In this document: one piece after another, positions 1-37,089 of the stretch
How the letters are laid out: every line of letters starts with the position of its first letter
Numbering within the stretch: position 1 is the stretch's first letter
IMG/VR virus record: IMGVR_UViG_3300018080_001892
Coordinates: 1-37,089 of that record
Reading direction: 5' to 3' (one strand)
Length of the DNA stretch: 37,089 nt
Source of the DNA: a virus
Made by a program: the position numbers and the translations under genes
Notes under the pieces: generated by a model
The model's input: only the letters and a program-made list of their open reading frames with translations
Databases searched by the model: none
Told to the model about the DNA's origin: nothing

Positions 1-156
1 AACGGGGAATATGGAAATTATGGGTTTTTGCTCAAAAGTTCAACTGAGGATGATAACTGCTATCACACATGGGATGACCCGAATGACACATATAAGCCAT
101 ATATGAGTTTGACTTACACCGTCCCAGGCGGCGGCAGAACGATGGTGTTTTTTTAG
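1..156 (+). CDS. C-terminal end of a probable tail/structural protein (partial)
   Basis: The frame is open from base 1 and ends at TAG 154-156, giving the last 51 residues of a protein that starts outside the window. The end contains SLTYTVPGGG, a short beta-strand-like ending seen in many phage structural proteins, but that is not diagnostic. The next gene follows after 14 bases with its ribosome site (AGAAAGGG) just behind this stop, so the two are probably co-transcribed. Position before the fibre and lysis genes suggests a distal tail or baseplate component. The function is inferred from context only. Confidence 0.6.
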   Translation, partial: NGEYGNYGFLLKSSTEDDNCYHTWDDPNDTYKPYMSLTYTVPGGGRTMVFF

Positions 157-170
157 AGAAAGGGAAAAAG

Positions 171-2102
171 TTGAAAGTATCAGTTTGCATGATCACATGG
201 AATGAGGAAAAGATAATCGAAACGGCTATTAAAAGCACGGTTGGACTTGCTGATGAGGTTGTCGTAGTCGATACCGGATCGGAGGACGGCACAGTAGAAC
301 TTGCAAAAAAACTTGGTTGTGTTGTCGAAACAGGGGCGGATAGATACCACAAGGCGCAGTCAAGAAATCGAGCTATGGAATTGGCAACGGGTGATTGGGT
401 TGTCATCCTGGATTGCGATGAACAGATAGCAGACCCAAAAGGGTTACGCAAGTTCTTGGAAACAGCCGACAAAGACGGCTATCTGATTGAACTACATTAC
501 AAGGACAAAAACGGCAAAACCACGTTGCAGTTTCCACAGATGCGGATATGGAAAAAGGGAACGTGGCTGTATAAATATCGGGCGCACGAACTACCGCTCA
601 GGCAAGATCCTAAGTACAAGCAAGGAAGAACATCATTTGTCTGGGAGCATAGATCGATACCGTCTCGGAATAGTTGGAAATTGCAGTACACGCTAGATAG
701 ATTGCTCATGGATTTGGAAGAGTTCCCAAAGTCCAGCAGGACGCTTTACTATCTCGGGCGTCAGTATTGTTACCTGAAAGAGTGGAAAAAGGCGCTCAAA
801 ATCTTTGACCGCTATATGAAGATACCAGACCATGACGAGTGTAATGCCTGGTACAGAATTGCTCAGTGTCATAAAGAATTAGGCGATTACAACAAACAGA
901 TCAAAGCATTATATCAGGCATGTGCGCTTAGTCCTCTCCGGCGTGAATGGTGGGGAGAGATAGCGGAACTTTATTACAAGAGAGAGCATTTTGACCTGGC
1001 AAGTGCTGTTTTATCGGCAATGTTGAAGATACCAAAACCTAAATACGATTACATAGATGATTATTGGCATGGTCATTATATCCATGATCTTTACGCAAGA
1101 AGTTTGTACCGGTCTGGTCAATACGAAGAAGGTAGAAAACATGCACGATTAGCGTTGAAGATGAGGACAGGGGATCCACGACTAAAGGGCAATCTTGGCT
1201 GGTTCGCAAGACACATAGAAAATGTCCCTAATCGCAATCTAAAGGTACTTTTTCTAACAAATCACGATTGGGCGGGTGCTGGATTTAGACTTGCAAAAGC
1301 TATCAATGACTATACAACCCATGAAGCAAAGCTAGTCTGTATGAATGACCATGAGTTTGATTATGGGTATGACGTTCTTAATCCATCACCTGAAAAATTA
1401 GCAGCCTTGATAGAGTGGGCCGATGTGGTCAACGCGTATGACGATTACGATCTGCCAAAAGGTAAGCCAGGCGCGAAGACCTATCTTGGATCATATTATC
1501 GGAATATGTGGCCGATGGAGAATGCTAAAACGTCTGGCGTTCAGAGATTTTGCCCTGTTATCAACCTGGCTTTATACGGTGCTAATTGGATTAGTTTACC
1601 CGTTGAGAAACTACCGCAAGCACAACCTGACAACCAGTTTATCACCTTTGCACACGCTCCAACCAATCGAGAATTGAAAGGTACGGCAGAAATTATAGAA
1701 GCATTCAAAGGCGTAAGTGGCGTTAATTTGGACATTATTGAAGGTGTAACTTATGACGAATGTTTGAAAAGAAAATCTGCTGCTCATGTTGTCATTGATC
1801 AGATCGGGGATAACACCCGGGGATATGGCTGCAACTCGCTTGAAGCGTGGTCTATGGGCCAGCCGGTGATTGCAAATGCCACTGATGAAATATGCGATCT
1901 GATCGTAAAAGAGGTTGGTTACCTACCGTTTATACGGGTTAGGAATGGCGAGGAATTGAAGGTAGTTATAGAGAGTTTGAGAGATGAAAAAGTCAGGCAA
2001 GAGTGGGCTGATATAGGTAAGAAATATATTGACGAATTTCACGATCCGCAGAAGGTAGCAGATAATTTTATATCGCTTTGTTATGGAGCGATTGAGGAGT
2101 AG
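171..2102 (+). CDS. Glycosyltransferase: GT2 domain + TPR region + GT4-like domain
   Basis: A 643-residue protein with a TTG start 7 bases behind an AGAAAGGG ribosome site. Residues 1-110 form a GT2 (GT-A) nucleotide-sugar transferase: SVCMITWNEE, VVVDTGSEDGT and a DxD-like LDCDE motif. Residues about 170-350 are helical, TPR-like repeats (TLYYLGRQYCYLKEWKKAL; WYRIAQCHKELGDY). Residues about 360-640 resemble a GT-B (GT4-like) domain with HAPTNRELKGT and GYGCNSLEAWSMGQPVIA. No signal peptide or membrane segment is visible, so it is cytoplasmic. It sits 3 bases before the collagen-like fibre gene, so the fibre is its likeliest substrate; this is inference. A role in modifying the host surface is the alternative. 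Confidence 0.85.
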   Translation: MKVSVCMITWNEEKIIETAIKSTVGLADEVVVVDTGSEDGTVELAKKLGCVVETGADRYHKAQSRNRAMELATGDWVVILDCDEQIADPKGLRKFLETADKDGYLIELHYKDKNGKTTLQFPQMRIWKKGTWLYKYRAHELPLRQDPKYKQGRTSFVWEHRSIPSRNSWKLQYTLDRLLMDLEEFPKSSRTLYYLGRQYCYLKEWKKALKIFDRYMKIPDHDECNAWYRIAQCHKELGDYNKQIKALYQACALSPLRREWWGEIAELYYKREHFDLASAVLSAMLKIPKPKYDYIDDYWHGHYIHDLYARSLYRSGQYEEGRKHARLALKMRTGDPRLKGNLGWFARHIENVPNRNLKVLFLTNHDWAGAGFRLAKAINDYTTHEAKLVCMNDHEFDYGYDVLNPSPEKLAALIEWADVVNAYDDYDLPKGKPGAKTYLGSYYRNMWPMENAKTSGVQRFCPVINLALYGANWISLPVEKLPQAQPDNQFITFAHAPTNRELKGTAEIIEAFKGVSGVNLDIIEGVTYDECLKRKSAAHVVIDQIGDNTRGYGCNSLEAWSMGQPVIANATDEICDLIVKEVGYLPFIRVRNGEELKVVIESLRDEKVRQEWADIGKKYIDEFHDPQKVADNFISLCYGAIEE

Positions 2103-4220
<2,118 letters not shown>

Positions 4221-4261
4221 AAAAGGAAAATTATGACAGAAATTGCAGAGGTTTTTACATA

Positions 4262-4369
4262 ATGCAAACAAGACAACGAAAAGAGCAAGTTGAGAAGTTG
4301 CTAGACATACTAAAAGAAAAATCCGTAATTAACGATAACGATATAAAAAGTATGCAAGGATTAACTTAG
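4262..4369 (+). CDS. Small hypothetical protein (35 aa)
   Basis: A small ORF beginning MQTRQRKEQVEKLLDILKEK, charged and helical. Its ATG overlaps the stop (TAATG) of a 9-codon ORF at 4233-4262 that has the better ribosome site (AAAGGAAAA), so expression may depend on translational coupling. Many tail modules carry a tiny gene before the endolysin, but I see no recognisable family signature. It could also be non-coding spacer between the fibre and lysozyme genes. Confidence 0.35.
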   Translation: MQTRQRKEQVEKLLDILKEKSVINDNDIKSMQGLT

Positions 4370-4383
4370 AAAAGGAGCAGGAT

Positions 4384-5295
4384 ATGGCAAATTTATTAAA
4401 AAGTTATACAGACTACCCAACGAACCCATCGTTCCTGTACGTTCAGGACGGAATCAACATTGACTATTTGAAATTCAAACAGGCAGGCGGGCGCGGGCTG
4501 ATTATCAGAGCGTCAACCGCTGACCAGATCACGGATGGCGCGTTTAATCATCCGGCAAATTACGTTGACCTGGCAGCAACCGCACACATTCAGGGCGCGT
4601 ATGATGCTGGACTTCTGGCTATCCTGTACCACGAGTTGAGGATCAAACCCGACACCTACGACGTGGACTGGAAGACTCCAGGCGCGGGGTTGCAGTATAG
4701 ATCGCTGGCTTACATAGCGGACAACAGGGTACATCACGGCTATTGTATCGACCTACGGCATCCAGAGGATGACACCGACGGGCATTTGCAAGAAGCGTTG
4801 GATCGGTTCATCGGGGTTATTTCGCAGCTTCGACCGAATGCGAAATTCATCGTCTCGACCAACAAAGATACTTGGCAAAAAGGAGACAAGCGCGTTGAGA
4901 ACTTAATCGGGCAAGCGGACTTCCCGCATCTCGTTCTGCTGATGAACGACTTTTACAGTTCCACAAAGAAACGACCATCATCACGACCTGGTTTATTGGC
5001 AGAGAATAAGTCCTATATGTGGGCGCTGGGTTACACCAATGAATTCAGCACCGATGGATCAAGCGCGTTAGAGATTGTCTATCTCGGCACGGAAAGCGAC
5101 CTGCTTAACAGGTTCGGCAAGCCCGCGAAGTGGCAGATCGGATTGGACGGCGAAACGCCCGAAGATCCACCGGTCGAAGACCCGCCAGAAGACCCCCCCG
5201 AAGACCCGCCAACCGACCCCCCTGTCTCATCCCCCGACCTCGTGGCGGCGGTTGACAGGCTGAACGCGACGCTGAGAGAGGCGTTCAGGTTATGA
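4384..5295 (+). CDS. GH25-like protein with degenerate active site and Pro-rich tail
   Basis: A 303-residue protein with a clear ribosome site (AAAGGAGCA) before ATG. Residues 15-230 follow the beta/alpha-barrel pattern of GH25 muramidase-like proteins (GINIDYLKFKQAG; GAYDAGLLAILYHELR; GYCIDLRHPEDD). The acidic DxE pair of active GH25 enzymes reads D-L-R here, so catalysis is doubtful. Residues about 258-280 are a Pro/Asp/Glu linker (PEDPPVEDPPEDPPEDPP), then a short amphipathic helix. Its stop overlaps the start of the intact GH25 gene. It may be a structural or wall-binding paralogue, or part of a two-subunit lysin; both ideas are inferred. Confidence 0.6.
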   Translation: MANLLKSYTDYPTNPSFLYVQDGINIDYLKFKQAGGRGLIIRASTADQITDGAFNHPANYVDLAATAHIQGAYDAGLLAILYHELRIKPDTYDVDWKTPGAGLQYRSLAYIADNRVHHGYCIDLRHPEDDTDGHLQEALDRFIGVISQLRPNAKFIVSTNKDTWQKGDKRVENLIGQADFPHLVLLMNDFYSSTKKRPSSRPGLLAENKSYMWALGYTNEFSTDGSSALEIVYLGTESDLLNRFGKPAKWQIGLDGETPEDPPVEDPPEDPPEDPPTDPPVSSPDLVAAVDRLNATLREAFRL

Positions 5296-6011
5296 TAACC
5301 GGCATAGACGTCTCACACTGGCAAGGGCGCATGGACTGGTCGAAAGCCAAAGAAGCGGGGGCATCATTCGGCATATTCAAAGCAACCGATTTCTGGAAAG
5401 CGCAGCCGCGCGGGTTTGTAGACAGCGAAGCAGACAACAACTGGAGCGGCACACTGGACGCCGGGCTGATAAACGGGTGCTACTGCTGGTTACAGCCAAA
5501 GGTTGATCCGACAGTACAGGCTAACTTCTTCTTGGAGTTCTGGAATGTTCACCCGTGCAACCTACCCCCGATACTGGACGTTGAGGACACGGACGTATTC
5601 AACCATTCCGACATGCTCTGGCGTGTTCAGAAATGGTTACAGGTGGTCGAGGACGCGCTTGACATCAAGCCGATGGTTTATACCTCGTATGGGTATATGA
5701 TGTCATTCGACAAGTCGAAAGCGCAGTTCCTTTCCCAATATCCCTTGTGGCAGGCGTGGTATAGCGTGTTCAACCCGAAAGTGCCAGCCCCGTGGACATC
5801 ATGGACTATCTGGCAACACACCGCCAAAGGTGACGGTCAGAAGTACGGCGCAGTGGCAAAGAACATCGACATGAACAAGTTTGACGGTACGCTGGATGAC
5901 TTGAAACGGCTGTGCAACATGGAAGTCGAACCATCCAACCCCCAGCCCGACCCGACGCCCGCCGAGCGGGTGTACGAGATACTGCAACGGGACGTGAAAG
6001 AGTTGTTATGA
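5292..6011 (+). CDS. GH25 lysozyme (endolysin)
   Basis: A 239-residue protein whose ATG overlaps the previous stop (ATGATAA). It opens with GIDVSHWQGRMDW, the GH25 signature with the first catalytic-region Asp, and continues with KATDFW, GCYCWLQP, PPILDVEDTD (the catalytic D-x-E), VYTSYGYM and WQHTAKGDGQKYG near the barrel end. It should cleave the beta-1,4 bond between N-acetylmuramic acid and N-acetylglucosamine for host lysis. There is no signal peptide, so release would need a holin. The C-terminus (PQPDPTPAERVYEILQRDVK) is a linker plus a short helix rather than a known wall-binding domain. Confidence 0.9.
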   Translation: MITGIDVSHWQGRMDWSKAKEAGASFGIFKATDFWKAQPRGFVDSEADNNWSGTLDAGLINGCYCWLQPKVDPTVQANFFLEFWNVHPCNLPPILDVEDTDVFNHSDMLWRVQKWLQVVEDALDIKPMVYTSYGYMMSFDKSKAQFLSQYPLWQAWYSVFNPKVPAPWTSWTIWQHTAKGDGQKYGAVAKNIDMNKFDGTLDDLKRLCNMEVEPSNPQPDPTPAERVYEILQRDVKELL

Positions 6012-6772
6012 GCGTCGACCTGCGCTTGTCCGATTGGTACGATTACATAATGACTGTCCCCGGCAAGAGTATAGATGCTATCATAACCGATTTACCCTAC
6101 GGTACAACGGCGTGTAAGTGGGATAACGTCATTCCATTTGAACCAATGTGGGAGCAGGTGAAGCGGGTGCTGAAGGATAGGGGCGCATTTGTTACAACTG
6201 CGAGTCAGCCGTTCACGAGTGCGTTGGTGATGAGTAATACGGGATGGTTTCGATATTGTTGTGTTTGGGAAAAAACAAACTCTGGTGATTTTATGTTGGC
6301 AAAAATCCGACCAAGAATGAAACATGAGGACATTTGTGTGTTTTCAAAAAACGGTCATCAATATAATCCCCAAATGCAAAAGGGCAAACCATACAAAGAC
6401 CACCCAAGAAAAAGAAGTCACCGCGTAATAAAATCCTCAATCCCCAACTTGGGGATTGACAACAACGGCACAAGGTATCCGTCATCGGTTCAAAAGTTTA
6501 GCAACGGCAATAATGATATAGCACACCCCACTCAAAAGCCCGTTGCCCTGTACGAGTATCTCATCCGCACATACACCAACGAAGGCGACACCGTCATGGA
6601 CTTCTGTTGCGGGTCAGGTACAACGGCGGTCGCTTGCGTGAACACGGGCAGACATTTCACGGGGTGTGATAACGAACCTGAATACTTCGACATAGCACAG
6701 AAGCGGATAGCAGAAGCGCAGAAACAGCCGTCGTTATTCGAGGCGGCGCAACCCGTGTGGGCAGAACGTTAG
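6008..6772 (+). CDS. Beta-class DNA adenine/cytosine-N4 methyltransferase
   Basis: The start chosen is ATG 6008, overlapping the lysozyme stop (ATGA); an upstream in-frame start at 5912 would lie deep inside the lysozyme gene. The 254-residue product has motif IV ITDLPYG near residue 25 before the target region, and HPTQKP then FCCGSGTTA (motif I, AdoMet binding) near the end, the order of beta-class amino-methyltransferases. DLPYG favours N6-adenine over N4-cytosine, but that is uncertain. No restriction enzyme is next to it, so it probably protects phage DNA from host restriction. Confidence 0.85.
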   Translation: MSVDLRLSDWYDYIMTVPGKSIDAIITDLPYGTTACKWDNVIPFEPMWEQVKRVLKDRGAFVTTASQPFTSALVMSNTGWFRYCCVWEKTNSGDFMLAKIRPRMKHEDICVFSKNGHQYNPQMQKGKPYKDHPRKRSHRVIKSSIPNLGIDNNGTRYPSSVQKFSNGNNDIAHPTQKPVALYEYLIRTYTNEGDTVMDFCCGSGTTAVACVNTGRHFTGCDNEPEYFDIAQKRIAEAQKQPSLFEAAQPVWAER

Positions 6773-6776
6773 CTTT

Positions 6777-7667
6777 TTGCTGACAACCCGCACACGCGGC
6801 AACGAGTGGAGGGATAGACGAACGAAACTTGAAAACTCAGGGAACGTTCTATCGGTTTATTATGATGGGATTAACAAGGGGTGGTATAAAGATTTTCTAT
6901 TGATGGCAGACCTGCACTGGGACAGTATCTATTGCAGGCGCGACATCCTGAAACGCCACCTCGACGAAGCGCACACACGCAAGGCGCGCATTATCATCGC
7001 GGGAGACCTGTTCGACGCGATGCAGGGCAAGTTCGACCCGCGCAAGAACATGGATGAATTACGACCAGAGTTCAAGGTCAACGACTACTATGGCAAGGTC
7101 ACATCCGAAGCGGTGAAATACTTTGCCCCTTACGCTGGCGACCTGCTGCTTCTCGGCAAGGGCAACCACGAAACAGCCGTGACCAAGAACTCCAACATCG
7201 ACATCCTTTCTAACCTGGTGTACGGGTTACATCAAGAATACGGGTCAGAGTGCATCATGGGCGGGTACGGCGGGTGGATCCGTTTCATGTTCAAAATATC
7301 CACCATCCGCACATCGATCAAGATGCGCTACTATCACGGCACGGGCGGCAGTGCGCCGGTCACCAAAGGCACGATACAGACCAACCGCCAGGCGGTGTAT
7401 CTGCCCGATGCGGACGTGGTACTGAACGGGCACAACCACAACGCATACTGGCTGCCGCTGGCACGCGAGCGGCTGAGCGACAAAGGGCGGCTGTATCAGG
7501 ACTTGATACACTTCGTCAGGACGCCAGGCTACAAGCAGACATGGAACGCAAAAGAGGGGTTCGACATAGAGAAACTACCCGACCCCAAACCGCTTGGCAG
7601 CGTGTGGATGCGCATGATAGCCGACGGCGGGAACGTGCGGCTGGAGTTTACTCCGGCGGTGGAATAG
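6777..7667 (+). CDS. Calcineurin-like metallophosphoesterase
   Basis: A 296-residue protein with all metal-binding motifs in order: ADLHWD (DxH) near residue 45, AGDLFDA (GDxxD) near 80, GKGNHET (GNHE) near 125, a lone His in YYHGTGG, and NGHNHNAYW (GHxH) near 220. These coordinate a two-metal centre that hydrolyses phosphodiester or phosphomonoester bonds. The substrate cannot be read from the sequence. The TTG start at 6777 is the first possible and has no good ribosome site; the conserved domain starts about 40 residues later, so the true start may be internal. It is the last + strand gene before the RNA gene. Confidence 0.8.
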   Translation: MLTTRTRGNEWRDRRTKLENSGNVLSVYYDGINKGWYKDFLLMADLHWDSIYCRRDILKRHLDEAHTRKARIIIAGDLFDAMQGKFDPRKNMDELRPEFKVNDYYGKVTSEAVKYFAPYAGDLLLLGKGNHETAVTKNSNIDILSNLVYGLHQEYGSECIMGGYGGWIRFMFKISTIRTSIKMRYYHGTGGSAPVTKGTIQTNRQAVYLPDADVVLNGHNHNAYWLPLARERLSDKGRLYQDLIHFVRTPGYKQTWNAKEGFDIEKLPDPKPLGSVWMRMIADGGNVRLEFTPAVE

Positions 7668-7724
7668 CCATCATCCTTCTCCTCCCTCCCTATGGTTGCC
7701 CTGGCTCCGGCTGGAGCAACCGAC

Positions 7725-7753
7725 TTGCATACGGTACGGGAGTATGGTATATT
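7725..7753 (+). promoter_or_regulatory. Sigma70-type promoter for the RNA gene
   Basis: TTGCAT at 7725-7730 and TATATT at 7748-7753 are separated by exactly 17 bases, close to the sigma70 optimum. Transcription would start near 7760. No ORF with a ribosome site follows before the terminator at 7886-7916, so the promoter appears dedicated to a short RNA. Confidence 0.6.
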
Positions 7754-7759
7754 TATGGT

Positions 7760-7917
7760 ATCCTTCGGGGTTCGTTCACAGAGAACTGTGGTTTAAGTCC
7801 ACCTGGCGGCGTGACCGCAGGTGGCAATAGCGACCCGGTACCAGGTCGTTCCATAGCTCGTCCGCCATGTGCGGAAGGAGTAACACCACCGTCCTTCGGG
7901 GCGGTGGTTGCTTTTTA
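7760..7917 (+). ncRNA. Candidate structured RNA, about 158 nt, five consecutive hairpins
   Basis: The segment has its own promoter and ends in an intrinsic terminator. By eye it folds into five stems. H1 is CACAG 7777-7781 with CTGTG 7786-7790. H2 is CCACCTG 7799-7805 with CAGGTGG 7818-7824, plus inner CGG/CCG. H3 is CGACC 7831-7835 with GGTCG 7844-7848, extendable by two pairs. H4 is TCCGC 7861-7865 with GCGGA 7871-7875. H5 is the terminator stem. There is no start codon with a plausible downstream frame. It is not a tRNA or tmRNA and I do not recognise a riboswitch core. It lies between the lytic genes and the integrase on the opposite strand. The function is unknown. Confidence 0.6.
7885..7916 (+). 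terminator. Intrinsic terminator with UUCG loop
   Basis: ACCACCGTCC at 7885-7894 pairs with GGGCGGTGGT at 7899-7908 (10 bp, one G-T pair) around a TTCG tetraloop, followed by TTGCTTTTT. It ends the RNA transcript and probably also read-through from the metallophosphoesterase operon. Confidence 0.85.
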
Positions 7918-7920
7918 TAT

Positions 7921-8286
7921 CCCAAAGTAACGAAAAATGTATACTGTCTGATATGTTAGTATCTTTTGTACTTCGTTGTTAACTCAAAACGGGTAATATC
8001 GTAATATAAAATAAACTGGTCGATTTCGACCAGATATACATTGTATATACCAACCTTGTTGGTCATATAACCAATGTAATATATTATCATTTATGCTAAT
8101 TAACTGAAATAACGCTGGTTCACTATTATCAATTTCACACAATTGGGGTGTTTCACCACATGGTGAAAAACTTGTTTTTAGCGAAAACAACCTTAGATAC
8201 CAGTAACATTTAAGTAACATAAATCAAAGTGAAATTTATTGCCTGTTAACCCGCCAAACCGCCGTTAAGGTGCAATTTATTGCTTG
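7921..8286. other. AT-rich gene-free region with multiple palindromes
   Basis: There is no supported ORF in these 366 bases between the RNA terminator and the integrase stop. Perfect inverted repeats stand close together: CTGGTCGA/TCGACCAG at 8016-8033, ATATAC/GTATAT at 8034-8048, ACCAAC/GTTGGT at 8049-8063, and TTTCACCA/TGGTGAAA at 8151-8168. AGTAACAT occurs twice near 8202-8220. None has a clear T-run, so they look like protein-binding sites or a replication/maintenance locus rather than terminators. Confidence 0.5.
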
Positions 8287-8289
8287 TTA
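8229..8289. repeat. 20-bp direct repeat pair next to integrase 3' end
   Basis: GTGAAATTTATTGCCTGTTA at 8229-8248 and GTGCAATTTATTGCTTGTTA at 8270-8289 match at 18 of 20 positions and are 41 bases apart, about four helical turns. The second copy overlaps the integrase stop codon. Spacing on one face of the helix suggests paired protein binding; the protein is unknown. Confidence 0.6.
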
Positions 8290-9219
8290 CAGCCTCCACC
8301 TATCCGCCGGACTTGCTCGCCGGTGCGCGGCTTCCGTGTCCGTGTCAGCCAGCAGCAGGTAGTGTCTGACCATCTCCAGCGATGAGTGTCCCAACAGCCG
8401 TTGCAGTGTGAAGATATCCCCGCCGTTGCGGATGAACTGGATAGCGAAGGTGTGCCGGAAGCGGTGAGGGTGAACGTGCGAGACACCGGCTTGCTTGCCG
8501 ATGTGATTCAATACGTGCCTCACGTTGTTGCGGTCAACCGCCTTGCCGCTGGATGATAGGAATAGCGGATCATCGTCTCGTAGGTCTTCGCGGGTTTGTA
8601 AATATTTCCACAGCGTCATCGTGGCTGCCTTGCCGATAAACACGGTGCGGCCTTTCGTTTTCCTGCCTGTCCCGTAGGGATGCACCTTGACCTCGCCGGT
8701 CTGCAAATTTACATCCTCAACTTTCAGTCTGCCCAATTCACCGATACGCAAACCGGTATCAAGCAGGACCATGATGATGGCTGAGTCGCGTTTTGCCGTG
8801 GGTCGTTTCATGGTATAGCGCCGCTTCCCCTCTTTGGTATCTGCCAGTCTGGTACGCTCCGCGCCGGTCAGCAGTTTGCGGATCTCGTCTTCCGTGAAGG
8901 GAACGATCTCACGATGTGCATAGCGCGGGCGTTTCAGTTCACCGTCCGGGCGTTCGATGCCCAGTTCGTTAGCACACCAGCCGAAAAAGGTACGTATTGC
9001 TTTCCACATATTTTCTACCGACGATCCAGCATATCCCGCGTCTGACTGCATGATCATAAATCCACGCAGGTCGTTGAGTGTGATGTCCTCAACATCGGAA
9101 TTACTCAAGTGTTCTGTCAGCTTGTCCAACGCCCAGATGTACAGGTCAACCGTGTTGTGGCTGTACCCGTCAGCGCGCAGGGTGAGGACAAAACCCTCGA
9201 TGGCTTCTGTCAAAATCAT
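8287..9219 (-). CDS. int: Tyrosine recombinase/integrase
   Basis: The start chosen is ATG at 9219 (MILTEAIEGFVLTL), which has an AGAAAGGCGG ribosome site about 7 bases upstream; a longer frame to 9315 would run into the att region and lacks one. The 310-residue protein has an N-terminal SAM-like DNA-binding domain (residues 1-95) and a catalytic domain with DTGLRIGELGRL (catalytic Arg), the Lys of GRKTKG, HPHRFRHTF (HxxR), LLGHSS (His) and the nucleophile in VRHYLLL. It integrates and, with a partner, excises the phage at the adjacent att site. It is convergent with the lytic genes. Confidence 0.95.
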   Translation of the reverse strand: MILTEAIEGFVLTLRADGYSHNTVDLYIWALDKLTEHLSNSDVEDITLNDLRGFMIMQSDAGYAGSSVENMWKAIRTFFGWCANELGIERPDGELKRPRYAHREIVPFTEDEIRKLLTGAERTRLADTKEGKRRYTMKRPTAKRDSAIIMVLLDTGLRIGELGRLKVEDVNLQTGEVKVHPYGTGRKTKGRTVFIGKAATMTLWKYLQTREDLRDDDPLFLSSSGKAVDRNNVRHVLNHIGKQAGVSHVHPHRFRHTFAIQFIRNGGDIFTLQRLLGHSSLEMVRHYLLLADTDTEAAHRRASPADRWRL

Positions 9220-9275
9220 CTTATACCGCCTTTCTACGTAAGAGGTTTGCGGTAGTCCATGATCCTGAACTGCCA

Positions 9276-9398
9276 ACCCCTTACCTGTTAGATGTATCGC
9301 GGTAAGGGGTCTCAAGGTCGGGGCGCTGGGATTCGAACCCAGGACCTCTTACACCCCATGCACAGTCACCGTGAGCCATACCGCGCACCCCTTACCGC
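9276..9398. repeat. Three arm-type repeats (ACCCCTTACC) flanking the att core
   Basis: ACCCCTTACC occurs at 9276-9285. Its exact reverse complement GGTAAGGGGT is at 9301-9310, extended to GCGGTAAGGGGT from 9299, and the 12-mer ACCCCTTACCGC is at 9387-9398. Copies two and three form a perfect 12-bp inverted repeat on either side of the tRNA-like core. Copies one and two could also pair as a 10-bp hairpin with a 15-base loop. The layout matches arm-type binding sites of a heterobivalent tyrosine integrase, although a leader hairpin is possible for the first two. Confidence 0.55.
9316..9360 (-). other. attP: Putative attP core: tRNA-Pro(GGG) 3' half
   Basis: Read on the minus strand, this segment holds an anticodon loop ATGGGGT (anticodon GGG), the T-arm CTGGG-TTCGAAT-CCCAG, the 3' acceptor half CGCCCCG, then ACC. 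The 5' half (to about 9392) does not form a D-arm and makes a poor anticodon stem, so this is not a functional tRNA. Phages that integrate into tRNA genes carry just this 3' part so that the host gene is rebuilt. The position directly upstream of int supports an attP core. The predicted target is a host tRNA-Pro gene. Confidence 0.65.
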
Positions 9399-9579
9399 CA
9401 TCCGGCGCAGGTATGTGGCGTCGACGGTTGGAGCGGGTTATGGTGTGTACTTTTAATTGATTATCCCGTTTTGTGACTAATTGTTTATACAATACGTTGT
9501 ATTTATATTTTTTTGATTTATAATTAGAACATTGTATCTATATAGGGAGGGTAACAATGATCCGGTTCTTTGACCGCGA
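9399..9579. other. AT-rich spacer between att and repressor 3' end
   Basis: There is no gene supported on the minus strand here. TTGTATTTATAT near 9498 and TTGTATCTATAT near 9533 are near-identical direct repeats, and TACAA/TTGTA near 9487-9500 could form a small hairpin followed on the + strand by a T-rich run. A TATAAT lies at 9519-9524 and a good ribosome site (GGGAGGG) at 9545-9551 precedes an ATG at 9557, facing into the antisense strand of the repressor gene. Confidence 0.4.
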
Positions 9580-9996
9580 CTACTCGGAGTTTTCAATCGG
9601 CGTGTCTTCAAATTCGCAACCGAACTGCTTGAAAACCTCGATAGCCAGTTTGATACCCTCCGGTGAGTTTACATCGGAAATACCGGAGGATTGCATTTGC
9701 TTTTTCAACTCTGCCTGCGCTGTTTGTATCTTTTCTAGGAGCGCAGACGGAACCCAAAACTCGTCAGGGCGGCGCATGTCCAAAACATCGTAAATTTCAT
9801 AACCAAGTCTGTTTGCTAAAATATCAATATATTCTTTACTAGGGGGATGATACCCATTTAACCACTGCGATAATGCAGATTGCTTTACGCCTAAGTACCT
9901 GGCGAAAGACGAGTATGACTTTCTTTGCTTGGTACTCTTTTCCCATTTAATAAATTGATCCATCAAATATTTTTGATATTTTTTCATCCATAACAT
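9580..9996 (-). CDS. Cro/CI-family (XRE-type) repressor
   Basis: A 138-residue protein with an XRE helix-turn-helix at residues about 25-65: KSYSSFARYLGVKQSALSQWLNG, with recognition helix QSALSQWL. The rest is a helical tail with no visible LexA-type protease motif, so cleavage-based induction is not evident. The start at 9996 has AAGGA upstream; a second ATG at 9987 lacks one. It is divergent from the RHH gene at 10086 and is the likely lysogeny repressor. DNA between the two genes holds its probable operators. Confidence 0.85.
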   Translation of the reverse strand: MLWMKKYQKYLMDQFIKWEKSTKQRKSYSSFARYLGVKQSALSQWLNGYHPPSKEYIDILANRLGYEIYDVLDMRRPDEFWVPSALLEKIQTAQAELKKQMQSSGISDVNSPEGIKLAIEVFKQFGCEFEDTPIENSE

Positions 9997-10085
9997 TTTA
10001 ATCTATTCCTTATAGATAATAAATAGGTATTGACAAACATATTATTAAGTGGTAAAGTATTATTAGATAATAATAAGGAGTAAAT
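9997..10085. promoter_or_regulatory. Divergent promoter/operator region of the genetic switch
   Basis: Rightward, TTGACA 10030-10035 is followed after 17 bases by TAAAGT 10053-10058. Leftward, TTGTCA (complement of 10031-10036) is followed after 16 bases by TATAAG. The two -35 boxes overlap almost completely, so the promoters should exclude one another. TAGATAATAA occurs as an exact direct repeat at 10013-10022 and 10064-10073, one near each promoter, and is a candidate operator. AAGGAG at 10075-10080 serves the rightward gene. Confidence 0.6.
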
Positions 10086-10265
10086 ATGGATGATTACATC
10101 ATGTTGAGAACTGATCAACAAACGAAACAGCGGATCGAAGCGCTTGCCCGAGAGAACGACCGGAGCATGAGCGCCCAGATCCGCTGGCTGATTAATCAGG
10201 AATACGACCGCACGCACTACCAGCCGGAAGCCGACCTGGAGCGTGAGGTAGAAAGGCGGCGCTAG
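10086..10265 (+). CDS. Ribbon-helix-helix DNA-binding protein (59 aa)
   Basis: First gene of the rightward operon, with an ideal AAGGAG ribosome site 5 bases before ATG. The product has the Arc/CopG/MetJ pattern: a short beta strand (YIMLRTDQQ), helix A (TKQRIEALARENDRS) and helix B (SAQIRWLINQEYD), followed by an acidic/basic tail. Such proteins bind operator DNA as dimers. Its position opposite the CI-like repressor suggests a Cro-like or antirepressor role; this is inferred from context. The stop abuts the next ATG (TAGATG). Confidence 0.75.
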   Translation: MDDYIMLRTDQQTKQRIEALARENDRSMSAQIRWLINQEYDRTHYQPEADLEREVERRR

Positions 10266-10550
10266 ATGGAACACGTGCCCGCAAAATCCCGTCTCGACTG
10301 CCAGGAGTGCCTCGGACAGGGCTTCTATATGCAGGACAGCGATCCCGAACTTGGCACCTACGGTGGAATGGTAAAGTGCCGAGCCTGCAAGGGGCGCGGC
10401 TATATCACAGTGTTGTGCTGCCCCATTTGCGGTGAACCGTTGGAATGCGACGACACCTATATCGGCACGACCATCGCCGGTGGTGACGTGGTCGAGTTGG
10501 GCGGTGAGGAGTGGTATTGCCCGATGTGCGGGTGGGTGAAAGAGGATTAA
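10266..10550 (+). CDS. Zinc-finger protein with DnaJ-type CxxCxGxG motifs
   Basis: A 94-residue protein rich in cysteine pairs: CQECLGQGF and CRACKGRGY (CxxCxGxG, as in the DnaJ zinc domain), then CPICGEPLEC and CPMCGWVKED (zinc ribbon). It should hold two zinc ions. It starts one base after the RHH gene. No catalytic motif is visible. It may bind nucleic acid or a host protein; the function is unknown. Confidence 0.7.
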   Translation: MEHVPAKSRLDCQECLGQGFYMQDSDPELGTYGGMVKCRACKGRGYITVLCCPICGEPLECDDTYIGTTIAGGDVVELGGEEWYCPMCGWVKED

Positions 10551-10556
10551 GAGGTT

Positions 10557-10874
10557 ATGACTGTTCTTGGTATCGAAATGACAGATAAAGAAAGTATCAA
10601 AGGATGGGAGGAAATCGGTATGTGCAAAAGATCGAATAAACCATCGTATGTTGAAGAAGCTGAACTGGCTGAACAGAGAGCGTTCCGGCGCATGTGTGAT
10701 TACATCAACAGCATGGCGTTTGAGGGTTGGAACGATGAGAATATCGAGGTCAAATTTGAGTATGACGAAGCACTCGATAACCTGAACGCCAGTTTGAAAC
10801 TTTGGGACAAAGAAGAAAGTGAGCCTGTTTTTATTCATCGCAAATCCACTGTAGCACAACAGGCTACGGTATGA
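10557..10874 (+). CDS. Hypothetical protein, acidic, 105 aa
   Basis: The frame starts at ATG 10557 after AAGAGG; a second in-frame ATG at 10581 and a third at 10620 (with GGAGG-like sequence upstream, MCKRSNKPSYVEEA) are alternatives. The sequence is mainly helical and charged, with YVEEAELAEQRAFRRMCDYI in the middle. I recognise no domain. It lies in the early operon between the zinc protein and another small gene, whose start overlaps this stop (ATGA). Confidence 0.55.
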   Translation: MTVLGIEMTDKESIKGWEEIGMCKRSNKPSYVEEAELAEQRAFRRMCDYINSMAFEGWNDENIEVKFEYDEALDNLNASLKLWDKEESEPVFIHRKSTVAQQATV

Positions 10875-11221
10875 GCAAAGGGAAGAAAAAAAAGGGGGAA
10901 CGGGAAACGAAGGGAGAGGCTAGGGACTACATGACAACAGCAAAGGACTTATCAGGGCATCGAACGGTTAAGTTTGAGATAGAAACGGCCATGAAAGATG
11001 TGCTTGATTCAAGAAAACACTTATTCAATATCATGTCTCAGTCCACTGAGCAAATGATATGGATTGAGTGCCAAAAAGCCCTGTTGTACTCCCTTCGCGC
11101 CCTTCAACGCATCGAGCGGCTAGGTGCTGACATCGAATACGAGACAGTTGACGAAATCGAACAGCTACTCAGACCACGCGATTATGTACGCCAAGAACAG
11201 ACACGGGCGGCTGACGCGTAG
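10871..11221 (+). CDS. Hypothetical protein, 116 aa, Lys-rich N-terminus
   Basis: Starts at ATG 10871 overlapping the previous stop. The first 20 residues are very basic (MSKGKKKKGERETKGEARDY), followed by a helical segment with LFNIMSQSTEQMIWIECQKA and ALRALQRIERLGADIEYETV-like helices. It resembles small phage proteins near recombination genes, but no family is assigned. A 6-bp G/C hairpin (GGGGTG/CACCCC, 11221-11238) lies just behind its stop without a T-run. Confidence 0.55.
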   Translation: MSKGKKKKGERETKGEARDYMTTAKDLSGHRTVKFEIETAMKDVLDSRKHLFNIMSQSTEQMIWIECQKALLYSLRALQRIERLGADIEYETVDEIEQLLRPRDYVRQEQTRAADA

Positions 11222-11291
11222 GGGTGTTCGACTCACCCCCGCCCAATTAGACAGCCGGAGAGACGGCATAAATTAGGGAAAGGAGAATCAA

Positions 11292-11912
11292 ATGTTATTT
11301 TTCGACATAGAGACCACAGCCAACCCAGAGGCAATCGGGCTGCTGCCCGAACCTACCGCCCCGTCCAATTACAAGGATGCGGACAAGATCGCGGCTTACA
11401 TCGAGGCGAAGCGGGCGGAACAGGTAGAGAAGGCGGCGCTTGATCCAGACACGGGGCAAGTGGTGGCGATTTCGGCTCAATTTGATAGCGGCGTTCTGGG
11501 CTACTGGACATTAATGACAGACGACATCGTAACAGAAAAATTTATCATAGAGGAATTTTGGCAGACGTTCATGATTCACTCTGCCGAGTCCTGCGGATAC
11601 AACATCATCGGCTTTGACCTGCCCTACCTGATGCGGCGATCAATGGCGCTGGGTATCGAAGTACCAATGAGGCCGGTGTTGGCAAAGTACCGCACAGAAC
11701 CGACCTGTGACCTCATGGGCATTCTCTACAACTGGGGTCCAGCCAAGTCGTTGAAGTGGGTATGCAAGCGGTACGGTATTCCAAATCCATTACCAGACCT
11801 GGAAGGGTCGCAGGTGGCAGACATGGACGCCGATACATTGAGGGCGTACGTGGAGAATGACGTCAACCTGGTCGTACAACTGTACGAGAAGATGAAGGGT
11901 ATCTATTTTTAG
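11292..11912 (+). CDS. DnaQ-like (DEDD) 3'-5' exonuclease
   Basis: A 206-residue protein with motif Exo I at the very start (FFDIETT, D5 and E7), Exo II in YNIIGFDLPYLMRRS near residue 110, and Exo III in YVENDVNLVVQLY near 190 (DEDDy type, Y and D spaced four apart). It resembles the exonuclease domain of family-B polymerases without a polymerase. AAAGGAG precedes the ATG. Being directly upstream of a RecT-like gene, it probably resects DNA ends for annealing or supports repair during replication. Confidence 0.8.
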   Translation: MLFFDIETTANPEAIGLLPEPTAPSNYKDADKIAAYIEAKRAEQVEKAALDPDTGQVVAISAQFDSGVLGYWTLMTDDIVTEKFIIEEFWQTFMIHSAESCGYNIIGFDLPYLMRRSMALGIEVPMRPVLAKYRTEPTCDLMGILYNWGPAKSLKWVCKRYGIPNPLPDLEGSQVADMDADTLRAYVENDVNLVVQLYEKMKGIYF

Positions 11913-11927
11913 GGAAAGGAGCAACTG

Positions 11928-12863
11928 ATGACAGAAAAGTCTTTAGCAACAAAAAACAACAACGAAATTATAACCTCGTTTGCGGACGTGACAAGTGTAG
12001 CAAACGCAATGGCAAAAAGCGGATATTTCCCAGACAGCGGGCAAGCTGCTCAAGCTATTGTCAAAATTATGGCAGGGCAAGAAGTGGGGATTGGACCTTT
12101 TGCCAGCATGACAGGCATCCACATCATACAGGGCAAACCGGCATTGGGTGCGAACATCATTGCCGCATTGGTAAAAAACGATCCTCGATACAACTACCTT
12201 GTTACTAAACACGATGAGACTATTTGTAGCATTGACTATTACGAGAGTGGTAATAAGGTGGGCAATTCAACATTTACCTCACAAGATGCAAAAAAAGCCG
12301 GTACTAAGAATATGGAGAAGTATCCAAAGAACATGTTATTTGCCAGGGCAATGTCAAATGGCGCAAAGTGGTACACACCTGGCATTTTCGGCGGTATGCC
12401 TGTCTACGTTCCAGAGGAATTAGGCGCGGACGTTGACGAAGATGGCAATATAGTTGAGGGTTCTTTTGCACCCCCACAGCAACAAACACCCCCAGAAAAG
12501 GTTAACGGAGGACTGCGGCTTACACCTGACAAATTAAAATTATCTCTTGAAATCAGGGCTAGTGAAGTCAAAGGAACTGCTACAGACACAGATCGCAACA
12601 TGGTTGCTGCAAACCTAAATATGTGTTTCGCAGGACAGAAAAAAGCTGATGAGATACGTCACGGTGTTCTTAAGTGGCTGTTCGGTGTGGCCTCTGTGAA
12701 ACAAATGACAGACGGCCAGATCATAGCGACAAAGAAGTGGCTGAACGCCACGCAGGACAGCGGCGGCGAATGGCAACCTGACAAGGAAGCCATCAAAGAA
12801 GCAAAAGCTGTATGGTATGCACTGCTCAAAGAACAGGGGCAAATGGAACTGGTCGGGGACTAA
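11928..12863 (+). CDS. RecT-like single-strand annealing protein (probable)
   Basis: A 311-residue protein beginning about 15 bases after the exonuclease, with AAAGGAG. The N-terminal half carries the pattern seen in phage RecT-type recombinases: [20 protein letters not shown], then [20 protein letters not shown], and [16 protein letters not shown]. The C-terminal half (from about residue 195) is a separate helical domain after a Pro/Gln linker. The likely function is annealing complementary strands for phage recombination, with the DnaQ-like nuclease and SSB. The family is assigned from motifs, not alignment. Confidence 0.75.
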
Positions 12864-12915
12864 CCTCGTGGTGCTGGGCGGCTCCCTGAGTGCTGCCCAG
12901 CGGAAGGGATACGAA

Positions 12916-13608
12916 ATGAACAAAGACGAACTGAAAAAGGTGCTGGAAAAACACAAAAAGTGGCTGAGCTGCGACGATAGTGGTGAACGGGCTAACCTTC
13001 GCGAGGCTGACCTTCGCGAGGCTGACCTTAGCAGGGCTGACCTTAGCAGGGCTGACCTTCGCGAGGCTGACCTTCGCGGGGCTGACCTTAGCAGGGCTAA
13101 CCTTCGCGAGGCTGACCTTCGCGAGGCTGACCTTAGCGGGGCTGACCTTCGCGAGGCTGACCTTCGCGAGGCTGACCTTAGCTGGGCTAACCTTCGCGAG
13201 GCTGACCTTCGCGAGGCTGACCTTAGCTGGGCTGACCTTAGCAGGGCTGACCTGTGCGGTGCCAAAAATATACCCGATTATGTTGTCGGTGTCGCATTGA
13301 TAGCTACGCAAGACATCAAAACTGGATGGAAGAAACTGCAAGGTGGATTAATTTGCAAAATTCAAATACCTGCAAAAGCAAAACGGTCAAATAGCACAGG
13401 GCGTAAATGTCGCTGCGAATATGCCAAAGTAGTCGAGATTTGGGACGGTGACAAACCAATGAAAGAGGGCGTTTCACAATGGGACAATAATTTCGAGTAC
13501 AAAGTTGGCAAAACTGTCTACTGTGATGAGTGGGAAGATAACCGCTGGCAGGAGTGCGGAGGTGGTATTCACTTCTTCCTGACCCGCGTAGAGGCGGAGG
13601 ACTGGTAA
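12916..13608 (+). CDS. Pentapeptide-repeat protein with DUF5758-like C-terminus
   Basis: The start chosen is ATG 12916 ([16 protein letters not shown]) behind GGAAGGGA; the frame extends to 12817 but that part overlaps the RecT-like gene. Residues about 30-115 are tandem A(D/N)LxX pentapeptides ([14 protein letters not shown]) that fold as a right-handed square beta-helix. The C-terminal 110 residues, [17 protein letters not shown] to [12 protein letters not shown], match the DUF5758 type of domain that often follows pentapeptides in phages. Some pentapeptide proteins (Qnr, MfpA) mimic DNA and bind gyrase; whether this one does is unknown. Confidence 0.8.
12990..13255 (+). repeat. 15-nt tandem repeat coding the pentapeptides
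   Basis: About 17 copies of a 15-base unit related to GCTGACCTTCGCGAG run without interruption. Variation is confined to a few alternatives (CGCGAG, AGCAGG, AGCGGG, AGCTGG), so copies are almost identical at silent sites too. That implies recent expansion or ongoing conversion rather than old protein-level conservation. Confidence 0.85.
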
Positions 13609-13805
13609 TGGACAGAAACGAACTACAACAAATACTCAACGGACTTGCCCACCGCTTCAACGGCATTACACAAGCCTTGAAAACAGAAAAAGACCAGGCG
13701 AAGCGCGAAGAGCTTGAAATGAAACGGGACGGCTGTAAAAAGCTGGCCGATGACTACATGTCACGCTATCGGGCGCTATGTTACGGGCGCGGCGGTGAAG
13801 CATGA
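13608..13805 (+). CDS. Hypothetical helical protein, 65 aa
   Basis: ATG at 13608 overlaps the pentapeptide stop (TAATG). The sequence [17 protein letters not shown] followed by ITQALKTEKDQAKREELEMK is mostly charged helix and could form a coiled coil. It is similar in opening pattern (M-N/D-x-x-x-L-Q-x-I-L-N) to the next gene product, which may reflect an old duplication. The function is unknown. Confidence 0.6.
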   Translation: MDRNELQQILNGLAHRFNGITQALKTEKDQAKREELEMKRDGCKKLADDYMSRYRALCYGRGGEA

Positions 13806-14044
13806 ACAAACAAGATCTGCAAGCGATCCTCAACCGCCTCGACTGCTGGTCGGACTGGGGGCTGGGGCTGGGCAAGGACGCCCTGACACCGGAAGCCGAA
13901 CGCGAGGCTGAGAAGTTGGTAGAGGACGCCTATGCGTTATATGACACGGTGATAGTGCAGAAAGACCGCATCCGCGATCTGGAGCGGGTGCTGAGTCCGT
14001 ATATCATCAACGCGATGAGCGGAGGGAAAGATGAAACTGTATAA
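13802..14044 (+). CDS. Hypothetical protein, 80 aa
   Basis: Begins MNKQDLQAILNRLDCWSDWG, overlapping the previous stop by four bases (ATGA). It is mostly helical, with a GLGLGKDALTPEAEREAEKL segment and a C-terminal LERVLSPYIINAMSG. The start resembles the preceding protein ([13 protein letters not shown]), suggesting paralogous N-terminal helices. No domain is recognised. Confidence 0.6.
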   Translation: MNKQDLQAILNRLDCWSDWGLGLGKDALTPEAEREAEKLVEDAYALYDTVIVQKDRIRDLERVLSPYIINAMSGGKDETV

Positions 14045-14780
14045 AGTACTAGGAAAAAGCGGGAAATCCTGCAACGGCGGTGATGCACAGTGGCATTTGC
14101 CCAAGAACGGCAAACCTGGCAAATGGATGCCGACTATTGAGGACGAGTTGATCCCTTGCGAACGAGGCTACCACTTATGCCGCAGAGATGACCTCATTGA
14201 GTGGCTGAACGAAGAAATCTACGAAGCGGCATACAAGGGGCATCGCATTGATTGTGATAATAAAATCGTTGTGCAAAAGGCGCGGCTAATAAAAAAGCTG
14301 GACAACTGGAATGAACGAACTGCGAGACTGTTCGCGTGTGACTGCGCAGAACATGTTTTGTATATATTCGAGGACAAATATCCAGACGACAGCCGCCCAA
14401 GAAAAGCGATAGAAACTGCGCGCAGGTACGCCAATGGTGAAGTAAGCAAAGAAGAATTAGATGCGGCTTGGGCTGCGGCTAGGGATGCGGCTTGGGCTGC
14501 GGCTAGGGATGCGGCTAGGGATGCGGCTAGGGATGTGGCTAGGGATGCGGCTAGGGCGGCGGCTAGGGATGTGGCTAGGGATGCGGCTAGGGATGTGGCT
14601 AGGGCGGCTAGGGATGCGGCTTGGGCGGCTAGGGATGCGGCTAGGGATGTGGCTAGGGATGCGGCTTGGGCGGCTAGGGATGTGGCTAGGGCTGCGGCTA
14701 GGGCTGCGGCTAGGGATGCGGAAAGAGAGTGGCAAGCAAAACGCCTTATGTGGTATTTAGAGGGCAACGATGAGACCTGA
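14031..14780 (+). CDS. Phage protein with Ala-rich (AARDAAW) helical repeat
   Basis: A 249-residue protein, ATG after GGAGGGAAAG. Residues 1-140 form a compact domain (KLYKVLGKSGKSCNGGDAQW; LIPCERGYHLCRRDDLIEWL; RLFACDCAEHVLYIFED) of the type seen in phage and bacterial DUF7666-like proteins. Residues about 145-233 are an uninterrupted Ala/Arg/Asp repeat (AARDAARDVARDAAW), predicted as one very long helix, ending in EREWQAKRLMWYLEG. Similar modules occur in phage genomes, but the role is unknown. Confidence 0.7.
   Translation: MKLYKVLGKSGKSCNGGDAQWHLPKNGKPGKWMPTIEDELIPCERGYHLCRRDDLIEWLNEEIYEAAYKGHRIDCDNKIVVQKARLIKKLDNWNERTARLFACDCAEHVLYIFEDKYPDDSRPRKAIETARRYANGEVSKEELDAAWAAARDAAWAAARDAARDAARDVARDAARAAARDVARDAARDVARAARDAAWAARDAARDVARDAAWAARDVARAAARAAARDAEREWQAKRLMWYLEGNDET
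14460..14718 (+). repeat. 12-nt-related tandem repeat coding Ala-Arg-Asp helix
   Basis: Units of GCGGCTAGGGAT and GTGGCTAGGGAT with GCGGCTTGGGCT variants are reiterated for about 260 bases. AGG, a rare arginine codon in many bacteria, is used for nearly every repeat arginine, consistent with copy-number expansion of one founding unit. Several long shadow ORFs in other frames arise from it. Confidence 0.85.
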
Positions 14781-15153
14781 TGCTGAACGTGTCCTGGCAG
14801 ACATGCCTCACGGTCTGGATCGCGCCCTCATCCGTATTCTAGCACAGCATAAGGGAAAACAGAACGCTATCAAAAAAGGCGTGATATTGAATATTCTAGG
14901 GAAGATGGGCATAAAGGCAACAGACCGCCAGGTAAGAAAGAAGATTGCAGACCTGCGCAAAGACGGTTATCTGATCTGTTCCTACGCGTCCGGTGACGGC
15001 GGCTACTACATGGCAACCAACTTGCTAGAGGTTGACGAGTTCCTGCACGCCGAGTTCGAGAGCCGCGTTGCTGACCTGTCCGAGACACAGCGTATTATGA
15101 AGCACACCGCCCGCCAGCAGTTCGGGGAGGGCGTGCAGATGGGGCTGTTATGA
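14770..15153 (+). CDS. Winged-helix-like DNA-binding protein, 127 aa
   Basis: Starts inside the end of the previous gene (ATGAGACCTGA). Residues 15-80 read as a winged helix: ALIRILAQHKGKQNAIKKGV (helices 1-2), KATDRQVRKKIADLRKDG (recognition helix) and YLICSYASGDGGYYMA (wing). The C-terminal part, VADLSETQRIMKHTARQQFG, is helical. The pattern is common in phage regulators next to replication genes. It probably binds DNA; the target is unknown. Confidence 0.65.
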   Translation: MRPDAERVLADMPHGLDRALIRILAQHKGKQNAIKKGVILNILGKMGIKATDRQVRKKIADLRKDGYLICSYASGDGGYYMATNLLEVDEFLHAEFESRVADLSETQRIMKHTARQQFGEGVQMGLL

Positions 15154-15344
15154 CTGACCTCATTAATATGGACGAGCCAGGCGCGGAACACCCCGACGGC
15201 ATGGAGTTCGTCAACATGACACCCGACGAGGTGGGCGACTTCATAGAGGATCACTTCCGCTTCCGCCCTGACGCGCTGTACTACCGCACGGTGCAGGGGG
15301 CGCGATACTGGCGCGTAGCAATGGGGAAGGAGGAGCGGGAATAG
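15150..15344 (+). CDS. Hypothetical protein, 64 aa, acidic
   Basis: ATG 15150 overlaps the previous stop (ATGA). The product is acidic in its first 45 residues (MTDLINMDEPGAEHPDGMEF; TPDEVGDFIEDHF), then contains ALYYRTVQGARYWRVAMG. High-GC third positions match its neighbours. No family is recognised. Confidence 0.55.
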   Translation: MTDLINMDEPGAEHPDGMEFVNMTPDEVGDFIEDHFRFRPDALYYRTVQGARYWRVAMGKEERE

Positions 15345-15892
15345 TGGAAAGAAAAACCATATCTAAGAAAAAACGCTTTGAAATATTTAAACGAGATGGA
15401 TTTACATGTCAATATTGTGGAAAGAAACCACCTGATGTTGTTTTGGAGATAGATCACATAAACCCAATTAAAAACGGTGGTGACAATGATGATATGAATT
15501 TAATTACATCGTGTTATGAATGCAATAGGGGAAAGGGTTGTATCGCGCTTGAAAATATCCCAAACAAACCGGATGCTGATATTGAGTATCTACAACTTCA
15601 GCAGGAGATTGTTGAACTCAAAAAGTACCAAGAGATAAAAAAGAAAAAAGACGAACTTTTAAATGAGGTTGTAGAAGATTTGCAAATTCTTTGGGCTGAA
15701 TTATGGCTGGATGAATACATCCCATCTAGAAAAGAATTAATTTCATGGCTAAGCTGGGCAAGTCCAGAAAATATTGATAAAGCGATGACCATCGCGGCTA
15801 GTAAATTAAACAATACGGAACGTTTTGAAACAAGGTTGAGATATACAGCCGGAGTGCTACACAACCTAGAGGGGACACGAAGAAATGGGTAA
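15344..15892 (+). CDS. HNH endonuclease
   Basis: GTG start overlapping the previous TAG, with AAGGAGGAG upstream. Residues 1-65 form an HNH module: FKRDGFTCQYCGKKPPDVVL (first CxxC), EIDHINPIKNGGDNDDMNL (DH motif) and CYECNRGKG (second CxxC, with N). The remaining 115 residues are Lys-rich coiled coil and helix. Base composition is more AT-rich than the genes on each side, which suggests separate origin. It could be a mobile (homing-type) nuclease or a phage recombination/repair nuclease. Confidence 0.85.
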   Translation: MERKTISKKKRFEIFKRDGFTCQYCGKKPPDVVLEIDHINPIKNGGDNDDMNLITSCYECNRGKGCIALENIPNKPDADIEYLQLQQEIVELKKYQEIKKKKDELLNEVVEDLQILWAELWLDEYIPSRKELISWLSWASPENIDKAMTIAASKLNNTERFETRLRYTAGVLHNLEGTRRNG

Positions 15893-16733
15893 ACGAAGGG
15901 CTATTGATAGCAAAATAAGATCAAGTGAAACATTTGCATCTCTATCATATAGGCAACGCGATTTATGGCAAGGACTTATTGCAACGGCTGATGATCAGGG
16001 AAGAATGCCTGGCAACCCAGCCTATATAAGATCGTCTGTATGGCCATACGACGACATAACCATTGCAGAAGTTAAAAAGGACATAGAGGTTTTAGCTGAA
16101 CATCATTATATTTTTTTATACAAATTAGATGGGAAACAATATATACAAATAATGAAGTGGTGGGAATATCAGCAAATGCAATGGGCTGGCAAATCAGACC
16201 ATCCTGCACCAGAAAACTGGGTAGATAGATATAGGTATCATGGGCCAGGTAACAACATAATTACCTTTAATTGGAACAAAGAGGGTGGCTTCAATAAAGG
16301 TAGAGGGCTACCTAGCAATAAACCTACACAGCGAGAGGAAGTTAATGATGAAGTTAATGTTAATGATGAGGTTAATGATGATGATGAGGTAAAACCTATC
16401 AGCGTCGTCGATGCCGTCCTCCCTGATCCTTTTGTAGAAATACCCAAAGAATCCCCAGAAAACAGGAAATACCTCGAAAAACTGCGCGGTATTTTCGGTA
16501 TGGGATTCAGGAATAAGACACAGATCAAGAAACTGTTTGCCCTCCGTGACCAGTTCGGTGAGAAGTTGGTACTCGAAGCCGCTGATTGGGCGGCAACGAA
16601 GGGCATGACAGTCGGGGAAGCTATCGCGCCGATGGCAAAGGCACTGCCGAACTGGGGCAAGGGTCCGCCGAAGAAGAACGCCAACCCGTTCGCCTCGCTG
16701 GTGGAGAAGCAGGAAAAGGATAAGCAATGCTGA
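15885..16733 (+). CDS. DnaD-like replication initiation protein (replisome organizer)
   Basis: A 282-residue protein. The first 120 residues have the N-terminal winged-helix pattern of phage replisome organizers (IRSSETFASLSYRQRDLWQG; TADDQGRMPGNPAYIRSSVW; YIQIMKWWEYQQMQW). An acidic linker with NDEVNVNDEVNDDDEV repeats follows, then a helical C-terminal domain (KKLFALRDQFGEKLVLEAAD). Similar proteins bind the phage origin and recruit helicase through a loader. A helicase-loader-like gene lies two genes downstream. Confidence 0.75.
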   Translation: MGKRRAIDSKIRSSETFASLSYRQRDLWQGLIATADDQGRMPGNPAYIRSSVWPYDDITIAEVKKDIEVLAEHHYIFLYKLDGKQYIQIMKWWEYQQMQWAGKSDHPAPENWVDRYRYHGPGNNIITFNWNKEGGFNKGRGLPSNKPTQREEVNDEVNVNDEVNDDDEVKPISVVDAVLPDPFVEIPKESPENRKYLEKLRGIFGMGFRNKTQIKKLFALRDQFGEKLVLEAADWAATKGMTVGEAIAPMAKALPNWGKGPPKKNANPFASLVEKQEKDKQC

Positions 16734-17569
16734 TTAATGATCATTATCAAAACTTCAAAGGCTACAACATACCACGGGCGCAATTAGTGATAGCTGATAT
16801 TCCTTATAATATTGGCAAAAATGCTTATGGATCAAACCCTGCTTGGTATATTGATGGTGACAATTCAAACGGCGAAAGCGAGTTTGCGGGTAAGTCATTT
16901 TTTGATACTGATGAATATTTCAAGCCGCCTGAATTTATGCACTTTTGCAGCAAACTTATGAGGAAAGAGCCGAAAGAGCGCGGGCAGGCACCGTGTATGG
17001 TTGTGTTCTGTTCTTTTGAACAGCAATATTTTCTTATTGAACTTGCAAAAAAATACGGGATTAATAATTATCTTAATCTCGTATTTCGCAAGAACTTTTC
17101 AGCGCAGGTATTAAAGGCTAATATGCGTATTGTTGGTAATGCTGAATATGGACTGGTTTTATACCGAGATAAACTACCCAAGTTCAACAATAATGGGAAG
17201 ATGATTTTCAACGTTATTGAATGGGAATCGGACAATAAGAAAGATCCACTATACAGGCATATACACCCCACACAAAAACCCGTCAGACTTTTGGAAAAAA
17301 TAATATCAATATTTACAGATCCAGGTGATGTTGTAATTGATCCGGTAGCTGGGAGTGGAACAACGTTAATAGCAGCAGAAAATTTGGGAAGGAAGGCATA
17401 CGGATTTGAAATTAAAAAAGATTTTTATAAACAGGCAAGTGAATGGATTGAGTTTTGTAGAAAGGCACGAGATGAAATCCGAAGGCTTGGATATTCACCA
17501 ACAATGCTAAAACAGAATAACCCGATGCAATTTGTGTTGTCAATGGGAGATAAACATGAACAAATCTGA
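16727..17569 (+). CDS. Beta-class DNA amino-methyltransferase
   Basis: ATG overlaps the initiator stop. The 280-residue product has IADIPYNIGKNAYG (motif IV, near residue 22), an intervening target-recognition region, HPTQKPVRLLEKII and DPVAGSGTTLIAAENLG (motif I) near residue 205, i.e. the beta order. DIPYN favours N6-adenine. It interrupts the initiator and loader pair, and its base composition is AT-richer than theirs, so it may be an inserted accessory gene. Likely role: anti-restriction methylation. Confidence 0.85.
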   Translation: MLINDHYQNFKGYNIPRAQLVIADIPYNIGKNAYGSNPAWYIDGDNSNGESEFAGKSFFDTDEYFKPPEFMHFCSKLMRKEPKERGQAPCMVVFCSFEQQYFLIELAKKYGINNYLNLVFRKNFSAQVLKANMRIVGNAEYGLVLYRDKLPKFNNNGKMIFNVIEWESDNKKDPLYRHIHPTQKPVRLLEKIISIFTDPGDVVIDPVAGSGTTLIAAENLGRKAYGFEIKKDFYKQASEWIEFCRKARDEIRRLGYSPTMLKQNNPMQFVLSMGDKHEQI

Positions 17570-18008
17570 AATCACAAAAATCTTATACCGACTGTCCGCC
17601 GCCTACCCCGCCTTCAGGGCAACGGATCCAGAAACGATGACCGACTTATGGACAGGGAAGCTGTACAGGTTCGCGGATGAGGTCGTGAAAGAGGCGGCAG
17701 ACCTTATTATAGACGAAAGTAAATATTTTCCATCGCTGCACGAGATGATAGTCAAATGTCACCAACTTGTGAACATGCGCATCCAGTATTGGCAGAACGA
17801 ACACGCCAGGCTGCGCTACAAAAAGCCGTTCATCGAAAAGGACTGGCTTGAACTGATCGCTGGCTACAAACGATGCGGCGCGGTATATGACGCTGGCATA
17901 GCCGAAGAAGACATGGACAGGGCGCGGGATGATGTCATTTCTAATGCCACGCCGGAGTGGGTTATCAAGCAGCTGCGGGAACTAGAGAAGAAATGGGAGG
18001 CGAAATGA
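17556..18008 (+). CDS. Helicase loader-like protein (G39P-type)
   Basis: The start chosen is ATG 17556 (MNKSEITKILYRLSAAYPAF), overlapping the methyltransferase end; an upstream in-frame ATG has no advantage. The 150-residue helical protein has the spacing typical of phage helicase loaders: AAYPAF, TMTDLWTGKLYRFADEVV and KYFPSLHEMI. These load or modulate the replicative helicase beside a DnaD-type initiator. The middle and C-terminal part is helical and charged (PEWVIKQLRELEKKWEAK). Confidence 0.6.
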   Translation: MNKSEITKILYRLSAAYPAFRATDPETMTDLWTGKLYRFADEVVKEAADLIIDESKYFPSLHEMIVKCHQLVNMRIQYWQNEHARLRYKKPFIEKDWLELIAGYKRCGAVYDAGIAEEDMDRARDDVISNATPEWVIKQLRELEKKWEAK

Positions 18009-18214
18009 ACGAATGGATAAGCGTAGATGACAGGTTGCCGGACGATGGAAATGACGTGTTGTGCATAAAGGTTGATGGCAATTGGACTCATTATTTTGTT
18101 GCGCAGTTCGTATCGTGGGGAGACCCAAATACGCAATTTTTTTACAGCAGAAGAAGGGTTGGTGGGCTGCACTCACTGGATGCCCCTCCCCGCACCGCCG
18201 GAGGTGTAAGGTGA
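18005..18214 (+). CDS. DUF551-like protein with apparent frameshift at a T7 tract
   Basis: The N-terminus MNEWISVDDRLPDDGNDVLC is the classical DUF551 opening. Such proteins normally end in a THWMPLP-type motif. That motif is present, but in the next frame: reading from T-run 18137-18143 with one T fewer gives FFTAEEGLVGCTHWMPLPAP and a stop at 18207-18209. As written, the frame ends after VGGLHSLDAPP at 18214. An extra T in the homopolymer (sequencing error, mutation or phase variation) is the simplest reading. The function of DUF551 is unknown. Confidence 0.75.
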   Translation: MNEWISVDDRLPDDGNDVLCIKVDGNWTHYFVAQFVSWGDPNTQFFYSRRRVGGLHSLDAPPRTAGGVR

Positions 18215-18381
18215 GTGACACGATCCTCGACATCCAGACCACCCTCACCGCCCGCCTTGACGAGTACGAACAGCACGGCGCGACGGTGTTCGAGTGGCTG
18301 GAACTGGCCGGTGAACTGCGCGACTTCGGGATGTATCAACCGGCGCAGGTGTGTGAGAGACGGGCGAAGGAGGTGGAGTGA
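18211..18381 (+). CDS. Hypothetical protein, 56 aa
   Basis: GTG start at 18211 behind GGAGGTG at 18200-18206; a longer frame back to 18082 would overlap the DUF551 gene. The product begins MSDTILDIQTTLTARLDEYE and contains FEWLELAGELRDFGMYQPAQ, a helical pattern. If the DUF551 gene ends at 18209 (see its entry), this start follows one base later, the usual spacing in this operon. No family is assigned. Confidence 0.55.
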   Translation: MSDTILDIQTTLTARLDEYEQHGATVFEWLELAGELRDFGMYQPAQVCERRAKEVE

Positions 18382-18659
18382 TGGGAAGAAAAGACGGAAG
18401 TGTGAATGATAGCACTCAATACGGAAGTGTGACTGATAGCAATAAAGACTATGGAAACCTTCTTACAGTTGAAAGCATGTTGAAACTAAAACTCATGGAA
18501 GAAAAAAACCGAACCATGCAAGCAATGAAAGAAAGAACAGATATGGCAGTGTTACTTGATGGTGTAGAGAAAGATCGCGACATGTGGAAGAAACTCGCAA
18601 CAGAATTAAATAAAACACTGACTGTTTTATTAGATACCAACCCGCAGACGCGGGACTAG
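18381..18659 (+). CDS. Hypothetical coiled-coil protein, 92 aa
   Basis: ATG 18381 overlaps the previous TGA; GTG 18378 is a one-codon-longer alternative. The N-terminus has a short duplicated stretch (DGSVNDSTQYGSV then TDSNKD), visible in DNA as GGAAGTGTGAATGATAGCA and GGAAGTGTGACTGATAGCA. Residues 35-85 are helical with heptad character (KLMEEKNRTMQAMKERTDMA). The function is unknown. Confidence 0.55.
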   Translation: MGRKDGSVNDSTQYGSVTDSNKDYGNLLTVESMLKLKLMEEKNRTMQAMKERTDMAVLLDGVEKDRDMWKKLATELNKTLTVLLDTNPQTRD

Positions 18660-18674
18660 AGAAAGGGTAGAGAG

Positions 18675-18866
18675 ATGAAAACACTGGATTTTATTTTACG
18701 CCCCGTGTTTTTCGTAATATTGACAACTATATTTTTTGCACTCTCAAAAAACGCAGGTTATATAGATATATCATGGGCGTGTGTTTTTATCATTCCCCTG
18801 GCAATTCTGTTGGGTTTGATGCTGCTAACGATGTTGGCGGCAGTAATAATGGCAATTTTAGAGTAG
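18675..18866 (+). CDS. Small membrane protein, 63 aa
   Basis: Two hydrophobic segments are evident: VFFVILTTIFFALS near residues 11-24 and a long one near 37-61 (FIIPLAILLGLMLLTMLAAV). The ribosome site AAAGGGTAGAG precedes the ATG. Its position in the early operon argues against a holin, though a two-helix holin or superinfection-exclusion protein cannot be ruled out. Confidence 0.55.
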   Translation: MKTLDFILRPVFFVILTTIFFALSKNAGYIDISWACVFIIPLAILLGLMLLTMLAAVIMAILE

Positions 18867-18881
18867 AGAAAGGATAGAGAT

Positions 18882-19112
18882 ATGGATAAATGTTTATTCA
18901 GACTAGTTCCTGGTGCAATTAGGAACACCACAGAGGTCGTGTATATGTATCAAGAATTGCCACAGGGAGATATGTACCCAATAGCAGTGTTTCACATAGA
19001 CAGCTTTTATAAAATGGATTTTGAAAATGAGGACGAAACAATATACGAATTATTAAATAGCGGAAAAAGTATTAGAGTCGGATTATTAATAAAAGAAATA
19101 TTAGGAGACTAA
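18882..19112 (+). CDS. Hypothetical protein, 76 aa
   Basis: Begins MDKCLFRLVPGAIRNTTEVV after AAAGGATAGAG. It has mixed alpha/beta character with an acidic centre (DFENEDETIYELLNSG). It is AT-rich compared with the SSB gene that follows. No family is recognised. Confidence 0.5.
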   Translation: MDKCLFRLVPGAIRNTTEVVYMYQELPQGDMYPIAVFHIDSFYKMDFENEDETIYELLNSGKSIRVGLLIKEILGD

Positions 19113-19115
19113 CGC

Positions 19116-19472
19116 ATGTATCACCAACTAACAATAGCAGGCTATTTAGGCAAAGACCCCGAACAGCGATTCACCCCCAGCGGCAAGGGCGTCGTCTCAT
19201 TCTCCGTTGCCACAACCCGCAAGTACACGGGCGGCGATGGACAGATTGTGCAGGAAACCATGTGGGTCAAAGTGAACGTGTGGGGCAAACAAGGCGAGAA
19301 TTGCAACCAGTACCTTCACAAAGGCAGCGCCGTCCTGGTGGTCGGTGAACTGAAAGCCGAACCATACGCATATATCAAGGATGACGAGCCGAAAGCGGGG
19401 TACGAGATGACCGCGCGAGATGTGAAATTCCTGCCGAGCGGCAAGGCGCAGGGGGAGGAAGTGCCGTTTTGA
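19116..19472 (+). CDS. ssb: Single-stranded DNA-binding protein (SSB)
   Basis: A 118-residue protein with the OB-fold pattern of bacterial/phage SSB: LTIAGYLGKDPEQRFTPSGK, VVSFSVATTRKY, MWVKVNVWGKQGENCNQYL, SAVLVVGELKAEPY. The C-terminus GEEVPF resembles the acidic DDIPF-type tip that recruits other replication proteins. It coats single-stranded DNA for replication and recombination with the RecT-like protein. It is shorter than E. coli SSB because the linker is nearly absent. Confidence 0.9.
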   Translation: MYHQLTIAGYLGKDPEQRFTPSGKGVVSFSVATTRKYTGGDGQIVQETMWVKVNVWGKQGENCNQYLHKGSAVLVVGELKAEPYAYIKDDEPKAGYEMTARDVKFLPSGKAQGEEVPF

Positions 19473-20176
19473 TCCTAAACGCTAACGCCCTGCATGTTCC
19501 ACTGGCCGATGAGAGCGTGGGCATGGTGCTTACCAGTCCTCCATATAACGTCGGCTTGAAGTACGACGGCTTTAATGACAACATAACAGAGGGAGAACAC
19601 CAAGCGTTTACCCGTTTGTGGCTGGCCGAGGCGTACAGAGTTACAGAGGATACAGGGCGACTGTATGCAATTATCGGTGACAAGATGATGTGGTGGTTCA
19701 GGGAGTTGGCAGAGGTTGTTGGTTGGTCCTTCGTTCAACTGTTGATGTGGTGTAAGCCGAACATGGTTAGTAGAGCAAAATTCGTAATGGGTGATTGGTT
19801 GCCAATGTCAGAAAACATTTTATTATTTCGGAAGGGTAAAAGAGTTCCGATGATGAATGGTAAGGCAAACACATTCAACTGGACCGTCGCAACCGTTCCC
19901 CAGTCCAACTTCAACGGTGGACGCATTCACCCTGCACAACTCCCCGTCACGCTTTGCGAGAAGATCATTTCACGAACACCAGGCAACCCCGTTCTGGATC
20001 CTTTCTGCGGTTCAGGGTCTGTCATGGTGGCCGCTAAAAAGTTAGGGCGTTCATTTGTGGGCTTTGACCTGGTGTGGCCGGTAACTGTGAAAGCGAAAAG
20101 GAGAGTTGATATGACAAATAAACCGCTATTTAAGCAGAAATACCAACAGGCAGAGTTTGATGAGGTATCAATATGA
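19469..20176 (+). CDS. DNA methyltransferase with TSPPYN motif (probably N4-cytosine)
   Basis: TTG start at 19469 inside the SSB end, with GGGGGAGGAA upstream. The 235-residue product has LTSPPYNVGLKYDG (motif IV) near residue 21, HPAQLPVTLCEKII and LDPFCGSGSVMVAAKKLG (motif I) near 175. SPPY is commoner in N4-cytosine enzymes, but N6-adenine is possible. The tail is short and polar. It is the third beta-class methyltransferase in this phage and has no nuclease partner, so an anti-restriction role is likely. Confidence 0.85.
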   Translation: MILNANALHVPLADESVGMVLTSPPYNVGLKYDGFNDNITEGEHQAFTRLWLAEAYRVTEDTGRLYAIIGDKMMWWFRELAEVVGWSFVQLLMWCKPNMVSRAKFVMGDWLPMSENILLFRKGKRVPMMNGKANTFNWTVATVPQSNFNGGRIHPAQLPVTLCEKIISRTPGNPVLDPFCGSGSVMVAAKKLGRSFVGFDLVWPVTVKAKRRVDMTNKPLFKQKYQQAEFDEVSI

Positions 20177-20298
20177 ACCACTACTGCCCGACCGCCTGGA
20201 GCCTGTACGCGCTGGCAGACGAGGGCAACCCGTCCTGGCGGCTGTACCGCGTGCTGTTCTGGCTGCATGTGAGGACGTGCAAGGAGTGTAAGAGATGA
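20173..20298 (+). CDS. Duplicated microprotein A (41 aa, WRLYRVLFWLHVRTC)
   Basis: The ATG overlaps the methyltransferase stop (ATATGA) and the stop overlaps the next ATG (GATGATAA). The product has LYALADEG and NPSWRLYRVLFWLHVRTCKE, with two cysteines in CKEC. A near-identical gene lies at 21423. It is short, basic and amphipathic. Conservation of the frame in both copies supports real coding. The function is unknown. Confidence 0.6.
   Translation: MNHYCPTAWSLYALADEGNPSWRLYRVLFWLHVRTCKECKR
20174..20297 (+). repeat. 124-bp direct repeat, copy A
   Basis: Matches 21436-21559 at 118 of 124 positions by my count. Four of the six differences fall together near base 18, giving Thr-Ala against Glu-Ala. 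The two copies lie 1,262 bases apart in the same orientation and flank the C5 methyltransferase and two small genes. Confidence 0.9.
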
Positions 20299-20909
20299 TA
20301 ACCTTCGGCAGCCTGTTTTCGGGTATCGGTGGAATCGATCTCGGATTGGAAAGGTCTGGAATGGTATGCAAGTGGCAGGTCGAAAAAGACGAGTTTTGCA
20401 GGAAGGTGCTGCAAAAGCACTGGCCGGAAGTGAGAAGGTATGAAGATGTCAGAGAAGTCGGAAAGCACAACCTCGAACCAGTTGACCTTATTTGCGGAGG
20501 ATTTCCTTGCCAACCATTTAGTGTTGCCGGGAAGCGAAAAGGCACGGAAGATGACCGTCATCTCTGGCCGGAATATCTCAGGATTATTAGGGAGGTCAGA
20601 CCCCGTTGGGTGCTTGGTGAAAATGTGCCTGGAATCATCAACATATTTCTCGACCAGGCGTTATCTGACCTGGAAGGTGAAGGTTACACCGCAGAAGCGA
20701 TTGTACTACCAGCTTGCGCCTTCGATGCCCCGCACATCCGACAGCGAGTGTTCATTGTTGCCCACACCGCAAGCGACAGATGCAACGATAGGCGGACACG
20801 GCGCGGACTACGAGGTGACGGCGCAGACGGTGCGCTTCCTGTCACCGAAGCAGGAGGAGGCGGTGTTCTAGTGAAAAGGAGGGTCGATGATTTCAAAGTG
20901 GAAGTTTAG
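20295..20909 (+). CDS. dcm: C5-cytosine DNA methyltransferase, C-terminally truncated
   Basis: The 204-residue product has motif I FGSLFSGIGGIDLGLERSG, motif IV GGFPCQPFSVAGKRKG (catalytic Cys), motif VI GENVPG and motif VIII HIRQRVFIVAH, in order. After residue about 160 the sequence turns into R/G-rich text (DRRTRRGLRGDG), and the target-recognition domain and motifs IX-X are absent; full enzymes usually exceed 300 residues. The true coding frame after about 20765 seems to be the +1 frame (see the nested ORF). It is probably inactive alone, unless a partner supplies the missing part. Confidence 0.8.
   Translation: MITFGSLFSGIGGIDLGLERSGMVCKWQVEKDEFCRKVLQKHWPEVRRYEDVREVGKHNLEPVDLICGGFPCQPFSVAGKRKGTEDDRHLWPEYLRIIREVRPRWVLGENVPGIINIFLDQALSDLEGEGYTAEAIVLPACAFDAPHIRQRVFIVAHTASDRCNDRRTRRGLRGDGADGALPVTEAGGGGVLVKRRVDDFKVEV
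20446..20871 (+). CDS. ORF nested in the C5 methyltransferase gene, +1 frame
   Basis: An open frame of about 141 codons lies wholly within the methyltransferase gene. ATG 20446 has GAGAAGG 7 bases upstream; ATG 20440 is in frame but too close. The product includes NQLTLFAEDFLANHLVLPGS, YLTWKVKVTPQKRLYYQLAP and SMPRTSDSECSLLPTPQATD. Its last 30 residues (GGHGADYEVTAQTVRFLSPK) have normal composition, unlike the other frame there. I have an unverified memory of similar pieces in phage proteins annotated beside Dcm. It may be dual coding or a shadow of Dcm conservation. Confidence 0.4.
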   Translation: MSEKSESTTSNQLTLFAEDFLANHLVLPGSEKARKMTVISGRNISGLLGRSDPVGCLVKMCLESSTYFSTRRYLTWKVKVTPQKRLYYQLAPSMPRTSDSECSLLPTPQATDATIGGHGADYEVTAQTVRFLSPKQEEAVF

Positions 20910-21039
20910 GATACAAGTTTATAAAGATTGGGGCTACACATTAATAAAGTTTGGTCTTTTCGCATATCACCCGAATGATTTTGAAATATTACGTTTGCAT
21001 ATCTTCAACATTGTGTTTCTTGTCAGAATTTTTAAGTAA
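20887..21039 (+). CDS. Small hypothetical protein, 50 aa
   Basis: A strong ribosome site (AAAAGGAGGG, 20875-20884) precedes ATG 20887. The product MISKWKFRIQVYKDWGYTLI then a hydrophobic, AT-rich-coded second half (HIFNIVFLVRIFK) might associate with membrane. Its composition is far more AT-rich than the methyltransferase in front. It lies in the segment bounded by the 124-bp repeats. Confidence 0.55.
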   Translation: MISKWKFRIQVYKDWGYTLIKFGLFAYHPNDFEILRLHIFNIVFLVRIFK

Positions 21040-21051
21040 TGGGTGAAATTG

Positions 21052-21423
21052 ATGAATAGTTATTACATCTTGGTAAATGGAAAAACATATTCGGGCGAGT
21101 CCGTAGATACTTATCCCTCAAATTATGGAGGGGATGGCTGGCATGTTAATAACAACCGTTGTGCAACAGTGTTGTTGTTTGGTGGAGACCCTTACAAAAT
21201 AGAGGGATTTATAAATCTAAAAAGCCACTTGGACAGAATATTGAAAAGATCGCGGGATGGTTATTTAGATATAGAAAAAATTGAAATTAACATAGCACCA
21301 GACGGTGCAGCCGACAAAGATTATAAAGACTTGCGCAAGTTTCAAGGGAAATTTATCAAAGCGGACTCTCTTTTAAGATCTGTAAGAGACGAAATTGATG
21401 ATTACATAAACGAGGGCAAATAA
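21052..21423 (+). CDS. Hypothetical protein, 123 aa
   Basis: The start chosen is ATG 21052 (MNSYYILVNGKTYSGESVDT) with GGGTGA 6 bases upstream; GTG 21043 is three codons longer. It has an alpha/beta pattern: beta-rich front (CATVLLFGGDPYKIEGFINL), then helices (KSHLDRILKRSRDG; DSLLRSVRDEIDDYINEG). No domain is recognised. The stop overlaps the second copy of the microprotein gene (TAATG). Confidence 0.55.
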   Translation: MNSYYILVNGKTYSGESVDTYPSNYGGDGWHVNNNRCATVLLFGGDPYKIEGFINLKSHLDRILKRSRDGYLDIEKIEINIAPDGAADKDYKDLRKFQGKFIKADSLLRSVRDEIDDYINEGK

Positions 21424-21569
21424 TGCCCCACCCACTGAACCACTACTGCCCGGAAGCGTGGAGCCTGTACGCGCTGGCAGACGAGGGCAACCCGTCCTGG
21501 CGGCTGTACCGCGTGCTGTTCTGGCTGCATGTGCGGACGTGTAAGGAGTGTAAGAGATGCCAGTCTTGA
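21423..21569 (+). CDS. Duplicated microprotein B (48 aa)
   Basis: Paralogue of the 41-residue product at 20173. It has a six-codon N-terminal extension (MPHPLNHYCPEAWSLYALAD) and ends RTCKECKRCQS, because the copy B frame runs past the point where copy A stops; this adds a third cysteine. The next gene starts within its end at 21557. Conservation of reading frame in both copies argues for function. Confidence 0.6.
   Translation: MPHPLNHYCPEAWSLYALADEGNPSWRLYRVLFWLHVRTCKECKRCQS
21436..21559 (+). repeat. 124-bp direct repeat, copy B
   Basis: Partner of 20174-20297. It ends at the same GTAAGAGATG, where the ATG serves as the start codon of the downstream gene in each case. The duplicated unit therefore includes a complete stop-start translational coupling signal, which would let gene cassettes be swapped without losing expression. 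Confidence 0.9.
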
Positions 21570-21892
21570 TGGAAAACCTGCCCTTGAACTCAAAGGGCGT
21601 AATGGTTGGTTCGCAGTCCGACCGCGTGATGAGACCGGACAAACAGGCGATCAAGTCCGGTTACGCGTGGATAGTTATCGTGGACAAATCCCCGCCGGAC
21701 TGCCGGTTCAGGGAGGGCGTTGCGGAGTTCAGCCTTGAGGAAATATACCGGATGGTGAGCAGCAAGATAATCCCCGTTGGGAGCGTGTTCAAGAACGCGC
21801 GAACGGGGGAGTTGGTAAGAGTAACCAGGAACGGATTAGACAAACTAGGGAGACGGAAATGTACTACCAAACACACAAACTCGACTTCGTGA
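21557..21892 (+). CDS. Hypothetical protein, 111 aa
   Basis: ATG 21557 is the one supplied by repeat copy B (GAGATG), with GGAGTGTAAGAG upstream. The product (MPVLMENLPLNSKGVMVGSQ; AWIVIVDKSPPDCRFREG; PVGSVFKNARTGELVRVTRN) looks mainly beta. The C-terminus runs into the next gene. I recognise no family. Confidence 0.5.
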   Translation: MPVLMENLPLNSKGVMVGSQSDRVMRPDKQAIKSGYAWIVIVDKSPPDCRFREGVAEFSLEEIYRMVSSKIIPVGSVFKNARTGELVRVTRNGLDKLGRRKCTTKHTNSTS

Positions 21893-22026
21893 GAGGCAGC
21901 CGCATTGCGTGGCTGGAGAAAGAATTGAAGCGCGTAGAGAAAGAGCGCGACCACTACCGCACGCTGTACCTGAATAGGCGGGCGTGGGAGGAGAGCCAGC
22001 GGAGGCGTGAATGCCCCGCCGAGTAG
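21859..22026 (+). CDS. Small basic coiled-coil protein, 55 aa
   Basis: ATG 21859 behind AGGGAGACGG. The product has SRIAWLEKELKRVEKERDHY and RTLYLNRRAWEESQRRRECP, highly charged with heptad spacing. It overlaps the previous gene by 34 bases and the VRR-NUC gene by 16. The function is unknown. Confidence 0.55.
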   Translation: MYYQTHKLDFVRGSRIAWLEKELKRVEKERDHYRTLYLNRRAWEESQRRRECPAE

Positions 22027-22277
22027 ACGCCAACCAGCGCGAGATAGTCAGCGCGTTACGCGACTGCGGGTTCAGCGTCCTGCACCTGCACACGGTAGGT
22101 CATGGCTGTCCCGATATTTTGTGCGGAGCGCAGGGATACCGCAACCTGCTATTTGAGATCAAAGGCGATAAAGGCAAACTAACCCCTGACGAGCGCGGGT
22201 TCTTCGACACATGGCGCGGTCAGGTGGCGCTAGTCCGCAGCGTCGATGAGGCACTGCGGGTGATGGGAAAGGAGTAG
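22011..22277 (+). CDS. VRR-NUC domain nuclease, 88 aa
   Basis: A compact VRR-NUC (PD-(D/E)XK superfamily) domain. VDANQREIVSALRDCGFSVL forms the first helix and strand; GCPDILCGAQGYRNLLFEIK holds the catalytic D and E-x-K; GKLTPDERGFFDTWRGQVAL and VRSVDEAL end the fold. Stand-alone phage VRR-NUC proteins of this size are thought to be structure-specific nucleases, perhaps for recombination junctions. The GC-rich coding sequence contrasts with the AT-rich gene after it. Confidence 0.85.
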   Translation: MPRRVDANQREIVSALRDCGFSVLHLHTVGHGCPDILCGAQGYRNLLFEIKGDKGKLTPDERGFFDTWRGQVALVRSVDEALRVMGKE

Positions 22278-22280
22278 GAG

Positions 22281-22793
22281 ATGATGAAAGTAAAAAAACA
22301 ATCAACACGGTTGCCGATTGGCAAACCTGGTCAAGATATAAAAATGTATAACGAAGGGAGAAATGAAATGAAAAAAAGTTTTTGGAAAATGATTATATTT
22401 GGGAGTATTGCCATAGCGTTATTCTTTGCGGGTTACGTTTTCGCGCTATATTTTGGCGGGTATGTTCATCAATCAAACGAACCCGATAATATTACAATCG
22501 TTTATCAGGTTTCACTATCCAATGTAGTTAACACTTATAACGAATTTGCCGAAAATCCACAAATGCTGACTGATCAATCCTGGCAATATAAGATGAACCA
22601 TTACATTAACGATCTAACCGGATGCGCAGTGGCTTACTATTCGCTTGAAAAAAGCCCCGTGAACTATATAGAAATTGCTGGTAAAACATTCATGTTACGA
22701 GCGTATTATAAATTTGCCGTTGAAAACGATGATATTAGTGCCATGATCAAGTTTGGAAACGAGATTACAGAGATACAGGAGCTATTCCGATGA
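22281..22793 (+). CDS. Single-pass membrane-anchored hypothetical protein
   Basis: Two starts are possible: ATG 22281 with GGAG 6 bases upstream, giving 170 residues, or ATG 22368 with GAAGGGAG upstream, giving 141 residues (MKKSFWKMIIFGSIAIALFF). From the second start the protein has a typical basic N-terminus and one hydrophobic anchor, with the rest probably outside the membrane. The outer part is helical and polar (SLSNVVNTYNEFAENPQML). It may act at the cell surface, for example in superinfection exclusion; this is inferred from topology only. Confidence 0.6.
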   Translation: MMKVKKQSTRLPIGKPGQDIKMYNEGRNEMKKSFWKMIIFGSIAIALFFAGYVFALYFGGYVHQSNEPDNITIVYQVSLSNVVNTYNEFAENPQMLTDQSWQYKMNHYINDLTGCAVAYYSLEKSPVNYIEIAGKTFMLRAYYKFAVENDDISAMIKFGNEITEIQELFR

Positions 22794-22984
22794 CCCCGAT
22801 TAGCGAGATGACCCCCGCCGAGATGAACGAGGCTGTGGCTGTGGAAGTGATGGAGTGGGTATGGGTATGGCGTTTGGATGTGTGGAAAACATTAGACAAT
22901 CATATTGTCTACTCAAAATGGTTCAACCCTTCCGAAAATCACACCGACTGCCACCACGCCGAAGAGCGGATGCGGGATGAGTGA
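22790..22984 (+). CDS. Short phage ABA-sandwich-like protein, 64 aa
   Basis: ATG overlaps the previous stop (ATGA). MNEAVAVEVMEWVWVWRLDV and WFNPSENHTDC resemble the front part of the BC1872-type phage ABA sandwich domain (hydrophobic helix, then W-x-P-S and an aspartate). It appears shortened relative to the next gene, which has the same kind of pattern, so it may be a decayed paralogue. Confidence 0.5.
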   Translation: MTPISEMTPAEMNEAVAVEVMEWVWVWRLDVWKTLDNHIVYSKWFNPSENHTDCHHAEERMRDE

Positions 22985-23050
22985 TTGACTATTTGTTCAC
23001 GTTTGAAAATAATTTCAAGTCAATGTGATTAAGACAGTCGGAGGCAAATA

Positions 23051-23380
23051 ATGAGTAATAATAATGACCTCAACCGCCGCATGGCGCAGCTGATGGGGTT
23101 CGTGTGGAAGGGGTACTGGCACGAACCTGGCAAGACGGCGGGGACAGGCTGGCACATGGACTGGCATCCTACCGAAAACATAGCGGACGCGTTCAGGGTG
23201 GTGGATAGGTTTCTTGGGTATGAGTTGGTCAAAAGTACGACAGAGCCAAAAATAAAATACCGTTGCAAAATATGGTATGACAACGGCGGATGCTTGCCGG
23301 TAAATACAGGTTTTGTGTGGTCAGATACCCCCTGCAAAGCCATCTGCCTGGCGGCGGCGAAGGCGATGGAGAATAGGTGA
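23051..23380 (+). CDS. Phage ABA sandwich domain protein (BC1872-like), 109 aa
   Basis: GGAGGCAAATA precedes ATG 23051. RMAQLMGFVWKGYWHEPG, DWHPTENIADAFRVVDRFLG, KYRCKIWYDNGG and PCKAICLAAAKAM follow the order of the ABA sandwich proteins often present as repeated small genes in phage early regions. The final ICLAAAKAM helix is characteristic. The molecular function is not known. Confidence 0.65.
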   Translation: MSNNNDLNRRMAQLMGFVWKGYWHEPGKTAGTGWHMDWHPTENIADAFRVVDRFLGYELVKSTTEPKIKYRCKIWYDNGGCLPVNTGFVWSDTPCKAICLAAAKAMENR

Positions 23381-23586
23381 TGAGAAAGGTAATATTCGAC
23401 GTGAGCATTGGTAGCAAATGGGTGGATGGTTTTATATTTCCTTTAGGTGGTCATACAATCACCTCTGTTGAACTTGAAGCGGACAACTACGATGATGCCG
23501 TCAAGAAGTTAAAGACATACATGGGAGAGCACCATCCTGGTGAAACTTGGCATTACAGTTGTTGGGCATGGAGAGAAGTTGAATAG
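23380..23586 (+). CDS. Hypothetical protein, 68 aa
   Basis: ATG 23380 overlaps the previous TGA; GTG 23377 adds one codon. MRKVIFDVSIGSKWVDGFIF and SVELEADNYDDAVKKLKTYM look like a small beta-beta-alpha domain. AATT-rich codons differ from the GC-rich next gene. No family is assigned. Confidence 0.5.
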   Translation: MRKVIFDVSIGSKWVDGFIFPLGGHTITSVELEADNYDDAVKKLKTYMGEHHPGETWHYSCWAWREVE

Positions 23587-23785
23587 TAACACCCCGACGG
23601 ACGCCCATATCCTCGACGCCATCCTGCGCGTGATGACGCCGGGGCAGGTGCTGAGGACAGCCGAGAAGATCCGCAAGGTGATCGACCAGTGCGGTGGCTA
23701 CGGGCGTGTGACCATCGTGGTCAACAACGGAGCGGTGGAGTTTATCGAGACTGCGGACAGTGAAGATGTCCGGGAAGGAGAATAA
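23579..23785 (+). CDS. Hypothetical protein, 68 aa
   Basis: The start chosen is TTG 23579 (leader NSNTPTDAHILDAILRVMTP) because GGAGAGAAG lies directly upstream; a GTG at 23540 would overlap far into the previous gene. AEKIRKVIDQCGGYGRVTIV and VNNGAVEFIETADSED give an alpha/beta pattern. The function is unknown. Confidence 0.5.
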   Translation: MNSNTPTDAHILDAILRVMTPGQVLRTAEKIRKVIDQCGGYGRVTIVVNNGAVEFIETADSEDVREGE

Positions 23786-23787
23786 TT

Positions 23788-24030
23788 ATGAAATGTATAA
23801 ATTGCAAGTGTGAGTTTTTGAATGAATATGCAATAAAGTTTGATACACATTTTGGCCCAATGTGTGTGGATTGTACTCGAATATATCTAACAAGTTTAGA
23901 AGATTTTACCAGTGAATATACAATCAAGGGAGTTATAAAGAGTGGGCTTAAACGCAATCTCAGAAAATTAAATAGACGGCTAAGAACGAAGTACAATTTC
24001 ACACTAGGATTGCCAAAATGGTTATGGTAA
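23788..24030 (+). CDS. Small zinc-finger protein, 80 aa
   Basis: Two CxxC pairs (CINCKCEF; CVDCTRIY) about 25 residues apart form a probable zinc ribbon, followed by a basic C-terminus (LKRNLRKLNRRLRTKY) suited to nucleic-acid binding. AAGGAGAATAATT precedes ATG. It is the last gene of the early run; the promoter at 24035 starts directly behind it. Confidence 0.6.
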   Translation: MKCINCKCEFLNEYAIKFDTHFGPMCVDCTRIYLTSLEDFTSEYTIKGVIKSGLKRNLRKLNRRLRTKYNFTLGLPKWLW

Positions 24031-24034
24031 TTGT

Positions 24035-24063
24035 TTGACACAGCACCCGATTAATGCTATACT
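24035..24063 (+). promoter_or_regulatory. Strong sigma70 promoter
   Basis: A perfect -35 TTGACA (24035-24040) and TATACT (24058-24063) are separated by 17 bases. TATAG repeats (24066-24081: AGTATAGTATAGTATA) follow at and past the expected start near 24070 and could be an operator. It is the best promoter match in the window. Confidence 0.8.
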
Positions 24064-24069
24064 CTAGTA

Positions 24070-24144
24070 TAGTATAGTATAAGACATCTGCCAGAGCGAA
24101 TTATAAGTTGCCGGGATGCCCAAAATGGGCGTCTCGGTTTTTTT
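24070..24144 (+). ncRNA. Short transcript (about 75 nt) or attenuated leader
   Basis: The promoter at 24035-24063 and the terminator at 24111-24144 define an RNA of about 75 nt with no ORF of useful length. It could be a discrete small RNA or the leader of the following regulator gene, with the terminator acting as a read-through control point. The sequence alone does not separate these. Confidence 0.5.
24111..24144 (+). terminator. Strong intrinsic terminator
   Basis: CCGGGATGCCC (24111-24121) pairs with GGGCGTCTCGG (24127-24137), 11 bp with two G-T pairs and loop AAAAT, followed by seven T. It separates the early operon from the regulator and late genes. Confidence 0.9.
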
Positions 24145-24208
24145 GTTTAATTTTTATCTTTGGTTCTAAAAAGTACCTTCTCACTCACTTAATAAGTAGA
24201 GGAAACAT

Positions 24209-24466
24209 TTGAAAACAGTAAAAGAGCGCATTTATCAAGCAATAGAAGATTGTCATGAAAAACAATATGACATTGAAAATATTGATCTTAGCATAGATGT
24301 AAACATTGCTTTGCAACAGTTACCTCAGAATGAACGCCGTGCTGTTGTCTTAGAACATTGGGGATATTCACAGTGTGAGATTGGGGAGTTTTTAGGATTT
24401 TCTCAAAGAGGGGTGGGAAAAATGATTGACCGTGCAAAAGAGAAGTTAAGGAAAATATTGGCATGA
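24209..24466 (+). CDS. Sigma-70 region 4-like regulator (late gene activator candidate)
   Basis: TTG start behind AGAGGAAAC. The 85-residue protein contains IALQQLPQNERRAVVLEHWG followed by YSQCEIGEFLGFSQRGVGKM and IDRAKEKLRKIL, the helix-turn-helix of sigma region 4 (LP..ER.V..L...G.S..EIA...G.S...V...). ArpU/RinA-type late activators of Gram-positive phages share this fold and sit at the same place, just before packaging genes. It probably switches on late transcription. Confidence 0.75.
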   Translation: MKTVKERIYQAIEDCHEKQYDIENIDLSIDVNIALQQLPQNERRAVVLEHWGYSQCEIGEFLGFSQRGVGKMIDRAKEKLRKILA

Positions 24467-24705
24467 GTAGAAAATGTCCATGCGGTAAACCTGTTAGCCG
24501 TAAACGAAGCCTTTGTAACGAATGCTCGTATATTTATGGTGAACGGTCAGAATGGCCGGAGTGGTTATCGTGGCTTGTGGCTGACATTAAAAGGGTTGAT
24601 GACTACGAAAGAACTCACGGACATTATTTTTACGAGGAATCAATTTTAGAGGATAACAAGATTGACGATACCTACGAATTAACCGAAAAACTATCAAGGA
24701 TATAG
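24463..24705 (+). CDS. Zinc-ribbon protein, 80 aa
   Basis: ATG overlaps the previous stop (ATGAG). CPCGKPVSRKRSLCNECSYI gives a treble of cysteine pairs (CxC...CxxC) for zinc, then WPEWLSWLVADIKRVDDYER and an acidic helix. The type is common in phages as a small DNA- or protein-binding adaptor. The function is unknown. Confidence 0.6.
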   Translation: MSRKCPCGKPVSRKRSLCNECSYIYGERSEWPEWLSWLVADIKRVDDYERTHGHYFYEESILEDNKIDDTYELTEKLSRI

Positions 24706-24714
24706 GAGTAAGAT

Positions 24715-24990
24715 ATGGAAGATAAAATCATGTTGGTAATCACAGCAATATCAGGGTTGTTGGGAGTTCCGATAATCCAGTTCGTCAAGAAGCAATTCAA
24801 CCTGAAAGATAAACCGGCCCTCGCAATCGCAACGGGTGTGTCCCTTGCGCTGGGGCTGGTTGTGGTCATCCTGGGCGGCGAGTTTGCTGGAGCGGATCTC
24901 AACCTTGAGAACGTAGGCGGCGCGTTTACAGCCGTGTTCACATTCGCGACCATCGTTTACAAAGCGTTTCTGGGAGACAAAAGCGGATAA
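24715..24990 (+). CDS. Membrane protein, holin candidate, 91 aa
   Basis: Three hydrophobic segments: residues about 5-22 (MLVITAISGLLGVPIIQFVK), 36-56 (LAIATGVSLALGLVVVILGG) and 68-86 (GGAFTAVFTFATIVYKAFLG). Size and topology fit a class I holin. It lies far from the lysozyme gene at 5292 in the window, but so do many holins in permuted maps. AGGAGTAAGAT precedes ATG. A holin role is plausible, not proven. Confidence 0.55.
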   Translation: MEDKIMLVITAISGLLGVPIIQFVKKQFNLKDKPALAIATGVSLALGLVVVILGGEFAGADLNLENVGGAFTAVFTFATIVYKAFLGDKSG

Positions 24991-24993
24991 ACC

Positions 24994-25287
24994 ATGAGCA
25001 ACGGCGACTTACTTCACACACTACAAAGAGCGGTTGACGAGGGGGATACGATCCCCCCAAAAGTAACTAATCGGTTAATACTTGCGGGAGTGATCGAATT
25101 GTTCAAAAAAATGGAGGACGTGGAGAAGTTGCGCGATGACATCGAGGAACTCAAAAAGTGCCATCACGAGTACCCATCGTTAACCTGGTTATTGGCGCAC
25201 AAGACCGCCGCAACGATATTCTGGATCATTGTCGCGCTGACCATCATCATTGCCGTGCAGCCGTTGATCGAGAAGTTTTTTCTGTGA
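24994..25287 (+). CDS. Tail-anchored membrane protein, XhlA-like, 97 aa
   Basis: The first 60 residues are polar with a coiled coil (LFKKMEDVEKLRDDIEELKK), then one C-terminal transmembrane segment (AATIFWIIVALTIIIAVQPL). This order (coiled coil, then C-terminal anchor) resembles XhlA-type proteins that work with holins, and the preceding gene is a holin candidate. It starts 3 bases after that gene ends. Confidence 0.55.
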   Translation: MSNGDLLHTLQRAVDEGDTIPPKVTNRLILAGVIELFKKMEDVEKLRDDIEELKKCHHEYPSLTWLLAHKTAATIFWIIVALTIIIAVQPLIEKFFL

Positions 25288-25439
25288 TCCAGCCGGAGCC
25301 GAAAGCAGACGAGTTCGTCAACTGGACATGGCAGGCGCTGATAACGAAAACGGAGAGAGAGACGTATAAGTACAAGGGAACTTGGGTAACGAAATTCGGA
25401 ACATTTATGGCAATTTTACTGCGGGATTCGCAGAATTGA
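25284..25439 (+). CDS. Small hypothetical protein, 51 aa
   Basis: GTG 25284 overlaps the previous TGA. The product MIQPEPKADEFVNWTWQALI continues KYKGTWVTKFGTFMAILLRD, with no clear membrane segment. A longer frame back to 25158 would lie in the membrane protein gene. About 75 bases without a supported gene follow it. Confidence 0.5.
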   Translation: MIQPEPKADEFVNWTWQALITKTERETYKYKGTWVTKFGTFMAILLRDSQN

Positions 25440-25515
25440 CCCTCACGACCGACCTCACACTGGCGCGTGTAGCGCAATCATATAGAGGTGCGGTCTGAGG
25501 TGTTTATGGAGATAG

Positions 25516-25617
25516 ATGGATAAGTGCAAGTGTGGCAATGATGCGGTGAAAGACGGGCTGTGCTGGGAGTGCATCAGCGCGTGGGTAGAGGAGTTTATAG
25601 CGAGGTGCAATGAGTAA
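25516..25617 (+). CDS. Zinc-ribbon microprotein, 33 aa
   Basis: ATG 25516 lies behind GGAGATAG. MDKCKCGNDAVKDGLCWECI has CxC and CxxC pairs 11 residues apart, a minimal zinc ribbon similar to that in the protein at 24463. The stop region overlaps the next start (ATGAGTAA). It is small but the cysteine spacing supports coding. Confidence 0.5.
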   Translation: MDKCKCGNDAVKDGLCWECISAWVEEFIARCNE

Positions 25618-25849
25618 CGGCTACGACCACAATGCGATGCAAGCCAGAGAAGGCGAACCATGCGAGTGCTGCGGGCGCCCATCACATCACTGGCACCATG
25701 CGGTTGTTCATCGAATGCGAGGTAAACCAGAACTGAATGCGATGTTTCAACCTGCTACACCTATGTACGACATGCCATCACTGGTTTCATTCAAGAGGCT
25801 GCGAGGGACGCTGCATAGCCTGGCAGATGAACTGTTCGAGATACGGTGA
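25610..25849 (+). CDS. HNH-like zinc protein upstream of terminase, 79 aa
   Basis: CECCGRPSHHWHHAVVHRMR has a CxxC pair followed by a His cluster resembling the start of an HNH/treble-clef nuclease; the second half (ATPMYDMPSLVSFKRLRGTL) lacks the second CxxC. HNH proteins often lie beside terminase genes in phages that package with a nuclease partner. It may be a degenerate HNH or a different zinc-binding adaptor. Confidence 0.5.
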   Translation: MSNGYDHNAMQAREGEPCECCGRPSHHWHHAVVHRMRGKPELNAMFQPATPMYDMPSLVSFKRLRGTLHSLADELFEIR

Positions 25850-25903
25850 GGATGCGATGAAGGAATGGTACGAGGGGCTTGACCTGATAGCGAAAGAGAG
25901 GAT

Positions 25904-26143
25904 GTGGTGACTCCAACCCCGATAGCCGAGTTTGACGGTGAGGTTGTCAGGGTCAAGACGATGGCTGACGGATCGCCGCGCTTTGAGTTCGGGGCAGGTG
26001 AACCGGCAATAAGCGTGATGCAAGTTTTAGCACAAGCGCAGAGTGGCAGGTATCTACACGTAATCGTGTTCGATGAAAAAGAGTGGAGAGAATTTGAGCA
26101 AAGTCAATTAAAAACCATAGGAAATAATAGTAGAAATGAATGA
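25904..26143 (+). CDS. Hypothetical protein, 79 aa
   Basis: Two adjacent GTG codons (25904 and 25907) are possible starts, behind AAAGAGAGGAT. The product is beta-rich with AEFDGEVVRVKTMADGSPRF and SGRYLHVIVFDEKEWREFEQ. It overlaps the small terminase gene by eight bases. No family is recognised. Confidence 0.5.
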   Translation: MVTPTPIAEFDGEVVRVKTMADGSPRFEFGAGEPAISVMQVLAQAQSGRYLHVIVFDEKEWREFEQSQLKTIGNNSRNE

Positions 26144-26564
26144 TTTGCAAGCAATATTAGAAGGATTGGAAGATAGAGAGCTTGACTATGTTTTGGAACG
26201 CAGTAAGGTTTCAAAGGATAGTCAAGCTCTTCGAGCAATGGGTATCTCTCCAGGAACTTTCTACGGATGGGAAAAGAACAAGCGCGACCACCTCAACGAA
26301 TTGGCGCAGGAACTAAAGCGAGCAAGTGCTGTAAGAGCAACCATGATATTACAGGGTGCAGTAGAAGAAGCGGCAAACGTCAAAATCGAAGGGTTGAAGG
26401 AAAAGAGAGACAAACGTCTAAAGCAGAACGTAGCTACCGAGATCCTTGACCGTCAACTTGGCAAGCCAACACAACGGCAAGAAACAGAACTATCAACTAA
26501 AGACGATAAGCCAATATTTATCGTAAGCCACATTGAAGATGACAGCGCAGCAGATCAAGATTGA
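26136..26564 (+). CDS. terS: Small terminase subunit (TerS) candidate
   Basis: A 142-residue helical protein placed directly before TerL. SKDSQALRAMGISPGTFYGW is a helix-turn-helix, matching the DNA-recognition domain of small terminases; ATMILQGAVEEAANVKIEGL and LKQNVATEILDRQLGKPTQR form the oligomerisation helices. It recognises the packaging site and stimulates TerL. The assignment is from position plus the helix-turn-helix. Confidence 0.75.
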   Translation: MNDLQAILEGLEDRELDYVLERSKVSKDSQALRAMGISPGTFYGWEKNKRDHLNELAQELKRASAVRATMILQGAVEEAANVKIEGLKEKRDKRLKQNVATEILDRQLGKPTQRQETELSTKDDKPIFIVSHIEDDSAADQD

Positions 26565-27783
26565 TCCGAACCTTTACAATCGGGCATATTACCCGTATAT
26601 AGAAGCACCGCAGCGAACCCAGATTTTCTTTGGTGGTTCATCCTCCGGTAAGTCGGTATTCCTGGCTCAACGATGCGTAGTTGACATCCTCAAGGGTGGT
26701 CGCAACTACCTGGTATGTCGAGCGGTAGGGCGCACGATCCGGCGGTCGGTGTATAACGAGATAGTCAAGGTGATCCGCGACTGGGGCTTGTCAGAGATAT
26801 TTAACATCAACAAGTCGGAGTTGATAATCACCTGCGACAACGGGTATCAGATCATGTTCTCTGGGTTGGATGACGTTGAGAAGGTCAAGTCTATGACGCC
26901 GGAAAACGGGGTACTGACTGACGTTTGGGTAGAGGAATCAACGGAGACAGACCGCGACTCGGTGAAGCAGCTCTACAAGCGGCAACGTGGAAAGAGTGAA
27001 TATCCCAAACGACTGACGATGAGCTTCAACCCTATCCTGCAAACGCACTGGATATACAACGAGTATTTCAAGGGTTGGGCTGATGACCAGGCGATCAAAG
27101 ACATAGACAATCTGTTTATCTTCAAGACAACGTACAAAGACAATCGCTTTCTGACCAAAGAGGATATAGCAGACCTTGAGAATGAATCGGATGAATATTT
27201 CTACAACGTTTACACGCTGGGAAACTGGGGCGTACTCGGAGACGTCATATTCACCAACTGGAAGGTCGTGGATCTTACCGAGCAGCGCAAGCGGTTTGAC
27301 GCCTTCCACAACGGCCTTGATTTCGGGTTTGCCAGTGATCCGGCAGCGGTCGTGGTCACGGCGCGGAATGCAGCGAAAAAGGAAATTTATATTTTCGCTG
27401 AGCTGTACGAGCGAGGACTGACTAACGACGTTCTTGCTGAAGATGTTGTCGGGATGATCGGGCAGGACTACGTTTACTGTGACAACGCCGAGCCGAAGTC
27501 AATACAGGAATTGAAGGATCACGGCGTGAGGGCATTGCCAACCGAGAAGGGCAAAGACAGCGTACTTCACGGTATCCAGTGGTTGCAGCAGCACACGATA
27601 TACGTTGACAAGCGGTGCGTCCATATGCAGCAGGAATTACAACAGTACCAATGGCAAAAAGACAGAGACGGGAACTCGATAAAGAAGCCGGTGGATAAGA
27701 ACAACCACCTGATAGACGGGTTGAGATATGCCTATAACCGAGAATGGAAAACGAGACAGGTAGCCAGGAGCTATCAAGGTTAA
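26539..27783 (+). CDS. terL: Large terminase subunit (TerL)
   Basis: The start chosen is ATG 26539 (MTAQQIKIDPNLYNRAYYPY), inside the end of terS; TTG 26533 is an alternative. The ATPase domain has Walker A FFGGSSSGKS and Walker B VLTDVWVEES. The nuclease domain has GLDFGFASDPA (first Asp), YCDNAEPKSI and NNHLIDGLRYAY (last Asp). About 414 residues, normal for SPP1/T4-like TerL. It translocates and cuts DNA at the portal. Confidence 0.95.
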   Translation: MTAQQIKIDPNLYNRAYYPYIEAPQRTQIFFGGSSSGKSVFLAQRCVVDILKGGRNYLVCRAVGRTIRRSVYNEIVKVIRDWGLSEIFNINKSELIITCDNGYQIMFSGLDDVEKVKSMTPENGVLTDVWVEESTETDRDSVKQLYKRQRGKSEYPKRLTMSFNPILQTHWIYNEYFKGWADDQAIKDIDNLFIFKTTYKDNRFLTKEDIADLENESDEYFYNVYTLGNWGVLGDVIFTNWKVVDLTEQRKRFDAFHNGLDFGFASDPAAVVVTARNAAKKEIYIFAELYERGLTNDVLAEDVVGMIGQDYVYCDNAEPKSIQELKDHGVRALPTEKGKDSVLHGIQWLQQHTIYVDKRCVHMQQELQQYQWQKDRDGNSIKKPVDKNNHLIDGLRYAYNREWKTRQVARSYQG

Positions 27784-27785
27784 TT

Positions 27786-29102
27786 ATGACAGATATAAAA
27801 ATCGCATTTGATGCTATAAAAAGCAAACAGGACACAGAAACCGAATATATTAACTATTACAACGGTGATCATCCGCTTGTGTTTGCCGCGAAACGGTTAA
27901 AGGACGTTTTCAAGAACATAGATGTAAAGTTTTCTGAAAACTGGTGCGCTGTTGTGATCGATAGCGTAAAAGACCGCCTGGAACTTCAACAACTCTCCGG
28001 CAAGTCTGAAAATGAAACGAATGTGCTCAATGATATGTGGGTTAATTGTCTCATGGATGACGAATCGGCTGAACTGCACGAATCCGCGCTGGTGACAGGC
28101 GAGGGGTATGTCATCGTGTGGCCCGATGAAAACGGCAAAGCAGAAGCATTTTACAACGACCCGCGTAAATGTCATTTACAGATGGACGCTGAGAATCCCA
28201 AACGTCCAGCCTGGGGCGCTAAGATGTGGATCACAGATGAGAAAATTTGGCGGCTCAACCTGTACTATGCTGACCGTATAGAGAAGTACGCAACCAGAAA
28301 ACGCAACGACGACTCCATGCCCGACACTGTAGGGGAGTTCAAAGAGTTTGCGGATGAGCCGGTTGTCAAGAATGAATATGGAATTATTCCGATATTCAAG
28401 TTTGGGAAGAAAAGCGAACTAAAAAACATTATTCCGTTGCAAGCTGCGGTTAATAAACTGCTATCTGACATGATGGTATCGGCTGAGTTTGGCACGTTCA
28501 AGCAGCGATGGATCATCAGCAATTCAGAAACGTCAACGCTCAAGAACGCACCTAACGAGATATGGTCTATACCTAGCGGTGATGGATCTGGTCAGGGTAC
28601 GCAAGTCGGAGAGTTCAACGAAACGGATTTGAGCAACTTCATCACGGCCATGAATGATATAAGGACCTCGATCAGTACGATTAGCAAGGTCCCGAAACAT
28701 TATTTCTTTGAAAAAGGAGGTGATCCCTCTGGTGAGGCGTTGATAGCGATGGAAGCCCCGCTCAACAAGAAGTGTGACAACTACATAAAGGGTTTGACCG
28801 TTTTCTGGCGTGAGGTGGTTGGGTTTATGGCTGAGATTAACAATATTAAAATTGATCCGGCTAACATAACGCCCATGTTTGCACCGCCAGAGACGGTACA
28901 ACCCAAAACGGAAGCGGAAATTATCCAGGCTGAGGTCAATACCGGCATTCCCCTCAAAACAGTGCTAAAGCGGCATGGATGGACGGATGCTGAGATAAAA
29001 CAGCTTGAAAAGGACAAGCAGGAAGAACAACTAGCGCAGGCTGAGTTAGCACAAGCATACATGGATCAAGCACGTAAGAATAGCAACGAGGATGAAGAGT
29101 GA
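27786..29102 (+). CDS. Portal protein (SPP1 gp6-like)
   Basis: The start chosen is ATG 27786 (MTDIKIAFDAIKSKQDTETE); a frame back to 27744 would overlap TerL. 438 residues with the SPP1-type portal pattern: YYNGDHP, NWCAVVIDSVKDRLEL, ALVTGEGYVIVWPDENGK, IIPIFKFGKKSELKNIIPLQ, VPKHYFFEKGGDPSGEALIA and TVFWREVVGFMAE. It forms the dodecameric ring at one capsid vertex. A Gln/Glu-rich C-terminal helix (DKQEEQLAQAELAQAYMDQA) ends it. Confidence 0.95.
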   Translation: MTDIKIAFDAIKSKQDTETEYINYYNGDHPLVFAAKRLKDVFKNIDVKFSENWCAVVIDSVKDRLELQQLSGKSENETNVLNDMWVNCLMDDESAELHESALVTGEGYVIVWPDENGKAEAFYNDPRKCHLQMDAENPKRPAWGAKMWITDEKIWRLNLYYADRIEKYATRKRNDDSMPDTVGEFKEFADEPVVKNEYGIIPIFKFGKKSELKNIIPLQAAVNKLLSDMMVSAEFGTFKQRWIISNSETSTLKNAPNEIWSIPSGDGSGQGTQVGEFNETDLSNFITAMNDIRTSISTISKVPKHYFFEKGGDPSGEALIAMEAPLNKKCDNYIKGLTVFWREVVGFMAEINNIKIDPANITPMFAPPETVQPKTEAEIIQAEVNTGIPLKTVLKRHGWTDAEIKQLEKDKQEEQLAQAELAQAYMDQARKNSNEDEE

Positions 29103-30130
29103 CAGAAGCCCCATTCGCCGACCCGCTAGTAATTCAGACCATGAGACAGTTCAAGGTTGAGTTGTTAGCGCGTGAACACCGCCAGATGCAAGAGATGGCA
29201 CGGGCATGGTTGAGCGTGGAGAGGGCGTTGCAGGACAAGATCAACCTGCTTGCTCAAGAAGCATATGATCTTTCCCTGGCAGGAAAGACGTTATCACGGT
29301 CGAAGATTTACCGATGGCAGCGATACAGAGACTTGTTAGCACAAACGCAGTTAGAATATCAACAATATGCAATCTGGGCTGGGGACTTCGCGCAGGCGGG
29401 GCAGGTCATGGCGGTTGAGACTGGTATCGACCATGCGCACCAGAGCATGAACGCAATCTTTACGGACTACGGTATGGTCATGCCATATTTTGAGCGGCTT
29501 CCTTATGAGGCTGTTGAAAACATGGTAGGACTTGCCGGAAACGGTCAACCACTGGGAGAGCTGCTAAAGCAACGTCTAACCGTAAATGTGGTTAGCAAAG
29601 AGACATCATGGGATGTATGGAACAGGATGACAAACACACTGATAGACAGCACGGCGTTGGGAAGAAACCCACGCGTGACCGCCGGACTGATGCAGAACGA
29701 TCTTACCGGTGGATTGAACAAGGCAATGACGATAGCGCGAACCGAACAGATGAGAGTTTACCGCATGGCCAGTGCGCAAAGCTACAAGAAGTCTGGTTTG
29801 GTGAAAGGACAGAAAAGGTTAACAGCTCATGATAGCAGGGTGTGTATTGGATGCCTGGCTGATGAGGGTACAGTTTACCCGATCAATGAGCCGATACCGG
29901 ATCATCCTAACGGGCGATGCACAGGCGTGCCAATTATAGTTGGCATGCCAGAGATAAACTGGACGAGCGGTGAGGCGTGGTTGAATACACAGCCTGAGGA
30001 TATGCAGAGGGCAATACTTGGCGACAAACGGTTCGGCATGTGGCAAGACGGGGCTGACTTTGGCGAGTTCAGCGTCGTAAAGCGTGATCCGGTGTGGGGT
30101 AAAAGCGTTGTCCCTGCGGCGGTAGGATAG
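29099..30130 (+). CDS. Minor head protein (SPP1 gp7 / Mu F-like)
   Basis: GTG start overlapping the portal stop. The 343-residue protein has a helical N-terminal half, then the gp7/Mu F signature: ARTEQMRVYRMASAQSYKKS, TAHDSRVCIGCLADEGTVYP and DHPNGRCTGVPII, with Cys and His likely binding a metal. SPP1 gp7 binds the portal and affects DNA ejection and capsid assembly. Confidence 0.9.
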   Translation: MTEAPFADPLVIQTMRQFKVELLAREHRQMQEMARAWLSVERALQDKINLLAQEAYDLSLAGKTLSRSKIYRWQRYRDLLAQTQLEYQQYAIWAGDFAQAGQVMAVETGIDHAHQSMNAIFTDYGMVMPYFERLPYEAVENMVGLAGNGQPLGELLKQRLTVNVVSKETSWDVWNRMTNTLIDSTALGRNPRVTAGLMQNDLTGGLNKAMTIARTEQMRVYRMASAQSYKKSGLVKGQKRLTAHDSRVCIGCLADEGTVYPINEPIPDHPNGRCTGVPIIVGMPEINWTSGEAWLNTQPEDMQRAILGDKRFGMWQDGADFGEFSVVKRDPVWGKSVVPAAVG

Positions 30131-30144
30131 CGAAAGGATGAGAG

Positions 30145-30255
30145 ATGAAAGGATTAATTGAAGAATCTGGGTATATAGTAGTTGCAGTATTTATATACTT
30201 TTTCGGGTTCATATCCGGGCTGGTGATAGTGGCTGCTTCGATGGGAGTATATTGA
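30145..30255 (+). CDS. Single-pass membrane microprotein, 36 aa
   Basis: ATG 30145 behind AAAGGATGAGAG. One hydrophobic helix covers most of the product (GYIVVAVFIYFFGFISGLVI). It lies in the head operon where membrane proteins are unexpected. It could be a small holin-like or superinfection protein; the function is unknown. Confidence 0.5.
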   Translation: MKGLIEESGYIVVAVFIYFFGFISGLVIVAASMGVY

Positions 30256-30260
30256 GGGAG

Positions 30261-30386
30261 ATGCTACCACAACCAACGAATAGGGCCTTTTGGGTTATAA
30301 TTAGGCAAGCGTTAATTATGGTCTTAGGTGCGATTGAGGATATGCTTGAGATGGAGCGGTCAATAGTGCCTAAGCACAGGCGATAA
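30261..30386 (+). CDS. Small hypothetical protein, 41 aa
   Basis: ATG 30261 behind GAGGGAG, 5 bases after the previous stop. The product (MLPQPTNRAFWVIIRQALIM then GAIEDMLEMERSIVPKHRR) has an amphipathic helix and basic end. Tight coupling and a good ribosome site support coding. No family is recognised. Confidence 0.45.
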   Translation: MLPQPTNRAFWVIIRQALIMVLGAIEDMLEMERSIVPKHRR

Positions 30387-30414
30387 CAATTAAATAACTA
30401 GCTACCGGGAAACC

Positions 30415-30471
30415 AGCGGCATATTAGTGAGTTACTGAGAAATCAGCGGCTCATCAATATGCCGCTTTTTT
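30415..30471 (+). terminator. Terminator/attenuator before the scaffold gene
   Basis: AGCGGCATATT (30415-30425) pairs perfectly with AATATGCCGCT (30456-30466), 11 bp, then six T. The 30-base loop holds TGAG/CTCA and a second CAGCGGC, so alternative pairings with the first stem are possible. It splits the portal and capsid halves of the head operon and may set their relative expression. Confidence 0.75.
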
Positions 30472-30505
30472 ATTTTATATGGCGAGAAGCCAAAGGAGTA
30501 ACGAG

Positions 30506-31069
30506 ATGTTACACAAACTGTACGAGGCTGACAAAGGTGGGGCGGGAAGCTCAACCGATGACGGCGACACAACCAACACAGATTCAAAACAGGATGCCAA
30601 AACCTGGGAGGCCGTGCTAGCGGGTCTTCCAGCCGAGGCAAAAGAACTCTACCAGCAGCATACAGCCGGATTATCCACCGCACTTGATAAAGAGCGCGAC
30701 GCTCGTAAGGATCAAGAGAAGGCGCTAAGAGATTTAGCGAAAAAAGCTGAAGCCGGAAGTGATGCACAAAGGCAGTTAACTGAAATTGCGGACAAGTTGG
30801 TAGCAGAAACAAAGAGGGCTGACTTCTTCCAGGAAGCGGCAAGACCGGAGATCGGGTGCCGTAATACGGAATTGGCCTTCAAAGTCGCGCTGATAGATGA
30901 TGCATTCGACAAGCGCGGCAACGTCAACTGGGCAGTTCTGAAAGACAATTACCCTGAACTGTTCGGAGAATACAAAAAACCAGGCGCCGATGCTGGGTCA
31001 GGTCGAGATGGAAACATTGCAGGCTTATCCGTTGACGACCAAATCAGAAAGGCGGCTGGCTATAAATAG
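30506..31069 (+). CDS. Scaffolding protein
   Basis: The start chosen is ATG 30506 (MLHKLYEADKGGAGSSTDDG), 7 bases behind AAAGGAG; ATG 30479 in the terminator tail has no ribosome site. The 187-residue product is acidic and helical with a central coiled coil (LDKERDARKDQEKALRDLAK) and sits directly before the capsid gene, as scaffolds do. The C-terminus (GLSVDDQIRKAAGYK) would contact the capsid protein. It guides procapsid assembly and leaves before packaging. Confidence 0.8.
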   Translation: MLHKLYEADKGGAGSSTDDGDTTNTDSKQDAKTWEAVLAGLPAEAKELYQQHTAGLSTALDKERDARKDQEKALRDLAKKAEAGSDAQRQLTEIADKLVAETKRADFFQEAARPEIGCRNTELAFKVALIDDAFDKRGNVNWAVLKDNYPELFGEYKKPGADAGSGRDGNIAGLSVDDQIRKAAGYK

Positions 31070-31079
31070 GAGATAACAA

Positions 31080-32021
31080 ATGCCTTACAACAGCATAATT
31101 GATGCAACCTGCGCGGATAGTTTAATACCCGTTGAGGAAGCAAACGAAATAATTAAGGCCGTGCCACAAAACTCGCAGGTTTTAGCTATGGCAAAGAGGC
31201 TGCCCAATATGTCAAGCGCAACAAAGACAATGCCGGTAGTTTCAACCCTGCCAACTGCCTATTTTGTGAACGGTAGAACCGGACTGAAGAATACCACAGA
31301 GATGTGCTGGGAAGATAAGACTATTACGGCGGAAGAACTTGCTGTCATAGTTCCAGTCCCCGAAAGTGTGCTGGCCGATAGCCAATACCCGATTTGGTCG
31401 GAGGTAAGACCTTATCTGCTGGAAGCCTTCGGAATTGCGATTGATGCTGCAATCCTAATTGGTACAAACGCCCCCGCCTCATGGCCGGATGACATCCTGA
31501 CCGGTGCAGCAGCCGCCGCAAATACGGTGGATCTTGGCTCCGGTGCCGATTTATACGAAGAGCTGCTAGCCGAAACTGGCGTAGTTTCTTTAATTGAAGC
31601 GGATGGATACCTGCCAACAGGTCATCTGGCGTTGACTGAGATGCGCGGAAGATTGCGCAACGTCAGAGATGCAGACGGCGGGCTGATCTTCACAGCGTCG
31701 ATGCAAGGTGCTAATTCATACATGTTGGATGGGCAGCCGATCTCGTTTGTTAGAAATGGGTCGTTCACCAATGCAAGCGCCTATATGTTTTCTGGTGACT
31801 GGTCGCAGTTGGTCTATTCAATCAGACAGGACATGACCTGGAAAATAGCAACCGAGGGCATCATACAGGACGGTGCTGGCGATATTGTTTACAACCTGTT
31901 CCAACAGGACATGGTTGCGCTTAGAGCCGTCATGCGCTTGGGCTGGCAGCTTCCTAACCCAATTAACCGGATGGAAGAAACTGCTGCTAACCGATACCCA
32001 TTCGGCGCTTTGATACCTTAG
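31080..32021 (+). CDS. Major capsid protein (HK97 fold)
   Basis: A 313-residue protein with the HK97-type pattern: N-terminal arm, then EEANEIIKAVPQNSQVLAMA, MPVVSTLPTAYFVNG, KTITAEELAVIVPVPESVLA (E-loop and spine helix region) and a late P-domain block IRQDMTWKIATEGIIQDG and NLFQQDMVALRAVMRLGWQL. There is no N-terminal delta domain, in line with the separate scaffold gene. It forms the icosahedral shell. Confidence 0.95.
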   Translation: MPYNSIIDATCADSLIPVEEANEIIKAVPQNSQVLAMAKRLPNMSSATKTMPVVSTLPTAYFVNGRTGLKNTTEMCWEDKTITAEELAVIVPVPESVLADSQYPIWSEVRPYLLEAFGIAIDAAILIGTNAPASWPDDILTGAAAAANTVDLGSGADLYEELLAETGVVSLIEADGYLPTGHLALTEMRGRLRNVRDADGGLIFTASMQGANSYMLDGQPISFVRNGSFTNASAYMFSGDWSQLVYSIRQDMTWKIATEGIIQDGAGDIVYNLFQQDMVALRAVMRLGWQLPNPINRMEETAANRYPFGALIP

Positions 32022-32032
32022 GAGGTGATGAC

Positions 32033-32989
32033 ATGGGTTTATATCCAAAAGTAGAAGAGCAGGTCCTCGCGGGCTTGCCTAAAGGGCCTAACAGCAACAT
32101 TTACTTTGTTGACGCTGCTAATGGCGACGATGACAACGATGGGCTGCGGGTTGAAAAACCACTGGCAACTATCGAAGCCGCTTATGCTAAATGTGTTAGC
32201 GGACAGCATGATGTTGTTGCGCTAATCTCTAGCACGTCCGGTTTCACTCTGACCGGAGCGTTAACCTGGTCAAAAAGTTACACCCACCTTGTCGGTTTAT
32301 GTGCCCCAGTTCGCACAGCACAAAGAGCAAGAATCTTTGCTCCGGCAGATGGCGATCAGGCGGTGTTGTTAACAATCTCTGGCACTGGCTGTATATTCAA
32401 AGATTTCTACATCTTCAACGGATCTGCTGACGCCTCGGCGCTAGGCAATGTACTTGTATCTGGCGGAAGATGCTATTTCGAGAATGTGCATTTTGCCGGT
32501 TCTGGACACGCAACGAATTGTGTTGACGGATCATATTCGCTGGGTTTGTCTGGTGGAGACGGCGAACATCTATTCAAAAACTGTACTTTCGGACTTACCA
32601 CAGTTGCACAACCAACAGGCGTTCGTTGCGTCGCGTTGCTTGGCGGTTACACGCCCCGTGTAGTGTTTGAAGACTGTTATTTCACACTGCACGCGAGCGA
32701 TGCAAACGCGATGATCGTAGAAGACGATAGCGGCGGAGCATCTATTATCGAATATATGATGTTCAAAAACTGCTTTTTCTTCAACGAATCTGACACTGCC
32801 ATTAATACAGCCTTCGAGATTGACACAGTTAATACAAGCCGACAGCACTTCTTATTGATGAACTGCTGGAGAAATTCCGGTATTGATGACTGGGAAGATC
32901 AGGCTAAAGCATGCGTATGGTGCGGTGGTATGCAGGACATGGGATCAGGCACCAGCATGGGTGACATGATCGTTGCCTCAGTAGCATAA
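32033..32989 (+). CDS. Parallel beta-helix virion protein (head decoration candidate)
   Basis: A 318-residue protein with a strong site (GGAGGTGATG). It opens with NIYFVDAANGDDDNDGL and ATIEAAYAKC, the lead-in of right-handed beta-helix (pectate-lyase-like) proteins, followed by rungs FKDFYIFNG, YFENVHFAGSG, LFKNCTFGL, VFEDCYFTL and MFKNCFFFNE. Pectate lyase folds usually occur in tail spikes; here the gene is next to the capsid gene. It is probably a capsid-surface protein binding carbohydrate. There is no clear catalytic motif. Confidence 0.7.
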   Translation: MGLYPKVEEQVLAGLPKGPNSNIYFVDAANGDDDNDGLRVEKPLATIEAAYAKCVSGQHDVVALISSTSGFTLTGALTWSKSYTHLVGLCAPVRTAQRARIFAPADGDQAVLLTISGTGCIFKDFYIFNGSADASALGNVLVSGGRCYFENVHFAGSGHATNCVDGSYSLGLSGGDGEHLFKNCTFGLTTVAQPTGVRCVALLGGYTPRVVFEDCYFTLHASDANAMIVEDDSGGASIIEYMMFKNCFFFNESDTAINTAFEIDTVNTSRQHFLLMNCWRNSGIDDWEDQAKACVWCGGMQDMGSGTSMGDMIVASVA

Positions 32990-32996
32990 AAAATAC

Positions 32997-33017
32997 AGGC
33001 CGGTGAAACTCCGGCCT
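32997..33017 (+). other. GC hairpin ahead of a head gene
   Basis: AGGCCGG (32997-33003) and CCGGCCT (33011-33017) form a perfect 7-bp stem with a 7-base loop, ending one base before the AGGAG ribosome site. No T-run follows, so it is more likely an mRNA-processing or stability element than a terminator. Confidence 0.5.
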
Positions 33018-33030
33018 TAGGAGATTAAAA

Positions 33031-33432
33031 ATGACAATCGCAATAGAAAACGAAGGACGCGGGTTCCTTACGCTAGACATAACCGGTGTTGCTTCTACAG
33101 CAAATGCAGGTATTGGGGAGTATTTGAACCCCGAGGGTGTGGATCTGGTTATTACCAGAACATTCGCATACTTTGCAACAGGCTCAACCGGAGCGGCCAA
33201 CCTCGATGTAGGTATAGGCGATTCCGGCGCTAAAGCAACCGACATACTCAGTACATTCGACATGGTACAGGGAACCGTTGGGGGCAAGGCATTCTACTGT
33301 CAGGCGGTGCCTGTCAACGAAACTGAGGAAGCGGTTATCTGGGAAGATGACGAGTACATCACGTTTACCGGATCCGCTACATCGGTTGGATTGGATGCAA
33401 AACTGTTTGTAGAGTACATCCGCTTAACCTAA
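33031..33432 (+). CDS. Head protein, beta-rich, probable decoration/stabilisation
   Basis: A 133-residue protein of beta pattern (GRGFLTLDITGVASTANAGI; RTFAYFATGSTGAANLDVGI; EYITFTGSATSVGLDAKLFV). Position after the capsid and beta-helix genes and before the connector suggests a head decoration or auxiliary protein. It ends EYIRLT, like a strand that closes a sandwich. No named family is recognised. Confidence 0.55.
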   Translation: MTIAIENEGRGFLTLDITGVASTANAGIGEYLNPEGVDLVITRTFAYFATGSTGAANLDVGIGDSGAKATDILSTFDMVQGTVGGKAFYCQAVPVNETEEAVIWEDDEYITFTGSATSVGLDAKLFVEYIRLT

Positions 33433-33443
33433 GGAGCAAAAAA

Positions 33444-33899
33444 ATGGCAGCGACGGCAGCACAAATAGCAAAACTTCGCAGGATGATCAATGAACCTGCG
33501 TTTGACCCATACACTGATGATGTTTTGACAACATACATCGAATCTTATCCGGTGATGGATGAGCGGGGAGAAGTTCCTTACACATGGGACACATCAACCG
33601 AACCACCCACACAGGATGATAACGACAACTGGGTTGACACCTACGATCTACATGCCGCCGCTGCTGATATATGGGAAGAAAAAGCCTCCGTTGTAAGTGC
33701 CGACTTCGATTTTTCGGCTGATGGAGGCAAGTACACCCGCTCTCAGGTCTATGAGCAGTATATGGCAAACGCCAGGATGCACAAATCAAGGCGATGTGTA
33801 CGTACAGGAACACTGTACAAGTGGCCGGAAGAATCGGGAACATCCGCGACCAATGAAACGCCGTGGATTGTAAACAATCCGGAACCGAGTGATGACTGA
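33444..33899 (+). CDS. Head-tail connector protein (gp6/gp15-like)
   Basis: A 151-residue protein with AQIAKLRRMINEPAFDPYTD and VLTTYIESYPVMDE, and a later helical part DLHAAAADIWEEKASVVSAD, the order found in HK97 gp6/SPP1 gp15-type connectors that dock below the portal. The C-terminus is polar. Assigned from pattern and position. Confidence 0.7.
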   Translation: MAATAAQIAKLRRMINEPAFDPYTDDVLTTYIESYPVMDERGEVPYTWDTSTEPPTQDDNDNWVDTYDLHAAAADIWEEKASVVSADFDFSADGGKYTRSQVYEQYMANARMHKSRRCVRTGTLYKWPEESGTSATNETPWIVNNPEPSDD

Positions 33900-34279
33900 T
33901 GCGAGTATTGACCAATAACGAACTGACCAGGATGCAGGAAACACAGAACGGCGCGATGCAGGACACCTGCATCATCCTGGATTACTCATCTGTTAGTAAT
34001 GACTGGGGTAATCCAACGCAGTCTTATATTCTGAGGACATCGGCAATCTCTTGCGGATTTGAGCCTGTCAAAACATCAGAGACACATGGCAGCGGTGAAG
34101 TGCCGTTGTTTGATGCACGGTTAAGGCTGCCGATTAACACAACCATAGACGCGATAGATCGCATCAGGATAACACATCGCTATGGTGTATCCATAGACAA
34201 TCAAGACTATTCCATAGTTGGACCCGTTAAACGTGGCCCTAGTGGTTTGGTCTTGAATATCAAGAAGATAGAAGAGTAA
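33899..34279 (+). CDS. Head closure/head-tail joining protein (gp16-like)
   Basis: ATG overlaps the previous TGA (TGATGC). The 126-residue beta-rich protein has DTCIILDYSSVSNDWGNPTQ, then IDAIDRIRITHRYGVSIDNQ and DYSIVGPVKRGPSGLVLNIK, the pattern of SPP1 gp16-type stoppers that close the connector after packaging. Family assigned by pattern and synteny. Confidence 0.65.
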   Translation: MRVLTNNELTRMQETQNGAMQDTCIILDYSSVSNDWGNPTQSYILRTSAISCGFEPVKTSETHGSGEVPLFDARLRLPINTTIDAIDRIRITHRYGVSIDNQDYSIVGPVKRGPSGLVLNIKKIEE

Positions 34280-34290
34280 GGAGTAAAAAC

Positions 34291-34638
34291 ATGGCAAGAG
34301 GAACTGTAACAGTATATGACATTGTCCGCTCTGGATTAACGCCATTGTATAGCACCGGCAATACCGGTGATGGTGACAAGTTCCAGAATGACGGTAACAC
34401 TTTCATCCACGTAACCAACGCGGGAGAGACAAACACCCTGACAATTAGTACACCAGGAACAGTTGACGGTCTGGCCGTTGCGGATAGAACCGTGACGCTA
34501 AACACAGATTGCAGCCTGTTTCTTGGGCCGTTTTCACCTGATCAATATAATCAGGTTGGAACTGATGACGGGTATGTGTATGTCTCATATAACGACTCGG
34601 GTGACACGCCCGTACAGATCGGCGCATTCAGGTTGTAG
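34291..34638 (+). CDS. Structural protein, beta-rich, 115 aa
   Basis: Begins MARGTVTVYDIVRSGLTPLY and contains NDGNTFIHVTNAGETNTLTI and FLGPFSPDQYNQ, a beta-sandwich pattern seen in small phage virion proteins between the closure and tail completion genes. AAGGAGTAAAAAC precedes ATG. It is possibly a head or tail decoration protein; the exact role is unknown. Confidence 0.55.
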   Translation: MARGTVTVYDIVRSGLTPLYSTGNTGDGDKFQNDGNTFIHVTNAGETNTLTISTPGTVDGLAVADRTVTLNTDCSLFLGPFSPDQYNQVGTDDGYVYVSYNDSGDTPVQIGAFRL

Positions 34639-35055
34639 GTGGCAGTCAAAGTTAATTGGTACGACAAAAACGTATTGATGGTCATGGAAGATGCTATGGA
34701 TGACATCCTAACCTCTGTTGCTTTTCAGGTTGAAGGTCATGCAAAGGTGGATGCCCCGGTTGACACTGGATTTATGCGTAATGCGATTTACACCATCGAA
34801 GCGGACAGCAAAAGTCACTACAACGAGACTGATCCAAATGGTGAATACACCAGCAAAAACACGGGTGAAAAGAGTTTGCGAGTAAAAGCACCTGAAGAAC
34901 CACCGAAAGATCATACCGCGATAGTCCATGCAGCAGCATCGTACACCATCTATCAGGAAATGAAAAAATCGTTTTTGTATAAGGCTTTGAAAACTGTCAA
35001 ACGAGAAGTCGGCGGCATTATAAAAATCGTTGCTAAGGAGCGTAATCTTGATTGA
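34639..35055 (+). CDS. HK97 gp10-like head-tail/tail completion protein
   Basis: GTG start directly after the preceding TAG. The 138-residue protein has AMDDILTSVAFQVEGHAKVD followed by APVDTGFMRNAIYTI, the APVDTGxLRxSI hallmark of the HK97 gp10 family, and HTAIVHAAASYTIYQEM. These proteins form the joining interface between head and tail. Confidence 0.85.
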   Translation: MAVKVNWYDKNVLMVMEDAMDDILTSVAFQVEGHAKVDAPVDTGFMRNAIYTIEADSKSHYNETDPNGEYTSKNTGEKSLRVKAPEEPPKDHTAIVHAAASYTIYQEMKKSFLYKALKTVKREVGGIIKIVAKERNLD

Positions 35056-35437
35056 TGCACACAAGTTAATAAGAGATTATCTCATCACGGTAGAGGGCGT
35101 AACCGATCTAACCGGAACTGGTCGTATATGGGCCGGACGTGATTATCCGGCGGTTGGTTATAAACCATCAGACGGCAACGCGATTGTATTCAAAGTCCGC
35201 GACCAGGCACCTGACTACGACGATGCAGTGATGATCGTACCGATACAAACAAAGTGCTATGGCACAAGCGCCATCGATGCAACAACGTGTTACCGGGCGT
35301 TATACGATGCACTACAAAACGCCGCCACCAGTACAATTTTGCACGCTGAGAGTGATGGCGGCGGTTATCCACTAGAAGAACCAGACACAGGCTGGAACTT
35401 TGTACCGGCCTATTTTCTGGTCGTATTGAAACAATAA
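35048..35437 (+). CDS. Tail terminator/completion protein
   Basis: The start chosen is TTG 35048 (next residues IDAHKLIRDYLITVEGVTDL), 8 bases after AAGGAG at 35035-35040; the frame extends to 35030 without a better signal. 129 residues of alpha/beta pattern (GNAIVFKVRDQAPDYDDAVM; VPIQTKCYGTSAIDATTCYR; FVPAYFLVVLKQ) fit tail terminators between gp10 and the tube gene. It caps the growing tail. Confidence 0.7.
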   Translation: MIDAHKLIRDYLITVEGVTDLTGTGRIWAGRDYPAVGYKPSDGNAIVFKVRDQAPDYDDAVMIVPIQTKCYGTSAIDATTCYRALYDALQNAATSTILHAESDGGGYPLEEPDTGWNFVPAYFLVVLKQ

Positions 35438-35448
35438 GGAGAGTTTAT

Positions 35449-36066
35449 ATGGCAACTCCAACAGTAGGGAATATCATAAAGTCCGGCGCGGTGTTGTGGT
35501 ATGCACCAACCGGCACAACTGTACCTGATACCGACGATATAGCATACGACGAAGCATGGGGCGGTGATTGGGTCAAGGTCGGGTTCACAAAAGAGCCGTT
35601 GACGATGGCTTACGAATCAGAAGAATCTGACATAAACGTACAGGAGCATCTTGCGCCCGTCAAGCGGTGGAGAATCAGTGAAAACCTGACACTTGAAACC
35701 GTGTTATCTGAGCTTACCGCCGATTATCTACAACTTGCAGCGAGTAACCAGGATGGCGTTTCTGAAACTGCCGCAGATGGTGACACAAAGGCGTATGAGC
35801 AGACTGGGTTGGGCGGTGTTGCAGAACTAACCGAGAAGACATGGGGCTTTGAGGGCTTGTTCATCGACACGTCCGGCAACGATCAACCTATCAGGTTGTT
35901 TGTGCATAAAGGTACCGCCAAGATCAACGGTAATCTCGAATTCAGCAAAAAAACTGATGATTACGTGGGTGTACCCATCCAGATCAAAGCAATCGCGGAC
36001 ACATCACAAGACGCCGGAGAAGAGTTAGCTCTGTTCCAGAGAATTACTGCGAATACAACTGCCTAG
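35449..36066 (+). CDS. Major tail tube protein
   Basis: A 205-residue protein with GNIIKSGAVLWYAPTGTTVP, VKVGFTKEPLTMAYESEESD and NVQEHLAPVKRWRISENLTL, the pattern of siphophage major tail proteins. Its position just before the tail assembly chaperone and tape measure is the canonical one. It polymerises as hexameric rings around the tape measure. Confidence 0.85.
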   Translation: MATPTVGNIIKSGAVLWYAPTGTTVPDTDDIAYDEAWGGDWVKVGFTKEPLTMAYESEESDINVQEHLAPVKRWRISENLTLETVLSELTADYLQLAASNQDGVSETAADGDTKAYEQTGLGGVAELTEKTWGFEGLFIDTSGNDQPIRLFVHKGTAKINGNLEFSKKTDDYVGVPIQIKAIADTSQDAGEELALFQRITANTTA

Positions 36067-36080
36067 TAGAAAGGATTTTG

Positions 36081-36185
36081 ATGTTTAGTATTTTGAAGTA
36101 TGCGGTTTTGTGGGTTTCTGTTCTGCTATCAATCGCAGCCGTGTTCTGCTGTGGATTGATGATCATGGGAGCGACGATACCATGA
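36081..36185 (+). CDS. Membrane microprotein, 34 aa
   Basis: ATG 36081 behind AGAAAGGATTTTG. One hydrophobic stretch spans the product (LKYAVLWVSVLLSIAAVFCC) with a lipobox-like AAVFC. It ends ATIP and its stop overlaps the chaperone ATG (CATGA). It is the second such gene inside the structural operon. The function is unknown. Confidence 0.45.
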   Translation: MFSILKYAVLWVSVLLSIAAVFCCGLMIMGATIP

Positions 36186-36565
36186 AAACCATAACCGTAA
36201 AACTAAACGAGCATGATGTAGTAATTAATCCACTGAAAACGCGGGCAACTGCGGCATGGCTTAAGAAGGTCGAAGTTGAGGTAAGGGGCATAACCGATAT
36301 TGTTTTGACCGCCCCAGAAACAGATCTCACAGATTATGAAGCCGTACGCGGGCTTGTGTCTAACGCGGTTAGCGCAATCCCAAACATGCTGGATAAAATA
36401 CTCGATTTGATGATCGAGTTTTCACCCGAAAACAAAGACATCATTAACGAGTGTTACCCCGATGAAGCCATTGCCGCATTTGTGGAGGTTGTGCTTTTAG
36501 CACTCCCTTTCGACCAGGTGATGCCGAAATTGAAAGCGATTACCTCCAACATCCCGCAGACTTAG
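36182..36565 (+). CDS. Tail assembly chaperone, short (zero-frame) product
   Basis: The start chosen is ATG 36182 (MKTITVKLNEHDVVINPLKT), 127 residues; an earlier start at 36110 would lie inside the preceding small gene. Helical centre: AAWLKKVEVEVRGITDIVLT and YEAVRGLVSNAVSAIPNMLD. Lying between the tail tube and tape measure, it corresponds to lambda gpG. A slippery heptamer 52 bases before the stop allows a longer product. It keeps the tape measure soluble and recruits tube subunits. Confidence 0.8.
   Translation: MKTITVKLNEHDVVINPLKTRATAAWLKKVEVEVRGITDIVLTAPETDLTDYEAVRGLVSNAVSAIPNMLDKILDLMIEFSPENKDIINECYPDEAIAAFVEVVLLALPFDQVMPKLKAITSNIPQT
36505..36511 (+). promoter_or_regulatory. -1 programmed frameshift site CCCTTTC
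   Basis: In the chaperone frame the codons read CTC CCT TTC GAC, so bases 36505-36511 form the canonical X XXY YYZ heptamer C CCT TTC. Slipping one base re-pairs Pro tRNA on CCC and Phe tRNA on TTT and continues in the frame that ends at 36786. Confidence 0.8.
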
Positions 36566-36786
36566 ACGAGTTAGCACTGAGTGAGTGGGGCCGGTGGTCG
36601 GACGAATACAACGATGTAGAGCTGGCCCTATTGACTCAATCGTACATCAAGCGACAACGGTTTATATCGAAGCTGAATGCCATCGCATTATTCGAGGTAT
36701 TAGGTGAAGCCATGCAGGGAAGTCCAAAGAGCAATGAAAAAGACGGCAACGACATAATGCGAGCTATGGGAGCAAAATTTAGATGA
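36511..36786 (+). CDS. Tail assembly chaperone C-terminal extension (-1 frame)
   Basis: The -1 frame is open from 36466 to TGA 36784-36786. After the slip it reads RPGDAEIESDYLQHPADLDE, then LALSEWGRWSDEYNDVELAL, TQSYIKRQRFISKLNAIALF and IMRAMGAKFR: 91 residues giving a fused product of about 201. The extension is a helical, charged domain as in lambda gpGT. It has no own start codon or ribosome site. The stop overlaps the tape measure ATG. Confidence 0.8.
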   Translation, partial: RPGDAEIESDYLQHPADLDELALSEWGRWSDEYNDVELALLTQSYIKRQRFISKLNAIALFEVLGEAMQGSPKSNEKDGNDIMRAMGAKFR

Positions 36787-37089
36787 GCGTCAAATTAGGC
36801 GATGCGATTGTTTACGTCAAGGGCAATGACAAGGGACTTGGCAAAACGCTAAAGGGGTCTGAGGCAAAAACAAAAAGTTGGGTTGGAAAGCTCGGCGGCA
36901 AAATGACGGGCCTATTAGGTGGTGTTATTACCGCCGGTGCTATTGGCGCGACTGCTGCCATTTCTGGCATGGGTGTTGCCCTTGTAAAGGCAACGCTTGA
37001 CTCTGCGCAGGTAGACAAAGTCAAAACAACCTTTGACAACCTTGTTCAAAGTGTAGGCGGAAGACTCCCCGAAGCTATGGACAAATTAA
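36783..37089 (+). CDS. Tape measure protein, N-terminal part
   Basis: ATG 36783 overlaps the chaperone extension stop. The 102 residues present (MSVKLGDAIVYVKGNDKGLG; LGGKMTGLLGGVITAGAIGA) show the glycine/alanine hydrophobic segment and then TLDSAQVDKVKTTFDNLVQS, typical of siphophage tape measure starts. It sets tail length and is ejected at infection. The gene continues beyond the window. Confidence 0.85.
   Translation, partial: MSVKLGDAIVYVKGNDKGLGKTLKGSEAKTKSWVGKLGGKMTGLLGGVITAGAIGATAAISGMGVALVKATLDSAQVDKVKTTFDNLVQSVGGRLPEAMDKL

Follow-up and report, generated by a model that had tools for sequence, protein, structure and literature searches.

Genomic setting and layout of the unit

The window analysed here, a 37,089-nt stretch from an IMG/VR virus record, carries TerL, portal and major capsid genes. 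Upstream of the unit under study (7725-7917, + strand) lie genes for a lysozyme (GH25), a DNA methylase and a calcineurin-type phosphoesterase, while a terminator-like stem, a tyrosine integrase gene and a helix-turn-helix repressor gene follow on the other strand (Table 1). The first-pass annotation had placed the unit between the lytic genes and an opposite-strand integrase, and the gene calls agree with this. Just before the integrase gene there is the 3' half of a tRNA, made of the T-arm and the acceptor strand. Such tRNA 3' halves beside an integrase typically mark attP sites, and this one is likely the attP core; the tRNA-Ala that ARAGORN called at 9316-9405, overlapping it, is probably false.

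The promoter and the UUCG-loop terminator were both located where the first-pass annotation had put them. The -35 element (TTGCAT, 7725-7730) is separated by 17 nt from the -10 element (TATATT, 7748-7753). This promoter is weak, with 8 of 12 consensus positions matched by manual count, and it is not listed by the consensus scan, which needs 9 of 12. It is credible because a sister phage, called G001 here (IMG/VR 3300031227_000340), carries TTGACA-17-TACAAT at the aligned place. The terminator stem-loop, found by scan, occupies 7885-7908 and its T-run reaches 7917. Some 130 nt separate promoter and terminator, and they contain no credible ORF, the absence of an ORF having been noted before: the sole long frame across the stretch (7250-7930, GTG start) is spurious and overlies the phosphoesterase gene in another frame. 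The body is not conserved in any frame either. Of the features of a stand-alone sRNA gene, the unit shows a promoter of its own (though a weak one), an intrinsic terminator and the lack of a conserved ORF. The hairpin upstream of the promoter is predicted to be an end-of-operon hairpin or an operator.

A second stand-alone unit was observed elsewhere in the window (24035-24145, + strand), with a TTGACA-17-TATACT promoter, about 70 nt and a strong terminator (CCGGGATGCCC..TTTTTTT). It just precedes a small sigma-factor-like gene (24209-24466).

Table 1. Features of the locus and tRNA-like elements of related phages (window positions unless a contig is named)
Feature	Position	Strand	Basis
Calcineurin-type phosphoesterase gene	6777-7667	+	
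Conserved flank, from phosphoesterase stop codon through -35	7665-7742	+	88% identity over 78 bp to G001
Upstream hairpin GGTTGC..GCAACC	7694-7721	+	fold and comparison; perfect UUCG-loop hairpin in sister
Promoter TTGCAT-17-TATATT	7725-7753	+	sequence; TTGACA-17-TACAAT at aligned place in sister
Predicted transcript, about 158 nt	7760-7917	+	start inferred from -10 element; fold z -2.93
H1, UUCG loop, 4 bp	7760-7771	+	predicted fold
H2, loop AGAA, 6 bp	7776-7791	+	predicted fold
H3, CCACCTG.CGG / CCG.CAGGTGG, 10 bp with bulge	7797-7825	+	predicted fold
H4, 7 bp, loop containing palindrome GGUACC	7829-7850	+	predicted fold
H5	7856-7881	+	predicted fold; 7856-7858 has an alternative partner in another predicted fold
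Intrinsic terminator, UUCG loop, 10 pairs, then T-run	7885-7917	+	scan; 93% identity over 30 bp in sister
Terminator-like stem	8016-8033	-	
Tyrosine integrase gene	8287-9315	-	
tRNA 3' half	9318-9358	-	
Helix-turn-helix repressor gene	9580-9996	-	
Anticodon-armless tRNA-like element, L092 (= G001)	8439-8497	-	missed by ARAGORN; sequence in common with L094
Anticodon-armless tRNA-like element, L094	11770-11833	-	missed by ARAGORN; sequence in common with L092

Predicted fold and database searches

The first-pass annotation had described hairpins in series before the terminator, and the predicted minimum-energy fold of 7753-7886 contains five (H1-H5). Compared with dinucleotide shuffles, the window transcript with its terminator reaches a z-score of -2.93 (1 of 200 shuffles as stable), which becomes -2.20 without the terminator, and the stretch 7753-7860 gives -1.58. 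Among 1478 GC-corrected 150-nt segments of the genome, those at the locus rank 39, 58 and 89. The stems are thus not exceptional by stability, the fold is modestly better than chance, and the stability of this RNA would not by itself establish an RNA gene. Two structural candidates were set aside. The GGUACC palindrome in the H4 loop, considered as a possible kissing dimer, is insufficiently rare to count, and a closing helix UAUGG/CCAUA (7754-7758 with 7851-7855) was dropped, its 5' strand lying upstream of the expected start site.

None of 4227 Rfam families reaches its gathering score in the window, in line with the earlier statement that no known family is recognisable. The top Rfam score, 19.7 bits (E 0.9), belongs to the Pseudomonas rnk leader (RF01772) and comes from the UUCG terminator hairpin; it falls well short of the gathering score (55) and is at chance level. 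Searches for the body in viral records related by capsid, terminase or phosphoesterase, and in GenBank phages, gave no homologue. In the plasmid search, a Frondihabitans plasmid matched 50 nt at 82% identity (E 1e-3); this match, which covers H5 and some of the terminator, was taken as chance. The matches from exact-pattern scans with GTGGTTTAAGTCCACC and AGGTGGCAATAGCGACC all lacked shared flanks.

Neighbouring proteins were also used as queries, yielding 31 loci for the phosphoesterase, 29 for TerL, 73 for the major capsid protein and none for the integrase. A 303-aa late protein matched only G001, and TerL searched in bacterial and archaeal genomes gave one 3.2-kb contig. Apart from G001, all neighbour-search records examined lack the RNA unit. 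A degenerate pattern of the upstream hairpin likewise matched no viral contig besides G001.

Targets were sought by antisense pairing against 58 translation-start regions. The best target does not stand out from shuffled sequences (8 of 60), and the duplex with the int start region is not among the leading ones.

The corresponding unit in a sister phage

The nearest relative with this region among viral contigs is G001, a 27-kb contig whose TerL is 82% identical. After its own phosphoesterase gene it carries a corresponding RNA unit, with a perfect UUCG hairpin (GGTTGCCCTGGC-TTCG-GCTGGGGCAACC) and the near-consensus promoter. The terminator stem is retained via wobble changes, with a T-run poorer than that of the window. 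Since the flanks are 88% (upstream, 78 bp) and 93% (terminator, 30 bp) identical, against 74% for terminase DNA, the expression signals appear to be under selection in both phages.

The window integrase has no match anywhere along the 27 kb of G001, and the interval from the RNA to the early genes contains no integrase or repressor; the RNA is therefore not tied to the lysogeny module. This bears directly on an antisense or leader-type regulator of integrase or of the lysogeny decision; regulation of int was a role that the first-pass annotation had raised. The position of the unit speaks for such a regulator, as it adjoins int, the attP-like tRNA 3' half and the repressor gene. However, the unit is kept in a phage without an integrase match or a nearby repressor, no antisense target rises above shuffles and int offers no leading duplex, so that we consider this role highly improbable.

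The bodies of the two units show no alignment better than chance (60 of 500 shuffles score as well; p ~0.09 in another test), nor does tree-edit distance clearly show their folds to be similar (11 of 100 shuffles are equally close). The G001 body itself folds far beyond chance, with a z-score of -6.5, or -4.9 without the terminator. It is closed by a 7-bp helix, in which GACCAGC at the expected transcript start pairs with GCTGGTC just before the terminator.

These data also bear on the view that the locus is an operon-end boundary with no functional RNA. On this view, the late operon is shielded from the convergent integrase gene by the hairpin and the terminator, and the promoter-like site has little strength or is a vestige. 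The convergent gene order with its terminator-like stem on the opposite strand, the window promoter under the scan threshold and a body fold just modestly above chance would all suit such a boundary. However, G001 has a near-consensus promoter and a very strongly folded body inside the same boundary, the unit is kept there although the convergent integrase is absent, and insulation does not need 150-200 nt between promoter and terminator. We regard a pure boundary as quite unlikely.

Inside the closing helix, the G001 RNA contains the element CCGGCAG-CG-GTGT-GGTGGGA-ACAC-ACAAATTCAA-GCGGG-TTCAAAT-CCCGC-CTGCCGG, that is, acceptor, D-arm and T-arm of a tRNA-like structure without an anticodon arm. 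Another related phage (L094) carries a second, similar element. When aligned, both fit tRNA numbering (acceptor, D-stem 10-13/22-25, GG 18-19, A 21 and T-arm), and five pairs change on both sides between them; with two sequences, the alignment is suggestive of an anticodon-armless tRNA-like element and is not proof of one. A strict acceptor plus T-arm scan gave zero matches in shuffled sequence. The elements were also considered as a D-armless tRNA-Pro (GGG/CGG anticodon, C1-G72), for which some bases fit and the common stem register does not. A covariance model of the element (R1; 7-bp acceptor, D-arm and T-arm with TTCRA loop) recovers both parent sequences, and run against 7754-7917 with filters off it finds no match in the window RNA.

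The window does contain a T-arm-like piece (7788-7809), in which GGTTTAAGT-CCACCTGGCGG can be aligned to GGTTCAAATCCCGCCTGCCGG, the T-arm and 3' acceptor strand of G001, at p ~0.02 for a segment chosen post hoc; with the whole tRNA-like element as query, p is 0.21. The piece is only a hint of a relic. It could mean that the unit derives from a tRNA-like RNA gene resembling that of G001, either as a relic or by rearrangement, with promoter, T-arm-like piece and terminator kept and the functional module lost. However, besides the whole-element comparison and the silent covariance model, there is no acceptor 5' strand upstream, and the near-perfect 10-bp H3 occupies the would-be T-stem strand and looks built rather than decayed. 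A relic of this kind is unlikely, in our judgement, and still worth weighing.

Several other RNA elements were observed in related phages. A tmRNA of only about 102 nt lies directly 3' of a terminase-like gene in L118 (12834-12935, + strand); it matches RF00023 end to end at 53.7 bits (E 8.9e-21), which exceeds the gathering score, and lacks about 300 model positions, the tag frame and pseudoknots among them. L110 has a tRNA-like element (~4890-4975, + strand) whose D-loop (GGGCCTGACAGGTGTTCG) is of the tmRNA style and in which a short stem replaces the mRNA domain; Rfam does not recognise it. Elsewhere in G001 (~4560-4683, - strand), a TTGACA-17-TATTAT promoter is followed by an RNA with nested complementary arms, GGCAAACAT/ATGTTTGCC and TAGAGTTGTCTA/TAGACAGCTCTA, which look pseudoknotted and form the top-folded stretch of that scan. 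Moreover, a near-consensus promoter, 80-100 nt, hairpins and a terminator occur together in L238 (near 17376), L236 (near 7451) and L106 (near 13573), all on the + strand.

Proposed reading and comparison with known RNAs

The first-pass annotation had called the locus an independent RNA gene. G001 supports this claim, as a retained promoter and terminator frame its strongly structured non-coding body. The fold of the window transcript with its terminator and the stand-alone units of like plan in other related phages also speak for such a gene. Against it stand the weak window promoter, the modest fold without the terminator and the lack of alignment between the two bodies, and only one relative carrying the unit was found. 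On balance we lean slightly towards reading 7725-7917 as a phage small-RNA gene in its own right, whose expression signals are conserved while its body changes fast or is swapped, and whose product acts in trans.

Such a gene would give a single stable transcript running from about the predicted start to the end of the T-run. The RNA might then act in trans on host or phage RNA or protein, which is the weaker part of the proposal. The part kept between the two phages is the expression frame, made of upstream hairpin, promoter and terminator, and the body between these signals may turn over quickly or get swapped, as would be expected for an arms-race RNA or for an RNA with few sequence constraints. 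In G001, the slot contains a body closed by the end helix, with the anticodon-armless tRNA-like module inside.

A further and quite improbable possibility is that the slot is a hypervariable RNA cassette site, into which different phages load different structured RNAs (in G001, a half-tRNA without anticodon arm) that would counter host RNA processing, translation or tRNA-targeting defence by mimicry or as decoys.

If the small-RNA gene is transcribed, phage RNAs, a poorly known group, would gain one more structured member that no catalogue lists. The case would further indicate that such loci can retain their expression signals while the RNA turns over, and so stay hidden from covariance-based discovery. 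The G001 RNA, with its tRNA-like module lacking the anticodon arm, offers a concrete start for testing phage tRNA mimicry.

Among known systems, a packaging RNA had been proposed earlier and finds no support. The phi29 pRNA type goes with a phi29-type packaging ATPase instead of TerL, and this phage has a TerL-type terminase (Terminase_3 and Terminase_3C, 26533-27783). An anti-defence RNA, another of the earlier suggestions, is a possible role on which the results speak neither way. In contrast to tmRNA and RNAs with a tRNA-like domain (RF00023, RF00005), the window RNA has no such element, and that of G001 lacks both the anticodon arm and a tag frame. GOLLD and ROOL, the ornate phage RNAs (PMC12286853), are likewise structured non-coding RNAs of phage or metagenome origin; the window RNA differs in being only about 158 nt long and in having no Rfam match. 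It resembles the phage-encoded small RNAs reviewed in PMC12197685 in plan, as a predicted short non-coding transcript that has a promoter of its own and ends at an intrinsic terminator; it matches no catalogued family in sequence or structure, and no target was found.
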